Source of the DNA: Maritalea myrionectae DSM 19524
GTDB taxonomy: Bacteria > Pseudomonadota > Alphaproteobacteria > Rhizobiales > Devosiaceae
Assembly (NCBI RefSeq): GCF_000423365.1
Contig: NZ_AUHV01000003.1
Location: 186,001-250,000 of the forward strand
Direction of reading: 5' to 3'
DNA: 64,000 nucleotides
The notes under the pieces are model-generated. The model was given only the letters and a program-made list of their open reading frames with translations, had not been told where the DNA came from and searched no databases. Below, one piece after another: positions 1 to 64,000 of this stretch; within the stretch, counting starts at the first letter, position 1, and each line of letters begins with the position of its first letter. The translations under genes and the position numbers were made by a program.

Positions 1-980
1 CAAGCAGATCCACTGACACCGAAAGCCTCCCGCACTTTTGGCAATGCGTAGGCCAAAAATGCATCGGACCGACAAAGCTGCATATCCAAAAACAGCGACT
101 GGCTTTCATGCATACTCATCCCGCAGGCATTGCCCACAGGTTGACCGCGCCACTCCGCCGGCAGGCCAATCTCGTACATGGCATGACCAGTTTCGTGCAG
201 CACCCCGTAAAGGCTGGTGGAGAACGCATTGGCATTGTAGCGCGTGGTCAAGCGCACATCACCCGGCACACCGCCACAAAAAGGGTGGGCCGACACGTCA
301 ATGCGCCCATGACTAAAATCAAAGCCCAGCGCCTCCATAAAGCGGCGACCAAGTGCTTCTTGCGCGCCAACAGGCGTTTCACCATCCAACGGCTTCACGG
401 GGCGATGGGTTTCTTGAAACTCGATGACCTCATTCAAAAAGTCCGGCAGAAATGCACCCAACTCATCAAAATATTGATCGACTTTGGTGGTGCGCATCCC
501 CGGATCAAAAGTGTCCAATTGCGCATCATACGCACTCAGGCCCAACGCATCGGCTTTGGCGTCGGCTGCCTGGCGTATTAGTCCTAGCAAGGGCTCAAGC
601 TTGGCAGCAAAACTATCAAAATCATTCTCAGGCCGCGCATGTTGCCACACATGCGTGGTTTCAGACTGGGCCTTGCTTAGCGCATGCACCAAATCATTTG
701 GCACCGCATTCGCGTGTAAATAAACACGCTCCATCTCTTTGATGTTGGCAGCGTCCCAACCCTCAAGCTTTTCTTCCTTGGCTTTTGCAATCAGATCGCC
801 CAAATCCGGCGCGGTGTATTTTTCGTGTGCCACGCCCGCCAATGCGGCCAATTGCTCGCCCCGCACCTCGGCCGACCCTTTGGGCATCATGGTTTCTGCA
901 TCCCAACTCAGCATAGAGGCTGCCCCCTCAATTGCTGAAATTTGTGCAAATCGTTTCTTCAACTCAGAATAGGCGCCCAT
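1..980 (-). CDS. M32 family carboxypeptidase (Taq-type), 3' end cut by window
   Basis: Zinc metallocarboxypeptidase that removes C-terminal residues from peptides in the cytoplasm. Reading the minus strand from the ATG at 980 gives 326 uninterrupted codons to the window edge. The zinc-binding HExxH is HETGH at residues 262-266, and an HPF motif of the M32 family lies about 30 residues before it. The N-terminus (MGAYSELKKRF..., then LSWDAETMMPKG) also fits the family. Full-length M32 enzymes are near 500 residues, so about one third is missing beyond the left edge. Plus-strand open frames across this stretch are antisense shadows. Confidence 0.9.
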   Translation of the reverse strand, partial: MGAYSELKKRFAQISAIEGAASMLSWDAETMMPKGSAEVRGEQLAALAGVAHEKYTAPDLGDLIAKAKEEKLEGWDAANIKEMERVYLHANAVPNDLVHALSKAQSETTHVWQHARPENDFDSFAAKLEPLLGLIRQAADAKADALGLSAYDAQLDTFDPGMRTTKVDQYFDELGAFLPDFLNEVIEFQETHRPVKPLDGETPVGAQEALGRRFMEALGFDFSHGRIDVSAHPFCGGVPGDVRLTTRYNANAFSTSLYGVLHETGHAMYEIGLPAEWRGQPVGNACGMSMHESQSLFLDMQLCRSDAFLAYALPKVREAFGVSGSA

Positions 981-1094
981 GCCCGTCTCCCCAGATTTAG
1001 TGCGAAAGGCCACATTGATAGGAAATCATGTGGTTTTGAGCCCAGAGAGTAACGCCATGTTTTGCGCCAACGCAAGCGCCTTTATCGCAAAACA

Positions 1095-1120
1095 AAAGGG
1101 TCGCAAAAATGCGACCCTTC
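1095..1120 (-). terminator. Rho-independent terminator of the universal stress protein gene
   Basis: A perfect 10-bp stem (AAGGGTCGCA at 1096-1105 with TGCGACCCTT at 1110-1119) with a 4-nt loop lies just past the stress-protein stop codon. Read on the minus strand it is followed by a T-rich stretch (TTTTGTTTTG). Confidence 0.75.
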
Positions 1121-1145
1121 TGCCCCGATGCTGAATTGAATTCAG

Positions 1146-1982
1146 CTAGTGTGCCATCAAAACCGGCACTTCTGCTTTGCTCAAAATCTCGCGGGTTGCG
1201 CCGCCAAGAACCCATTCACGGAACCGAGAATGGCCATAGCCGCCCATGACAATCATGTCGGCGTCTATGCGGCCAACTTCGTTCAACAATGCAGCAGCCG
1301 CATCTGACCACCCATTGATGTTGCGCACCTCTACATTGACCCCATGGCGATCCAAATGCCGCGCAATATCGGCACCAGGCTCGATGCCACGCTCTTCAGG
1401 CGCTTCATCATCGCTCACAATGGCAACGGTTACTTGGTCCGCACGCTGCATAAATGGGATCGCATCCGCAACGGCACGCGCTGTTTCTTTTGAATTGCGC
1501 CAACCCAATACGATGTTTTTGTAAGGTCCATCACTCGCAGGAATTGCAGGCGGGACAAACAGGCAGGAGCGTCCTGAATTAAACAAGACATTTTCAAAAA
1601 TCTCAGGCTTTTCCGAATAGTGCTTGTAAGGCCGTGTCGCAACGATCAAGTCGGCCAGCCGTGCTTCATTGGCAATCGTTTGCCCCATAAAGGACGGTGT
1701 GGCACTCACGCGGCGCAAATCAGAGCTAAACTCATGTTTGGCGAACCGCATGTCGAGTTCTTTTTCATATTTGTCGCCCTGCTCTTCGGCTTCCTGCTGC
1801 AACTCTGCAGCCACTTGCCCAACAGAGAACACCCCATCACCGGCGCTCACCACATCTGGAATTTCAACACACAAAAGGCCTGTCAAAAACGCATCATGAC
1901 GGCGGGCAATCGGCTCGGCATATGACAAGCGCACCTCATCTTCTTTTGACCCATCTAAATATACCAATACATCCTTGATCAT
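1146..1982 (-). CDS. Universal stress protein, tandem UspA domains
   Basis: Predicted cytoplasmic stress protein of 278 residues, twice the length of a single UspA domain. The first domain starts MIKDVLVYLDGS. The second ends in MIVMGGYGHSRFREWVLGG, which resembles the G-2x-G-9x-G nucleotide-binding loop of ATP-binding UspA proteins. The ATG at 1982 follows a strong GGAGG site. An FNR/FixK-like box lies about 65-78 bp upstream and a terminator follows, so it is probably a single-gene unit induced at low oxygen. That control is inferred from the box. The ligand and exact role are unknown. Confidence 0.9.
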   Translation of the reverse strand: MIKDVLVYLDGSKEDEVRLSYAEPIARRHDAFLTGLLCVEIPDVVSAGDGVFSVGQVAAELQQEAEEQGDKYEKELDMRFAKHEFSSDLRRVSATPSFMGQTIANEARLADLIVATRPYKHYSEKPEIFENVLFNSGRSCLFVPPAIPASDGPYKNIVLGWRNSKETARAVADAIPFMQRADQVTVAIVSDDEAPEERGIEPGADIARHLDRHGVNVEVRNINGWSDAAAALLNEVGRIDADMIVMGGYGHSRFREWVLGGATREILSKAEVPVLMAH

Positions 1983-2046
1983 CTCGACCTCCTGTGTCTG
2001 ATCAATCCCATAAACCTATAGTGGGGCACTTTGGCCCCACCCTGCC

Positions 2047-2060
2047 TTGATCTGCATCAA
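2047..2060. promoter_or_regulatory. FNR/FixK-type box
   Basis: TTGATCTGCATCAA is a perfect TTGAT-N4-ATCAA anaerobox in the gap upstream of the stress-protein gene. It lies roughly 40-46 bp upstream of start points implied by candidate -10 sequences near 2015-2023 (minus strand), close to the usual activator position. A 7-bp GC-rich inverted repeat (2021-2040) sits between box and gene. Confidence 0.6.
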
Positions 2061-2108
2061 AAGGTTAAGCAGCTGCACAATGTGTGACGCCGCAAAGGCT
2101 TAGGCGGC

Positions 2109-2711
2109 CTATGCTGCCTCATATTTCGGCGATGATTTTTCCCGCGCTACTTTCAGCGCGTCACCCCACCATGCCAAATCATCGAGCAAATCATTGGCTT
2201 TTGGCGCAATGATCTCATCAATTGCTGACATGTCTTTGTCGTCGCCCATCGGACTAACCTTCATAAACTCACCGCCACCGATGTGGACAGCTTCACGAAT
2301 GGGCGCCATTTGCAACTCGCTCACAATGCCGCGCAGATGTTCCACTGCGCGCGATGCCCCCACACCGCCATAGCCGACGAAAGCGGCAGGCTTGCGCACC
2401 CACTCCACATAGGCTTGGTCCAGCGCGTTTTTCAAAACCGCCGGAATGGAATGGTTGTACTCTGCGGTGACAAAAATAAAGCCATCATATCTGTCCAGCT
2501 TTTGTTGCCATTGCACGGCACGCGCATCTTCAGACCGAGCATATAGATTTGTCGCCTTTTCATTGAAAAAGGGCAGATCAAAATCGCGCAGATCAATGAG
2601 GTCAGCTTCTATGCCCTCATAAGCACGCGCTTTGTCCAAAATCCACTGCGCAGGCTTTTTCGCAAATCGATCATCGCGCGTGGTCGACATGATAATTCCA
2701 ATATTGAGCAT
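2109..2711 (-). CDS. NADPH-dependent FMN reductase family protein
   Basis: Flavodoxin-fold oxidoreductase of 200 residues. The N-terminus MLNIGIIMSTTRDDR is the phosphate-binding loop region of the family, and the central FVTAEYNHSIPAVLKNALD stretch is its hallmark. Such proteins bind FMN and reduce flavins, quinones or azo dyes with NAD(P)H; the substrate here cannot be told. I place the start at 2711 rather than the in-frame ATG at 2732 because AAAGGAG lies seven bases before 2711. It lies upstream of the stress-protein gene on the same strand, but the box and gap between them suggest separate transcription. Confidence 0.85.
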   Translation of the reverse strand: MLNIGIIMSTTRDDRFAKKPAQWILDKARAYEGIEADLIDLRDFDLPFFNEKATNLYARSEDARAVQWQQKLDRYDGFIFVTAEYNHSIPAVLKNALDQAYVEWVRKPAAFVGYGGVGASRAVEHLRGIVSELQMAPIREAVHIGGGEFMKVSPMGDDKDMSAIDEIIAPKANDLLDDLAWWGDALKVAREKSSPKYEAA

Positions 2712-2823
2712 ATCTATTTCTCCTTTAAACAATGACGGTCACAAATCCTGTGCCCGTGATCTGTTGAAGGAGGAACGGATGGCCCCGATCAGAGTTCCGC
2801 GATCAAATTAGTGTGATTGGCGG

Positions 2824-3561
2824 CTAGGCTTTTCCAAGTGCCTTATTATATTGCCGCACCGCTTCGGCAAACCCCATCAACAAGGCATCTGCCGTGATGC
2901 CATGGCCAATGGACACCTCATGCAATTCAGGCAGCACCTCAACAAAGGCCGGTAGATTTTCCAACGTTAAATCATGCCCGGCATTAATGCCAAGGCCTGC
3001 GGCCAGCGCGGCTTGCACGGTCACCCGCATACGCTGCAAATGATGATCCCCCATCGGCGTGCCAAAACTGGCGCCATAGGGGCCTGTGTAAATCTCAATC
3101 CGGTCCGCGCCGATCTCCGCCGCATCCGGCGGCACGCTGGGATCTTCATCCACAAACAATGAGACGCGAATGCCGGCATCCTTCATGCGCTTGATCGCTG
3201 GCACCAACAGATTATGGGCGCCGCGCACATCCCACCCATGGTCAGACGTGGCCTGATCTGGCGAGTCAGGCACAAAGGTCACTTGATCCGGCTTGTTGGC
3301 GATCACCAGATCGAGAAACTCATCATCCGGATAGCCTTCAATATTGAATTCTTTGTCCGGATATTCATCCTTCACCAATGCCGCCAATTCCGGCACATCG
3401 GACCGGCGAATATGCCGCTCATCGGGCCGCGGGTGCACGGTGATTCCGTCAGCGCCTGCATCCAGCACCACGCGCCCCATGCCTACCACACTGGGCCAGG
3501 GCAAATCACGTTGGTTACGCAACAAGGCAACCTTGTTCAAATTGACTGAAAGCGCGGTCAT
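2824..3561 (-). CDS. pdxJ: Pyridoxine 5'-phosphate synthase
   Basis: Condenses 1-deoxy-D-xylulose 5-phosphate with 3-amino-1-hydroxyacetone phosphate to give pyridoxine 5'-phosphate in the DXP-dependent vitamin B6 pathway. The 245-residue TIM-barrel protein has the PdxJ landmarks: N-terminal LSVNLNKVALLRNQR, the ITVHPRPDERHIR phosphate and active-site segment, FNIEGYPD, and C-terminal GINAGHDLTLEN. The start at 3561 is preceded by CGGAG. A longer in-frame extension to 3669 has no family counterpart. It is divergent from the phosphatase gene at 3768. Confidence 0.93.
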   Translation of the reverse strand: MTALSVNLNKVALLRNQRDLPWPSVVGMGRVVLDAGADGITVHPRPDERHIRRSDVPELAALVKDEYPDKEFNIEGYPDDEFLDLVIANKPDQVTFVPDSPDQATSDHGWDVRGAHNLLVPAIKRMKDAGIRVSLFVDEDPSVPPDAAEIGADRIEIYTGPYGASFGTPMGDHHLQRMRVTVQAALAAGLGINAGHDLTLENLPAFVEVLPELHEVSIGHGITADALLMGFAEAVRQYNKALGKA

Positions 3562-3767
3562 AGCTGCTCCGAAGAAACACGATAGGTGTAATTGTTCCAA
3601 CCAATCGGTAAGGTAATTTGCTGAAACTGGCAACCTCACTATTAGTGAATTGCAACAGCGAAATGACAAATCTGCAACCGAACAGTTCCCGCTGAAAGCG
3701 ATTTGTATTCAGCCACATCAAGGCCTATAAAAACACCACTGTCCCTGTCGAAGAAGCAAAAATATCT

Positions 3768-4346
3768 ATGTCCTATCCCCGCATTATCTTTATGCGCCAT
3801 GGCGAGACCGAATGGAATCTCGCTGGCCGCGCTCAAGGTCATCTCAACTCCCCCCTCACCGAGAAAGGCCGTGGCCAAGCGCAAAAGCTGGGTGAAATTC
3901 TCAAACGTGAGCTGGGCACACCGGATGGCTATGCACAAATGGTCAGCCCGATTGGCCGCACTTTAGAGACCGCAGAAAACATCAAGAAGCATTTCGCTTT
4001 TGATCCAACGCCTGTTGATTTGCTCAAGGAAATCGATTTGGGCAAGCTGAGCGGCCTGTGTCGTCCCGAAATGGAAGAACAATTTCCTGACCATATGGAC
4101 GGCAAGCCTGATTATGACTGGTATTTCGGCGCACCTGGTGGCGAGACCATGGATGATATGCGCAAGCGCGCCACCCAATGGCTCGATAGCTTGACCGGCC
4201 CCACCATCGCGGTGGCCCACGGCCAAATCGGCAAAGTAATCCGCGGCATCTATCTCGATCTCACAGATGCGCAGATCTTACGCCTGAAAGAGCCGCAAGG
4301 CGTGGTGCATGTGTTGGAGGATGGTCAAGAAACCATCTGGACATAA
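3768..4346 (+). CDS. Histidine phosphatase family protein (phosphoglycerate mutase-like)
   Basis: Phosphohydrolase or mutase of 192 residues. The RHG catalytic motif with the phospho-accepting histidine is in FMRHGETEWN near the N-terminus, and the second active-site histidine is in IAVAHGQIGKVIRG. The protein is shorter than the classical glycolytic mutase (about 230-250 residues), so a broad or specialised phosphatase role is more likely than glycolysis. No strong ribosome-binding site is visible before the ATG. A terminator follows directly. Confidence 0.85.
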   Translation: MSYPRIIFMRHGETEWNLAGRAQGHLNSPLTEKGRGQAQKLGEILKRELGTPDGYAQMVSPIGRTLETAENIKKHFAFDPTPVDLLKEIDLGKLSGLCRPEMEEQFPDHMDGKPDYDWYFGAPGGETMDDMRKRATQWLDSLTGPTIAVAHGQIGKVIRGIYLDLTDAQILRLKEPQGVVHVLEDGQETIWT

Positions 4347-4375
4347 AAAAGGCGGCCCCAGGCCGCCTTTTCTTT
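4345..4375. terminator. Bidirectional terminator between phosphatase and ilvH
   Basis: The inverted repeat AAAAGGCGGCC / GGCCGCCTTTT with a 3-nt loop sits between two converging genes. It is flanked by an A-run on the left and a T-run on the right, so it can work in both directions. Confidence 0.85.
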
Positions 4376-4391
4376 GATTATCACGAAGGGC

Positions 4392-4946
4392 TTACATGCC
4401 CTCTTTGCCGCGCGAAATTGCGGTGAGGCCCGTGCGAACCACTTCAACAAGGCCCAAAGGCTGCATCAAAGAGATGAATTGCTCGACCTTTGATGGGCGG
4501 CCGGTGATCTCAAAAACAAAACTGTCAATTGACGCATCCACAACATTGGCGCGGAAGGCTTCAGCCAGACGCAATGTTTCCACCCGGTTTTCGCCTTTGC
4601 CTGCCACTTTGATCAGCGCAAGCTCACGCTCCAATGACTCGCCTTCGGCCGTCAAATCATGCACTCGGTGCACTGGAATCAAACGTTCCAACTGCAACTT
4701 GATCTGCGACAGAACTTTTGGCGTCGCGACAGTAACGATCGTGATGCGCGAGCGATGCCGATCGTGCTCTGTTTCTGAAACCGTGAGGCTATCAATGTTA
4801 AACCCACGGGCAGAGAAAAGCCCCACCACCCGGGCGAGAACACCTGGCTCGTTATCAACAAGAACGGTCAATGTGTGACGTTCAACGCTTTGGCTGCGTT
4901 CCAAATCCCAACTTGGCTTAAACAAGGACCTTCCCCTTCTCATCAA
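4392..4946 (-). CDS. ilvH: Acetolactate synthase small (regulatory) subunit
   Basis: Regulatory subunit of acetohydroxyacid synthase; it activates the large subunit and gives valine feedback inhibition. The 184-residue protein has the N-terminal ACT domain (HTLTVLVDNEPGVLARVVGLFSARGFNIDSLTV, about residues 24-56) and a C-terminal ALS_ss_C domain. The start overlaps the end of ilvI by 29 nt, implying coupled translation; the ATG one codon later is equally possible. It ends at the bidirectional terminator. It may equally be named ilvN. Confidence 0.93.
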   Translation of the reverse strand: MMRRGRSLFKPSWDLERSQSVERHTLTVLVDNEPGVLARVVGLFSARGFNIDSLTVSETEHDRHRSRITIVTVATPKVLSQIKLQLERLIPVHRVHDLTAEGESLERELALIKVAGKGENRVETLRLAEAFRANVVDASIDSFVFEITGRPSKVEQFISLMQPLGLVEVVRTGLTAISRGKEGM

Positions 4947-6675
4947 TAATGTTGCCGATATCTGCCGTGTCCGGCAAAATCATCTCGTGGTGCGCCTTGC
5001 CCGATGGAATCATTGGCAAGCAGTTTTCTTCTTTCGTCACCCGGCAATCAAACAGAACAGGCTTATCGATCTCGATCATTTCCATGATCTTGTCGTCCAA
5101 CTCTTTTGGGTCATCACACATGATACCATGCGCGCCGAAGGCCTGCGCCATCATCACAAAGTCTGGCAAGCTTTCAGAATAAGAGCTGGAATAGCGACCA
5201 CCATGCAGCAATTCCTGCCACTGGCGCACCATGCCCATATATTCATTGTTCAAGATAAAGATCTTGATCGGCAAGCCATATTGAACCGCGGTCGACATTT
5301 CCTGCATGGTCATTTGAACGCTGGCTTCGCCTGCAATATCAATCACCAACGCGTCACGGTGCGCCACTTGCACACCAACCGACGCGGGCAGACCATACCC
5401 CATGGTGCCCAAGCCCCCGGAGGTCATCCAACGGTTTGGCTGATTGAAATGGAAGTGCTGCGCGGCCCACATTTGGTGCTGGCCAACCTCGGTGGTGATG
5501 TAAACATCACGATCTTTGGTCAGCTCATACAAACGCTCAATTGCATATTGAGGTTTGATCACGCTATCTGATTTTTCATAGCGCAATGATTTCACAGCGC
5601 GCCATTGATCAATCTGCTGCAACCAGGGCTGAATTTCTTCAGTGCGCGGCGCATTCGTCTTGGCCCGCCACAAGCGCACCATCTCTTCCAACACATGGCC
5701 GCAATCGCCCACAATCGGCAAATCCACCACAATGTTTTTATTGATCGAAGACGGATCAATATCGATGTGGATTTTGCGCGAGTTCGGCGAGAACGCATCA
5801 ATACGCCCCGTGATCCGGTCATCAAAACGGGCGCCAACGCAGATCATCAAATCGCAATCATGCATCGCCATATTGGCTTCGTAAGTGCCGTGCATGCCCA
5901 ACATGCCGAGCCATTGCTCGCCATCTGCTGGATAGGCACCAAGGCCCATCAATGTGGAGGTCACAGGAAAGCCTGTCAGCTCCGCCATTTCACGCAGGCT
6001 TTTGGTGGCATCGTCACCCGAATTGATCACGCCGCCGCCGGTGTAAAACACTGGGCGTTCGGCCTTCAGCATCATATCCACGGCGATTTTGATCGCGTCC
6101 AACTCGCCTTCCATTTGTGGCTTATATGTCGGGTGACTGGAAATATTGGGGTTGGCATAATTGCCCAAGGCAAACTGCACATCCTTAGGAATATCAATCA
6201 CAACCGGCCCCGGCCGCCCCGAGGTCGCCACATAAAAGGCTTCGTGCAAAATGCGCGGCAAATCTTCAACCGACTTCACCAAATAATTGTGCTTGGTGCA
6301 GTTACGGGTAATCCCAACCGTGTCGCATTCCTGAAAGGCATCAGAACCAATCAAGGGTGTGGGCACCTGCCCTGTGATGCAGACCATAGGAATAGAATCG
6401 AGAAGAGCGTCGGTGAGACCTGTCACCGCGTTGGTTGCGCCTGGACCAGAGGTCACCAGCACCACGCCACATTTACCAGTTGAACGGGCATATCCTTCTG
6501 CGGCATGGGTCGCGCCCTGTTCGTGCCGCACAAGAATGTGCTCGACTTTGTCATTTTGGAAAATCGCGTCATATATTGGCAGCACTGCCCCACCGGGATA
6601 GCCGAAAATATGCTCGACCTCCTGATCGACAAGTGCCTGAATGACCATTTCTGCTCCGGTCATTTGCTCAGCCAT
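4918..6675 (-). CDS. ilvI: Acetolactate synthase large (catalytic) subunit
   Basis: ThDP- and FAD-dependent enzyme that condenses two pyruvates, or pyruvate and 2-oxobutyrate, in the first shared step of valine, leucine and isoleucine synthesis. At 585 residues it has normal length. The catalytic Glu is E52 in VRHEQGATHAAEGYARSTG. The ThDP/metal motif reads DIAGEASVQM... followed by ILNNEYMGMVRQWQ, so the usual Asp of the GD-x-(S/G) motif is Glu here. The start has a purine-rich site (GGAGAAAGAAGAG). Expression is probably controlled by the leader peptide and attenuator just upstream. It may equally be named ilvB. Confidence 0.95.
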   Translation of the reverse strand: MAEQMTGAEMVIQALVDQEVEHIFGYPGGAVLPIYDAIFQNDKVEHILVRHEQGATHAAEGYARSTGKCGVVLVTSGPGATNAVTGLTDALLDSIPMVCITGQVPTPLIGSDAFQECDTVGITRNCTKHNYLVKSVEDLPRILHEAFYVATSGRPGPVVIDIPKDVQFALGNYANPNISSHPTYKPQMEGELDAIKIAVDMMLKAERPVFYTGGGVINSGDDATKSLREMAELTGFPVTSTLMGLGAYPADGEQWLGMLGMHGTYEANMAMHDCDLMICVGARFDDRITGRIDAFSPNSRKIHIDIDPSSINKNIVVDLPIVGDCGHVLEEMVRLWRAKTNAPRTEEIQPWLQQIDQWRAVKSLRYEKSDSVIKPQYAIERLYELTKDRDVYITTEVGQHQMWAAQHFHFNQPNRWMTSGGLGTMGYGLPASVGVQVAHRDALVIDIAGEASVQMTMQEMSTAVQYGLPIKIFILNNEYMGMVRQWQELLHGGRYSSSYSESLPDFVMMAQAFGAHGIMCDDPKELDDKIMEMIEIDKPVLFDCRVTKEENCLPMIPSGKAHHEMILPDTADIGNIIDEKGKVLV

Positions 6676-6742
6676 AGCTCTTCTTTCTCCTCAAGCCTTG
6701 TGCAATTTTTTCAAATCGCGCTCATGCCAATTAAATTGGCCA

Positions 6743-6769
6743 TAAAAAAAGGCCCCTTTTGGGACCTTG
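6743..6769 (-). terminator. Attenuator hairpin in the ilv leader
   Basis: On the minus strand, AAGGTCCC pairs with GGGGCCTT (one G-U pair) across a short A-rich loop and is followed by a run of T. It lies between the leader peptide stop (6797) and the ilvI start (6675), where a transcription attenuator belongs. Confidence 0.75.
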
Positions 6770-6796
6770 GCATGCACCGACACTCACGAACCTCAC

Positions 6797-6850
6797 TTAG
6801 ATGTTCGCGCCGCCGGTGCCAATAATCACGAGTACGAGTGCCTGATGCAT
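6797..6850 (-). CDS. ilv leader peptide (branched-chain amino acid attenuation)
   Basis: A 17-residue open frame, MHQALVLVIIGTGGANI, reads on the minus strand with GAGG seven bases before its ATG. Six consecutive residues (LVLVII) are exactly the three end products of the pathway the downstream operon serves. It lies between a candidate promoter and an intrinsic terminator, the standard layout of ribosome-mediated attenuation: stalling at scarce Leu/Val/Ile codons would prevent the terminator from forming. The peptide itself probably has no other function. Such leaders are known for ilv operons in several proteobacteria; the regulatory role here is inferred from sequence. Confidence 0.8.
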   Translation of the reverse strand: MHQALVLVIIGTGGANI

Positions 6851-6881
6851 CGTTTGCCTCAATTAATTTACGTTGGACATA

Positions 6882-6910
6882 TTGGTAGAGCGACTAGATT
6901 CATTGGTCAA
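6882..6910 (-). promoter_or_regulatory. Candidate sigma-70-type promoter of the ilv operon
   Basis: On the minus strand TTGACC (6910-6905) is followed after 17 nt by TACCAA (6887-6882), about 30 nt before the leader peptide ATG. The -35 is good and the -10 is weak. Confidence 0.45.
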
Positions 6911-6934
6911 GTACCAATTTGCGCACAATCGTCC

Positions 6935-6953
6935 ATTTCAATCTCATTGAAAT
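6935..6953. promoter_or_regulatory. Palindromic operator-like site upstream of ilv and M20 peptidase genes
   Basis: ATTTCAATCTCATTGAAAT is a perfect 8-bp inverted repeat around a 3-bp centre. It lies just upstream of the candidate ilv promoter and about 90 bp before the divergent peptidase gene. The binding protein is unknown; an Lrp-like factor is conceivable but the sequence does not identify one. Confidence 0.4.
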
Positions 6954-7042
6954 TCACACCTCTCCTACTTGACCGTACCATCTAAAATGAAAAGACTGCG
7001 CAAAACACGCCTTCCTCGATCCCGAAATCAGAAAGACTGGCC

Positions 7043-8437
7043 ATGAGCAATTTCAATTTGGATAATGTCACCTCTCACATTGAGCAGGACTTCGACAACA
7101 GCGTAAACCGCTTGATCGAGTGGCTGAAAATCCCCTCTGTTTCAACTGACCCGGCCTATGATGCAGATGTGCGCAAAGCCGCCGACTGGATGATGAACGA
7201 ACTGAACGGCATGGGCTTTGAGATCAAATTGATCGAAACCGACGGCCACCCCGTTGTGTTTGCTGAGCGCGAGTCAAAAGACAAGAACGCCAAGACCTTG
7301 CTCTATTACGGTCACTATGATGTGCAGCCCGGCGATCCATTTGAGTTGTGGGACACAGCCCCCTTTGAACCTGCCATCGTTGAAAGCCCCCACGGCAAAA
7401 AGATTGTTGCCCGCGGCGCGGAAGACGACAAAGGGCAAGTGATGACCTTTATCGAAGCGTTCCGCGCCTTCATCGCAACACATGATGATTTGCCGTGCAA
7501 CGTCAAAATCATGCTGGAAGGTGAAGAGGAAACCGGCAGCCCAAGCCTTGATAAGTTTTTGCAACAGAATAAAGGCCTGCTGACGGCTGACGTTTGTGTG
7601 GTGTGCGACACGGCCATGTGGGACATCAACACCCCCGCCATCACCTACTCTTTGCGCGGCCTGATCGACGCTGAAATCAGCATCAAAGGCCCGAGCCGTG
7701 ATCTCCATTCCGGCATGTATGGCGGCGCGGTGATCAACCCGCTGCACGCCATGTCCAACATTGTGGCACAGCTGCACGATGAAAATGGCAAAATCCAAAT
7801 CCCACATTTTTATGAGGGCGCACCGGCACTGGGAGATGCAGAGCGCGCGTCGCTTTCTGCTCTCAATTTCGATGATGCGGAGTTTTTGGGCGAAATTGGC
7901 CTAAAGCAACCTGCGGGCGAAGAAGGCTATTCAACCATTGAACGCATATATGCGCGCCCGAGTTGCGATGTGAATGGCATGTGGGGTGGCTATATTGGCG
8001 AAGGCCACAAAACCGTGATCGCCTCAGAAGCGCACGTCAAACTGTCCTGCCGCTTGGTAGGAGATCAGGACCCAGCCAAAATCCTGCCCAATATCGAAAA
8101 GTTCTTCGCTGATCGTTTGCCCGAAGATTTCACCATGACCTTCAGAAATCATGGCGCGGCTTACGCTCTGAAATTGCCGATTGACAGCCCTTACCTCAAG
8201 GCTGCTCAAAAAGGCTTGGAAGTTGAGTATAATCGCGAAGCCAAAATGATTGGCATGGGCGGTTCCATCCCAGCCGTCGGCGCCATCAAGAATATGCTCG
8301 GCTTGGAAAGCGTTATGGTGGGCTTTGGCTTGTCCGATGACAATATACATAGCCCGAACGAGAAATATGAACTCACTTGCCTGCGCCGTGGCATTCGTTC
8401 TCACGCAGCAATTCTGTTGGAATTGGCAAAGGTTTAA
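7043..8437 (+). CDS. M20 family metallopeptidase (dipeptidase type)
   Basis: Cytoplasmic zinc peptidase of 464 residues that probably cleaves dipeptides or short peptides. Metal ligands and catalytic residues fit the M20 pattern: H91 and D93 in GHYDVQPGDP, an Asp in ARGAEDDKG (about 128), E161/E162 in GEEETGSP, and an Asp in VVCDTAMWD. The insert holding SLRGLIDAEISIKGPSRDLHSG is the lid/dimerisation domain. The nearest described group is the carnosinase/DapE-like dipeptidases. The ribosome-binding site is weak. DUF4180, YbaK-like and two further small genes follow in the same direction, the first at 1 nt distance. Confidence 0.9.
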   Translation: MSNFNLDNVTSHIEQDFDNSVNRLIEWLKIPSVSTDPAYDADVRKAADWMMNELNGMGFEIKLIETDGHPVVFAERESKDKNAKTLLYYGHYDVQPGDPFELWDTAPFEPAIVESPHGKKIVARGAEDDKGQVMTFIEAFRAFIATHDDLPCNVKIMLEGEEETGSPSLDKFLQQNKGLLTADVCVVCDTAMWDINTPAITYSLRGLIDAEISIKGPSRDLHSGMYGGAVINPLHAMSNIVAQLHDENGKIQIPHFYEGAPALGDAERASLSALNFDDAEFLGEIGLKQPAGEEGYSTIERIYARPSCDVNGMWGGYIGEGHKTVIASEAHVKLSCRLVGDQDPAKILPNIEKFFADRLPEDFTMTFRNHGAAYALKLPIDSPYLKAAQKGLEVEYNREAKMIGMGGSIPAVGAIKNMLGLESVMVGFGLSDDNIHSPNEKYELTCLRRGIRSHAAILLELAKV

Positions 8438-8438
8438 G

Positions 8439-8774
8439 ATGACCGCATCTGACCAAATATATGCGGTGCCAGCCGATCATCCGCCCATGGCGAAAGTGGG
8501 TGACTTTATGGATCATATTGGCAACGCAGGCTATGAGGGCAAGACCATATTGGTCTTGCCCAAATCGACAATCGATCCCACCTTTTTTGACCTGCGGTCC
8601 GGGCTGGCTGGCGAGGTGACCCAAAAGCTGGTCAATTACCACCTTAAATGCGCGATCATTGGCGACTTTGAAGCCGAGATAAAACAATCAAACGCCCTGC
8701 GCGACTATATTTACGAATGTAATCGCGGCGACCATATCCAGTTTGTCGCGCACGAAGACGAGATAAAGTTTTAA
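8439..8774 (+). CDS. DUF4180 domain-containing protein
   Basis: Protein of 111 residues recognised by the family pattern FFDLRSGLAGEVTQKLVNYHLKCAIIGDF followed by LRDYIYECNRGDHIQFV. No biochemical function is established for the family. The ATG lies one base after the peptidase stop and the stop overlaps the next ATG (TAATG), so it is translated as part of a tight operon with the peptidase and the YbaK-type deacylase. No signal peptide or membrane segment is visible. Confidence 0.75.
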   Translation: MTASDQIYAVPADHPPMAKVGDFMDHIGNAGYEGKTILVLPKSTIDPTFFDLRSGLAGEVTQKLVNYHLKCAIIGDFEAEIKQSNALRDYIYECNRGDHIQFVAHEDEIKF

Positions 8775-9250
8775 TGACCGAATTGAGTAAATCGGAACAG
8801 CGCGTGGAAGCGGTGTTGCGCGCCCACAAATTGAAAACGGACATTGTGCGCCTGGACGACAATGCCCACACCGCCCAGCAAGCAGCGGACGCCTTAGGCA
8901 TCGAAGTGGCACAAATCGTCAAATCCCTGGTGTTTCGCGGCGCCGAAAGCGACAAAGCCTATTTGCTGTTCGTTTCCGGCGCCAATCGCGTGCACGAAAA
9001 ACGCGCAGGCCGGTTGATCGGGGAAAAGCTGGGCCGTGCGGATGCTGATTTTGTGCGAGAGCATACGGGCTTTGCCATTGGCGGCGTGTCACCCCTCGGC
9101 GCGACGGGTCAAGTCGACATCTTCATCGATGAGACCTTATTCGCGTATGACGAGCTATGGGCAGCAGCGGGCCACCCCAAATCCGTATTTCAGACAAGTG
9201 CAAACGAGTTGGTAACACTCACCGGTGCAAAGTCACTCAACGTGCTTTAG
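8774..9250 (+). CDS. YbaK/EbsC-type aminoacyl-tRNA deacylase
   Basis: Protein of 158 residues with the YbaK/prolyl-tRNA editing fold: HTAQQAADALGIEVAQIVKSLVFRG, then FAIGGVSPLG and VDIFIDETLF. Members hydrolyse mischarged tRNAs in trans, removing for example Cys or Ala from tRNA-Pro; the exact specificity cannot be read here. It overlaps the DUF4180 stop codon by one base. Confidence 0.85.
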   Translation: MTELSKSEQRVEAVLRAHKLKTDIVRLDDNAHTAQQAADALGIEVAQIVKSLVFRGAESDKAYLLFVSGANRVHEKRAGRLIGEKLGRADADFVREHTGFAIGGVSPLGATGQVDIFIDETLFAYDELWAAAGHPKSVFQTSANELVTLTGAKSLNVL

Positions 9251-9294
9251 CCGCTCTATTTTCAAGTTTTTGCGTTCCTGCTAGAATTGGAACT

Positions 9295-9546
9295 ATGGCC
9301 AAAACGACGAAGCTTGAAAATCTACAACGCGACATTCAACCGATGCCAGAAGCGGTGGCCAAAGCATTGCAGGACAATGGTCTGCAGGCGGCGTATGAAG
9401 AACGTCCGGCCTATCAGCGAAACGACTATTTATCCTGGATAAATCGCGCGGTGCGGCCAGCAACCAAAGATAAGCGCTTAAACCAAATGCTGGAAGAGCT
9501 GGCGGCGGGCGACAAATATATGGGAATGAAATGGAAAAAACGATAA
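9295..9546 (+). CDS. YdeI/OmpD-associated-like small protein
   Basis: Protein of 83 residues beginning MAKTTKLENLQRD. Its core (MPEAVAKALQDNGLQAAYEERPAYQRNDYLSWINRAVRPATKDKRL) resembles the C-terminal helical part of the YdeI/OmpD-associated family (PADLxxAL...F..L...YxxWIxxAKRPETRxxRI). The N-terminal domain of longer members is absent. The function is unknown. Its last codons overlap the start of the next gene by 16 nt, which implies coupled translation. Confidence 0.65.
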   Translation: MAKTTKLENLQRDIQPMPEAVAKALQDNGLQAAYEERPAYQRNDYLSWINRAVRPATKDKRLNQMLEELAAGDKYMGMKWKKR

Positions 9547-10091
9547 GCCGTCAGTGGACACCAATGCTTTTGTTGGCCGGGCTAATATTTGCATCATTGG
9601 CGCTCACATCAAACGCTTTTGCCCAATCCCTTTCTTCCAACTATTTGGCCAAATTTTTTGCCCCCATTCAGGAAATGTCCATCGCCAACAACCGCGAATA
9701 TTGCGGCTATTTCGGCCTGAACGCAGCAGGCAAGCTCATCGCCACAAAACCAAAGCGCGGCCGGGCCGATAGCTGCAGCGCCGATCCAAGCGATGATATG
9801 GTCGAGATTATCGCATCTTACCACACCCATGGGGCGTTCGATTGGGATGCAGACGCCGAAACGCCCTCCTCCGACGATTTGGAAGCCGATATTTACGAAG
9901 AGATCGATGGCTATGTCTCAACACCCGGTGGTCGCATCTGGAAAAATGATCGGCGTCGCGAAAGAGCAATTTTGCTGTGTGGTCGCAACTGCACTGTTTC
10001 CGACCCAGATTATGACAACCAAGCCTTTCCGCCCGTGAACAACAGCTACAATCTCGATGGGCTTTATGACCGCGACGACATGGAATACTGA
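9531..10091 (+). CDS. Secreted DUF4329 domain protein
   Basis: Protein of 186 residues with a clear Sec signal peptide (hydrophobic stretch about 11-28, cleavage likely after AFA at 31). The mature part matches DUF4329: REYCGYFGLNAAGKLIAT, IASYHTHGAFDWD (98-100 is HTH), a TPSSDDLEAD segment and VSTPGGRIWKND. Several cysteines suggest disulfides outside the cytoplasm. The HxH...S-x-D arrangement recalls the zinc site of JAB/MPN isopeptidases, but activity is not demonstrated and the spacing is looser than in the classical motif. It overlaps the YdeI-like gene, and the 3' end nearly meets the converging MFS gene. Confidence 0.75.
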   Translation: MEKTISRQWTPMLLLAGLIFASLALTSNAFAQSLSSNYLAKFFAPIQEMSIANNREYCGYFGLNAAGKLIATKPKRGRADSCSADPSDDMVEIIASYHTHGAFDWDADAETPSSDDLEADIYEEIDGYVSTPGGRIWKNDRRRERAILLCGRNCTVSDPDYDNQAFPPVNNSYNLDGLYDRDDMEY

Positions 10092-10100
10092 TCCAACAGC

Positions 10101-11297
10101 CTAGTTCTTTTGTGTGCGACGCAAAACGCCCAATCCCGACACGCAAATCAGCGCGAGCGCGGCAACGCTCGGCCACAAGACCGCAAGTCCAAACTGATCG
10201 ATAAACCAGCCGCTGAGCGCGGGCGCTGCCCCGAAGCCGAAGCCAATTGTCAGCCCTATTGAACCCGAAAGACGCCCGCGCATGTTGCGGGGGCTTTCAT
10301 TGGCAATGTGGGTATTGGTGTTGGTGACCGACAACACTTCCCCAACTGTAAAGACAATCGCACACATGATCAGCAGCAGATAATGATTGGCCACGCCGAT
10401 AAAACCGAAGCCGATCGCATAAAATAGACCAGCCATCATCAAATTGGACAAGGTGCGATTCAGATTGGTCACCCGCGCTATGATCGGCGTTGCCACCAAC
10501 ACGGTGATGGCGGTGACCATCAGCAGCCAGCCATAAAACTTGGCGCCGTCCGCACCAAATGTCTCTTCCATTTGCAACGGTAGTGCCACGGTAAGCTGTC
10601 CATATACGATATTGATGCCAAGCATCAGCGCCGCAAAGAACAGCAAATCTGGCCGCGTCACCAAAAAGCGCCAAACCGAACCTTCTACTGGCCGTTCTTT
10701 CTCAACCTCTTCTTGTTCGCCATGGTCAAACTTGCCGGGCAAAAACAGGATCACCACGATCAACGCCAATATCGTGGTGGCAGCGTCCCCCCAAAACATG
10801 AACCGAAAATAATCGGCAAACAAAAGCCCGCCAATTGCCGGGCCCACCGCATACCCCATATTGAAGCCATAATAGCTGACCGAATAAACAATCTTGCGGT
10901 TTTTCGCGGTCGAAAAACTGGCCTGCCACGCCTGCATTGCGGGGATCATGATGCCATTGGCAAAGTTGATCAGAAACAAAAAGCCGATCAACAGGATGGT
11001 CTCTGCAAAGAAGCCTGCGCAAATGGTGATGATGACTTCGAGCGCGATGGCCGTCACATAAATCGGCTTTGGACCAAACCGATCTGTCAGCCAACCGCCC
11101 AAGATTTGCGCCGGAAAATGCGCGGCAAACACGCCATAAATAATGAAACCTGTGTGCGTGGCCGAAAAGCCCAGCTTTTGCGAGAGCATCAGCGCCATAA
11201 AGGGGAAGACGAACGCCCCGGCCGCAATAACAAAATTGGCGAAGCCGAAGATCAGCGCAGGACGTGGGATGGACCGAAACTGATTGATCAATTGCAT
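10101..11297 (-). CDS. MFS transporter
   Basis: Inner-membrane protein of 398 residues with about twelve hydrophobic segments in two halves. The cytoplasmic loop after helix 2 reads GGWLTDRFGPKP, the conserved major-facilitator motif A. A charged central loop (FDHGEQEEVEKERPVEG) separates the halves. The substrate cannot be inferred. The start at 11297 has GGAAG eight bases upstream; an alternative in-frame start lies at 11330. Confidence 0.85.
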   Translation of the reverse strand: MQLINQFRSIPRPALIFGFANFVIAAGAFVFPFMALMLSQKLGFSATHTGFIIYGVFAAHFPAQILGGWLTDRFGPKPIYVTAIALEVIITICAGFFAETILLIGFLFLINFANGIMIPAMQAWQASFSTAKNRKIVYSVSYYGFNMGYAVGPAIGGLLFADYFRFMFWGDAATTILALIVVILFLPGKFDHGEQEEVEKERPVEGSVWRFLVTRPDLLFFAALMLGINIVYGQLTVALPLQMEETFGADGAKFYGWLLMVTAITVLVATPIIARVTNLNRTLSNLMMAGLFYAIGFGFIGVANHYLLLIMCAIVFTVGEVLSVTNTNTHIANESPRNMRGRLSGSIGLTIGFGFGAAPALSGWFIDQFGLAVLWPSVAALALICVSGLGVLRRTQKN

Positions 11298-11352
11298 TAA
11301 AATCACTTCCGGCCCATCAACGAGCCCCAATAAATTGTCGAGCTACAGATAG

Positions 11353-11730
11353 CTATTTATAAACCGCGCCGTCGTCATAGATGCGTCCTTTGCCCACCTG
11401 ATGGTAGGTCACAAAGACATTGCCGCCCAAACCAAGGCCCTCACCCAGCGACTGGCCTGCCGCCTGCAGCGTTGCCTCAATGGTCGCCTCGTCTTTGCCC
11501 TTCAGGCATATAAGCTCCGCAACAGGGGGATGCGTATGGGTTGGCTGACGGACCGCGCCGCCCTGGCCACCCACCACATAATGGTCGGGCGCGATTTCTT
11601 GCCATGTCGCTGAAACATACTCGACCGGACAGCCATAGGCTTCAGCAATGGCAATGCAGGTTTTGCGCAAGACTTCAGGCACATTGACCTGTGTGGATTG
11701 CGGCAAGGCTTTGACATGAAGTAAGGGCAT
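11353..11730 (-). CDS. Tautomerase superfamily protein
   Basis: Protein of 125 residues starting MPLLHVKALPQS, with Pro immediately after the initiator Met as in enzymes using a catalytic N-terminal proline (4-oxalocrotonate tautomerase, MIF-like). The start at 11730 is set by AAGGAGG a few bases upstream; the longer in-frame extension would bury Pro2 and remove the likely activity. The substrate is unknown. It lies 11 nt after miaA on the same strand. Confidence 0.65.
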   Translation of the reverse strand: MPLLHVKALPQSTQVNVPEVLRKTCIAIAEAYGCPVEYVSATWQEIAPDHYVVGGQGGAVRQPTHTHPPVAELICLKGKDEATIEATLQAAGQSLGEGLGLGGNVFVTYHQVGKGRIYDDGAVYK

Positions 11731-11741
11731 TTTATCCTCCT

Positions 11742-12623
11742 TTATGCAAATGGATCGATCCAGTGCCAATCTTTCATCCGGGTGCGAAACCATGTGCGTT
11801 GACGCTTGGCATATTGGCGCGTGGCCGTCACCGCCTTTTCAGTGGCTTCGTCCAAGCTTATTTCGCCCTGCAGCACCGCAGAAAGCTCGGGCACACCAAT
11901 CGCGCGCATGGCCGGCAGGCTTGGATCAAGGTTGAGCGCCAGTAGCGCTTTCACCTCTTCCATCGCAGGCCCATCCATCATCATTGAAAATCGCTTCGCA
12001 ATGCGCGCGCGCAGCAAGTCCCGTTCCGGATTCAGCACTGTTTTTTCAAGTGACCAGCCCTCAAGCAAACTTGGGGCATTGTCATCATCCTGCCAATCAG
12101 CTAGAGAGCGGTTTGTGGCCTCCATCACCGAGATGGCCCGCGCCACCCGCTGCGGATCAGGCGCTTGCAACCGCGCTGCCATTTTCGGATCTTTGGCGGC
12201 GATAAAGGCGGCTCGTTCCGCCTCCCCCATCGGTTGAATCACTGCTTCAACTTCTTGAATCACTTCTTGAGGTATTTCCGGTATCTGGGCGAATCCATTT
12301 ATCAAGGCATCAAAATAAAGCCCTGTGCCACCAACGAAAATCAACATACGCCCCGAAGCAGCCGCGTCGTCCACAAGTGGGGCCACATCGTTCAACCATC
12401 CGCCAGTGGAATAGCGCCGCGCCGGACTGACATGGCCAAACAATTTATGCTCTGCTTGGGCCAGTTCATCCGCCGATGGCCTTGCTGTCAACGCATTTAG
12501 AACGTCATATACCTGCATGGAATCAGTGTTGATGATCAACGCCTCCTCAGGCTTTGCACGCTCGATGGCATATGCCGTCTTGCCGCTGGCCGTTGGACCC
12601 GCTATCAACAATGCGCGTTGCAT
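11742..12623 (-). CDS. miaA: tRNA dimethylallyltransferase
   Basis: Transfers a dimethylallyl group to A37 of tRNAs that read codons beginning with U. The 293-residue protein has the P-loop GPTASGKT near the N-terminus, INTDSMQVY, and VGGTGLYFDALINGF as in MiaA. The start at 12623 follows GAGGTGAAT; an extension to 12707 would overlap the divergent serB gene and has no family counterpart. It is divergent from serB with a 32-nt gap. Confidence 0.93.
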   Translation of the reverse strand: MQRALLIAGPTASGKTAYAIERAKPEEALIINTDSMQVYDVLNALTARPSADELAQAEHKLFGHVSPARRYSTGGWLNDVAPLVDDAAASGRMLIFVGGTGLYFDALINGFAQIPEIPQEVIQEVEAVIQPMGEAERAAFIAAKDPKMAARLQAPDPQRVARAISVMEATNRSLADWQDDDNAPSLLEGWSLEKTVLNPERDLLRARIAKRFSMMMDGPAMEEVKALLALNLDPSLPAMRAIGVPELSAVLQGEISLDEATEKAVTATRQYAKRQRTWFRTRMKDWHWIDPFA

Positions 12624-12655
12624 ATTCACCTCATCAACCAATCGCAGGAACTTAG

Positions 12656-13528
12656 ATGTCCGTTTTAGTGCTTTCCACCGACCCCGCCAACCCCGATCTC
12701 GACCCAAAGACTGTCGAGCTGGTTAAAAACGACATTGGCGGGCAGCTAAACTGGCTACACCAAGAGGTGGCATGCGAGATAGGTGACTTCAAGGCCAAGG
12801 ATGCGCTGGAAACAGCCATTGATGCATTTGCCGATAAGCGCGTCGACGTAAACTTGGTGGATGACCCAAAACGCCGCAAGCAATTGCTGATCGCGGATAT
12901 GGACAGCACCATGATCAATGAAGAATGCATTGATGAGTTGGGCGACGCTTTAGGCATCAAACAAGAAATTGCTGAAATCACAGAACGCGCCATGCGGGGC
13001 GAATTGGATTTTGAAGCGGCACTTGATGCCCGCGTGAAATTGCTCAAAGGCTTGCCCCTGGCCAAAATCAAAGAGGTACGGCGCGAGCAAATATCCTATG
13101 CCCCTGGCGGCCGCGTTCTGGTGCAAACCATGCGCGCCTATGGCGCTTACACCGCCTTGGTTTCAGGCGGCTTCACCTTGTTTGCCGATTATTTTGCCAA
13201 GCGCATCGGCTTTGATGAAGCAACTGCGAATGTGCTGGATTTTGAAGATGAGATTTTGACAGGCACGGTGGCCCGCCCAATTGTGGGGCAAGACACAAAG
13301 CTGGAAAAGCTCAACAGCCTCGCCAAATCTCATGAACTGGACATCAGCCAAACCATGGCCGTCGGCGACGGGGCGAATGATTTGAAAATGATCAAAGCCG
13401 CAGGTATGGGCGTGGCCATCCACGCCAAACCAGTTGTGGCGGCAGAAGCGAAATATCGCTTCAACCATTCCGACCTCACCGGCTTGCTCTATTTGCAAGG
13501 CTATCCGGACGAAGATTTCGTCCGCTAG
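12656..13528 (+). CDS. serB: Phosphoserine phosphatase
   Basis: Last step of serine biosynthesis, dephosphorylating L-phosphoserine. HAD-family protein of 290 residues: DMDST with nucleophile D81 and acid D83, VSGGFTLFADYFA (motif II), and VGDGANDLKMIKAAGMGVA (motif IV). The N-terminal 75 residues form the short ACT-like extension usual for SerB. It runs against degP, with stops only two bases apart and no terminator hairpin visible. Confidence 0.94.
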   Translation: MSVLVLSTDPANPDLDPKTVELVKNDIGGQLNWLHQEVACEIGDFKAKDALETAIDAFADKRVDVNLVDDPKRRKQLLIADMDSTMINEECIDELGDALGIKQEIAEITERAMRGELDFEAALDARVKLLKGLPLAKIKEVRREQISYAPGGRVLVQTMRAYGAYTALVSGGFTLFADYFAKRIGFDEATANVLDFEDEILTGTVARPIVGQDTKLEKLNSLAKSHELDISQTMAVGDGANDLKMIKAAGMGVAIHAKPVVAAEAKYRFNHSDLTGLLYLQGYPDEDFVR

Positions 13529-13530
13529 GC

Positions 13531-14982
13531 CTATTTATTGAGCCGAATGGCCACAAACCGACGGTTGCCGACCGGATCAGCGATCTTCAGCAAAATCACC
13601 TCGCGGCCAGTTTCGATGGCCGTGCCCAGCAAGGCGCGCAGTTCTGCGGCTGAATAAATCGGCTGTTGATTGACTTCCACAATGCGGTGACCTGCGCGGA
13701 TGCCCTTTTCCTCAGCATCACTTTGCGGCAAGGATTTTACAATCAACACGCCATCAACGTCCTGATCCAACCCAAACGTCTCGCGATTTTCCGACGTCAA
13801 ATCTTCAAACTCAAAGCCAAGCATTTCGCTCAACCCTTCAGGCGGCGGATCAAGCGGAATATCCTCCAAGCCATCCAGCGGGTTTTCTTGCGCCAACAGC
13901 CCCAATTCAATCTCGAACACTTGCACTTTGCCACGCCGCTCAACTTCAACGCGCACCCGCTTGCCCACATCGGTCTCCGCCACAAAACGAGGCAGATCGC
14001 GCATGCGCTCGATCACACGGCCGTCAAACTTCAAGATCAAATCGCCCTCTTTCAATGTGCCGAAAGACGGTCCATCCGGATTAACCGAAAGCACCAAAGC
14101 GCCATCCGTATTGGGGCGACCAAGGCTCAACGCAATATCTTCAGATACATCCTGAATACCGATGCCCAGCCAGCCGCGTCGTGTCTCACCAAACTCAATA
14201 AGCTGTGAAATCACGGGCTTCGCCAAATTGATGGGAATGGAAAAGCCAATCCCCAATGACCCACCAGTACGCGAGATAATCGCCGTATTGATGCCAATCA
14301 CTTCGCCATCAACGTTGAAGAGCGGTCCACCAGAATTGCCCTGATTGATCGCCGCATCAGTCTGAATGAAATTATCGTACGGCCCGGAATTAATGTCGCG
14401 ATTGCGCGCGGACACGATGCCCGCGCTGATCGAGCCACCAAGGCCGAACGGGTTGCCGATGGCCATCACCCAATCGCCAATATCCGCCGCATCTGAATCG
14501 CCTAACCGCACATTAGGCAAACGGCGTTTGGACTCGACCTTCAGCACCGCAATGTCTGTTTTTTGATCAACACCAAGAATACGTGCGCGCAAACGTGACC
14601 CGTCGATAAAGGAAGCCCAAATCTCGGTCGCGCCTTCAATAACGTGATAGTTGGTAACGATCGTGCCGTCCCCATCGATCACAAAGCCAGACCCCAGCGA
14701 GCGGCTTTCCAACGGCTCCTGATGTTCAAAATCAGGTTCTTGAAACCGCTCGAACAAATCCTGTAACGGCGAATTATCCGGCAGCTCGGGAAACTCGAAC
14801 CCCAACTGACGCTGCGCCATACGGGTAGTGGATATGTTCACCACCGCAGGCTGCAACTCTTTCACCAATGGCGCGAAGGATACCGGCCCTTGAGCCGTGG
14901 CAAAAAAGGGAACAAAGGCCATAAAAAAAACAGCTAACGCCATAGACGCCGCTGTTCTCAGCTTAAATTCAAATGCACGCAT
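13531..14982 (-). CDS. degP: Do/DegP-family periplasmic serine protease
   Basis: Periplasmic protease/chaperone for misfolded envelope proteins, 483 residues. The signal peptide spans about 1-30 (ending FFATAQ). The catalytic triad is H113 in TNYHVIEG, D143 in KTDIAVLKV and S217 in NQGNSGGPLF. Two PDZ domains follow (RRGWLGIGIQDVSEDIA..., and VDGVLIVKSLPQSDAEEKGIRAGHRIVEVN). The start at 14982 follows AGGGAGG and leads directly into the signal peptide. It is the last gene of an hflK-hflC-DUF2065-degP series. It could be DegQ-like; the sequence does not separate these. Confidence 0.92.
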   Translation of the reverse strand: MRAFEFKLRTAASMALAVFFMAFVPFFATAQGPVSFAPLVKELQPAVVNISTTRMAQRQLGFEFPELPDNSPLQDLFERFQEPDFEHQEPLESRSLGSGFVIDGDGTIVTNYHVIEGATEIWASFIDGSRLRARILGVDQKTDIAVLKVESKRRLPNVRLGDSDAADIGDWVMAIGNPFGLGGSISAGIVSARNRDINSGPYDNFIQTDAAINQGNSGGPLFNVDGEVIGINTAIISRTGGSLGIGFSIPINLAKPVISQLIEFGETRRGWLGIGIQDVSEDIALSLGRPNTDGALVLSVNPDGPSFGTLKEGDLILKFDGRVIERMRDLPRFVAETDVGKRVRVEVERRGKVQVFEIELGLLAQENPLDGLEDIPLDPPPEGLSEMLGFEFEDLTSENRETFGLDQDVDGVLIVKSLPQSDAEEKGIRAGHRIVEVNQQPIYSAAELRALLGTAIETGREVILLKIADPVGNRRFVAIRLNK

Positions 14983-15023
14983 TTGGCCCCTCCCTGCCGA
15001 ATTATGCGGTGCCCGCGGATCAA

Positions 15024-15212
15024 CTAACCCGCGCGCAACCAAAACACCACAATAAAGCCAATGATGGCTGTTGTAAGCCCGATCACACGAATTTGTGCTT
15101 CAGGTGTGGCCAACATTAACGCAATGGCGCGTTTCATTTGCTGTGGAAAGGCTGCATAAAGCAGCCCTTCCAAGCACATAGCCAATGCCAACGCAATGAA
15201 AAGATCTTTCAT
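15024..15212 (-). CDS. DUF2065 small membrane protein
   Basis: Protein of 62 residues with two transmembrane helices (about 4-22 and 40-59), of the DUF2065 family, which is repeatedly found next to hflC. The start overlaps the hflC stop by one base and the gene is followed by degP. The function is not established; its position suggests a role with the HflKC complex or envelope protease. Confidence 0.8.
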   Translation of the reverse strand: MKDLFIALALAMCLEGLLYAAFPQQMKRAIALMLATPEAQIRVIGLTTAIIGFIVVFWLRAG

Positions 15213-16183
15213 TACTGATCCGAAGGCTGGCCTTCAGCTGGCGCGCTTGTAGGTTCTGCTACAGGCGCAGTTTGCGCAGGTGCCGATGCATCAGGCACAT
15301 TCTCAAATTCTCCAACACTATCAGAGCTGAAATATTGGAAGAATTCAGAATCCGGGCTCAGAACCATGGTTGTGCCATTGTCCTCAAGCGCAAGCCTATA
15401 TGACTGCATGGAACGATAGAATTCAAAGAACTCAGGATCCTGGTTAAACGCTTCAGCGAAGATATTGTTACGCTCCGCTTCGCCTTCACCGCGCAAGATG
15501 TCGGCATCACGCTGAGCAGTCGCCACAATTTCAACAGCTTGACGGTTGGCTTGCGCCCGCAAGGTTTGAGCCAACTCTTGACCACGCGCCCGCAAGCGAG
15601 CGGCTTCAGCCAAACGTTCGGCCTTCATCCGGTCAAAGGTCTGTTGAGAAACCTCAGTGGTCAAATCCGTACGCGTAATGCGCACATCCACCACTTCAAT
15701 ACCGATTTCCTCAGTTTCAGTCCGGATCAAAGCTGCCGCTTCGCGCATCATTGATGTCCGCTCTTCTGACAAGGCATCTTCGAAACGGCGCAAACCATAT
15801 ACCCGACGCAATGCAGATTCGAGGCGGGTATCAATCCGCTGTTCAGCAGTTGCAATTGAACCAAATACAGCTTCACGGAACTTCTGCGCATCAACAATCT
15901 GATAGATGATAAACGCATCAACTTCATAGAATTTGCCGCCAGAAACCTGCACACGAATATCTTCCAATTCATAACGCATTTTGCGGTCTTCGATGATTTG
16001 AACCGATTCAACAATGTCTGTTGGCAGTTTGAAATTAATGCCTGGCTCTTGCACCACGCGTGTAATTTCACCAAACCGCAACACGATCGCTTGCTGACGC
16101 TCATTGATTACGAAAATCGACGAGAAGAACAAATAAATTGCCACAATCGCGACGACGATAGAAATAATTGCACGATTACCCAT
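15212..16183 (-). CDS. hflC: FtsH protease modulator HflC
   Basis: SPFH/band-7 membrane protein of 323 residues: one N-terminal transmembrane helix (about 5-23), the SPFH domain starting VINERQQAIVLRFGEI, then a long helical region rich in Ala, Glu and Arg and a Pro/Ala-rich C-terminal tail. With HflK it forms a large cage that regulates the FtsH protease. Only 2 nt separate it from hflK. Confidence 0.94.
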   Translation of the reverse strand: MGNRAIISIVVAIVAIYLFFSSIFVINERQQAIVLRFGEITRVVQEPGINFKLPTDIVESVQIIEDRKMRYELEDIRVQVSGGKFYEVDAFIIYQIVDAQKFREAVFGSIATAEQRIDTRLESALRRVYGLRRFEDALSEERTSMMREAAALIRTETEEIGIEVVDVRITRTDLTTEVSQQTFDRMKAERLAEAARLRARGQELAQTLRAQANRQAVEIVATAQRDADILRGEGEAERNNIFAEAFNQDPEFFEFYRSMQSYRLALEDNGTTMVLSPDSEFFQYFSSDSVGEFENVPDASAPAQTAPVAEPTSAPAEGQPSDQ

Positions 16184-16185
16184 GA

Positions 16186-17256
16186 TTAATTCCCCGTGTT
16201 CGTGTTGCGACGCGCCTGAACTTCAGGCAACGGCAAGTAAGGGACAACACCCGATCCGCCTTCAAGAATGATCTTGTCGGACTTGGACAGAACGCTTTCC
16301 ATAGTTTCAAGGAACAACCGTTTACGGGTCACGCCTGGTGCCTTGGCATATTCTTCATAAACAGAGGTAAAGCGAGCTGCTTCACCTTGTGCCTGCTTCA
16401 CCACGCGGTCTTTATAAGCAGCGGCTTCTTCACGCAATTGCGCGGCTTCACCACGGGCTTGACCCAAACGGGTGTTTGAATATTGGCGAGCTTCCTCTTG
16501 GAAACGGTCTTCATCCTGTTCCGCACGCTGCACTTCATCAAAAGCGTCAGCCACATCGGTTGGTGGAGCCGCATCCTCAATGGATACGCCATTGATGTTT
16601 ATACCGGCGCCATATGAATCGAGAATTTCCTGGATGATCTGCTCAACCTCAACAGCGATTTCCGCACGTTTGTCCCGGAACACGTCTTGCGCTGGGCGTC
16701 GACCGACAACCTCACGCATCGCGCTTTCCGCCGCACGGCGCAACACGCCATCAGGGTCAGCAACGTTAAACAAATAGTCAGAAGGGTTTGAAATCCGCCA
16801 TAGAACAGAGAAACCAACATCAACGATGTTTTGGTCACCTGTCAGCATCAAGCCTTCAGAAAGCTGGTTTGAACGTGAGCTGCTCACCGAACCAATACGT
16901 GTTTGGTTTTGGGTGGTCGTCACGATCTCAACAGTTTCAACGGGCCAGAAATGGAAGTGCAAACCTGATTGCGAAAATTCTTGTTTGGGCTCACCAAACA
17001 ACAGTTCAACGCCAACTTCCTGCGCTTCAACCTGATAGATGCTTTGATAAAGCCAAAACACGACAATAAATACCAAAATCGCCAGAATGCCCAAACGGCC
17101 CCCCGGAATTCCGCCCTTAAACTGTTCGCGGCTTTGCTTGAACAGGTCCTCAATATTTGGACCGCTAGGACGACGTGGCCCACCGCCACCGCCTCCCGAA
17201 CCGCCGCTTGGCCCCTGTCCCCAAGGTCCACCGCTGTTATTTTCATTCCAAGGCAT
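16186..17256 (-). CDS. hflK: FtsH protease modulator HflK
   Basis: Partner of HflC, 356 residues. It has the typical N-terminal Gly/Pro-rich cytoplasmic segment (MPWNENNSGGPWGQGPSG...), one transmembrane helix (about 53-70), and an SPFH domain followed by helices rich in Ala, Glu, Gln and Arg. It is the first gene of the hflK-hflC-DUF2065-degP unit and has its own candidate promoter in the 79-nt gap after folA. Confidence 0.94.
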   Translation of the reverse strand: MPWNENNSGGPWGQGPSGGSGGGGGGPRRPSGPNIEDLFKQSREQFKGGIPGGRLGILAILVFIVVFWLYQSIYQVEAQEVGVELLFGEPKQEFSQSGLHFHFWPVETVEIVTTTQNQTRIGSVSSSRSNQLSEGLMLTGDQNIVDVGFSVLWRISNPSDYLFNVADPDGVLRRAAESAMREVVGRRPAQDVFRDKRAEIAVEVEQIIQEILDSYGAGININGVSIEDAAPPTDVADAFDEVQRAEQDEDRFQEEARQYSNTRLGQARGEAAQLREEAAAYKDRVVKQAQGEAARFTSVYEEYAKAPGVTRKRLFLETMESVLSKSDKIILEGGSGVVPYLPLPEVQARRNTNTGN

Positions 17257-17293
17257 TTGTTACCCTTCAGTTTGCATAGATTTGTGTCTCAAC

Positions 17294-17322
17294 TATATAG
17301 GAAACCTATAGCTTTCAATCAA
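17294..17322 (-). promoter_or_regulatory. Candidate heat-shock-type promoter of hflKC-degP
   Basis: On the minus strand TTGATT (17322-17317), a 17-nt spacer, then TATATA within CCTATATA, which fits the CYTATnT -10 described for alphaproteobacterial heat-shock promoters. The spacer contains half of an inverted repeat, TATAGG-TTT-CCTATA. It lies about 40 nt before the hflK ATG. Confidence 0.45.
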
Positions 17323-17335
17323 TCGCTGCACCAAA

Positions 17336-17857
17336 TTAGTTTTGGCGCTCATATGTTGCGATATAATAGCTTTGTGTGTCCCGTTCATGCGGTTCAAAAG
17401 CTGGGCGATCCACTTCAACCCAACTCTTGTCGATCTTTGGAAATACCGTGTCGCCTTCCGGCGCTGAATCGATGTGCGTAATATAGAGGCGATCTGCACG
17501 ATCAATTGTGGCCTCATAGATTTCGCCACCGCCAATGATCATCACTTCATCAACCTTATCAGCCGCTGCGATCTGTTTCGCGTGATCAATTGCCGCATCA
17601 ATATCATTGATCACCAAAACCCCTTCGGGCTGATACCCTTCTCGCCGTGTCACAACGATATTGGTGCGACCGGGCAACGGACGCCCCACAGTTTCATATT
17701 GTTTGCGCCCCATCACCATGGGCTTCCCCATGGTCGTCGCCTTGAAAAACTGAAAATCCGACGGCAAATACCACGGCATATCCCCATCAATACCAATAAT
17801 GTGGTTTTTGGGAACGGCCGCAATCAAAGCGATTTTGATTTCATCTGGCGTTGTCAT
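17336..17857 (-). CDS. folA: Dihydrofolate reductase
   Basis: NADPH-dependent reduction of dihydrofolate to tetrahydrofolate, 173 residues. Family marks are IALIAAVPKNHIIGIDGDMPWYLPSDFQFFKATTMGKPMVMGRKQYETVGRPLPGRTNIVVTR, with the active-site acidic residue position in the FQFFK helix, and MIIGGGEIYE for cofactor binding. It directly follows the MazG-like gene and thyA; thymidylate synthase produces the dihydrofolate that this enzyme recycles. Confidence 0.94.
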   Translation of the reverse strand: MTTPDEIKIALIAAVPKNHIIGIDGDMPWYLPSDFQFFKATTMGKPMVMGRKQYETVGRPLPGRTNIVVTRREGYQPEGVLVINDIDAAIDHAKQIAAADKVDEVMIIGGGEIYEATIDRADRLYITHIDSAPEGDTVFPKIDKSWVEVDRPAFEPHERDTQSYYIATYERQN

Positions 17858-18187
17858 TTAATTTTCTTCCTGCGGTAAATACTTAAACCATTTTCGAGCC
17901 AATGCCGCCTCGATGTCGATCTGATTGTGCTGCGCAAAGAGCAATATTTGCGCAAAAACATCGGCCAGCTCGTCTGACAATGCTGTCTGCACCTTATCCC
18001 GTGTGCGCGTCGCGTCAAACCGGCCTCTATTAGTCATACGCAAATACTCTGCGTTTAGCTCACCCAATTCTTCGCCAATTTTAATCAAATACCAATCATC
18101 ATCACGCTCAATGCTGCAGCGCTGCGCGTAGGTGTCTGATACTTCGGCAACTTTTTTTGTTAACTCAGCGAGTGATTTTCCGCTCAT
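17858..18187 (-). CDS. MazG-like nucleotide pyrophosphohydrolase
   Basis: Protein of 109 residues with the all-alpha NTP pyrophosphatase metal motif: EELGELNAE, then DELADVFAQ about 34 residues on. Members hydrolyse non-canonical or surplus NTPs/dNTPs to monophosphates. It overlaps thyA by 4 nt and its stop abuts the folA start, so it is co-translated between the two enzymes of dTMP synthesis; a housecleaning or dUTP/dCTP-level role fits that place but is inferred. Confidence 0.75.
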
Positions 18188-18978
18188 ACCGCAATGGGCG
18201 CTTTGATCGTCGGGTATGGGTCGTACCCTTCAAAGCCGAAATCTTCATAAGCAAAGTCAAAGATTGACGTGCGTTCTTCATTGATCAGCAATTTTGGCAA
18301 GGGACGCGGCGCACGTGTAAGCTGCAAACGCACCTGATCAAAATGGTTGTGATAAATATGGGCATCGCCAAAGGAATGCACAAACTCACCAACTTGCAGC
18401 CCCGTCACCTGCGCCACCATGTGCGTGAGCAATGAATAGGAAGCGATGTTAAAAGGCACACCCAAAAATATGTCAGCCGACCGCTGATAAAGCTGGCAGG
18501 ACAATTTACCATCGGCCACAAAAAACTGGAACAGGCAATGACAAGGCGGCAACGCCATATTGTCCACTTCTGCTGGGTTCCACGCCGTCACAATGTGCCG
18601 CCGTGAGTTGGGATTGTTTTTGATGCCGTCAATCAGCTTGGTGATTTGATCAATGCTTTCACCATTGGGCGCCGGCCATGAACGCCATTGCGAACCATAT
18701 ACTGGCCCCAAATCGCCATTCTCATCGGCCCATTCATCCCAAATGCGCACTTTGTTATCTTGCAAATATTTGATGTTGGTCTCGCCCATCAAAAACCACA
18801 AAAGCTCATGAATGATTGAGCGCAAATGAAGTTTTTTGGTGGTCACCAGCGGAAAACCTTTCTCAAGGTCAAACCGCATTTGGTAGCCAAACACACCACG
18901 TGTACCGGTCCCCGTACGGTCGCCCCGGTCCACACCATTTTCCATCACATGCGTGAGTAAGTCTAAATAAGCTTGCAT
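18184..18978 (-). CDS. thyA: Thymidylate synthase
   Basis: Converts dUMP and methylenetetrahydrofolate to dTMP and dihydrofolate. At 264 residues it matches the E. coli enzyme in length. The catalytic Cys is C146 in [11 protein letters not shown]; the dUMP-binding RRH appears in [12 protein letters not shown]; the C-terminus is [10 protein letters not shown]. It is the first gene of the thyA-MazG-folA unit. Confidence 0.96.
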
Positions 18979-19053
18979 GGGCGCAAATATAGGCGATTCT
19001 CTTGGTGATGTACGCCAAAATCGCCGCTTTTGCCCAACCGATGGGCGCTAAAC

Positions 19054-19515
19054 CTATTTGCTCAGGCCCGGCCAATTGGCGTTGGCCGCTTTGATATAGC
19101 CCGGAATGTCCTGAAACCACATCTGCTGCACTTGCTTGTTAAAGTTCAAATAGAGCTTGCCATCTTCAATGTGCCATGCCTCAGGGTCGCCTTTGGCCAA
19201 ATAGCCTTTCGCGGCGGCAAAGGCACAATGGCCACCATATTGCGGCGCATATTTTTCCGGATTGGCTTCAAACATGGCTTTGTTTTCCGCACTCGAAAAG
19301 CGCCACGTCGCGCCTTGATAGTCCAACGTGATGCCTGCATCACCCTTCACGGCCTCACCTTGGGTGAAATAGGCCACCGCGTCGTAGCCGCCAACAGCGG
19401 TGCCCGGCACAAGGCCAGTGAAGATTTTCGCGGTGGAGGACTGCGCCAACGCTGGGCAAACCGCTAAAAAACTTACGCCCACAAGGCTCAAACCTAAAAA
19501 CTGACGACGATCCAT
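19054..19515 (-). CDS. Exported YHS domain protein
   Basis: Protein of 153 residues with an export signal MDRRQFLGLSLVGVSFLAVCPALAQ; the RR-Q-FLG start resembles a Tat signal, so folded export is possible. The mature part carries a YHS domain (GYDAVAYFTQGEAVKGDAGITLDYQGATWRFSSAENKAMFEANPEKYAPQYGGHCAFA), a small domain associated with metal binding. The specific role is unknown. It stands alone between thyA and the DUF2853 gene. Confidence 0.8.
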   Translation of the reverse strand: MDRRQFLGLSLVGVSFLAVCPALAQSSTAKIFTGLVPGTAVGGYDAVAYFTQGEAVKGDAGITLDYQGATWRFSSAENKAMFEANPEKYAPQYGGHCAFAAAKGYLAKGDPEAWHIEDGKLYLNFNKQVQQMWFQDIPGYIKAANANWPGLSK

Positions 19516-19596
19516 TATGCTTTATCCCTTACACCTTGATGTCACCATTTGAATTTAGAAGCCGGTCGCATCACAAGCCAATCACAAAAAGGCGAG

Positions 19597-19628
19597 AAAA
19601 AACGCCGCCCCAAATCAATGAGGCGGCG
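19597..19628 (-). terminator. Rho-independent terminator after the DUF2853 gene
   Basis: A 7-bp GC stem (CGCCGCC / GGCGGCG at 19603-19609 and 19622-19628) is followed on the minus strand by six T. It lies 27 nt past the DUF2853 stop. Confidence 0.75.
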
Positions 19629-19654
19629 CCATAAACATCAAATGAGCAGACCTA

Positions 19655-19972
19655 TTAGGCAAATACACTCAATTTGCCGGTTTTCTTGGCGCACAGATAA
19701 TAAAATGTCAGGCGCTCTTTCATGCGATCAGCCTTCATTTCCTCGGCCACTTCGGCAATCACCGCGTCCAATTTGTCGTCGCTGTCCGTAAGGCCCAACT
19801 TCTTCTTCAAAAAGTTTTCACGCACTGTTTTCAACTCATCCGGATCAGATGTTGCGACAAAGGCACTATCGCGCTTTGACAAAACCAAGCGATAGGTTTT
19901 CGCCATATTGTCAACAATGCTCGCATCAGCGCCTGCATCATATTTTTGGATTTCTTCTAGGTGTTTGCTCAT
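19655..19972 (-). CDS. DUF2853 family protein
   Basis: Small, charged, mostly helical cytoplasmic protein of 105 residues. The pattern KYDAGADASIVDNMAKTYRLVLSKRDSAFVATSDPDELKTVRENFLKKKLGL identifies the DUF2853 family of alphaproteobacteria and bacteroidetes. No function is known. It has a good ribosome-binding site (GAGAGGAACG) and its own terminator; it is divergent from ssrA. Confidence 0.75.
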   Translation of the reverse strand: MSKHLEEIQKYDAGADASIVDNMAKTYRLVLSKRDSAFVATSDPDELKTVRENFLKKKLGLTDSDDKLDAVIAEVAEEMKADRMKERLTFYYLCAKKTGKLSVFA

Positions 19973-20083
19973 AGGTCGTTCCTCTCTTGAACCAATTGCC
20001 GCAAATTCGAGCCCCCCGGCTGAATATCAAAACATTTCCACAGCTTAACCCAACTGTAAAGTCTGTTTACACTTTTCGCCCCT

Positions 20084-20111
20084 TTGCAATCCGCAAAAAA
20101 GCACCTATATA
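20084..20111 (+). promoter_or_regulatory. Candidate ssrA promoter
   Basis: TTGCAA (20084-20089), 16-nt spacer, TATATA (20106-20111), just upstream of the acceptor RNA part. Good agreement with a sigma-70 promoter. Confidence 0.45.
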
Positions 20112-20117
20112 GGAGGT

Positions 20118-20195
20118 GCTGGCAACAGCTATGGCGATAAATGGAAATCGGAATAAACCATTCGGACCCGGGGGCGGTACCCGGCGCCTCCACCA
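20118..20195 (+). ncRNA. ssrA: tmRNA acceptor piece (two-piece, permuted)
   Basis: This is the 3' tRNA-like part of tmRNA, placed first as in the circularly permuted ssrA of alphaproteobacteria. It ends in CCCGGGGGCGGTACCCGG (T-arm) and CGCCTCCACCA, with the CCA tail encoded at 20193-20195. CGCCTCC pairs with GGGGGCG at the start of the coding piece (20231) to rebuild the acceptor stem. The 5' end is approximate. A 35-nt spacer separates the pieces and would be removed during processing. Confidence 0.85.
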
Positions 20196-20230
20196 AATAT
20201 CGGATCGGCTTTTGATAAGTCGCTGATTAT

Positions 20231-20440
20231 GGGGGCGAAATAGGATCGACGAGGGTGTAAAGGGTTATCTTTCGCTCGGCATGGTACCACCGTATCGGAC
20301 CATTATGATAGTTGCAAATGACAACATCGCTGAGGCACGTCTAGCTGCGTAATGCGGTTCGACACCTCGAATTAAAGCCCTTTTCCTCTAGCAAGGACTA
20401 GGCGGGGTTCGCAGGCACCTGGCAACAGAAGCCTGCACTT
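20231..20440 (+). ncRNA. ssrA: tmRNA coding piece with proteolysis tag
   Basis: The piece begins GGGGGCGAAATAGGATCGAC, the usual tmRNA 5' end, and carries the tag reading frame at 20314-20352: ANDNIAEARLAA then TAA, with Ala as resume codon and the LAA end recognised by ClpXP. It rescues ribosomes stalled on broken mRNA and marks the product for degradation. GCAGGC...GCCTGC near 20411-20436 forms the distal helix; the 3' end is approximate. sspB, encoding the tag adaptor, is the next gene. Confidence 0.9.
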
Positions 20441-20549
20441 TATTGCCTCAATTATTTCTTAGATGAAGGTTTCATCCCCTTGCATTTCATGGCAAATTAA
20501 GTCTGTTATGCAGCTCTAGAGATTCTCGACAGCAAAAAGGTGCGCCCAA

Positions 20550-21080
20550 ATGGCAGAAGACCTCATTCGTTACGATATTTTGGCTCAAGAAGCGTTGCGC
20601 GGGGTGGTCCGTAAAGTGCTGAACGAAGTAGCCAAAACGGGGTTGCCAGGCGAACATCACTTCTTCATCTCATTCGTAACCACCGCACCAGGCGTGCGCA
20701 TTTCCCAGCGTTTGCTGGATCAGTACAAAAATGAAATGACCATTGTGCTGCAAAACCAATATTGGGACCTCAAAACCCATGAAACTGGTTTTGAAGTTGG
20801 CTTGTCGTTTGATGGCCAGCCAGAAATTTTGGTTGTCCCCTATTCCGCCATTAAGGGCTTTTTCGATCCTTCCGTGCAGTTTGGACTGCAATTCGACGTG
20901 ATGGACGAGAACGGCGAAAGCCAAGAAGACCTTGAAGATCTACCCGCCACTCAGTTGGCCGCAGATAATGGCGACAAAGGCGAAGCTGCTGCGGAGAACG
21001 AAGCCCCCTCTGAAGATAAGGGCGAAGAAGAAGAAGGCGAAAACGTTGTTAGCCTTGATTCTTTCCGCAAGAAACCCTAG
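20550..21080 (+). CDS. sspB: ClpXP adaptor SspB, alpha type
   Basis: Binds the N-terminal part of the ssrA tag and delivers tagged proteins to ClpXP. The 176-residue protein starts with the substrate-binding domain (IRYDILAQEALRGVVRKVL... FFISFVTTAPGVRIS). A long acidic, Gly/Glu/Ala-rich linker (about 120-163) follows, then the conserved C-terminal tail VVSLDSFRKKP, which in this family docks on ClpX. It lies about 110 nt downstream of ssrA on the same strand, an apt neighbour. Confidence 0.88.
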   Translation: MAEDLIRYDILAQEALRGVVRKVLNEVAKTGLPGEHHFFISFVTTAPGVRISQRLLDQYKNEMTIVLQNQYWDLKTHETGFEVGLSFDGQPEILVVPYSAIKGFFDPSVQFGLQFDVMDENGESQEDLEDLPATQLAADNGDKGEAAAENEAPSEDKGEEEEGENVVSLDSFRKKP

Positions 21081-21091
21081 CCAACCCTTTG

Positions 21092-21322
21092 ATGAAAAAG
21101 CGCTCTATCACCATTGCCGGCCACCGCACCAGCGTTGCGCTTGAGCCAGAGTTTTGGACGCTCATTGAAAAAATGGCCAAAGAACAAAACCTGTCCTTGG
21201 CCGACTTTATCGCCAGCATTGACCAATCCCGCGTCGAAACCAATTTGGCTTCCGCACTGCGCCTCAGCGTTCTGGATTGGTTGCAGCAAAAGCCGATTGG
21301 TCCTGACTCGTCAGACGATTGA
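21092..21322 (+). CDS. Ribbon-helix-helix domain protein
   Basis: Protein of 76 residues: KKRSITIAGHRTSVALEPEFWTLIEKMAKEQNLSLADFIASIDQSR...NLASALRLSVLDWL, the pattern of the RHH_4 family of predicted DNA-binding proteins found across alphaproteobacteria. Partners and targets are unknown. ATG at 21092 is preferred over the TTG three bases earlier. It follows sspB by 11 nt, so probably the same transcript, and converges with the AsmA-like gene at 4 nt. Confidence 0.75.
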   Translation: MKKRSITIAGHRTSVALEPEFWTLIEKMAKEQNLSLADFIASIDQSRVETNLASALRLSVLDWLQQKPIGPDSSDD

Positions 21323-21326
21323 CGAT

Positions 21327-24300
21327 CTACTCCAGCCCGTCTGTCAAATCCAGCGGCGCCTGCTCTTCAAGATATAGCGCATTTGGATCGAAATAGATCG
21401 GCTCGCCTGTGTCCGGGTCATATGCGATTGGCTCGTCCACATTGAGTTCGAGTGGCGGTACATCCGTATTTTGCTGTTGTTCCTGCTGTCGCGCTGCTTC
21501 CTCTGCCGCGCGTCGTTCAGCCTCAGCTTGTGCCTTCGCCGCCTCTTCTTTGGCCAGACGGGCAGCTTGTTCCGCCATGCGCCGCTGCTGCTCTTCCGCT
21601 TGCGCCCGAGAGCGGGCCTCCTGCTCAGCGCGCAACCGCTCAAGCTCCTCAACTTCGAGTTCAAATGCGCGCATTTGGATCGCGTCGGCCATGGGGCCGA
21701 CATCCACATCTACAATCGGGGCAAACAAATTCCCCGCCACACGATAGGCAATCTGGGCCGCATTTTCGCTCAGCACGCTGCCATCACCAAACGCCTGTGT
21801 GGGGGTCAACATCCAATCCCCCGACAACCCGAATTGCGAAAGATCAAGCGTCAAATCACCAAACAATCGCGCCCGTGCATCTTCTACGGAGAAATTGCGC
21901 AGCAACATCTTGCCACTGGCCACCGTGAACAGGCCTTCGGCCTCAGGCACATCTATGCGCCCTTGCGCCAAATCCGTATCGATTTGCGCTTTAAACGCCT
22001 CCGGCGATAAATTTGTCAAATTGTCCATGGCACCGATTTTGGCAAAGATTTCGCTGTTCACCCCTTCGATCGCAAAGTCGACAACTGAAAAGCTACCTTC
22101 GCCACCAAGGCCCGTGATCATCTGCGCAAAATCGCCACCGCGCGTGGAAAAGCGACCCGCGCCATCAATAAAGCCCGACAAGGTGTTGGATGCCGGGCCG
22201 ACCAACACATCACTTAACGCCACACCATCCAGCCGGAAGCGGCCATTCAACTGTTTTTGCGCTTCGCTGCCATAGCAGCAAATGGTCACGTCCAGCCCGA
22301 CTTCACCTTCCCCCCGCGCGCCCAAAAGGTTGCGAATACGGTTTTCATTGGCGGTCCAGCTCAAGTCGAAACTCACACCCGTGAGGAACGGACGATCCCC
22401 CGCCATAATCAAAGGGGTATCAATGTCAATTCGACCTCTGTGCTTGCGCCCATTCGCAGCAATATTAAACGGACCATCTGGCCAAATCTGCGCGCCGCTA
22501 TTGAGCATTGCGGTGGGGCCGCCCAGATATTCAGCCAAACCATCAACACTGAGGCGTGAGACGCGCAACCCGCCCGAATAAACAGCGCTGTCTCCCAAGC
22601 GGCTCATGCTGAGTTGACCCGTCACATCCTCATCTGCCGCCCGCACCTTAATGTCGGTCAGCTCATATTTTTCCTGTCCGGTGAATTTGAGCGTTGCGCT
22701 ACCCTTCAGATCGGGCAGGAAGAGACCATTCAGCCCCACAAGTGTGGAGAACCCTTCCATGTCGCTCACTGCGCCCTGCAAAGTGCCTCGGCCACGAAGG
22801 TTGGACAGATCAGACACGATCAAGGAGCCTTTATAGCCCAACTCCGTGCTGCCGGCCTCATAGCCAATTTCAGCCTCAATTGAATTGGACAAAGTGCCCT
22901 GATATTCGAAAGAAAGCTGCGCCGGTGTGCTTTGCTCAAAATCACCGCCGTCCAATTGCAATCCGTCAAAAAGGGCCGCCCCGTGGCGCGCAGAAATAAA
23001 CACGGCCCCAACCGATGGCGCCGTCGCCGCGTTGAAAATGCCTTCGCCAAAATCAAACGCAGCATCCAATTTCAAATCCGCATTCACGGCCTCAACTGAG
23101 ATCTTTTGCGCTTGGTTTTGCGGCGCCATCAACTCAACTTCATATCGGGCTGGCCGGTTGGTCGTAAGGATATCGACGAGTTTTGGGTGCATTCCCCCCG
23201 GCCAAAACGCAGCCCAACGGGACACATCTGCGCTGGGTTGCACGTCCAACCGCGCGGTGCCAGACAATTGCGGCTTCTCTAAAGTGCCTGCCAAGATGCC
23301 TGACGATTGGATCGACACGCCCGCTACATCGTTGGCGGTGAAATCATCCACCTCAATACCCGCCTTCGACCATTTGCCGCTAAATGTTGCACCGCGCAAC
23401 GGCATCTCATCAAACACCAATTGGTCGGCATTCACTTTAAAGCGACCAAGCGGAAACGTTTGATTGAATTTTTGATCGCTGCCCACTTCAGGCAAAAATG
23501 CCAAAAGCCGTTCTGTGCTTTGCGCGCCCCATTGGCCAAAGTCCGCATTAAACACCAATCGCCGGGCCTTCTCTTCCCGCCAATCGACCACGAAGTCGAA
23601 CTCGTCATCATCCAACCTGAATTTTTCGGCTGCAATATTGACCCCGCTGGAAGACAGGCGCAAACGGCCATTGCCTTGCGCCGTGGCACCAAAGAGCGGA
23701 TTATCATCGGTGAAGCTGCGCCAGCCGCGCGCCAAAGCGTCCAGTCGCTCTGATGTAAAGGAAAAGGCCCCGTCAAAAGCTGCATGCCCTTGTGCTTCAA
23801 TCAATTCCCCCGACATAGACAGGGTGCTATCGCCCGCCAGCCGCGTGGTGAATGATTGAACCTGCCACTTGCCACCAGACAAGGCGAGATCTGCCGCCAC
23901 GTCGCGCAAGGAGAAATCGCCCAAGCCAAGCTCGCCAATATCCACTTGCAGATTGCCACCTGCCACATCAAATTCTGGCGGCGGTGGCAAATTGATCAAC
24001 AGCTCCACCAATGCGTAAGGATCAGTTGTACGGTCGCGCAGCGCGTCCTGCGGGATAAGCGGCACCACCCCGCCTGAAATCAGCGCATCAAACTGTCGCT
24101 CGGCGCCCAAGGACAATTCAGCATTGCCCACCAGCCGCGTGCCGGCGCGGTTTTCATCAGGCACCAAATTGAACTCTTCAATGGTCAGCGCCTCAGCATC
24201 CAGCGCGATCTGCGTTTTTAATGTCAGGTCGCCACGCACATCATTTTCATCGCGCCGCTGTGGCTTCACCCGCAAATCGCTTTCGCCTTCAAAGCGCGCC

Positions 24301-24992
24301 CGTGCGCCCCCTGTATAAAGCACGCCCTCGGCATCGAGAGAAAAGCGCCGATCAATGGGCGCAACAAAAGCGCTCAAGCGCATGTTGCCCTTCGGGTTCA
24401 GCTCTGAACTGGTCAAGCGAATGGTATAATCCTGGGCCGACATGGTGCCTGTCGCCTCAAAAGCGAATGGCCCGCGCAGCCCGGCTGCACTCAAATGTCC
24501 ATTGATCTGCTGCATGCGCCAGCTCTCACCCGAGCGCTGGTCAGCCAAAACAACTTCAGCGTTGCTCAACACAGCATCCTCAATCGACACATTGCCCTGC
24601 GGCACATCTTGCGGCAACTGAATGGGCATGCGCCATCCACCGCGCTCGTCCAGCGTCAGGTGAAGCTTGACCCCATCTAGATTCAGTCGCTGGACCGCAT
24701 AAATATCCCGCAAAAACTCCATGAGATTGAGGTGCGCATCGGCGCGCTCCACTTCCAAAAGCGGGGCGTTTTCATCGCCAACAACAATGTCGGAGATGGT
24801 CATTTGCGGCTGGGGCAGCAAAGTGAACGACAAATCACCACGAATCGCCACATCAGTGCCCAACGCCTCAGCAGCAATGGCCTCAACGCGATCCCGATAG
24901 ACATTCCAGTCGTAAAAGCGGGGCACAACAAAGGCTGCGGCCATGACCAAAATGAGCAAGATGCCGATTGCAATGTAAACGCGATTTAACAC
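21327..24992 (-). CDS. AsmA family envelope protein
   Basis: Large protein of 1221 residues with one N-terminal transmembrane helix (about 5-25) and the AsmA N-terminal signature (RFYDWNVYRDRVEAIAAEALGTDVAIRGDLSFTLLPQPQMTISDIVVG), followed by a long periplasmic region rich in beta strands. AsmA-like proteins are bridge-like proteins linked to lipid transport between the membranes. The AsmA-2 segment (about 930-1070) includes FSVVDFAIEGVNSE. The C-terminal 100 residues are unusual: a highly charged Arg/Glu/Ala/Gln helix (about 1110-1185) and an acidic, proline-containing end. The role is inferred from the family. Confidence 0.85.
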   Translation of the reverse strand: MLNRVYIAIGILLILVMAAAFVVPRFYDWNVYRDRVEAIAAEALGTDVAIRGDLSFTLLPQPQMTISDIVVGDENAPLLEVERADAHLNLMEFLRDIYAVQRLNLDGVKLHLTLDERGGWRMPIQLPQDVPQGNVSIEDAVLSNAEVVLADQRSGESWRMQQINGHLSAAGLRGPFAFEATGTMSAQDYTIRLTSSELNPKGNMRLSAFVAPIDRRFSLDAEGVLYTGGARARFEGESDLRVKPQRRDENDVRGDLTLKTQIALDAEALTIEEFNLVPDENRAGTRLVGNAELSLGAERQFDALISGGVVPLIPQDALRDRTTDPYALVELLINLPPPPEFDVAGGNLQVDIGELGLGDFSLRDVAADLALSGGKWQVQSFTTRLAGDSTLSMSGELIEAQGHAAFDGAFSFTSERLDALARGWRSFTDDNPLFGATAQGNGRLRLSSSGVNIAAEKFRLDDDEFDFVVDWREEKARRLVFNADFGQWGAQSTERLLAFLPEVGSDQKFNQTFPLGRFKVNADQLVFDEMPLRGATFSGKWSKAGIEVDDFTANDVAGVSIQSSGILAGTLEKPQLSGTARLDVQPSADVSRWAAFWPGGMHPKLVDILTTNRPARYEVELMAPQNQAQKISVEAVNADLKLDAAFDFGEGIFNAATAPSVGAVFISARHGAALFDGLQLDGGDFEQSTPAQLSFEYQGTLSNSIEAEIGYEAGSTELGYKGSLIVSDLSNLRGRGTLQGAVSDMEGFSTLVGLNGLFLPDLKGSATLKFTGQEKYELTDIKVRAADEDVTGQLSMSRLGDSAVYSGGLRVSRLSVDGLAEYLGGPTAMLNSGAQIWPDGPFNIAANGRKHRGRIDIDTPLIMAGDRPFLTGVSFDLSWTANENRIRNLLGARGEGEVGLDVTICCYGSEAQKQLNGRFRLDGVALSDVLVGPASNTLSGFIDGAGRFSTRGGDFAQMITGLGGEGSFSVVDFAIEGVNSEIFAKIGAMDNLTNLSPEAFKAQIDTDLAQGRIDVPEAEGLFTVASGKMLLRNFSVEDARARLFGDLTLDLSQFGLSGDWMLTPTQAFGDGSVLSENAAQIAYRVAGNLFAPIVDVDVGPMADAIQMRAFELEVEELERLRAEQEARSRAQAEEQQRRMAEQAARLAKEEAAKAQAEAERRAAEEAARQQEQQQNTDVPPLELNVDEPIAYDPDTGEPIYFDPNALYLEEQAPLDLTDGLE

Positions 24993-25193
24993 GAGCGATC
25001 CAAACCCTAAACAAAACTTGCCAAAAGGTTAAAACTTTCGGCGACCTACGTCACGCCCTCAATTCAAGATTTCCGCGCAAAAATTTGGCATTGTTGGCCA
25101 ATTTCCTGGTGCAACTCTTGCCCTTACCCCAAATTAAGGCTTATCAATTAAGAACGGTTCGCAATATGTGCTGGAGGAGAGTACACCACAAAA

Positions 25194-26831
25194 ATGGCCA
25201 AAAATGCCCGCCTGATCTACCGCGTCGTTCAAAAATGGGTGCATCCGCACATTGCAAGCTTTCAGGCCACGCAACAGCCAAAATTGTGGCTACTCGCCAT
25301 TGCCGCCGGGGTCACCGGTGGCGCCGTCGCCATCCTGTTTCGCTCCGCCATTGGAGCCGTCCAATATTTGTGGATTCAAACCGCCTCTGAGCTCTATTTG
25401 GAGCGCCTAGCCGCTTTGCCCTGGTATTACGTCATTGCAGGCCCCTTTATCGGCGGTGTCATTGTCGGCATCATCATGTATTTTTGGCGACGGGATGCGC
25501 GCCCGGGTGGTGTCGCCGACGTCATCGAGGCCCGCACCCACGCCGGCAAAAAGCTATCCTTGCGCAATTCCATCGTCGCCAGCGCCATCTCAGCGATCTC
25601 CTTGGGTTTTGGGGCCAGCGCAGGTCGGGAAGGACCGGTGGTCTATTTCGCAGCCTCTGTGTCAAAGTCCCTGTTTCGGTTCTTTGAACTGCCCCCTTCA
25701 TCCCGACGGATTATGCTCGGGTGCGGCGTTGCGGCCGCGATTTCGGCGTCTTTTAACGCGCCCATCGCCGGCGTACTGTTCGCCCACGAGGTGATATTGG
25801 GCCATTTCGCCATGTCCGCCTTTGTGCCAATTGTGATCGCCTCTGTGATCGCGTCCACAATGTCCCGCGCCTGGTTCGGCGACAACCCAGCCTTTTTGGT
25901 GCCGGATTTTCAAATCACATCCTATTGGGAGATCCCCGCCTTCGCTCTTTTGGGACTCACCTGCGCAGCCGTAGCCATTGCCTTTCAAACGTCATTGATC
26001 GGCACCGATTGGGTGGCCCGCCACTTCCGCGTTCGCGATTATTTTCGCCCGGCAATTGGCGGTTTTTTGGTTGGCATTATCGCCTTGGGATTCCCGCAAG
26101 TGTTGGGCGTTGGCTATGAGGCCACAAACGCGGCCCTCACCAACCAGATGGGTCTTTGGACCATGCTGACGCTGATCATTGCAAAAACCGCGGCGACCGC
26201 CATCACGCTGGCCTCCCGCTTTGGCGGCGGCATCTTCTCACCTGCCCTCTATCTCGGCGCGATGACTGGCGGTGCCTTTGGCCTTATGGCCGCAAGCGTA
26301 TTCCCGGAACTCGCCTCATCCGAAGCGCTTTATTCCATCATCGGCATGGGCGCCGTGGCCGCTGCCGTGCTGGGGGCGCCCATCTCCACCACAGTGATGA
26401 TCTTTGAGCTGACGGGTGGCTTCGCCTTCTCCATCGCGCTTTTGTTTGCCGTGTCCATTGCCACCGGCCTCACTCAGGCCGTGATGGGCCGCTCTTTCTT
26501 TTACTGGCAGCTCTACACCCGCGGCATCATGCTGGAAGAAGGGCCGCACGCCCATTTCGTCAAATATTATCGGGTGCGCGATTTTATGTCGCCCTATGTC
26601 AAAAATGAGGATGAGCCGCCATTTGACATTCTGTCGGGCAAGCCATGGCTCAAAACCGGCGATACGTTGGAAACGGCGCTGCGCGCCTTTGATGCAGCAG
26701 ATGAATCGCGCTTGCCCGTGATGGATGGATCGGGCAAACGCATGAAGCAAGTGGGGTGGGTCACCCACGTCAAGGCGCTCGCCAGCTTCAACAAAGCGCT
26801 GGTCGAACAAAGCCGAGAAGAACACCTTTAA
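25194..26831 (+). CDS. CLC-type chloride channel/transporter
   Basis: Inner-membrane anion transporter of 545 residues. The gating glutamate is E146 in GREGPVV; the GGGIFSP anion-pathway motif is in [17 protein letters not shown]. At the place of the internal proton glutamate of E. coli ClcA (LFIIEEM), this protein has LFAHEVI: E199 is kept and the second Glu is V200, as in CLC channels. The first selectivity motif reads [11 protein letters not shown] without the usual Ser. The C-terminal 100 residues look like one CBS-type domain ([27 protein letters not shown]). GGAGG lies rather far (16 nt) from the ATG. Confidence 0.88.
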
Positions 26832-27271
26832 AGCGCCGTCCCCTCACCTTGGGGCAAGGCAGACGGATCATATTGCGCCGCAAACTCCGCACTCGGCGGA
26901 ATGGGCTGAATCACATCAATCATGATGCCATTTGGATCAGCCGTGATAAAATGCCGCTGGCCAAACTCTTCGCTTTTAATATCCAGCAATAACGGCAAAC
27001 CTGCGCCCTTCAACCGCTCATATTGGGCGTCCACATCCTCCACTTCAAAATTGAGGATAAGACCCTGTGTTTTCGCCTGCGCCGCTTGGGGCACAGTCGG
27101 ATGATTATATTGCAGAACCGCAATATTGCTTGTCTCCACAAGTTCGGACTGCAAATGCACATACCAATCGCTTTCAAAGCGCGGCACAAACCCAAAGTTC
27201 TGCGTGAAGAACGCTACGGTCTGGGCCACATCAGCCACCATAATCACCGGATAATAGGAAGTTGTTTTCAT
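26828..27271 (-). CDS. VOC family (glyoxalase-like) protein
   Basis: Protein of 147 residues of the vicinal-oxygen-chelate fold: [35 protein letters not shown] and later [21 protein letters not shown], with the DPxG turn and terminal metal-site region of glyoxalase/bleomycin-resistance proteins. The substrate is unknown. The start at 27271 follows GGGAG; the longer frame to 27298 would begin inside a TetR operator. It is divergent from the tetR gene and very likely its target. The 3' end overlaps the converging CLC gene by 4 nt. Confidence 0.8.
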
Positions 27272-27294
27272 CTCTTTTCTCCCAATCAAAAATA

Positions 27295-27311
27295 ACATAC
27301 AATCTGTATGT
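27295..27311. promoter_or_regulatory. TetR operator 1
   Basis: ACATACAATCTGTATGT is a perfect 7-3-7 inverted repeat in the 69-nt gap between the divergent VOC and tetR genes. Confidence 0.65.
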
Positions 27312-27323
27312 ATATTTCAATTA

Positions 27324-27340
27324 ACATACAGGCTGTATGC
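27324..27340. promoter_or_regulatory. TetR operator 2
   Basis: ACATACAGGCTGTATGC repeats operator 1 with one mismatch in the arms. The centre lies 29 bp from that of operator 1, and the site abuts the tetR start codon. Confidence 0.65.
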
Positions 27341-27934
27341 ATGCAAACAAAAAACCGCAGATCGAATAAAGAACGGTCAGAGACCACCCGTGCGCAATTG
27401 ATTGCAGCGGCACGAAAACTATTTATTTCAGAGGGTTATGTAGAAACAGGCACCCCGGCCATCGTGAAAAATGCTGAGGTGACGCGGGGCGCGCTTTACC
27501 ACCACTTCAAGGATAAAGCGGACTTATTGCGCGCCATTCTGGTGATGGAATCAGAAGAAATTGCCAAAGAGATCGCCAAGGCAGACCTCAACATAAATGA
27601 TCCCCTTACCTCACTGATCAACGGGACCGAAGCCTATTTCCGCGCCATGAAAGTGCCGGGCCGCACCAAACTGCTGCTCGATATTGGCCCAGCCTTTTTG
27701 GGCAATCAGGAAATGGCACAAATTGATGGGGAGAATGCGCGGCAGGAACTGATTGTGGGCCTCAAAGCCGCCTTCGAGCAGAAAGGCGCTGTGCCAACGC
27801 ATCTCAATGCAATCGCGGATTTGCTGTCAGCCGCATTTGACCAGGCTGCCCGCGCCATCGCCGATGGCGCAGATGAACAGCACTATAATGCCGCCATGCG
27901 GCAATTGGTGGTGGGGACAGTCAATGGTGCTTAG
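27341..27934 (+). CDS. TetR/AcrR family transcriptional regulator
   Basis: Repressor-type protein of 197 residues. The N-terminal helix-turn-helix domain (about 8-58) reads [53 protein letters not shown]; the rest is the ligand-binding helical domain. The start at 27341 is chosen because the HTH begins soon after and operator 2 ends at the base before it. The twin operators upstream suggest autoregulation and control of the divergent VOC gene. The 3' end overlaps the converging dehydrogenase gene by 4 nt. Confidence 0.88.
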
Positions 27935-28908
27935 GACGCAATGCGCACCGGCACGACGCCAACCTTGTGACCGCTATCCACCAAACGGTGCGCGTCTGCA
28001 ATTTTCTCAAAGGGGAAGCTGGTGTCGATCACCGGCTCTAACGCCCCCTGCTCGGCCAATTGCATCAGGCGGCTAAACATTTTGCCGCTCAACACCTCTT
28101 TTTCAGAGTCACCTGAGAGCATAATCGCCCGTTTATTGGTCACGACTTTGATCATCTCAATCGCGCTCGCGAAAATCACCACCAGTGTTTTGCCATTGGG
28201 CTTGAGCATATGTTTCACCTTGGCAAAAGGCGCGTTACCCACATTGTCCATCACAAAGTCAAACTTGTCTTTGGTGGCGGTGAAGTCTTCCTTGGTATAA
28301 TCAATCACATGATCAGCACCCAGCGATTTGACCAACTCAACGTTTTTGCCGGAACACACGCCGGTGACTGTCGCGCCCAAATGTTTGGCAAGTTGCACAG
28401 CGGCCACGCCAACCGCACCGGAGGCGCCATTGATCAAAATAGTGTCGCCTGCCTTCACGCCGCCAGCATCAAAATAGCCAAGCGAAGTGCTGCCGCCAAA
28501 TAGGACGGCAACGGCCTCTTCATGCGTCAAACTCTCTGGCTTAAGCGCCAGAGCCCCATCCTGCTTTGTCGTAATATATTCAGCATGCGCCCCAAGATGA
28601 AAACCATTGGAGCCCACAACCTCTTGCCCCACGGAAAACGCTTTTACATTCGCGCCCACCGCCTCAATCACGCCTGAATATTGCAGCCCAAAAACCGGAT
28701 ATTTCGGTCTAAACAACCCCATCGCCATCCGTGTCATAAGGCCCAGCCCTTTTGGCACACGCAAGGCCCGGATGCGCACATCCGCGATTTCCACCGTTGA
28801 AGCCATCACCTTCACCAGCACCTCATCGTCCGCTGGGGTCGGTTTGTCCACCTCTTCGATTTTCACATTCTCAGCTGGCCCATAGGCCTGGCAAACAGCA
28901 GCTTTCAT
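27931..28908 (-). CDS. NAD(P)-dependent alcohol dehydrogenase / quinone reductase (MDR superfamily)
   Basis: Medium-chain dehydrogenase/reductase of 325 residues. It has the N-terminal GroES-like domain ([21 protein letters not shown]) and a Rossmann domain with [31 protein letters not shown], the dinucleotide motif A-x-G-x-V-G of zinc-free quinone-reductase-like members. No cluster of structural-zinc cysteines is present. The substrate is unknown. Two adjacent ATGs follow GGGGGA; the second (28908) has the better spacing. It is unclear whether the neighbouring TetR controls it, since the two genes converge. Confidence 0.82.
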
Positions 28909-29343
28909 CATTTCCCCCAATGGCGACATAATATCTCATGCTCAGATGGTCATTCAATTCAAATTTTCAAGTCAATCCAACGCTTTAAATTCTTCTTTTA
29001 ACTGCCGCGCCCGCGCTTTTCCTTAACGCGGATCCAATCTCACGCGCCATAGCGAGCTTCCGCCGTAAGCGATTCAATTGACTCTCATTTTCAATATAAA
29101 GCCGCTGGCGAGCCCCATCTCCGACCAGACGACAATGGGCATTGAATCAATGGATTCGTTGCTTGTGCCAACCGATTCAAATTTAACCGCTTTTTGCATT
29201 GGCATCGGAATTCCCGCCCAACGATTGCGCTACACCCATTTGACATTGCACAGCGCAAGCCTCACAAGGGCTTTTGGCTCTCGACATATACAAATAAGTA
29301 TGTCTCCCCTATAAAGAACAAAAAGAGATTCGAAACGGACCGA
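28909..29343. other. 435-nt non-coding region upstream of uvrD/pcrA
   Basis: No convincing gene. It holds a cluster of GANTC sites (29071-29331) and a TTGACA near 29240 that could be a -35 element. A 78-codon open frame at 29078-29314 lacks a ribosome-binding site and any recognisable feature and is not accepted as a gene. Confidence 0.6.
29071..29331. repeat. Cluster of six GANTC (CcrM-type) sites
   Basis: GANTC occurs at 29071, 29080, 29144, 29153, 29174 and 29327; five of the six fall within 108 bp. Four sit in related contexts (GATTCAA or its complement TTGAATC; GATTCG twice). CcrM methylates GANTC in alphaproteobacteria and can set promoter timing in the cell cycle. Confidence 0.55.
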
Positions 29344-31686
29344 ATGACCGATAGACCAGCAAAACCACAAGGTTTAGGCGCTGGCCCGATCACCTCTCAA
29401 TTGGGCGCGCAAACACCAAATTATTTAGAGGGCCTCAACCCGGAACAACGCGATGCGATTGAGTCCGTGGATGGGCCTTTGCTGGTGTTGGCGGGTGCAG
29501 GCACAGGCAAAACCCGTGTGCTTACCACACGCATCGCCCATATCTTGGCGACAAGCCGCGCCCGCGCAGGCGAAATCCTGTCAGTGACCTTCACCAACAA
29601 AGCCGCCCGCGAAATGAAAGAGCGGATTGGTAGGTTTGTGGGAAGCAAGATTGAAGGCATGCCATGGCTGGGCACCTTCCACTCCATAGGCGCGCGCATA
29701 TTGCGCCGCCATGCGGAATTAGTGGGCCTCAAACCTGACTTCACTATTCTGGATACTGACGATCAAATCCGCCTGCTCAAGCAATTATTGCAAGCCGAAA
29801 ATGTGGATGAGAAACGTTGGCCCGCGCGCCAACTTGCCCACGTGATCGATGGCTGGAAAAACAAAGGGCTGCAACCCAGCCAGCTTTCTGCCGCCGATGC
29901 AGGCGTGTTTGCCGATGGCAAAGCGGTCAAAATCTATCAGCAATATCAAGCGCGGCTTAAAGTGCTGAATGCCGCTGATTTCGGCGATTTGCTGCTGGAA
30001 GGCATTCGCCTGTTAAAAGATAACCCAACCGTGTTGGCCGAGTTTCATCGGCGCTTCAAATATATTTTGGTAGACGAATATCAAGATACCAACGTGGCGC
30101 AATATTTGTGGCTTCGCCTATTGGCACAACCAAACGAACACCGCGAGACCGCCAATGTGTGCGTGGTGGGCGACGACGACCAGTCGATCTATGGATGGCG
30201 CGGCGCCGAGGTGGACAATATTTTGCGCTTTGAGAAAGACTTTCCCGGCGCCAAAGTAATCCGCCTAGAACGGAACTATCGCTCTACCTCAAAAATCCTG
30301 AAAGCAGCCTCCCATCTGATTGCCCACAATGAAGACCGGTTGGGCAAAACATTGCAAACCGATGTGGGCGAAGAAGGAGAGCCCATTGCGGTCACCTCTG
30401 TATGGGACTCTGAAGAAGAAGCTCGCAATATAGGCGAGGACATTGAACAATTGCAGCGCCAAGGCCAAAAGCTCAATTCCATGGCGATTTTGGTGCGGGC
30501 CTCATTCCAAATGCGCGAATTCGAAGACCGTTTCATGACTATGGGGTTGAATTACCGTATAATAGGCGGTCCGCGGTTTTATGAGCGCCGCGAAAACCGC
30601 GATGCCCTCGCCTATTTACGCATTGTCACCCAGCCTGCAGACGATCTAGCCTTTGAACGCATCGTCAATGTACCCAAGCGCGGATTGGGCCCTGCCACGA
30701 TTTCCATGCTGCACGATGCGGCCCGCGCGGCCAACATACCGCTGGTACAAGCCACCCGCGAATTGGTGGAAACAGACGAGCTGAAACCGAAACAACGCTC
30801 CACCCTGCGCGGCCTGCTGAGCCAATTTGATGAATGGGCCATGCGGTTGCAAACCCTGCCCCACTCTGAAGTGGCTGAAGCCATTTTGGACGAGAGCGGC
30901 TACACCCAAATGTGGCAGAACGACAAATCTGCCGATGCGCCGGGACGGTTGGAAAACTTGAAAGAACTCATCCGCTCTATGGAAGAGTTTGAAACGCTCG
31001 GTGGCTTTTTGGAGCACATCTCGCTGGTAATGGACCGCGACAGCGGCGACGCAGACGACGCCGTATCCATCATGACCCTGCACGCCGCCAAGGGCTTGGA
31101 ATTCGACACCGTGTTTCTGCCCGGTTGGGAAGAAGGCCTGTTCCCCCACCAGCGCGCTTTGGATGAATCCGGCAAAGCTGGACTGGAAGAGGAACGTCGC
31201 CTCGCCTATGTGGGCATCACAAGGGCGCGTAAACGCGCCAAGCTGAGCCTGGCGCAAAACCGACGCATTCATGGCTTGTGGCAGTCCGCCATTCCGTCAC
31301 GTTTCCTCGATGAGCTGCCTGCAGATGTGGTGGAAGTCAAAGATACAGGCTCTTCGTACGGTGGCATCAATTATGGCGGCCGCGATCAGGCCACCAAGTT
31401 TGATCGCCGTGATCCATTTGAAAGCGTTTACGAAACACCCGGTTGGCAACGCGCCCAACGGCAACATCAAAGCCGTGGCAAAGACCGCGGCCCCACCATC
31501 GAAGGCGAATTGGTGGCTCGGTCGGTCAATCCGGCCTCCTCATCGCGCTATAAGGTGGGCGACAAAGTACTGCATTTGAAATTTGGCGAAGGCACCGTCG
31601 CCGCCGTCGATGGCAACAAGCTGAGCATTGACTTTCCCTCCGTGGGCCGCAAAAAGGTGCTGGAGAGCTTTGTTCAAAAACCGTGA
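29344..31686 (+). CDS. UvrD/PcrA/Rep-type DNA helicase
   Basis: Superfamily 1A 3'-5' helicase of 780 residues for nucleotide excision and mismatch repair and removal of obstacles at forks. Walker A is GAGTGKT (51-57); Walker B is in ILVDEYQDTN; later motifs include VVGDDDQSIYGWRGAE, LERNYRST, MTLHAAKGLEFDTVFLPGWEEGLFPH and EEERRLAYVGITRARK. The C-terminal YKVGDKVLHLKFGEGTVAAVDGNKLSIDFPSVGRKKVLESFV resembles the PcrA/UvrD tail that contacts RNA polymerase. The ATG at 29344 directly precedes the conserved part; the frame opens further upstream without homology. prmA follows by 11 nt. Confidence 0.93.
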   Translation: MTDRPAKPQGLGAGPITSQLGAQTPNYLEGLNPEQRDAIESVDGPLLVLAGAGTGKTRVLTTRIAHILATSRARAGEILSVTFTNKAAREMKERIGRFVGSKIEGMPWLGTFHSIGARILRRHAELVGLKPDFTILDTDDQIRLLKQLLQAENVDEKRWPARQLAHVIDGWKNKGLQPSQLSAADAGVFADGKAVKIYQQYQARLKVLNAADFGDLLLEGIRLLKDNPTVLAEFHRRFKYILVDEYQDTNVAQYLWLRLLAQPNEHRETANVCVVGDDDQSIYGWRGAEVDNILRFEKDFPGAKVIRLERNYRSTSKILKAASHLIAHNEDRLGKTLQTDVGEEGEPIAVTSVWDSEEEARNIGEDIEQLQRQGQKLNSMAILVRASFQMREFEDRFMTMGLNYRIIGGPRFYERRENRDALAYLRIVTQPADDLAFERIVNVPKRGLGPATISMLHDAARAANIPLVQATRELVETDELKPKQRSTLRGLLSQFDEWAMRLQTLPHSEVAEAILDESGYTQMWQNDKSADAPGRLENLKELIRSMEEFETLGGFLEHISLVMDRDSGDADDAVSIMTLHAAKGLEFDTVFLPGWEEGLFPHQRALDESGKAGLEEERRLAYVGITRARKRAKLSLAQNRRIHGLWQSAIPSRFLDELPADVVEVKDTGSSYGGINYGGRDQATKFDRRDPFESVYETPGWQRAQRQHQSRGKDRGPTIEGELVARSVNPASSSRYKVGDKVLHLKFGEGTVAAVDGNKLSIDFPSVGRKKVLESFVQKP

Positions 31687-31697
31687 GACTTTAATCC

Positions 31698-32564
31698 ATG
31701 TCACTTAACCAGATCAGCGTGCCCCTAACCAAAGAAGAAGCCTATAAGCTGGTCGATGCGGTCAGTGAACTGGAAGATATGGCGCTTTCCGCTGTGGCCT
31801 ATGAAGGCCCGGATGGCGAACATTGGGTGTTTGAAGCCACATGCGATGAAAAGCCGGACATTGAAAAATTCAATGCACTGGCCAAGCAAGTGTTGGGCGA
31901 CGCTGTAGAATTTGAAGTGGCCCCGGTGCCGGACAAAGACTGGGTGGCCCATTCGCTGGAAGGGCTGAAGCCTGTTGAGGCGGGGGGCTTTTATGTCCAT
32001 GGCTCGCATGATGACGCACCGAGCGACGAGAATGTGATCCCCATCAAAATTGATGCTGGCCAAGCCTTTGGCACCGGGCACCACGAAACCACCTCCGGCT
32101 GCCTCGCGGCACTCGATCTCTATTTACAGGACAACACACCAGAAGCCATTTTGGATTTGGGCACGGGCACTGGGATTTTGGCGATTGCTGCCGCCAAACG
32201 CACCGAATTGAATATTCTGGCGACCGACATTGACCCCAAAGCGGTTGAGGTCACCATTGAAAATGCGGAGATCAATGGCGTGCTGGATCAAATCATCGCT
32301 GAAACTGCTGATGGGTTTGATCATCCGGTCTTTGCCGAACATGGCCCCTTTGATCTGATCATGGCCAACATTCTGGCCGGACCACTGATTGAACTGGCCC
32401 CGGAATTGATCAAACAAGCGAAACCCGGCGCGACAATCATTCTGGCAGGCTTGCTAACGCGGCAGGCCGAAGATGTGATCGCGGCCTACACCGCACAAAA
32501 AACAACCCTCCTCGCACAAAGCGAGAAGGGTGATTGGTCGATCCTAACACTAAAAGCCGAATAG
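31698..32564 (+). CDS. prmA: Ribosomal protein L11 methyltransferase
   Basis: SAM-dependent trimethylation of ribosomal protein L11, 288 residues. N-terminal substrate-binding region, then the SAM motif ILDLGTGTGILAIAAAKR (about 152-169), IDPKAVEVTIENAEING, and the family mark MANILAGPLIELAPELI. It follows uvrD closely and ends inside a terminator hairpin. Confidence 0.92.
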   Translation: MSLNQISVPLTKEEAYKLVDAVSELEDMALSAVAYEGPDGEHWVFEATCDEKPDIEKFNALAKQVLGDAVEFEVAPVPDKDWVAHSLEGLKPVEAGGFYVHGSHDDAPSDENVIPIKIDAGQAFGTGHHETTSGCLAALDLYLQDNTPEAILDLGTGTGILAIAAAKRTELNILATDIDPKAVEVTIENAEINGVLDQIIAETADGFDHPVFAEHGPFDLIMANILAGPLIELAPELIKQAKPGATIILAGLLTRQAEDVIAAYTAQKTTLLAQSEKGDWSILTLKAE

Positions 32565-32574
32565 CTCGGCTTTT
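32552..32574. terminator. Terminator hairpin containing the prmA stop codon
   Basis: AAAAGCCGA (32552-32560) and TCGGCTTTT (32566-32574) form a 9-bp stem; the loop ATAGC contains the TAG stop of prmA. A/T runs on both sides suit use from prmA and from the opposing small gene at 32583-32732. Confidence 0.75.
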
Positions 32575-32582
32575 ACAGATAT

Positions 32583-32732
32583 TTAGAAGCCGTTTGTGTG
32601 ATCATATGAACCCAGCAAGTTGCGGTACGATTGTGTTGCCACAAAGTTTTGCTGCTCGCGTGGGTCATGAAAATCACGTGTTTTAGACATCGCGCTCACA
32701 ATATTCCGGAAGAAGTTTTTTTTCTCAGTCAT
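32583..32732 (-). CDS. Hypothetical small protein, 49 residues, paralogue of its neighbour
   Basis: Reads MTEKKNFFRNIVSAMSKTRD... to ...LLGSYDHTNGF, with AGGG before the ATG and a terminator after the stop. The N-terminus shares the pattern MTxKxxxFRNxxxAM with the 39-residue protein encoded just upstream on the same strand, so the two look like diverged duplicates. The N-terminal segment would be an amphipathic helix. It is not a family I can name, and no function can be inferred. Confidence 0.55.
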   Translation of the reverse strand: MTEKKNFFRNIVSAMSKTRDFHDPREQQNFVATQSYRNLLGSYDHTNGF

Positions 32733-32776
32733 TTTTTAAACCCTATCTAAATTATGCAGGCGAACTTTTTGTTCGC

Positions 32777-32896
32777 TTATTTGTAGTCGCGACCATTCGC
32801 GTTCATGAAATGGGCGATTTGGCGCTCTGCTTGCTTAGAACGTGCTGCCACCATCGCGTCGAACATATTGCGGAAAAGACCTGATTTATGTGTCAT
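32777..32896 (-). CDS. Hypothetical small protein, 39 residues, paralogue of its neighbour
   Basis: Reads MTHKSGLFRNMFDAMVAARS... to ...HFMNANGRDYK. AAGGAG lies eight bases before the ATG at 32896, a strong site for so small a frame. The basic amphipathic helix (residues about 7-30) recalls short DUF1127-like proteins but lacks their Arg-rich end. Only 44 nt separate it from the 49-residue gene; that gap contains a small hairpin (GCGAAC/GTTCGC, 32760-32776). The function is unknown. Confidence 0.6.
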   Translation of the reverse strand: MTHKSGLFRNMFDAMVAARSKQAERQIAHFMNANGRDYK

Positions 32897-33077
32897 CTTA
32901 TTTCTCCTTGGCAAATTGGACGAACCCACTTGCATCTCGTAATCTGATAACCCAATGTAGCGCGGTAAAATTTTTTTAGTAGCCCCTGCTTTCGCACTCC
33001 AGCCATGCAACAAAAGCATGGCTCGTCCATTTTTGGCGGGGACGTATGCACGTATGACCAAAAGGACCACGGTGACA

Positions 33078-34895
33078 ATGTCTGCCAACACAAAAGCAAA
33101 CCGATTTCAAACATTTGAAGAACGCGCCAATCCAGAGCTGGTTGGCCCGCGTGTCGAGGCATTGCGTAAAAAGATGAAAACCAAAAAAGTCGATGCTTTT
33201 TTGGTGCCCCGCGCCGATGCACATCGTGGCGAAAATGTACCGGCTGGCGACGAACGGCTCAGCTACATTTCCAGCTTCACAGGCTCCGCCGGCACCGCCA
33301 TCGTGGCGCAGGATAAAGCTGCCCTGGTTGTAGACGGGCGCTATACATTGCAGGCCCCCACCCAGACGGACACCGATGTCTTTGAAATTGTGGACCTAAG
33401 CCCAACGGCCACAGCGGATTGGCTTATCGCCAATCTTAAAAAGGGGCAAAAAGTTGGCTATGATGGTTGGTTGCATACCCCCAAAGAGGTCGAAACTCTG
33501 GACCGAAAACTCGCGGCCAAAGGCATCAAGCTCATTGAAGTGAGCAATCTGGTCGACGCGATTTGGAAAGACCGCCCCGCCCCGCCAACCAACGATATTT
33601 ATACGTTGGAAGTGGCGCAGACCGGCAAGAGCGCCAGCGACAAGCTCGCCGAATTGCAAAAGCAAATGCTTGAAAAAGGCGCTGACTATTTGGTGCTCAC
33701 CCTGCCTGAATCCACCAACTGGCTACTCAACATTCGCGGCAGTGATATCGCAAACACACCCGTCAGCCTGGGCTTCGCGATTGTGCCACAATCCGGTGCC
33801 TCACGATTTTTCGTGCAGCCGGAAAAAATCAACCCCGTAATTCAAGCCGAATTAAGCGATGTGACCGTGCTGGAACCGATTGAAGAGCTCGAAGAAGCGC
33901 TAAAGTCGATGTATACCGACAGCGTTTGGTTTGACGATGCAACGGCCCCCATCAAATTGGTCAATCTCGCCAAGTCCGTCGGCGCAACCATCATCACAGA
34001 CAAAGACCCGGTGGTGATCGCTAAAGCGCGCAAAAATGCTGCGGAAGTTGAAGGCATGAAAGCGGCGCAAACCTCAGATGCGCTGGCGATGGCCCGCTTC
34101 CTATCGTGGCTCGATGATGAGGCCCCGAAAGGCAAACTCACCGAGATTGAAATCGTCGAAAAACTGGAAGATTGCCGCCGCCAGTCCAATGAACTGTTGG
34201 ACATCAGCTTTGAAACCATCTCCGGGTCTGGCCCGAACGGGGCCATCGTGCATTATCGCGTATCTGAAAATACAAGCCGCACGCTCAATCCGGGCGAGTT
34301 GATGCTGGTGGATAGTGGCGGCCAATATCGCAACGGCACCACCGACATCACCCGCACCATGGCCACGGGCGACACAACACCCGACCAGCGCAAGCATTTC
34401 ACTTTGGTCCTCAAAGGCATGATCGCCTTGAGCCGCGTGCACTTCCACAAAGGCGCAACGGGCGCACATTTGGATGCGCTAGCGCGTCAGTTCCTTTGGA
34501 ATGAAGGATTGAACTATGCGCATGGCACGGGCCACGGCGTTGGCGCGCTGCTGGGCGTGCATGAAGGCCCTTGTGGCATCTCTGGCGTCAATCACACGGT
34601 GCTGGAAGAAGGCAATATCCTCTCTAACGAGCCGGGCTTTTACCTTGAAGGTGAATATGGCATCCGCATTGAAAACCTGATCATGGTGGTGCCCAGCGAA
34701 AAGAACGAGAAGTTCTTGAAGTTCGATACCCTCACCTACACGCCAATCGATCTACGCCTGATCGAAAAAGATCTGCTGACGCCGGAAGAAATTGAATGGC
34801 TAAATGATTATCATCAGAAATGCTATGAGCTGATTGCCGACCGTCTTGAAGATGATAAGCAAGAATGGTTAAAACAGGCAACGCGCGCCATCTAA
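33078..34895 (+). CDS. Aminopeptidase P family (M24) metallopeptidase
   Basis: Cleaves N-terminal residues next to proline; cytoplasmic, 605 residues, the long form with two creatinase-like N-terminal domains and a C-terminal M24 catalytic domain. Metal-site segments: LMLVDSGGQYRNGTTDITRT, AHGTGHGVGALLGVHEGP, NEPGFYLEGEYGIRIEN. The start at 33078 follows GGTGACA and leads into MSANTKANRFQTFEERANPELVGPRVEALRKKM; an in-frame extension to 33018 has no homology. The 3' end runs into the hairpin that covers the chrA start. Confidence 0.9.
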   Translation: MSANTKANRFQTFEERANPELVGPRVEALRKKMKTKKVDAFLVPRADAHRGENVPAGDERLSYISSFTGSAGTAIVAQDKAALVVDGRYTLQAPTQTDTDVFEIVDLSPTATADWLIANLKKGQKVGYDGWLHTPKEVETLDRKLAAKGIKLIEVSNLVDAIWKDRPAPPTNDIYTLEVAQTGKSASDKLAELQKQMLEKGADYLVLTLPESTNWLLNIRGSDIANTPVSLGFAIVPQSGASRFFVQPEKINPVIQAELSDVTVLEPIEELEEALKSMYTDSVWFDDATAPIKLVNLAKSVGATIITDKDPVVIAKARKNAAEVEGMKAAQTSDALAMARFLSWLDDEAPKGKLTEIEIVEKLEDCRRQSNELLDISFETISGSGPNGAIVHYRVSENTSRTLNPGELMLVDSGGQYRNGTTDITRTMATGDTTPDQRKHFTLVLKGMIALSRVHFHKGATGAHLDALARQFLWNEGLNYAHGTGHGVGALLGVHEGPCGISGVNHTVLEEGNILSNEPGFYLEGEYGIRIENLIMVVPSEKNEKFLKFDTLTYTPIDLRLIEKDLLTPEEIEWLNDYHQKCYELIADRLEDDKQEWLKQATRAI

Positions 34896-34900
34896 AAGCA

Positions 34901-34947
34901 AAAGGCACGCATCATCCTGCCGACACGGACCAATCATGCGTGCCTTT
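34901..34947 (+). terminator. Terminator-like hairpin covering the chrA start codon
   Basis: AAAGGCACGCAT (34901-34912) and ATGCGTGCCTTT (34936-34947) form a perfect 12-bp stem with a 23-nt loop, followed by further T. It suits as terminator for the peptidase gene, but the first three bases of the 3' arm are the chrA ATG and the loop holds its weak ribosome-binding site. Confidence 0.65.
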
Positions 34948-36117
34948 TTTGAACTTTTCAGCATCTTCCTTAAACTGGGCCTCTCCTCATTTGGCGGCCC
35001 GGTGGCCCATTTGGGCTATTTCCGCACAGAATTTGTGGACCGGCGCAAATGGTTTGATGATGCGCAATATGCTGATTTGGTGGCGCTGTGCCAGTTTCTG
35101 CCTGGCCCCGCCAGCTCGCAAGTCGGCTTTGCCATCGGCGTGCAGCGCGGTGGCATCACGGGCGGAATCTCGGCATTTCTAGGCTTCACCCTACCCTCTA
35201 TCCTTATCCTCTTGGGCTTCGCGGCGATCATCCCGCTTTTGCAAGGCGATCTTGGCCAGGGGCTGATCCGCGGGCTGAAGCTGATCGCCGTGGCGATTGT
35301 AGCGCATGCCGTACTAGGGATGGCCCAAAGCCTCGCCAACACCACATACAGGGCACTCATTGCCCTGGGCGCATTGATCATCTGTCTGTTGCTCACAGGC
35401 TTTGTGGGGCAAATCCTCGCCATCATTCTTGGCGCAGTCATCGGCTATCTGATTTTGGAAGCTCCTTCCGCCCAAGCGCAAAGCAACGAACAGGGCACGC
35501 GTTTCACATGGTCGCATGGCACGGCCATTGCCAGCTTCTTCATCCTGCTTATTGCCTTGCCGGTTCTCGCCGCGAGCACAAACCAAACCTCATTCGCGCT
35601 GGCCGATATTTTTTACCGGGCCGGGGCCTTGGTGTTTGGCGGCGGCCATGTGGTGCTGCCGCTGCTGCAAGCTGAAATGGTGCCGAACCTGATGGATCAA
35701 AATCTATTTTTGGCTGGCTATGGCGCCACCCAGGCTCTGCCCGGCCCGATCTTCTCTTTCGCCAGCTATTTGGGTGCCATGGCCAGCGATGCGCCATTAA
35801 CAGGCGTGCTGATTGGGGCCACCGCCATCTTCGTCCCCGGCTTTTTGCTCACTTATGGCGCCCTGCCGATCTGGCAAGGGCTGCGGACCAATCAAATAGC
35901 ACGCAAAGCGTTGCTCGGCACGAATGCGGCGGTGGTTGGCCTGCTCGCAGCAGCCCTGATCAATCCGATAGCACTGCAGGCCCTCACCCAACCGCTGGAT
36001 TGGGCCATTGCGCTGATTGGCTTTGCAATCCTATGGCAGCTGAAATGGCCCGCATGGATATTGGTGTTAGCCGGCGGTGCTGCCGGTGCGTTGTTCGCCG
36101 TTATCGGGCTTTATTGA
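34936..36117 (+). CDS. chrA: Chromate efflux transporter ChrA
   Basis: Inner-membrane protein of 393 residues with about ten to twelve hydrophobic segments in two related halves. Half one has LGLSSFGGPVAHLGYFRTEFV...LCQFLPGPASSQVGFAIG; half two has VFGGGHVVLPLLQAEMV...GYGATQALPGPIFSFASYLGA, the paired GG and PGP motifs of the bidomain CHR family that exports chromate by proton antiport. No chrB regulator is adjacent. The start lies in a hairpin, which may restrict expression. The 3' end overlaps the converging DUF2834 gene by 17 nt. Confidence 0.88.
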   Translation: MRAFFELFSIFLKLGLSSFGGPVAHLGYFRTEFVDRRKWFDDAQYADLVALCQFLPGPASSQVGFAIGVQRGGITGGISAFLGFTLPSILILLGFAAIIPLLQGDLGQGLIRGLKLIAVAIVAHAVLGMAQSLANTTYRALIALGALIICLLLTGFVGQILAIILGAVIGYLILEAPSAQAQSNEQGTRFTWSHGTAIASFFILLIALPVLAASTNQTSFALADIFYRAGALVFGGGHVVLPLLQAEMVPNLMDQNLFLAGYGATQALPGPIFSFASYLGAMASDAPLTGVLIGATAIFVPGFLLTYGALPIWQGLRTNQIARKALLGTNAAVVGLLAAALINPIALQALTQPLDWAIALIGFAILWQLKWPAWILVLAGGAAGALFAVIGLY

Positions 36118-36427
36118 GCTGCGTTTCGCGCAAATAGAGATAGAGCGGCAAACCTAGCGACAAGCCGACAAATGAACAAGCTGGCAAAACCAGCCACCAG
36201 TTACGAATGCCTTGCTCCCGCGCATCCCAAAACGACCAGACCCAAAACAGGGCAATGCACAGCAAAACATCAATGCTGAACCCGGCGGCAAGCCCGTTGG
36301 CCATAAACAGGCTCTGGAAATATTGGCCGATATCAAACCCCGTTTGCGCGAAATAGGGCGCGAAAAAAAGCCAGGGCAAAACGGTGCCCAGCACCATCAT
36401 GATAATGTAGAAATTTGCTTTGGTCAT
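36101..36427 (-). CDS. DUF2834 membrane protein
   Basis: Protein of 108 residues with three to four hydrophobic helices; the pattern (FYIIMMVLGTVLPWLFFAPYF...FSIDVLLCIALFWVWSFWDAREQGIRNWWLVLPACSFVGLSLGLPLYLYLRE) is that of DUF2834. No function is established. It follows azlD by 30 nt on the same strand and may be the last gene of the araC-azlCD unit. Confidence 0.75.
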   Translation of the reverse strand: MTKANFYIIMMVLGTVLPWLFFAPYFAQTGFDIGQYFQSLFMANGLAAGFSIDVLLCIALFWVWSFWDAREQGIRNWWLVLPACSFVGLSLGLPLYLYLRETQLNKAR

Positions 36428-36457
36428 AAGGACTTATCCCAAGAATTAGAATCAAAC

Positions 36458-36778
36458 CTAGAATAGACCAAACACGCTCCGCAATGCCACGACAGATATC
36501 ACGCCCACCACCACAACTGCCCAAAGCGGCAAGCGGAAAGCCACCAACAACGTGATCAATGCCGCGAGGCTCTCTGCCGGGCCAGTGGCCAAAATGGTCG
36601 GTGCAATCACCGCCATCAGCACAGCAGCAGGCACCGCCTCCAAGGCGGCACGGGCACGCCCTTGAATGGTGAAAAACCGCACAATCACCAAGCCCGCCAC
36701 ACGGGTGAAATAGGTCACCAATCCCATGCCAAGAATGGTGGCCAGAACCATTGGGTCAACGCTAAACACTTCAGCCAC
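36458..36778 (-). CDS. azlD: AzlD-family branched-chain amino acid exporter small subunit
   Basis: Small membrane protein of 106 residues with about four helices (LATILGMGLVTYFTRVAGLVIVRF... AVPAAVLMAVIAPTIL... LRSVFGLF), typical of AzlD, the partner of AzlC in export of branched-chain amino acids. I choose the GTG at 36778, which overlaps the azlC stop and has GGGAG nine bases upstream; an internal ATG ten codons later is the alternative. Confidence 0.8.
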   Translation of the reverse strand: MAEVFSVDPMVLATILGMGLVTYFTRVAGLVIVRFFTIQGRARAALEAVPAAVLMAVIAPTILATGPAESLAALITLLVAFRLPLWAVVVVGVISVVALRSVFGLF

Positions 36779-37508
36779 GGTCCAATGCTCCCTTAAATTC
36801 TTCTGGGTCAGCCGTGAACGCGCCCACCAACATGCCCGCCACCGCACCCGCCGCGATATACCACGCGCCGTCCACATAGGTCTTGGTGATGATCGCAGCG
36901 GCCCCGCTGGCTGCCAACACCATGGCGGTGCTCTTACCCTTCCAGAATCCCACAATCAGGCCGATGAAAATGGCTGGAAAGGCAAAATCCAGCCCATATT
37001 GTGCCGGGTCAAGATCGACAAACATTTTGCCCAGCAACGCGCCAAAGGCGGTCATCAACACCCAATTGAGATAAAACGGCGTCACCAGCCCCATATAAAA
37101 GGCAAAGCTGAGATGCTGCTTACGCCCGCGATGTTCGGACAGGGCCCAAATCTCATCCGCCAGAAACATATAGGCGATCATCTGCTTGCCCCACCCCATA
37201 TGCCGGGTTTTAAGGCCGAGCGATGCGCTCATCAGAATATGGCGCACATTCACCAACAAGGCAGACAGAACAATCGCCGCCCAAGGGACCGGACTGGCCC
37301 AAAAATCAATGGCGACAAATTGCGAGCCTCCCGCAAACACCACGGCACTCATCAAGCCCACTTCCAAAGGGCTCAGGCCCTTTTGCGCGGCGAGACCGCC
37401 AAACACCAAAGAGATTGGCACCATGGCCACCAAAAGCGGCGCAATATGCTTGATTCCGGCAATATAATCGCTGTCGCGCAGAGGCATTTCGCCACTGATC
37501 TCACTCAT
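36771..37508 (-). CDS. azlC: AzlC-family branched-chain amino acid exporter large subunit
   Basis: Membrane protein of 245 residues with the AzlC pattern: MVPISLVFGGLAAQKGLSPLEVGLMSAVVFAGGSQFVAIDFW and VNVRHILMSASL, then LADEIWALS. It forms a two-component exporter with AzlD. The start at 37508 leads straight into family sequence; the frame stays open upstream into the araC gene without homology. It lies 13 nt after the AraC-type regulator, which probably controls it. Confidence 0.87.
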   Translation of the reverse strand: MSEISGEMPLRDSDYIAGIKHIAPLLVAMVPISLVFGGLAAQKGLSPLEVGLMSAVVFAGGSQFVAIDFWASPVPWAAIVLSALLVNVRHILMSASLGLKTRHMGWGKQMIAYMFLADEIWALSEHRGRKQHLSFAFYMGLVTPFYLNWVLMTAFGALLGKMFVDLDPAQYGLDFAFPAIFIGLIVGFWKGKSTAMVLAASGAAAIITKTYVDGAWYIAAGAVAGMLVGAFTADPEEFKGALDRG

Positions 37509-37521
37509 TCTTCGATCCAAT

Positions 37522-38379
37522 CTAAGCGATATTGCGGTAGGCCCCGGGGGCGACACCAATGCGTTTTTTGAAATGCCGGTTGAGATGGCTTTGATCATAA
37601 AAGCCGCAATCAAATGCCACCTGGGTGGGTTCAATGCCCTGCGCCAAAAGTCCACGCGCCTGACGCACCCGCACATCAGTTAAAAACGAATGCGGCGTTT
37701 GCCCCATATGTTTGGCGAAAACGCGGACCAGATAGCTTTTGGACATGCCAGACAAGGCACAGAGCTGATCCAGATCCACTTCCTGAACAAAATGCGCTTG
37801 CATATAATCGCACATATCCTGCACCGCTTTGGGCGCGCGGCCCACAATCGGTTCTTTGCGCCAGCTGCCATAACGGCCAATCACTTGGCCCAGCGCCAGA
37901 TAGATCGCCTCATCCTTTTCCAGCGGATCGATGCTTTGTTCCAATTGTTCATGCAGGCGCACAAGATGCGCGGCCAAAGCCGTATCTTGCACCATCAGTT
38001 CTTGGAAAAACAAACTGCCACTCGGCGCGGCCCCGGGCAAATCCCGCGCGATTTCATGCATCAACTCAACCGACGGATAAAGCATGCGATAGCTATAGCC
38101 GCCCGCCATGGGCCGCCCATCATGCACTTCTTCCGGATTGATCATAAAAACCGATCCGGCCCCACCGATAGATTCGCTGCCCTTCAGCTTGTGCTGTTGC
38201 TGGCCAGAAACAATGGCCCCGATCACAAATGTATCGTGGGTGTGCGGCGCATAAGTGTGGGTGTGGAAAGTGGCGGTCAGGCATTCCAAATCGCAATGCC
38301 GCGCCTCGCGCCAAAATTTGGCACGCTCACCTCGGGATAAATCCGCTGATGTTGCGTGTTCTTGCGATTGTAAATCCAT
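37522..38379 (-). CDS. AraC family transcriptional regulator
   Basis: Regulator of 285 residues: an N-terminal cupin-type sensing domain (HTHTYAPHTHDTFVIGAIVSGQQQHKLKG...) and a C-terminal double helix-turn-helix (DLDQLCALSGMSKSYLVRVFAKHMGQTPHSFLTDVRVRQARGLLAQGIEPTQVAFDCGFYDQSHLNRHFKKRIGVAPGAYR). This type often sits beside azlC/azlD, as here. The effector is unknown; an amino acid is a reasonable guess from context only. Confidence 0.88.
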   Translation of the reverse strand: MDLQSQEHATSADLSRGERAKFWREARHCDLECLTATFHTHTYAPHTHDTFVIGAIVSGQQQHKLKGSESIGGAGSVFMINPEEVHDGRPMAGGYSYRMLYPSVELMHEIARDLPGAAPSGSLFFQELMVQDTALAAHLVRLHEQLEQSIDPLEKDEAIYLALGQVIGRYGSWRKEPIVGRAPKAVQDMCDYMQAHFVQEVDLDQLCALSGMSKSYLVRVFAKHMGQTPHSFLTDVRVRQARGLLAQGIEPTQVAFDCGFYDQSHLNRHFKKRIGVAPGAYRNIA

Positions 38380-38447
38380 ATGCCCAGCCTAGCCGATCAG
38401 AGACGCAAGTCTTGGACAAAATTGACACTCTGTCTAATGAAAAATCT

Positions 38448-38918
38448 TTATGACAGGATAAATCGGTTACGTTCCAAATCCGCTAGCTTGAAATTCTTCT
38501 TGCCTTTTGGCAGCAACTTGTGGCCCTCAGCCTCAAGCAATTTCTTTTGGTTTTCCGGGCCACCCGGCGCTTTTTCATTCAGCGCGCCAGCCTTTTTGAC
38601 AGTGCGCCACCACGCCATGCCCACCTCGCCGGTTTGCTCACGCAACTCCTCGGCGGCCTTGCTGGCAATATTCATAAAAATGCCGGTGGTGAGCGGACAG
38701 GTCACAAATCCATTATGCTTTTTCGCCAAATAATCGCGCAAATCATCGGCCAGCATAAATTGGCCCTCTGGCACACGCGCCATCAAATCATAAATTTCGC
38801 GCGGCGTTGAAATCACCATTGGCGCGCCTTCCGGTCCCCAATGGGTGCCCGCGGGCAACGGGTTCACTTGCACGACATATTTCGGATCGTTCAAATAGTC
38901 CAATGCCGCCCGTGCCAT
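38448..38918 (-). CDS. MGMT-like DNA-binding domain protein
   Basis: Protein of 156 residues. The central and C-terminal part (MLADDLRDYLAKKHNGFVTCPLTTGIFMNIASKAAEE... MAWWRTVKKAGALNEKAPGGPENQKKLLEAEGH) resembles the winged-helix DNA-binding half of O6-alkylguanine transferases and Atl1-like proteins. The alkyl-accepting PCHR motif is replaced by AWWRT, so a methyltransferase reaction by that cysteine is unlikely. It lies 3 nt after ligA and after recN, a repair context. Function in alkylation damage is only an inference. Confidence 0.6.
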   Translation of the reverse strand: MARAALDYLNDPKYVVQVNPLPAGTHWGPEGAPMVISTPREIYDLMARVPEGQFMLADDLRDYLAKKHNGFVTCPLTTGIFMNIASKAAEELREQTGEVGMAWWRTVKKAGALNEKAPGGPENQKKLLEAEGHKLLPKGKKNFKLADLERNRFILS

Positions 38919-38921
38919 CCT

Positions 38922-42703
<3,782 letters not shown>

Positions 42704-42726
42704 GCCCGATTAACCCATATTTTGGG

Positions 42727-43578
42727 CTAGCCGTTCAGCGATCCTGCCAACCAGCTACCCTCGTTTACCTCAGGGGCCAAACCCTGCTTTTGCAGCAGTT
42801 TATACGCATCCTGATACCATTCGCTAGAGGGATAGTTGTGTCCCAAAACAGCAGCAGCGGTTTGCGCCTCTTGTACCAGTCCTAACGCCATATAGGCTTC
42901 GGTCAAGCGCAACAGCGCCTCTTCCACATGTGTTGAGGTCTGATGATCCTCTACCACAGTCCGGAAACGGTTGATGGCACCAGTATACTGCTTGTTGCCC
43001 AAATAATAACGCCCAACAGACATCTCTTTGCCGGCAAGCTGATCCTGCGCAACCAAAATCCGCTCTTTCGCATCTTTGGCGTAACGTGAGTCGGGGTAAT
43101 TGTTGATAATAGACTGGAATGTCGCAATTGCGTCCTGCGCAGTCTGCTGATCCCGAGTCAAATCTTTGATCTGATTATACTGCGACGCCCCTTTCAGGTA
43201 CATCGCATATGGTGCCTCGGGCGAAGAGGGATAAAGCGCCAAGAAACGGTCTGCGGCCAAAATCGTACGATCATAGTCACCCAAGCGGAAATAGATGAAC
43301 GTGGTCATCATCCGCGAACGCTCGGTAAACTCAGAATATGGGTGTTGCCGCTCTAGCTTTTCGAAGGTCTCAAGTGCTGATTTTAAGCGTTCACGCTCCA
43401 CATAATCGATCGCTTTATCGTAAAGCGTTTCGGCGGGAATAATTTCTTCTTCGGTGATCTTGGGCTTGCCGAACAGGCTCATGCCTGCACAACCAGTCAA
43501 TGATGTGGCCAAAACGCCAACCAATGCTGCGCGTATCAAAGTTTTTGCAACGCCGTTTTGAAGGTTTGCAATACCCAT
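42727..43578 (-). CDS. bamD: Outer membrane assembly lipoprotein BamD
   Basis: Component of the BAM complex that inserts beta-barrel proteins. The 283-residue protein has a lipoprotein signal with lipobox LTGC (Cys about 31) and TPR-like repeats (DYVERERLKSALETFEKLERQHPYSEFTERSRMM..., DYDRTILAADRFLALYPSSPEAPYAMYLKG...). The start at 43578 (MGIANLQ) puts the lipobox at the usual distance; a start at 43611 would lengthen the signal. Between lpxC and recN, a usual alphaproteobacterial place. Confidence 0.92.
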   Translation of the reverse strand: MGIANLQNGVAKTLIRAALVGVLATSLTGCAGMSLFGKPKITEEEIIPAETLYDKAIDYVERERLKSALETFEKLERQHPYSEFTERSRMMTTFIYFRLGDYDRTILAADRFLALYPSSPEAPYAMYLKGASQYNQIKDLTRDQQTAQDAIATFQSIINNYPDSRYAKDAKERILVAQDQLAGKEMSVGRYYLGNKQYTGAINRFRTVVEDHQTSTHVEEALLRLTEAYMALGLVQEAQTAAAVLGHNYPSSEWYQDAYKLLQKQGLAPEVNEGSWLAGSLNG

Positions 43579-43678
43579 AATTAAAAAGCCTTTATCAACC
43601 GAAACCCACACTCATCAGCACGATGTAGGGGGGAAAATGAACGAAACTAAGGCAAGATACAAGATTGAATATGCCGAA

Positions 43679-44635
43679 TTAGCCAACTGAACGGATATAG
43701 CCGCGCAATTCCAGCCCTGCAGGCAGTTCCTCAAGGGCATCAAATTCAAGCGGCAACGCACTTGCAGGTACAATCTCATAGTTTTGCTCGCTCGCGAACA
43801 AAGAGTTCAACACGAGTGCATTTAATCCGTGGCCACCTTTGTAAGACCGGAACTTGCCGTAAATCGGCATTCCAGCCAACGCGAGATCGCCAACCGCGTC
43901 CAGTAGCTTATGGCGTACAAACTCATCTTCGTAGCGCAAGCCATCTTGATTGAGAATTTTACCCTCATCAACGGCGATGGAGTTCTCCAAGGATGAGCCC
44001 AGTGCATAGCCAGCCTGGCGCAGCACTTTCGCGTCTTTGATAAAACCAAATGTGCGCGCTTGCGACACATCATCAACATAACGCTTGGGCGACCAATCAA
44101 AGATCATCCGCTGACGACCGATGACATCACTTTCAAAGTCAATTTCCACATCAAAGGCGCGACCATTATAGGGCTCGAGTGCGGCAAACGCATCATTCGA
44201 ACGCACGGTAACACTACGTTTGATCTTAATGAACATTTTCTCGGCAGGTTGGGTTTCGATGCCGGAGGCAACGATTGCTTCCACATATTTGCGAGCACTG
44301 CCGTCCAACACAGGACACTCATTGCCTTCGACGGTGATCAAGGCATTATCGATCCCCATGCCGGAAAGTGCGGAAACCATGTGTTCGATCATGGACACGG
44401 TGCCAGCGTCACCCAAATCAACTGCAGTGCACAAATAGGTGCGCGACACACGATTGTGATGCAAGGGCATCGTGGCTGAATAGGATTCGTCATCAAGTTT
44501 TCGACGGATCGCATATCCACTGTCCACGGCAGCGGCTTCAATGGTCAAGCTGGATGGCTTTCCATTGTGTACGCCAATGCCCGTAAAGCTTAATACACGC
44601 CCCACGGTGCACTGCTTGGTTGCAAATCTGTTCAT
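43679..44635 (-). CDS. lpxC: UDP-3-O-acyl-N-acetylglucosamine deacetylase
   Basis: Zinc enzyme of the committed step of lipid A synthesis, 318 residues. Zinc ligands: H85 in SMIEHMVSAL, and His/Asp in FVRHKLLDAVGDLALAG; catalytic His in YKGGHGLNALVL. Length and N-terminus (TVGRVLSFTGIGVHNG) are typical. It is separated from ftsZ by a terminator, so it should have its own promoter in the 56-115 nt region between. Confidence 0.95.
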   Translation of the reverse strand: MNRFATKQCTVGRVLSFTGIGVHNGKPSSLTIEAAAVDSGYAIRRKLDDESYSATMPLHHNRVSRTYLCTAVDLGDAGTVSMIEHMVSALSGMGIDNALITVEGNECPVLDGSARKYVEAIVASGIETQPAEKMFIKIKRSVTVRSNDAFAALEPYNGRAFDVEIDFESDVIGRQRMIFDWSPKRYVDDVSQARTFGFIKDAKVLRQAGYALGSSLENSIAVDEGKILNQDGLRYEDEFVRHKLLDAVGDLALAGMPIYGKFRSYKGGHGLNALVLNSLFASEQNYEIVPASALPLEFDALEELPAGLELRGYIRSVG

Positions 44636-44691
44636 CTACTACTCCGGCTTATCGGGTTTTATATCCCAGCCTTTTTTAAAACTTGATAAAC

Positions 44692-44724
44692 AAAAAAGAC
44701 CCGAGACGAAAGCCGCCTCGGGTC
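44692..44724 (-). terminator. Rho-independent terminator of ftsZ
   Basis: GACCCGAG (44698-44705) pairs with CTCGGGTC (44717-44724); read on the minus strand the hairpin is followed by six T. It ends the ftsQAZ transcript before lpxC. Confidence 0.8.
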
Positions 44725-44749
44725 CTTTTTTCTTTTTATGCCCTTAAAA

Positions 44750-46384
44750 CTATCCGTGGCGTTTTAAGAAACTTGGAATTTCTAGCTGCTCTTTTTGTGC
44801 AGTTGGCTGGGGTGCTGGACGCCCAGTTTGGTCAAGCTGACCCTGCGCACCTTGGGGCTTGGAAGGCCGTTGAGGACTAGCTTCCACAGCATTTCGCGCC
44901 ATTGCATCATCAGCTTTTTTCTCGTCAAATTCTTCCTTGCCTTGCAGCCCTACATTGCTGGCCAAGCGGCGGAAAAGGGCACGAGCATTGCCTGGCTCTT
45001 TTTGTACCTCTTGTTGCGCTTGGGCAACGCTTTCTTGTGCGACCCGGGGCAGTTCATCCGCACGCGGCATACGACGCGGTGCAACTCGCTCTGCACTTTG
45101 AGGCACATAGGTCTGACGTGGCTCCACATCGCGAGGAGCAGGTTCGTCGTCAATATTCGCGACAGGCTCTGCACTCGGGCGATATGGCTCAACGGTCACA
45201 TCATCCTTTTGCGGTGCCTTATGATTTGGTTTCGATCCCAAAGCCTGGTTCACCGCCTTTTGCATGGCGATATCCAACTCATCAGCAGGTGCCGCTTCGG
45301 CTTTTGGTGCTTCCGCTTTTACCTCATGATCAGGCTTTGTCGCTGTCGCTGGGGCCTCACGGTTCACACGAATGGCACGATCGGCATTTGGCTCAACTGG
45401 GTCCATCGCCTGCACCATGGCAGCATCTGTGCCAGTCGCCACAACCGAAACGCGGATTTGACCATCCAAGCTGTCATCAAAGGTCGCACCCAAAATGATA
45501 TTGGCGTCTGAATCAACTTCTTCACGGATACGGCTGGCTGCTTCGTCAACTTCGTAAAGTGTGAGGTCTGAACCACCAGTGATCGAAATCAACAGGCCGC
45601 GGGCGCCCTGCATGGAAATATCGTCCAGCAATGGGTTCGCAATCGCAGCTTCAGCGGCGTGACGCGCACGATCTTCGCCTTCGGCTTCGCCTGTACCCAT
45701 CATGGCTTTACCCATGCCGCGCATCACGGCACGAACGTCAGCAAAATCGAGATTGATCAGGCCTTCTTTCACCATCAAATCGGTGATGCAGGCAACGCCG
45801 GAAAAGAGCACTTCGTCAGCCATGGAGAACGCATCCGCAAATGTCGTTTTCTCATTGGCCACACGGAAGAGATTTTGGTTTGGGATCACAATCAGCGTAT
45901 CAACATGGCGATGTAGCTCATCAATGCCATCATCGGCCAACCGCATGCGGCGTGCGCCTTCAAATTGGAAAGGCTTGGTCACGACACCAACGGTCAAAAT
46001 ACCTTGCTCGCGGGCTGCGCGGGCAACGACAGGCGCTGCACCTGTACCGGTACCACCGCCCATACCGGCGGTAATAAAGCACATGTGCGACCCGTTAAGG
46101 TGATCTGAAATTTCGTCAATTGTCTCTTCAGCTGCTGCGCGCCCCACTTCGGGATGCGAGCCTGCACCGAGACCCTCGGTGACGCCAACGCCGAGTTGCA
46201 CGACCCGCTCTGCCTTAGACAGTGCAAGCGCTTGGGCGTCTGTGTTGGCCACAACAAATTCGACCCCTTCTAGGCCCGAATCGATCATATTATTCACCGC
46301 ATTGCCGCCGGCACCGCCAACGCCAAATACCGTAATACGTGGCTTGAGTTCTTGAATATCTGGAATTTGAAGTTTGATGCTCAT
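44750..46384 (-). CDS. ftsZ: Cell division protein FtsZ
   Basis: Tubulin-like GTPase that forms the division ring, 544 residues. GTP-binding [11 protein letters not shown], tubulin signature [10 protein letters not shown], and [16 protein letters not shown]-type C-terminal core; then a long variable Pro/Ala/Glu/Gln-rich linker (about 320-525, long as in many alphaproteobacteria) and the conserved C-terminal peptide [11 protein letters not shown] that binds FtsA. The start at 46384 (MSIKLQIPD) is preferred to the ATG four codons upstream. The 197-nt gap to ftsA contains a candidate CtrA site. Confidence 0.97.
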
Positions 46385-46431
46385 TTCTGGCCCCATTGTG
46401 CTCCGTTGGGTCTAAAATTACTGCCAGAACG

Positions 46432-46447
46432 TTAAGCACTCCCTAAC
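46432..46447. promoter_or_regulatory. Candidate CtrA-binding site upstream of ftsZ
   Basis: TTAAGCACTCCCTAAC fits TTAA-N7-TTAA with one mismatch (CTAA); the complement reads TTAG-N7-TTAA. It is about 50-65 bp before the ftsZ ATG. CtrA controls ftsZ in Caulobacter; control here is inference. Confidence 0.4.
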
Positions 46448-46581
46448 AATTGCATCATTTTTATTAACTTTAATGCATTTTGGGTCACTTTGTGACCGAC
46501 TAGGCAAGAATTTGTTTAGCATAACAGAGTGTTAAAGGCGCAGCTTAAGCCAAAAGCGCAACTGTATTTTTTAATCAGGGA

Positions 46582-47895
46582 TTAGAAGCTGGACTTAAGC
46601 CAGTGGCCGATATTTTTGAACCAGCCGAATTTGCCGTGTTCGCCAGACTTGGCGGTGGGCTCTACAAATTCAAGTTCGCACACTTGCGGATAGATCAACA
46701 TGCCCACAACTGTTGAAAAAGCAGGCCCCTTGGCGACGGTGGGCAACTTGGCAACGCCCAATGGCCGCCCCTGCCGCACATTGCGCGCCAAAACACGGCG
46801 AGCGATTTCGGGCAAGCCTGTCATTTCGCTGGCCCCGCCCGTCAACACAAATCGACGACCGCACACATCCATCATACCTGTCGCGACCATCCGGTCGCGC
46901 AATAGGGTCAATATGTCTTCCACTTGCGGACGGACAATCCGGGTAAGCGTGGTCCGCGGGATTTGCGTCGGCGCTTCGTCTGGCGTCGATCCGACAGGCT
47001 GGATGGACACCATATCACGTTCATCACTTTGCCCAGGCAACACGGAGGTAAACAGCGTTTTGAGCCGTTCTGCATCTTCAAAGCTAACCGACAATTGCCG
47101 CGCGATTTCGTGTGTAATGTGCTGTCCGCCAACCGCAATCGAATCAGCGTAGACAAGATAGCCATCTTTAAAAACGCTCATCGTGGTCGTGGCGCCACCA
47201 AAATCGACAATCGCCACACCCAACTGTGCCTCATCATCAACCAGACATGCCAAGCCACTGGCGTAAGGCGTGGCCATAAAGGCCTCAACTTGCAAATGAC
47301 AGCGATTAAGCACCAGCTCAATATTGCGCATTGAAAGTGTTTCAGCACTCACCACCGCCACATCAACGCCGAGCATATCGCCCACCATGCCACGCGGATC
47401 TTGAATGCCCTTGTGGCCATCCAACGAATAGCCGATGGGCAATGCATGCAACACGGACCGTTCATCCCGGATCGAACGCTCATTCACGGTTTGCAGCACT
47501 TTTGCCAGATCCCGCGCTTCCGCCTCGTGGCCATCAAGTGACACAGTGGCGGCAAAGGTTTCCGACCCCAAACGCCCTGCTGATATATTGACGATCAAGG
47601 ATTGTACGGTCACCCCGGCATTGCGCTCGGCCATGCCGACCACCGACCGCACAGCGTGCTCAGCCGCGTCTAAATCGGTCACGATGCCACCTTTAACGCC
47701 CGCAGAGGGGCCAAACGCAAAACCAAGCACTTCGGCCTGGTGCGTGCGTCCTCGCAAGGCCTTGCCTTCAGGCTGCGGCGTCAGGCGTGCAATGATGCAG
47801 CAAATCTTGGTCGAGCCAATATCCAAAACGGTCACCAAGCTTGCTTTGCCTGGTTGCACCGGCTTGAGCCGCGCCGTCATTGCCTCAGAGATCAT
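46582..47895 (-). CDS. ftsA: Cell division protein FtsA
   Basis: Actin-like protein that anchors FtsZ to the membrane, 437 residues. ATPase-fold motifs: VLDIGSTKICCIIA (phosphate 1), VDFGGATTTMSVF (phosphate 2), RFVLTGGASEMTGLPEIA (adenosine); the C-terminal WFKNIGHWLKSSF is an amphipathic membrane-targeting helix. It overlaps the ftsQ stop by 4 nt (ATGA). Confidence 0.96.
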   Translation of the reverse strand: MISEAMTARLKPVQPGKASLVTVLDIGSTKICCIIARLTPQPEGKALRGRTHQAEVLGFAFGPSAGVKGGIVTDLDAAEHAVRSVVGMAERNAGVTVQSLIVNISAGRLGSETFAATVSLDGHEAEARDLAKVLQTVNERSIRDERSVLHALPIGYSLDGHKGIQDPRGMVGDMLGVDVAVVSAETLSMRNIELVLNRCHLQVEAFMATPYASGLACLVDDEAQLGVAIVDFGGATTTMSVFKDGYLVYADSIAVGGQHITHEIARQLSVSFEDAERLKTLFTSVLPGQSDERDMVSIQPVGSTPDEAPTQIPRTTLTRIVRPQVEDILTLLRDRMVATGMMDVCGRRFVLTGGASEMTGLPEIARRVLARNVRQGRPLGVAKLPTVAKGPAFSTVVGMLIYPQVCELEFVEPTAKSGEHGKFGWFKNIGHWLKSSF

Positions 47896-48782
47896 TGGGT
47901 GTTGGCCTCATCCTGATCGGTTACTGCGCGGTCTACGGGACGCACAGCGATAAAATCTTTCAAACGAAAATCTAAAATTTCAATGTCGCGAGACAGCAAT
48001 TGCTTTTCAGTATCCAATGCCACGATCTTTGCCAGTGCTTGATCGACATCTTTTTCAGGCAGCATGATGCGCAGGCCCGTATCATAGATCAAATCCCAGC
48101 GACGATCGCCAATGCGGCTCACTGCCAGCAAATCCTGCTGCAACAATTCGTATGGCTCAAGCGCTTTAATCAAGCTGGCCGCATCGTCAGCAGCACCGTC
48201 GCCAATGAACAGCGGCAATCCGTCAATGCCCCCCTGCTCCAAGCTCACCAGCTTGTCGCCTTTGGCATCAATGGCAAAGCTCACCCCATCAATGCGCCAC
48301 ACCGCAATCGGCGTTTTCTCCACCAACTCGATGTTCAAAGAATTGGGATAGATCTTGCGAATGGTCGCACTTTTTATGGAGGGCAAAGCCTCAATGCGCT
48401 GCCGCGCTGCTTCTGCATCAAAATTGACCAAGGAAATATTGCCCTGCAAACCGATCGCTTCAAAAAGCGCAGCCTCTTTGGTGAGACCATATCCAGAGAG
48501 CGACACTTCGGACACCGCAAGGCCCGCATACGCAAACAAACTGGCGGCGCGCTCTGTCACAACCGTTGCCCCATTCACCAAATGGTTGCGATTGATCATG
48601 CCGACGCCCAACACGAACACCACGATAAACAACGCCAAAAGCTGAACACCCAATCGCTTATGCAACACCCAAGTGCGTTGCCCGCGCGCCACCAACTGGT
48701 TGGTTTTGCGCAGGGCTGGCAAATAGTGCATAGGCGCTGGCAGTGCCAGCGCGCGCGATTGTGGCTTCTTTATCTCTCGCAA
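47892..48782 (-). CDS. ftsQ: Cell division protein FtsQ
   Basis: Bitopic divisome protein of 296 residues: basic cytoplasmic N-terminus, one transmembrane helix (about 49-65), then POTRA (VSEVSLSGYGLTKEAALFEAIG...) and beta domains in the periplasm. The only start with a good ribosome-binding site is the TTG at 48782 (GGAGG seven bases before), which overlaps the end of ddl by 13 nt; the first in-frame ATG (48731) lacks a site. Confidence 0.93.
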   Translation of the reverse strand: MREIKKPQSRALALPAPMHYLPALRKTNQLVARGQRTWVLHKRLGVQLLALFIVVFVLGVGMINRNHLVNGATVVTERAASLFAYAGLAVSEVSLSGYGLTKEAALFEAIGLQGNISLVNFDAEAARQRIEALPSIKSATIRKIYPNSLNIELVEKTPIAVWRIDGVSFAIDAKGDKLVSLEQGGIDGLPLFIGDGAADDAASLIKALEPYELLQQDLLAVSRIGDRRWDLIYDTGLRIMLPEKDVDQALAKIVALDTEKQLLSRDIEILDFRLKDFIAVRPVDRAVTDQDEANTQ

Positions 48783-49690
48783 GAGGCGTCCTCCAAAATC
48801 CAGCGGACCAAATCTTCAAAATCATGCCCGGCATGTGCGGCCATTTCCGGCACGAGCGAGGTGGGCGTCATACCCGGCTGCGTGTTGATTTCAAGGCAAA
48901 TCAAATCGCCCTCTTCACCACCATGCATGGATAAACGGAAGTCTGTGCGGGTCACCCCTTTGCACCCCAAACTCTCATGTGCCTTTAGCGCTAGTTTCTG
49001 CGCAGTTTGGTAAATATTCGATGAAACATCGGCAGGGAATATGTGCTTTGATCCCCCTTGTGCGTATTTGGCTTCATAATTGTAAAAGTTTAAATCCGTG
49101 ATCACCTCGGTCACGGCCAGGGCCACACCGCCCATCACAGCGCATGTCAGCTCGCGGCCAGCAATGTAACGCTCGACCATCAGCTCTTCACCGCTCTTCC
49201 AATCGGTGCGCAAGATTTCTTGCGGCGGATGTTCTGTGCCCTGCTTGACGATAAACACGCCAACGCTTGATCCGTCCGCCACAGGCTTGATCACATAGGG
49301 CGGCTCCATCTGATGCTTGCGGGCCACTTCGTCGCGCAAGGCAACGAAATGGTCCGTAACTGGAATGCCGTTGGCTTTGAAAAACACTTTCGACAAATGC
49401 TTATTCATCGCAATGGATGACGCGGAAACGCCAGAGTGGGTATAGGGAATGCCCATAATCTCCAGCAGCCCTTGCACCGTGCCATCCTCACCAAAACGAC
49501 CATGCAGCGCGTTAAAGGCCACGTCAGGTTTCAGCTCTTCGAGAACGTGGCCCAAATCACGGTCCACATCAACGCGGGACACTTGATAACCACACCGCTC
49601 CAACGCATCGGCGCAGGCTTTACCAGATGAGAGCGACACTTCGCGCTCACTGGCCCAGCCGCCCATCAAAACTGCGACATGTTTGGTCAT
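48770..49690 (-). CDS. ddl: D-alanine--D-alanine ligase
   Basis: ATP-grasp ligase making D-Ala-D-Ala for the peptidoglycan stem peptide, 306 residues (DdlB type). Marks: VLMGGWASEREVSLSSG, FNALHGRFGEDG, VIKPVADGSSVGVF, and LEINTQPGMTPTSLVPEMAAHAG. Two bases after murB, overlapping ftsQ. Confidence 0.95.
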   Translation of the reverse strand: MTKHVAVLMGGWASEREVSLSSGKACADALERCGYQVSRVDVDRDLGHVLEELKPDVAFNALHGRFGEDGTVQGLLEIMGIPYTHSGVSASSIAMNKHLSKVFFKANGIPVTDHFVALRDEVARKHQMEPPYVIKPVADGSSVGVFIVKQGTEHPPQEILRTDWKSGEELMVERYIAGRELTCAVMGGVALAVTEVITDLNFYNYEAKYAQGGSKHIFPADVSSNIYQTAQKLALKAHESLGCKGVTRTDFRLSMHGGEEGDLICLEINTQPGMTPTSLVPEMAAHAGHDFEDLVRWILEDASCER

Positions 49691-49692
49691 GC

Positions 49693-50670
49693 TTACACCT
49701 GCCCGGTGAACACATCACCATCTAGAAATTCCTTGACCTCTTGCCCGGGCACAAAGTGGCCCATGCGGCGAATTTCCCAGCGCAGTTCAATGCCAGAATT
49801 TTCCCGCACGCGATTGCGCACCGTTTCACCAAGGGTTTCGATGTCGTGCGCCGTTGCTTCCCCTAAATTGAGCAAGAAGTTGCAGTGCTTTTCCGATACT
49901 TGCGCGTCGCCAACCTTAAGGCCACGACAACCCGCCGCATCCACCAATTTCCAAGAAGAATGCCCTTCAGGGTTTTTAAAGGTTGAACCGCCGGTGCGCG
50001 CACGCGTGGGTTGCGACCCTTCGCGGGTTTCCGTGATTTCTTTCATCCGCGCTTTAATGTCGTCAGGCTCGCCTTCAAACCCTTGATAAACAGCTTGGGT
50101 GAAGACAACGCCACGCGGGCCATTATTCTTGCGATATTTATAGCCCATATCCGCATTGGTCAGCGTCACGATCTCGCCGTCTCGGTTTACACCGCGCAAC
50201 TCCACCATGCGGTCTTTGGTTTCGGTGCCATAGCACCCCGCATTCATATAAAGCGCCCCGCCAATGCCGCCGGGAATGCCGCGATAAAAGGTCAAGCCAT
50301 CAATGCCATGCTCGGCAGCGGCTGTCGCCACCTTCACATCAGGCAGGGCCGCGCCCACGCGCAATTTGTGGTCACCCAACGCTTCAACCTTGCCAAAGCC
50401 TTTGCCAGAAAGCCGCAGCACAACACCGTCCAAACCGCCATCGCGGATCAACAGGTTGGAGCCAAGCCCCATCACCGTCAGCTTGATGTCTTTGGGCAGA
50501 TTTTTCAAAAACAGCTGCAAATCGGCCTCATCTGCAGGCTGGAAATAAAGTTGTGCCGGGCCGCCGACACGAAACCAGGTAATTTCATTCAAGGGTTGGT
50601 TCGGAATCAAACGACCACGAATGTCATTCGTCCAGTCACCAAGTTGGGGCAATAAATCTGGAAAGCTCAT
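49693..50670 (-). CDS. murB: UDP-N-acetylenolpyruvoylglucosamine reductase
   Basis: FAD enzyme that forms UDP-MurNAc, 325 residues. FAD-binding domain with VMGLGSNLLIRDGGLDGVVLRL and IPGGIGGALYMNAGCYG; substrate domain with TGGSTFKNPEGHSSWKLVDAAGCRGLKVGDAQVSEKHCNFLLN. The single Ser in GGSTFKNP and the short form fit the type II enzymes. Three bases after murC. Confidence 0.95.
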   Translation of the reverse strand: MSFPDLLPQLGDWTNDIRGRLIPNQPLNEITWFRVGGPAQLYFQPADEADLQLFLKNLPKDIKLTVMGLGSNLLIRDGGLDGVVLRLSGKGFGKVEALGDHKLRVGAALPDVKVATAAAEHGIDGLTFYRGIPGGIGGALYMNAGCYGTETKDRMVELRGVNRDGEIVTLTNADMGYKYRKNNGPRGVVFTQAVYQGFEGEPDDIKARMKEITETREGSQPTRARTGGSTFKNPEGHSSWKLVDAAGCRGLKVGDAQVSEKHCNFLLNLGEATAHDIETLGETVRNRVRENSGIELRWEIRRMGHFVPGQEVKEFLDGDVFTGQV

Positions 50671-50673
50671 AAG

Positions 50674-52086
50674 TTACTTCTCACCGATATAAGTTTTGAG
50701 TTCGTCAGGCAGCGCTGCTGCCCACTGGGTGATGTTGCCTGCCCCCAGACACACCACATAATCATCCGGCTTCACGCGCTCAGAAAGCACTTTGGCCAGA
50801 TGCTCTGGTCCTTCCAAGATACGGGCATCACGATGGCCTTTCGCCCGCATCCGCTCCACAAGTGAAGCGTTGGAAACACCTTCGCGTGGCTCTTCCCCTG
50901 CCGCAAACACCGGCGCAATCAGCACGGTGTTGGCGTCGTTGAAACAACCCGCAAATTCTTCAAACAAATCATCAAGCCGCGAATAACGGTGCGGCTGCAT
51001 CACGGCGATCACATCGCCTTTGGCGGCGCTGCGTGCCGCGGTCAAAACAGAAGAAATCTCTACAGGGTGATGCGCATAATCATCGATTATGCGGACACCG
51101 TCGACAATGCCCGTCGTTGTAAATCGGCGCTTCACGCCCGAAAAATTCATCAAGCCCTTGCGGATATCTTCCGGCGACACGCCCAACCGATTGGCCACGG
51201 CAATCGCCGCTGTCGCATTCAACGCGTTGTAAATGCCCGGCATTGGCAATTCGAGCCCGTCAATCTGCGTTTCACCACCCTGAATGCGGTGCCGAATGGT
51301 CACATCGAACACGTTGTGACCGTTTTTCACCCGCACATTTTTCAGCAACACATCAGACTGTGGGTTTTGCCCATAGGTGATGACACGGCGGTCGGTGATT
51401 TCCCCCACCAGGGCCTGCACCACGGGATGATCCATACACATCACCGCAAAGCCATAAAAAGGCACATTTTCCACAAAGGTAATGAAGGCCTTTTTGACCT
51501 CTTCAAACGAGCCATAATGGTCCAAATGCTCAGGATCGACATTTGTCACCACCGCCACATCGGCAGGTAATTTGACAAAGGTGCCGTCGCTTTCGTCGGC
51601 TTCAACAACCATCCATTCGCCATCGCCCAGCCGCGCGTTGGTGCCATAGGCATTAATAATGCCGCCATTGATAACGGTCGGATCCATGCGCCCGGCCTCA
51701 AGCAAAGTGGAGACCAGCGAAGTTGTTGTGGTTTTCCCGTGCGTGCCGCCAATGGCAATGGCGTTCTTAAAGCGCATAATCTCGGCCAGCATTTCGGCTC
51801 GCCGCACAATCGGCAGGGCACGCGCCCGCGCTTCCATCAATTCTGGATTATCTTTTTGGATGGCCGACGAAATCACAACAACTGCCGCATCTTTGAGGTT
51901 TTCTGCCCGTTGGCCAATTTCAACGGCGATGCCTTTTTCCTGCAAGCGCGTCACATTCGGGTTTTGCGTCAGGTCTGAACCGCGCACTTGATAGCCCTGA
52001 TTGTGCAACACTTCTGCAATGCCGCTCATCCCGATCCCGCCAATGCCCACAAAGTGCACTGGACCTATATTTTGTGGCATCTTCAT
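50674..52086 (-). CDS. murC: UDP-N-acetylmuramate--L-alanine ligase
   Basis: Adds the first amino acid of the stem peptide, 470 residues. [18 protein letters not shown] at the N-terminus, ATP-binding [17 protein letters not shown], and [13 protein letters not shown] at 52086 follows GGAGAG; the TTG just before is less likely. It lies 12 nt after murG. Confidence 0.95.
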
Positions 52087-52098
52087 CAATGCTCTCCT

Positions 52099-53190
52099 TT
52101 ATCCCGCTTTTGCGGTCTGTTCTGTGAGATCGGCCAAGCGCTGAACCGCGTCTGGCACCCCGACTTGCTTGGCATTTGCTGCCATTTGCTGCAGCTGGGC
52201 AGGATCGGCCAATAATTCTGTAATCTTTGTGGCAAGTGAATGCGGTGAAAGTGCGGCTTGCTCCATCACCACGCCGCCGCCCACCGCTTCCATGCGCTTG
52301 GCATTGTTCAACTGGTCCTGATCGATTGAACCTGGCAATGGCACATAGATACATGGGCGCCCAATCGCGGCCATTTCCGCGACCGTCAAGGCTCCCGCCC
52401 GCGAAACCACCAAATGGCTTTTCGAGATCAATCGCGGCAAATCCTTGAAAAAGGTTGCCGCTTCTACACTCACCCGCGCCTGCGCATAGACTTCAACCAT
52501 GCGCTGCAAATCTTCATCACGACATTGCTGCACCAGCTTCAGCCGTGTGCGCAATTCCCGCGGTAGCGCCGCAATCGCCCCCGGCAAAACATCCGAAAAA
52601 ACCTGCGCCCCTTGCGATCCGCCAAAAACGGTAATGCGCACATCGTGATCCGGGCCGAGCGGTGGATAGGGCGTTTCAGCAACCTTATGCACCATGTCGC
52701 GCACAGGATTGCCGGTCAGCACAACTTTGTTGCTATAGGGCTCCGCATATTTTGTCTCATCAAACCCCAGCGCCAGCTTTTCGCAAAACCGCACCAATGC
52801 GCGATTGGCACGCCCCAGCACTGAGTTGGCCTCGTGCAATACACCGGGAATGCCCAACAATGAGGCCGCCAAAAAAGGCGGAAATGTCGGGTAGCCGCCA
52901 AATCCGACAATCGCATCGGGATCAATGCGCTTGAGCGCTTTATGCGCTTTGCGCACACCGCCAAGAATGGTGAACCCGGCTTTCAAAGCCTTGATCGGAT
53001 GGCGCAAATTTGGTGTGGCTGCGGGCACAATGATCGTCTCGACCGCTGGGAAATCCCCGCCATAATTTTTGGCGCGGGCATCAGTCATCAAATAGATCGT
53101 ATGCCCTCGGCGCAACAATTCTTCTGCCAATGCCTGAGCGGGAAACAAATGCCCCCCGGTGCCCCCGGCAACCATCACAAATTTGCTCAT
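52099..53190 (-). CDS. murG: Lipid II synthase (UDP-GlcNAc transferase) MurG
   Basis: Membrane-associated glycosyltransferase that converts lipid I to lipid II, 363 residues. GGTGGHLFPAQALAEELLRRGH (G loop), VGFGGYPTFPP, ITVFGGSQGAQVFSDVLP, and SRAGALTVAEMAAIGRPCIYVPLPGSIDQDQLNNA. It overlaps ftsW by 4 nt. Confidence 0.95.
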   Translation of the reverse strand: MSKFVMVAGGTGGHLFPAQALAEELLRRGHTIYLMTDARAKNYGGDFPAVETIIVPAATPNLRHPIKALKAGFTILGGVRKAHKALKRIDPDAIVGFGGYPTFPPFLAASLLGIPGVLHEANSVLGRANRALVRFCEKLALGFDETKYAEPYSNKVVLTGNPVRDMVHKVAETPYPPLGPDHDVRITVFGGSQGAQVFSDVLPGAIAALPRELRTRLKLVQQCRDEDLQRMVEVYAQARVSVEAATFFKDLPRLISKSHLVVSRAGALTVAEMAAIGRPCIYVPLPGSIDQDQLNNAKRMEAVGGGVVMEQAALSPHSLATKITELLADPAQLQQMAANAKQVGVPDAVQRLADLTEQTAKAG

Positions 53191-54359
53191 AGTGCTTCCT
53201 GCCGAACAGTCAGCCGCGAAATCGGCAAACCGGACGGAATGGTCTCCTGTGGTTTTCTGCGGGTTAGCCCTATCAAAAGCCCCATCCCAAAAGCAACGGC
53301 AATCATTGAGGTGCCGCCATAAGAAACAAACGGCAGCGTCATCCCTTTCGGCGGAATAAGGTTCAAATTCACCGCCAGATTAATCGCCGATTGCACGCCA
53401 AACTGAATGGCCAACGCGCTCACAGCCAACCGCGCAAACAGGTTTGTTTGCTGCTGCGCCAGCAACAAGGAACGTACCACGATAAAGGCAATCAGGCTGA
53501 CCAACACCAAGCAGAACAAAATGCCGAACTCACCCGCCGCCGCAGAGAACACAAAGTCGGCGTGGGCATCCGGCAATGAACGCTTGGCAACGCCTTCCCC
53601 CGGGCCAAGGCCAAACCAGCCCCCTTCCAGCAAAGACTGCAAAGCCTTCTCAACCTGATAATTGTCACCGGTTTCCGGGTTAAAAAAGGCATCAAACCGC
53701 CGCGTCACGTGGGGGAAAAAGAAATAGGCCCCGGTGATCGCGGCCAGTGCCAAGCCGCCCAAAAGCGAAATCAGCCACCAGCTAATGCCGGAAATAAACA
53801 AAAGCCCTGCCCATGTGAACACCACCAGCGCTGTTTGGCCAATGTCGGGCTGCAACAACAAAATGCCAACAATGATCGTCAGCAGCATAATGGTCATCGA
53901 ATGACCCGGCACATCTTGCAGCCGCATTTTTTCCGAAATCAACCACGCTGCAATCACCGCAAAGGCTGGTTTCACAAATTCAATCGGTTGAAAAGAAAAA
54001 CCACCAACCGCAATCCAGCGTTGAGACCCTTTCGCCTCATAGCCCACTAGCAAGGTGCCTGCCAGCGCTATCAACCCAAAGGCCAACACCAAAAGGGCCG
54101 CTTGCCGCGCCATGCGTGGGGTCAGGAAACTTCCCATAATCATTACAATTGTCGCCGGCAGCAAAAAGAAGATGTGGCGCACAATGAAGTGCCATTCGCT
54201 CAAACCCAAGCGGGATGCAACCGCTGGCGAGGCCGCAAAGGACATGATCACCCCCGCCCCCATCAAGGCAAAGAAAGCTGCCAGCAACGGACGATCCACC
54301 GTCCACCACCATTCAGCCAAGGGTGTTTTACGCTCTCGTGAAAACTCGCGGGAAAACAT
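53187..54359 (-). CDS. ftsW: Septal peptidoglycan glycosyltransferase FtsW
   Basis: SEDS-family polymerase of 390 residues with about ten transmembrane helices; marks include WIAVGGFSFQPIEFVKPAFAVIAAWLISE, LLLQPDIGQTALV and the C-terminal LPFVSYGGTSMIAVAFGMGLLIGLTRRK. ATG at 54359. A 114-nt AT-rich gap separates it from mraY; murD normally fills this place in related clusters. Confidence 0.94.
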   Translation of the reverse strand: MFSREFSRERKTPLAEWWWTVDRPLLAAFFALMGAGVIMSFAASPAVASRLGLSEWHFIVRHIFFLLPATIVMIMGSFLTPRMARQAALLVLAFGLIALAGTLLVGYEAKGSQRWIAVGGFSFQPIEFVKPAFAVIAAWLISEKMRLQDVPGHSMTIMLLTIIVGILLLQPDIGQTALVVFTWAGLLFISGISWWLISLLGGLALAAITGAYFFFPHVTRRFDAFFNPETGDNYQVEKALQSLLEGGWFGLGPGEGVAKRSLPDAHADFVFSAAAGEFGILFCLVLVSLIAFIVVRSLLLAQQQTNLFARLAVSALAIQFGVQSAINLAVNLNLIPPKGMTLPFVSYGGTSMIAVAFGMGLLIGLTRRKPQETIPSGLPISRLTVRQEAL

Positions 54360-54473
54360 CAAATGCCATCACCAAATCAAATCAAAAAACTTTAGGTGAA
54401 TAAAATTACACCAAAAGTGGTTACCAACTCGCAACCATTTGCCGTTTGGTAAAGAAAATGATGATGATTTTGC
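54360..54473. other. 114-nt spacer between mraY and ftsW where murD is usually found
   Basis: AT-rich, no open frame. It contains GGTGAATAAAATTACACC, an inverted repeat with a T-run beyond it on the minus strand, possibly a weak terminator of mraY or an ftsW promoter region. No trace of murD is readable. Confidence 0.6.
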
Positions 54474-55559
54474 TTAACGAAGCTTTAATGAGCTGAGGCC
54501 AACCATGGCCAAAACAAAAGCAATAATCCAAAAACGGATCACAATCTGGCTTTCTGTCCACCCCAAATGTTCGAAATGGTGGTGGATCGGTGCCATCTTG
54601 AAAATGCGTTTGCCAGTGGTCTTATAGGAAATCACCTGCACAATCACAGAGACCGTTTCCAAAACGAACAGGCCGCCAATAATGGCCAAGACGATTTCGT
54701 GCTTTGTGGCCACCGCAATCGCGCCCAACATGCCGCCCAGCGCCAGCGAACCTGTGTCGCCCATAAATATTGAAGCTGGTGGCGCGTTAAACCATAAAAA
54801 GCCCAAGCCCGCACCAATCAAAGCGCCACAGAGCACCGCCAATTCACCGGTGCCCGGCACGAAATTGATCAACAAATAGCCGGAAAAGATTTCGTTACCC
54901 ACCAAATAGGCGATCAACCCGAAGGACCCCGCCGCAATCATAACCGGCACGATGGCCAAGCCATCCAAACCGTCCGTCAAATTGACTGAATTGCCCGCAG
55001 AGACAATCACAAAGCCACCAAAAATGATGAAAAACCAGCCCAGATCGAGCATGAAATCTTTGATGAACGGGAAGGCCAGCGACGTTGAAAACGGCGCGTC
55101 ACCCAATTGGGTCACGAAAAAACAAGCCAGGCCGGAAATGGCGGCTTCCAATGCCAAGCGTTGACGCCCGCCAAAGCCAGAATTGGTGGCCTTACTGACC
55201 TTCAAATAGTCATCATAAAACCCAATGGCGCCGAAACCGACCGTTACGCCAAGCACGATCCACACATAGCCATTGGTCAAATCTGCCCACAACAAGGTCG
55301 AAGCGGTCAATGACATTAAAATCATCAACCCACCCATGGTTGGGGTGCCTTTTTTGGTGATCAAATGGCTGGCCGGTCCATCCTCCCGAATGGGCTGGCC
55401 ATGGCCTTGGCGCAGGCGCAAAGCATTGATCAATTGCGGCCCAAACAAGAACACGAAAAACAGAGCTGTAATAGTTGCGCCGCCTGTGCGAAAGGTCAGA
55501 TAGCGAAACACATTAAATGGCGCAAAAACATCGCCAAATTGCTGTAGAAAATAGAACAT
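54474..55559 (-). CDS. mraY: Phospho-N-acetylmuramoyl-pentapeptide transferase
   Basis: Integral membrane enzyme that makes lipid I, 361 residues, about ten helices. Conserved acidic and His motifs: [48 protein letters not shown] and [13 protein letters not shown]. Confidence 0.96.
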
Positions 55560-55586
55560 GTGTAGGCTTTAACCCTTCTACTGCGC

Positions 55587-56999
55587 TTAAACTTTAACCG
55601 GCGGCCACTTCTCGCGACACGCCTGAACCAGCGCCCCCAGTCCAATCCCGTTCGACCCTTTGACCATAACTAAGTCGCCCGGTGCAAGCCAATTTGCCAA
55701 TTTTGACAAAAGCCCTTCGCGGTTTTCCGCCCAATCCACAGGCACCTGCGCATCCAATTTATCGCGTAGATGCGCCATCATCGGCCCCACCAAAAAACAT
55801 TGTGCCGGACCAAGCGTTAGAATGGGTGTTGCCAACGCGCGGTGCAGCTCAGGCGATTTTTCGCCAAGCTCAAGCATATCCCCCAGGATCACGCAAATGC
55901 GGCCCTGATGCGCTGTTTGCGCCAACGTGTCCAATGCAGCCTGCATTGACGAGGGGTTCGCATTGTAACTCTCGTCAACCAGCACAAATGTGCTGCCGTC
56001 GATGGCCATCTCAAGTACTTCGCCACGTCCCGGCGGCGCCACATAGGCACGCAACGCATCGATCAAGCTGTCCGAATTCAAGTCAAACGCGCGACCAATC
56101 AAATAGGCGCAAGCCGCATTGGGCAACGCATGCGCGCCAAGTTGCGGCACCAGCAATGTGCCTTCATTGCCGCGAAAACAAAATTTCGAGGATATTTGCC
56201 CATCGGCCAGCTTGGGCGCCCCCAAACGCAAATCGGCCCCAGGTGCAAAACCGTAAGTTGTTACCTCGTGACGCCCCAAGCCCGCCGCGCGGCCTTGCAA
56301 ATAGGGCAAATAATCATGATCAGCGCCCAAAAAGATTTGGCCGTTCGGCTCCAAACCTTCAAAAATCTCGGCCTTGGCATCAGCGATGCCGTAAAGGTCG
56401 GGGAAGTTTTCCAAATGTGCGGCCGCAATCTTGGTGATCACAGCCATATGCGGACGTACCATAGCAACCAAATGGCGGATTTCGTCCGCATGGTTCATGC
56501 CCAGCTCAAACACGCCATAGTCGGTGTCCGCCGGCATACGCGCCAGCATCAGCGGCACGCCCCAATGATTGTTGAATGATTTGATCGAATAATGGGTCTT
56601 GCCAAATTGCTCGAGCGTGATCCGAACGGCTTCTTTGGTGGACGTTTTGCCCACGCTGCCCGTGATCGCAATCACATGCCCCGACACGCGGGCTCGGGCA
56701 GCAATACCTAGCTGTTCCAGCCCCTGTAGCGCGTCATCAACAACAAGAAGGCCTTCAATCTTCGGATGCGCCTGCGCAAACTTTGCGTTGACCAAAGCCG
56801 CCCCTGCGCCCTTTTCCAACGCCTGCACAACAAAGTCGTGCCCATCGAATTGATCGCCTTTGATCGCCACGAACAAATCGTGGGCGGCAACCGTTCGACT
56901 ATCTATGGAAACGCCAAAAATTTCGCGGTCCGGTGCGAGATTGCCTAGGGGCGCCCCTGTCGCCCGGCAAATCTCATCAATGGTCCACAAACTTGCCAC
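55587..56999 (-). CDS. murF: UDP-MurNAc-tripeptide--D-Ala-D-Ala ligase
   Basis: Adds the D-Ala-D-Ala dipeptide, 470 residues. ATP-binding ITGSVGKTSTKEAV, then KSFNNHWGVPLMLARMP and DESYNANPSSMQAALD. The start codon is GTG at 56999, two bases after the murE stop; no ATG is available upstream in frame. Closely packed with murE and mraY. Confidence 0.94.
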   Translation of the reverse strand: MASLWTIDEICRATGAPLGNLAPDREIFGVSIDSRTVAAHDLFVAIKGDQFDGHDFVVQALEKGAGAALVNAKFAQAHPKIEGLLVVDDALQGLEQLGIAARARVSGHVIAITGSVGKTSTKEAVRITLEQFGKTHYSIKSFNNHWGVPLMLARMPADTDYGVFELGMNHADEIRHLVAMVRPHMAVITKIAAAHLENFPDLYGIADAKAEIFEGLEPNGQIFLGADHDYLPYLQGRAAGLGRHEVTTYGFAPGADLRLGAPKLADGQISSKFCFRGNEGTLLVPQLGAHALPNAACAYLIGRAFDLNSDSLIDALRAYVAPPGRGEVLEMAIDGSTFVLVDESYNANPSSMQAALDTLAQTAHQGRICVILGDMLELGEKSPELHRALATPILTLGPAQCFLVGPMMAHLRDKLDAQVPVDWAENREGLLSKLANWLAPGDLVMVKGSNGIGLGALVQACREKWPPVKV

Positions 57000-57001
57000 G
57001 T

Positions 57002-58441
57002 CTATCCAATAGCCTTCAAAATAACTTCATGATCTGAAAAATCGTGCTTCTCAGTGCCAATGATCTGATAATCCTCGTGGCCCTTGCCTGCCACCAACAG
57101 CACATCGCCCTCGCCCATCATCTCTAAGCCCATTTCAATGGCTTTTCGACGATCCGGCACATCTTTACATTCAGGTGCGGCCTTCATCACTTCATCGCGA
57201 ATGGCTTGCGGGTCTTCGGTACGCGGATTGTCGTCAGTCAAAATGGCCACGTCCGCATACTCTACGGCGATTTTGCCCATAGGGCCACGCTTGCCCTTGT
57301 CGCGATCGCCACCGCAACCGAACACAGCAATCAGCTTGCCGGTCACAAACGGCCGCAGACTTTCCAAAGCGGTCTTGAGGGCATCTGGCGTATGTGAATA
57401 ATCAACATATGCCGCGCCGCCCTTGTGTTCAGCCACTTTTTCTAACCGCCCTTTGGCCCCTTCAAGCTTTGACAACGATTCAAGCGCGTCATCTTTATCT
57501 ACGCCTGTGGCCACGGCCATGGCGAAGGCAACCAACGCATTGCTGACCTGAAACTTGCCAGCCATTGGCAGCAAAAACTCAACATCTTCCCCCACCAAGC
57601 GGCCCTTGACCCGTTGGGAATAACCTTCGGGTTCGACGGAAAACACTTCAAAATAAGCGCCATTTTCGCCGACGGTCAGCACGGTGCCGCCGCGCTCCAG
57701 TCCGGCCATCATAAACGGCATCGCCTCATCATCATCCATATTGATGACGCAGGTGCCGCCCTCGGTCAAAAGTTCACGGAACAAACGCAATTTTGCGTCG
57801 TGATAGGCTTCCATTGTTTCGTGATAATCCAAATGATCCCGAGACAAATTGGTGAAGCCAACAACACGAAATTTCATGCCATCCAAACGGCGCTGGTCCA
57901 ACCCGTGGCTAGACGCCTCAAGCGCGATATGGTCGACACCCTCATTTTTGAGTTTTCTCAATTCCTGATGCAATTGCATCGGCCCGGGCGTGGTCAACTC
58001 ACCTTCGATGTGTTTATCTTTGGTGGCGATGCCCAAGGTGCCGACGGAAGCGGCATTCAAATGATTGTCGATCCAAATTTGACGCAGGAAAGACACCACT
58101 GACGTTTTGCCATTGGTGCCCGTTACGGCCACGGGGTAGGCCGGCTGCGGTTCATTAACCCGACGTGCAGCGCGCGCAAAGGCAGCGCGCACATCGTTGA
58201 CCAAATAAATCGGGACGCCCGGATTATAGTCCAAGCCCCGGTCTGTAACGATGGCAACCGCGCCAAGCCGCACCACATCTTTGACAAACTCATTGCCATG
58301 CACTTTTTCACCAGGCAGGGCAAAAAAGGCATCACCTTTAGTCACATGTCGGGAATCAGAAGTAATCCCTTCAATATCAAGATCCATAAACTCCTGAGCG
58401 CTCTCAGCACCAACCAAAAGCTTTTTAATGGAAAAACTCAT
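57002..58441 (-). CDS. murE: UDP-MurNAc-L-Ala-D-Glu--meso-diaminopimelate ligase
   Basis: Adds the third residue of the stem peptide, 479 residues. ATP-binding AVTGTNGKTSVVSFLRQIW; substrate-specificity motif DNPRTEDP, whose DNPR is characteristic of meso-diaminopimelate enzymes, as expected for a Gram-negative. GKGHEDYQI near the C-terminus is also typical. It overlaps ftsI by 4 nt. Confidence 0.96.
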   Translation of the reverse strand: MSFSIKKLLVGAESAQEFMDLDIEGITSDSRHVTKGDAFFALPGEKVHGNEFVKDVVRLGAVAIVTDRGLDYNPGVPIYLVNDVRAAFARAARRVNEPQPAYPVAVTGTNGKTSVVSFLRQIWIDNHLNAASVGTLGIATKDKHIEGELTTPGPMQLHQELRKLKNEGVDHIALEASSHGLDQRRLDGMKFRVVGFTNLSRDHLDYHETMEAYHDAKLRLFRELLTEGGTCVINMDDDEAMPFMMAGLERGGTVLTVGENGAYFEVFSVEPEGYSQRVKGRLVGEDVEFLLPMAGKFQVSNALVAFAMAVATGVDKDDALESLSKLEGAKGRLEKVAEHKGGAAYVDYSHTPDALKTALESLRPFVTGKLIAVFGCGGDRDKGKRGPMGKIAVEYADVAILTDDNPRTEDPQAIRDEVMKAAPECKDVPDRRKAIEMGLEMMGEGDVLLVAGKGHEDYQIIGTEKHDFSDHEVILKAIG

Positions 58442-60156
58442 ATTTCCCCCAACTGGCGAAGCTCAACAGGCACAAGCTGAGCATCTATTTCCGGATCATG
58501 GTTTGGCATAACCCCCAACATGGGCGCAACCTTTTCTATGATCCGACCTGTCACCTCGCCCGCATTCCATGCGGCGGTGCGACCACTTTGTTCATTTTCT
58601 CGTTTCGGCTCATCCACCAGAATGACCATTGCATATTTTGGCGCATCCATGGGAAACGCTGAGGCAAAAACAGCCAAGCTTTTATCGCTGGAATATTTGC
58701 CATCAACCACTTTTTCCGCCGTTCCTGTCTTACCACCTACGCGATAACCATCAGGAGAGGCTTTACGGCCGGAGCCTTCTAATGCATTTAAACGCATCAA
58801 ATACCGAATATAGTTACTGGTTCGTTCACTCACGACCTGTTTTGCACTGGAAAGCGCCGCAATTTCATCGCGCGGGAACAAGGTCGGCTCAACATAATTG
58901 CCGCCATTGACCAAGGCGCTGATGGCGGTTGCAAGGTGCAACGGCGTTACAGAAAAGCCATGCCCGAACGACGCGGTGGCGGCTTCCACTTCGCCAAAAC
59001 TGTCGGCAATCTTTGATGAGGTCCGCTCCGGCAATTCGATGGTTGGCGCACCCTCAAAGCCCATTTTACCCAAAAAGGACCGATATGCATCCTTGCCGAT
59101 CATTTGCATCATTTTGATTGTGCCGATGTTGGACGAGTATTTATAGACTTCCGGCACACTCAGCACGCGGTTTTTGCCGTGGAAGTCACCAATCGAAAAG
59201 CGCCCGAACCGAACAGCCTTTGTGGCATCAAATTTATCCGTGATTTGCACTTTGCCGCTGTCCAAGGTGGCCGCCATGGTCATGGTTTTAAACACAGACC
59301 CCAGCTCGAATTTACCGGCAGTGATGCGGTTCAATCGCCCCTCTTCCAGCGCACTGGCAGGCTCGTTCGGATCAAAATCCGGCAAGCTGACCAGCGCCAC
59401 GATCTCACCGGTGTTCACATCCATCATCACGCCAGCGGCGGCAATGGCTTGGTAACGATCCAAAGCGTCCATCAATTGGTTGTGCATAATGTGCTGCACC
59501 CGCAGATCAATCGAAAGATTGACCGGCTGCAATGACCGATTGCGCGCCAACCCCAGCTCTTGCAGCAAGGCAACGTCTTGGCCATCCAAATAGCGCTCAA
59601 TTCCAGCAATGCCTACATTGTCGACGTTAACGGCACCCAAAATATGTGATGCCACAGCGCCACCGGGATAAAAGCGACGGCTTTCGGTAACAAAATCAAC
59701 CCCGGGAATGCCCAATCGCAAGATGCGCGCTTTTTGCTGCGGCGTCAGCTCGCGCTGCAACCACACAAAACCTTCGTCACCATCCAGCCGTTCGCGCAAC
59801 AGCTTCTTGTCCATTTGCGGCAGTTCAGCGCTTAAGGCATCTACAGCCTCATCCACATCCACAATGCGGCGCGGCTCCGCAAAAAGGCTGGGCACCTGAA
59901 TGTCCACGGCCAATTGACGGCCGCTACGATCCAATATTTCTGGCCGTGTCGCGGTCAAAGCGGGACGTTCGTGGCCGGAATTATTCTCAGCCACTTCGGT
60001 GTTGGCGATATTGATCAATCTTGCACCGACCACACCAAACAGTAAAAGCGCCACAATCAGCGAGAGCCGAATGCGGCTCTGGGTCATATGACGACGTGCC
60101 TTACGCGCACCCTCAAGGGTGATGGTCGAGCTATGTGTTGTCCCTAAATCACTCAT
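58438..60156 (-). CDS. ftsI: Septal peptidoglycan transpeptidase FtsI (PBP3)
   Basis: Class B penicillin-binding protein that cross-links septal peptidoglycan with FtsW. The 572-residue protein has one N-terminal transmembrane helix (about 31-48), a dimerisation/pedestal domain, and the transpeptidase domain with SVFK (S287 nucleophile), SSN (341-343) and KTG (476-478). It overlaps ftsL by 4 nt and murE by 4 nt. Confidence 0.96.
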   Translation of the reverse strand: MSDLGTTHSSTITLEGARKARRHMTQSRIRLSLIVALLLFGVVGARLINIANTEVAENNSGHERPALTATRPEILDRSGRQLAVDIQVPSLFAEPRRIVDVDEAVDALSAELPQMDKKLLRERLDGDEGFVWLQRELTPQQKARILRLGIPGVDFVTESRRFYPGGAVASHILGAVNVDNVGIAGIERYLDGQDVALLQELGLARNRSLQPVNLSIDLRVQHIMHNQLMDALDRYQAIAAAGVMMDVNTGEIVALVSLPDFDPNEPASALEEGRLNRITAGKFELGSVFKTMTMAATLDSGKVQITDKFDATKAVRFGRFSIGDFHGKNRVLSVPEVYKYSSNIGTIKMMQMIGKDAYRSFLGKMGFEGAPTIELPERTSSKIADSFGEVEAATASFGHGFSVTPLHLATAISALVNGGNYVEPTLFPRDEIAALSSAKQVVSERTSNYIRYLMRLNALEGSGRKASPDGYRVGGKTGTAEKVVDGKYSSDKSLAVFASAFPMDAPKYAMVILVDEPKRENEQSGRTAAWNAGEVTGRIIEKVAPMLGVMPNHDPEIDAQLVPVELRQLGEI

Positions 60157-60554
60157 GGGCGACGCTCCGGTGGGGTGGGACCAACGCTGGGCAATTCAGA
60201 CATCTCATTTGGATCAACACCCGCCTCAAGTGACAGCAGCAGCGCTTCCAACCCATCTTGGTCCGGGCCCGCAGGCCGCATCGGAATATCTTCAATGCGT
60301 TGATATTGTTCAGTCTTAATCGGCTCAAGATTAAGCACCGCCGCGTGGCGCTCCACAATCGGCTGCAAGCGACCGGGCTGGTTCAAATAGGCCCAATCTG
60401 CTTTCAATGTGCTCAATTCCTGTGTTTTCTCGGCAATGTCATCTTCAAGCGCAGCCACTTGCACGCTCAAATCCTCTGCGTGATATTTTTGCGCATACAC
60501 CAAAATGAGCGCGCAAAAACTCGTCAGCAACAAACCAAGGTTCACCCAACGCAT
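60153..60554 (-). CDS. ftsL: Cell division protein FtsL
   Basis: Small bitopic divisome protein of 133 residues: one transmembrane helix near the N-terminus (about 4-20), then a coiled-coil/leucine-zipper periplasmic region (LSVQVAALEDDIAEKTQELSTLKADWAYLNQPGRLQPI) as in alphaproteobacterial FtsL. ATG at 60554 overlaps the rsmH stop (TGATG). Confidence 0.88.
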   Translation of the reverse strand: MRWVNLGLLLTSFCALILVYAQKYHAEDLSVQVAALEDDIAEKTQELSTLKADWAYLNQPGRLQPIVERHAAVLNLEPIKTEQYQRIEDIPMRPAGPDQDGLEALLLSLEAGVDPNEMSELPSVGPTPPERRP

Positions 60555-61576
60555 CACGTTTTCGCCCCTATCTCTTGCTTTTTCGCCATTCCCGGCACCC
60601 CAAGCCCATCAATATTGAATGGACGCGCAGGCACATCATTGCGCGTTGCATAACGCAACGTGGCTGACCTTGCGCGGGGATTGCGGTTCAACTCTTCTTT
60701 TGATGGCCGTACCGGCTTCGAAATGTCATCCCACGTCTGTGGCGCAGCCTCAGACATTGGCATATGGCGAGACTGCTGCACCTGCGGCTTAAAAAAGCGC
60801 TTCACAATGCGGTCTTCCATTGAGTGAAAGGTTACGACAGCCAATTTTCCACCGGGCTGAAGCAATGCTTCTGCATCAAAGAGCCCATGCACCAATTGAT
60901 TATATTCGGCGTTCACGGCGATCCGCAGGGCTTGGAACGTTTTGGTGGCAGGATGCGCCGCCTTGCCCGGCTTGCCGCGCCCCAGCGTTTTTTCAATCAA
61001 ATCAGCCAATTCTTTGGTGGTGGTCAGCGGGCCATTTTCCCGCGCCGCAACGATTGCTTTGGCCACAGCCCGCGCCCGTTTTTCTTCACCAAAACCGAAA
61101 ATCAAATCGGAAAGCTCGCGCTCTTCCAACCCATTGACCATATCTGCGGCCGTTGCGCCACGTTGCTCCATGCGCATATCCAGCGGCCCGTCGCGCATAA
61201 AGGAAAAGCCGCGCTCACCTTGGTCGAGTTGCATCGAACTCACACCAATATCAAGCACAATCGCGTCAATATCGGTTAGCTCGGCGTCAGTAAGCAGCGC
61301 CTGCATTTGTCCGAATTGTCCGGCTAAAAACTGGAATTGATCACCAAAATCAGCTTTCAACTGATCAACAAACGGCATCACGGACGGATCACGATCAATC
61401 CCGATCACCCGCGCACCCGCATCCAAAAACGAACGTGAATATCCACCCGCGCCAAATGTGCCATCAACAATGCACTTGTCGGCAACAGGCGCCAGACCTT
61501 CAATAACTTCTTGAATGAGAACAGGAATATGCGATTGATCTGACGACAAATTATTCTCGTCCTGATGTTGAACCAT
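60554..61576 (-). CDS. rsmH: 16S rRNA (cytosine1402-N4)-methyltransferase
   Basis: Methylates C1402 of 16S rRNA in the decoding centre, 340 residues. SAM motif DGTFGAGGYSRSFLDAGARVIGIDRDPSV, VLDIGVSSMQLDQGERGFSFMRDGPLDMRM, and FHSMEDRIVKRFF. The start at 61576 follows AGGAG; upstream in-frame codons lack homology. First gene of the dcw cluster; mraZ, normally before it, is absent. Confidence 0.95.
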   Translation of the reverse strand: MVQHQDENNLSSDQSHIPVLIQEVIEGLAPVADKCIVDGTFGAGGYSRSFLDAGARVIGIDRDPSVMPFVDQLKADFGDQFQFLAGQFGQMQALLTDAELTDIDAIVLDIGVSSMQLDQGERGFSFMRDGPLDMRMEQRGATAADMVNGLEERELSDLIFGFGEEKRARAVAKAIVAARENGPLTTTKELADLIEKTLGRGKPGKAAHPATKTFQALRIAVNAEYNQLVHGLFDAEALLQPGGKLAVVTFHSMEDRIVKRFFKPQVQQSRHMPMSEAAPQTWDDISKPVRPSKEELNRNPRARSATLRYATRNDVPARPFNIDGLGVPGMAKKQEIGAKT

Positions 61577-61714
61577 CAGTTGTGATACTCCTGTTGAACC
61601 AAATACGCGGCACAGCACCTAATAAGCGCTTTTGACCTATCGGCAAAATATAGCTAACTGAGCCTTAAGATTAGGTTTCAAATTTCACCGAATTTGGAAA
61701 TTGGTATGGAAAAT

Positions 61715-62089
<375 letters not shown>

Positions 62090-62127
62090 CCGCTTTCAAT
62101 AGGGACGCATGTGCGCCGGGTCAAGCA

Positions 62128-62844
62128 TTATGCAGATTCTGGCGAATTGGCCTGACGACTTTCTAAAATCTGGTCATATGCATGGTTGATCGCCGCCATC
62201 TTTTTCGACGTTAGTTGCACCAACTCGGCGGGCACCCCCTTCGCCATCAGGCGATCCGGATGGTGCTCCGACACCAATTTGCGATAAGCGGCCCGCAATT
62301 CATCATCGGCAATGTCGCGATCAACACCCAAAACAAAGTAAGGATCGCTATCGCCCGCCACCATATGCCGGGCGCTTAACCGATCAAACTCATCCTCGGT
62401 CAAACCGAATATGACGCCGACGGTTTCGAGATAGGCCAACTCGTCTTCGTGAATAAGCCCGTCAGCTTCAGCAATATGAAATAACCCATCCATCACATGT
62501 TCTAAGGTTTCTGGGCTGTCTTGGAATAAACGGGCAACGCGGCGGGCATAGGTCTCGAACCCGGCCACATCTTGCTGCGCCAAATCAAACACCCGTGCTA
62601 CTTGCTCTTCCGCCCCGGCGGGAATTTCAACATTTTCGCGAAAGGCGCGGATTTCGTCAGCCGTGACCACGCCATCCGCTGCGGCCATTTTCGCCGAAAG
62701 AGCCACCAACGAAAGGGTAAAGGCGGCTTCCTTGCCGCCCAAAAGCCACGTCTCAGGGTCAAGCAACGAGGCAAGCGAACCCGCCAACCCCGTGCGCTCT
62801 GAAAACGACCCAATTTTATGCGCTATTACTGTCCAAACAGACAT
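62128..62844 (-). CDS. TerB/DnaJ-domain protein (DjlA-like)
   Basis: Protein of 238 residues: an N-terminal region, a TerB-like all-helical domain (FTLSLVALSAKMAAADGVVTADEIRAFRE..., with MDGLFHIAEADGLIHEDELAYLETVGVIFGL), and a C-terminal J domain (DPYFVLGVDRDIADDELRAAYRKLVSEHHPDRLMAKG) with the HPD needed to stimulate DnaK. This resembles DjlA, but no strong transmembrane helix is visible. The start at 62844 follows GGGAGGG. Confidence 0.88.
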   Translation of the reverse strand: MSVWTVIAHKIGSFSERTGLAGSLASLLDPETWLLGGKEAAFTLSLVALSAKMAAADGVVTADEIRAFRENVEIPAGAEEQVARVFDLAQQDVAGFETYARRVARLFQDSPETLEHVMDGLFHIAEADGLIHEDELAYLETVGVIFGLTEDEFDRLSARHMVAGDSDPYFVLGVDRDIADDELRAAYRKLVSEHHPDRLMAKGVPAELVQLTSKKMAAINHAYDQILESRQANSPESA

Positions 62845-62919
62845 TTTTACCCTCCCGCAGCCAACTGGTTGCCAGATATAGGCGACATTATGTCCGATTC
62901 CAGACATTAAAACGAGGTT

Positions 62920-63843
62920 TTAGCCCCTTGAAATTTGCGGACGGCGCCCCAATAGACGCGCCAATGCGTAAACCAAAGGCGACCGATTCATGGTATAAAA
63001 GTGGAATTCAGTAACCCCACGGTCCACCAATTCAGTCACCTGCTCCGCCGCAACGGCTGCCGCAACAAGCGCATGGGTCTCTGGATCATCTTCCAATCCC
63101 TCAAATCGCTCCGCCATCCAATTGGGGATTGTTGCGCCGCACCGACCGGCAAAATTGGAGATTTGCGTAAAATTATGGATCGGCTGAATACCCGCCACAA
63201 TCGGCGCTTCAATGCCCGCATTGCGCGCCCGATCGACAAATCGCAAATAAAGGTCATTATCGAAGAACATCTGGGTGATGGCACGGCTGGCACCCGCATC
63301 AATCTTGCGCTTTAAATTCTCAAATTCCGCATACCAATCAGGGCTTTGCGGGTGCTTTTCTGGATAGCACGCCACCGAAATGTCGAAATTGCCAATCGTG
63401 CGAATGCCTGCCACCAGATCAGCGGCATTGCGATAGCCTTGTGGGTGCGGCTGAAATGGCTGCCCAACCCCTTCCGGTGGATCGCCACGCAGCGCAACAA
63501 TGCGGGAAATGCCAGCCTCTTTATAGCCGCGCACAACTTCATTCACTTCGTCTTTGGTGGCATCCACGCACGTCAAATGCGCGGCGGCCTTTACGCCAGT
63601 TTCTTTTTCGATCCGGGAGACCATTTTTGTGGTCCGGCCACGGGTGGTGCCGCCTGCCCCGTAGGTCACTGAAACAAAACGCGGCGACAATGGCGCCAAT
63701 CGCTCCAAGGTTTCCCAAAACCGCGCTTCCATCTTGTCGGTTTTTGGTGGGAAAAATTCAAATGATAGGTCCAGCTTGGCCAATTCCTCTTCGGATTGGC
63801 GAGACAAACGGTCTGGGGTCGAAAAAATAGGTGTATCGCTCAT
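62920..63843 (-). CDS. metF: 5,10-methylenetetrahydrofolate reductase
   Basis: FAD enzyme that makes 5-methyltetrahydrofolate for methionine synthesis, 307 residues. LDLSFEFFPPKTDKMEARFWETLERL near the N-terminus, SVTYGAGGTTRGRT, IVALRGDPPEG, and ITQMFFDNDLYLRFVDRARNAGI are characteristic. It follows the ArsR/methyltransferase gene by 7 nt, a common alphaproteobacterial pair. Confidence 0.95.
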   Translation of the reverse strand: MSDTPIFSTPDRLSRQSEEELAKLDLSFEFFPPKTDKMEARFWETLERLAPLSPRFVSVTYGAGGTTRGRTTKMVSRIEKETGVKAAAHLTCVDATKDEVNEVVRGYKEAGISRIVALRGDPPEGVGQPFQPHPQGYRNAADLVAGIRTIGNFDISVACYPEKHPQSPDWYAEFENLKRKIDAGASRAITQMFFDNDLYLRFVDRARNAGIEAPIVAGIQPIHNFTQISNFAGRCGATIPNWMAERFEGLEDDPETHALVAAAVAAEQVTELVDRGVTEFHFYTMNRSPLVYALARLLGRRPQISRG

Positions 63844-63850
63844 AATAAAA

Positions 63851-64000
63851 TCAATTCTTGCTATTGTCCGTTAGGTGCCAAATGCACACGGTTAGTCCAT
63901 CGTCGGGTCCGGGATGAGGTATCTCCCGCGACTGCATCACTTCCAATCGCGCGCTGCGCGCCCAGGCCTGCATTTGAACATGGGAAAGACCGAGGCGACG
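63851..64000 (-). CDS. ArsR-type regulator/methyltransferase, C-terminal end only
   Basis: Fifty codons (RRLGLSHVQMQAWARSARLEV... to ...CIWHLTDNSKN then TGA) enter from the right edge. The pattern LGL..Q...W...A.LE......P.....LTV.IW resembles the C-terminus of ArsR-family proteins fused to a SAM methyltransferase, often found just before metF. Too little is visible for certainty. Confidence 0.55.
   Translation of the reverse strand, partial: RRLGLSHVQMQAWARSARLEVMQSREIPHPGPDDGLTVCIWHLTDNSKN

Follow-up and report, generated by a model that had tools for sequence, protein, structure and literature searches.

How the acetolactate synthase genes ilvI and ilvH of Maritalea myrionectae DSM 19524 are controlled is the question raised by the short region that lies between ilvI and a divergent M20 peptidase gene (7043 onward). 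Positions refer to the window, which is the whole stretch of 64,000 nucleotides analysed. The first-pass annotation had proposed leader-peptide attenuation of ilvIH, based on a candidate promoter, a 17-residue leader with a ribosome-binding site and six consecutive Leu/Val/Ile codons, and an intrinsic terminator before ilvI. All of these parts are read in the sequence (Table 1) and the run is exact. The codons of the leader ORF are ATG CAT CAG GCA CTC GTA CTC GTG ATT ATT GGC ACC GGC GGC GCG AAC ATC TAA, the branched-chain run (Leu Val Leu Val Ile Ile) corresponding to codons 5–10, CTC GTA CTC GTG ATT ATT. The leader stop codon sits within the loop of the 1:2 hairpin. Folding of the leader RNA has a z-score of -3.6 and 1 of 200 shuffled sequences is equally stable. 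When both strands of the window were surveyed for small ORFs (8–30 codons; ~2,500 in all), nine showed at least 5 Ile/Leu/Val codons in a run near their start, and only the ORF coding MHQALVLVIIGTGGANI and its own TTG-extended version combine such a run with an intrinsic terminator at 60 nt or less. The ilvI gene of the window is 96–97% identical to ilvI of Maritalea mobilis and M. mediterranea.

Table 1. Features of the putative ilvIH attenuator region (window coordinates).
Feature	Position	Strand	Details	Basis
Sigma-70-type promoter	6882..6910	-	-35 TTGACC 6910-6905, 17-nt spacer, -10 TACCAA 6887-6882	read in sequence
Shine-Dalgarno GAGG	6857..6860	-	6 nt 5' of leader ATG	sequence
Leader ORF, 17 codons	6797..6850	-	peptide MHQALVLVIIGTGGANI	sequence and relatives
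Protector (1:2) hairpin	6774..6819	-	5' arms 6819-6811 and 6809-6803; 3' arms 6791-6785 and 6782-6774	MFE fold and covariation of basal helix
Intrinsic terminator	6749..6768	-	AAGGTCCC-AAAA-GGGGCCTT; stem 6768-6749 of 8 pairs, 5 of them G-C; U tract to ~6744	
ilvI, acetolactate synthase large subunit (putative controlled gene)	4921..6675	-	ATG at 6675	Pfam TPP_enzyme_N/M/C
ilvH, acetolactate synthase small subunit	4392..4946	-	overlaps the end of ilvI	Pfam ALS_ss_C, ACT_AHAS_ss

The organization is widespread in the order. A leader ORF with an Ile/Leu/Val run is found 5' of ilvI in 102 of 110 Hyphomicrobiales loci, and in 101 of these 102 leaders a terminator lies 29–41 nt past the leader stop, its stem and spacing being conserved. 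The 101 leaders that carry both ORF and terminator include 91 distinct ones. Conservation of peptide and hairpin in close relatives, named as a check in the first-pass annotation, is found in the five Maritalea genomes whose ilvI upstream region is sequenced and in dozens of other genera, which keep run, hairpin and terminator. The run is maintained as LVLVI(I/S/T) in Maritalea, with leader peptides MHQALVLVI(I/S)GTGGANI, MRNVLVLVISGTGGANIS or MRTVLVLVITCTGGANI, and is mostly I-L-V-V in other Hyphomicrobiales (typically MKTALILVVGRRVGKAV in Mesorhizobium, MKNLNVLIVVGRRMGRMV in Agrobacterium and MRALILVVGRRIGNVG in Devosia). Trained on 24 Devosiaceae leaders, a covariance model matches 47 of the 61 relatives' genomes searched, 48 of the 49 matches being directly 5' of ilvI. 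Within the family it matches 34 of 37 genomes; two of the other three (G004, G011) have assemblies that lack a close ilvI, while the third (G024) has an ilvI preceded by a short upstream sequence only (locus L019, 2,104 bases). One genome (G058) has two close ilvI copies, each with its own leader. Across the class, in a set of 29 ilvI loci almost all from outside Hyphomicrobiales, a strict scan whose negatives do not imply absence retrieved leader-plus-terminator candidates at only three.

The promoter columns are conserved in a 12-locus alignment. Comparable -35 and -10 elements precede 86 of the 91 leaders, against five at a control position 150–250 nt upstream. The conserved promoter lies 5' of the ORF, while the first-pass annotation had regarded a transcription start past 6797 as the case against attenuation. 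In Devosiaceae the -10 element is ~30 nt upstream of the leader ATG, leaving a 5' UTR of ~25 nt that in the Maritalea copy carries the Shine-Dalgarno sequence. In most Rhizobiaceae and Phyllobacteriaceae leaders examined the -10 element ends ~8 nt before the ATG, which suggests that their leader-peptide mRNA, unlike that of Devosiaceae, is leaderless. The short gap is seen in the ilvI leaders of Mesorhizobium, Agrobacterium and Rhizobium (e.g., loci L055, L088, L092).

The 1:2 hairpin is supported by covariation. In an alignment of 46 sequences 92.6% of the cells of its basal helix are paired and double changes are found at 7 of 10 pairs; none of 500 shuffles is as good, and slid registers give 22–54% pairing. 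The peptide tail GRRIG (GRRxG) of relatives corresponds to GTGGA(NI) in Maritalea, the RNA helix being kept by matching changes. Since the tail peptide differs and the RNA still pairs, selection on this part of the leader probably acts on the RNA.

Codon choice in the run is strongly biased. In the 91 leaders Val is coded by GTA in 69% of cases (2.5% in ilvI), Ile by ATT in 75% (20% in ilvI) and Leu by CTC or CTT in 98% (30% in ilvI), while CTG, which accounts for 57% of Leu in ilvI, is absent from the 127 leader Leu codons. Against the background of Maritalea's own genes, CTC (10% of Leu) and GTA (7% of Val) are clearly unusual choices; the other codons of the run, ATT (51% of Ile) and GTG (54% of Val), are not rare. 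Attenuators are known for biased control codons, a preference that has been put down to selective charging (PMC1183508). The position of these codons relative to the hairpin suggests which amino acids are sensed. The stem starts at ORF nt 32, and a ribosome with codon n in its A site was assumed to cover ~12 nt downstream. With this footprint, stalls at Leu5, Val6 and Leu7 would leave the 1:2 stem intact while stalls at Val8, Ile9 and Ile10 would cover 3, 6 and 9 of its 9 basal pairs. The model suggests control by Ile and Val in Maritalea, with little control by Leu. Sensing of the charged tRNAs of all three end products, as first proposed, is overstated in this geometry: it would hold for Ile and Val, whose stalls would open the hairpin, but hardly for Leu, both of whose codons come too early. 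Val control is predicted in most relatives because their run ends in Val.

These data make it very probable that the ilvIH leader is a ribosome-mediated transcription attenuator, in agreement with the initial proposal. Sequence and comparison establish the support for this predicted function: a short ORF, presumably translated, with a biased cluster of end-product codons (LVLVII), a covarying 1:2 hairpin over the end of this ORF, an intrinsic terminator between it and the first structural gene, a promoter, and a fixed place before ilvI. From them we infer leader translation, ribosome stalling and terminator readthrough. Transcription would begin ~7 nt past the -10 element, followed by translation of the leader ORF. 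When charged tRNAs for Ile and Val (perhaps also Leu) are ample, the ribosome would read through, the 1:2 hairpin and the terminator would form, and transcription would end at ~6744 with release of a ~130-nt leader RNA. When they are scarce, the ribosome would stall in the Leu-Val-Leu-Val-Ile-Ile run and mask the hairpin's 5' arm, with RNA polymerase then continuing past the terminator into ilvIH. The usual antiterminator calculation lends no support to the step by which the stalled ribosome would keep the terminator from forming.

In a classical attenuator the terminator has to face a competing antiterminator. With a ribosome placed in a stall on the final branched-chain codon, the RNA 3' of it was assayed for pairing with the terminator 5' strand relative to shuffled sequences, with nearest-neighbour duplex energies and two footprint settings. 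Such 2:3 pairing is weaker in the 91 leaders than in shuffles (mean z +0.80; +0.97 in another run), while the E. coli controls thrL, ilvL, trpL, leuL and hisL give scattered z values of -0.46 to -1.98 (n=5) in the same test. Predicted pairing of the terminator 5' strand in the ilvI leaders is unchanged between the states with no ribosome (0.47), with a stalled ribosome (0.49) and with a ribosome at the stop codon (0.48), whereas four of the five E. coli controls switch from 0.4–0.6 on stalling to 0.04 or less at the stop. Pairings 2:4, whole-leader:3, whole-leader:4 and downstream:2 are no better than shuffles in the 91 leaders. Two candidates were rejected: an 8-bp perfect complement flanking the Maritalea terminator (CATGCCAA/TTGGCATG, 6720-6777, minus strand) is absent from a close relative (L002), and a GGG-N4-ACC/AGCC motif complementary to the terminator 5' strand recurs with mostly positive z-scores. 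A weak GG.GC/GU.CC pairing of the hairpin 3' arm with the terminator recurs in several Devosiaceae. The alternative antiterminator pairing that the first-pass annotation had proposed to check by alignment is undetectable in the 91 leaders with the energy model, whose failure to see it is not proof of absence. The first-pass description of the control region as complete is overstated, no antiterminator having been located. Two options present themselves: a weak or kinetic antiterminator that the energy calculations miss, or a switch that works in a different way.

The second option would be a stalled ribosome that blocks termination without any competing antiterminator hairpin, for instance by a tertiary or protein contact or by altered pausing of RNA polymerase. 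The failure of 2:3, 2:4 or downstream pairings to outperform shuffles over 91 leaders speaks in its favour, as does the precedent of actinobacterial ilvB leaders, which have Ile/Val/Leu runs and terminators and are also without a clear mode of regulation (PMC1262725). It is weakened by the fact that nearest-neighbour energies can overlook pairings that are weak, mismatched or kinetically trapped, by the Devosiaceae 3' arm pairing mentioned above, and by E. coli controls that individually overlap zero (ilvL, z -0.46). A non-classical switch is considered rather unlikely.

The leader coincides with an RNA family described under another name. At curated cut-offs Rfam identifies no ilv leader in the whole window. 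The window also holds an alphaproteobacterial (permuted) tmRNA gene (Rfam RF01849, 20079-20439, plus strand) and an RNase P RNA class A gene (RF00010, 61712-62088, minus strand). RF02502 (Atu_C8, 'Rhizobiales sRNA', type 'Gene; sRNA') occupies the same place before ilvI, and its ORF, hairpin and terminator coincide end to end with those of the leader. The Maritalea copy aligns at this place to positions 1-122 of the 122-position model with 21.1 bits (E 0.087), below the cut-off of 50 bits, a sub-threshold match that is credited because relatives match at the same place. No Maritalea genome reaches the cut-off while Pelagibacterium and Devosia leaders do, other Devosiaceae genera scoring 58–65 bits at the same place. 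RF02502 matches the ilvI leaders of 10 of 18 loci tested, at 58–121 bits, and is found (E at most 0.001) in 121 of 136 family genomes and in none of 14 control genomes. End-to-end coincidence with the ilvI leader is seen, among others, in L088 (1802-1921), L103 (1802-1921), L092 (1790-1913) and L055 (1798-1919). By sequence, the ilvI leader element is homologous to RF02502, the Maritalea copy being too divergent for the cut-off. The most economical view takes Atu_C8 to be the ilvI leader in its terminated form, and the sRNA type given by Rfam looks incomplete or wrong. A limited literature search retrieved no paper equating the two.

A second RF02502 match is present in about two dozen Devosiaceae genomes. 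In the four second copies read (L145, L146, L147 and L149, from G209, G219, G020 and G277, respectively), a paralogous leader whose peptide fits M(M/K)I..(N/D).(M/F)VVVG.RMGTAA (MMIENGMVVVGARMGTAA is one example) is followed by hairpin and terminator, with an MFS transporter gene no more than ~35 nt past the terminator in all of them. Amino-acid attenuation of a putative exporter would be logically odd. Should stalling in alphaproteobacterial ilvI leaders lead to readthrough with no classical antiterminator hairpin involved, the Atu_C8 family would form an attenuator class with a mechanism of its own, also recruited to an MFS gene, a speculative and rather improbable extension.

The Rfam name brings in the view that the terminated leader acts above all in trans, as a small RNA, its place before ilvI being secondary. 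RF02502 does match the same element from Rhizobiaceae to Devosiaceae with 58–121 bits, and the trpL attenuator RNA of S. meliloti is a published dual-function sRNA (PMC10117765). The Ile/Leu/Val run conserved at the codon level, the fixed position before ilvI, and the separate leaders of the two ilvI copies of G058 point rather to control in cis, and a primarily trans-acting RNA is very improbable; a trans role could exist in addition to cis control. The idea that the short ORF is unrelated, its hydrophobic run fortuitous and the terminator behind it constitutive can be dismissed, since 91 distinct leaders are conserved with extreme codon bias, even if short hydrophobic ORFs do arise by chance, as the nine of the window illustrate.

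The Maritalea leader extends a known attenuator family by a divergent member that is apparently unannotated, and the Rfam 'sRNA' Atu_C8 is indicated to be, at least also, an ilvI attenuator. The 91 aligned leaders provide a strong codon-bias signal, and the undetected antiterminator defines a concrete mechanistic question that can be addressed in genetically tractable rhizobia.

This kind of attenuator is not new. For rhizobia, Vitreschak et al. 2004 are cited as having predicted attenuation of ilvIH, listed for S. meliloti under 'ilvIH cis regulatory' (PMC2573895) and elsewhere under 'ilvB leader peptide' (PMC1273637). Operon, kind of leader and order (Hyphomicrobiales) are common to the rhizobial prediction and the Maritalea copy. 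The rhizobial leaders examined here mostly look leaderless, in contrast to the Devosiaceae leaders with their ~25-nt 5' UTR and, as in Maritalea, a Shine-Dalgarno sequence. The ilvL attenuator of Caulobacter crescentus, which acts on ilvIH/ilvBN (PMC4117421, Fig. 6C), has leader Ile and Val codons, a terminator and downstream acetolactate synthase genes as in Maritalea; it belongs to another order and is likened by architecture. The E. coli leaders ilvL, thrL, trpL, leuL and hisL share with the ilvI leaders a control-codon leader peptide and a terminator before a biosynthetic gene, but they lean to antiterminator pairing in a test where ilvI leaders do not. The ilvBNC leader of Corynebacterium also features an ORF and a terminator before acetolactate synthase genes; this system of a separate phylum, likened by architecture, has a three-hairpin model whose antiterminator is backed by mutational analysis (PMC10272879, PMC11857589). 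The ilvIH leaders of rhizobia and Caulobacter having already been described, the Maritalea copy is a divergent addition to them.
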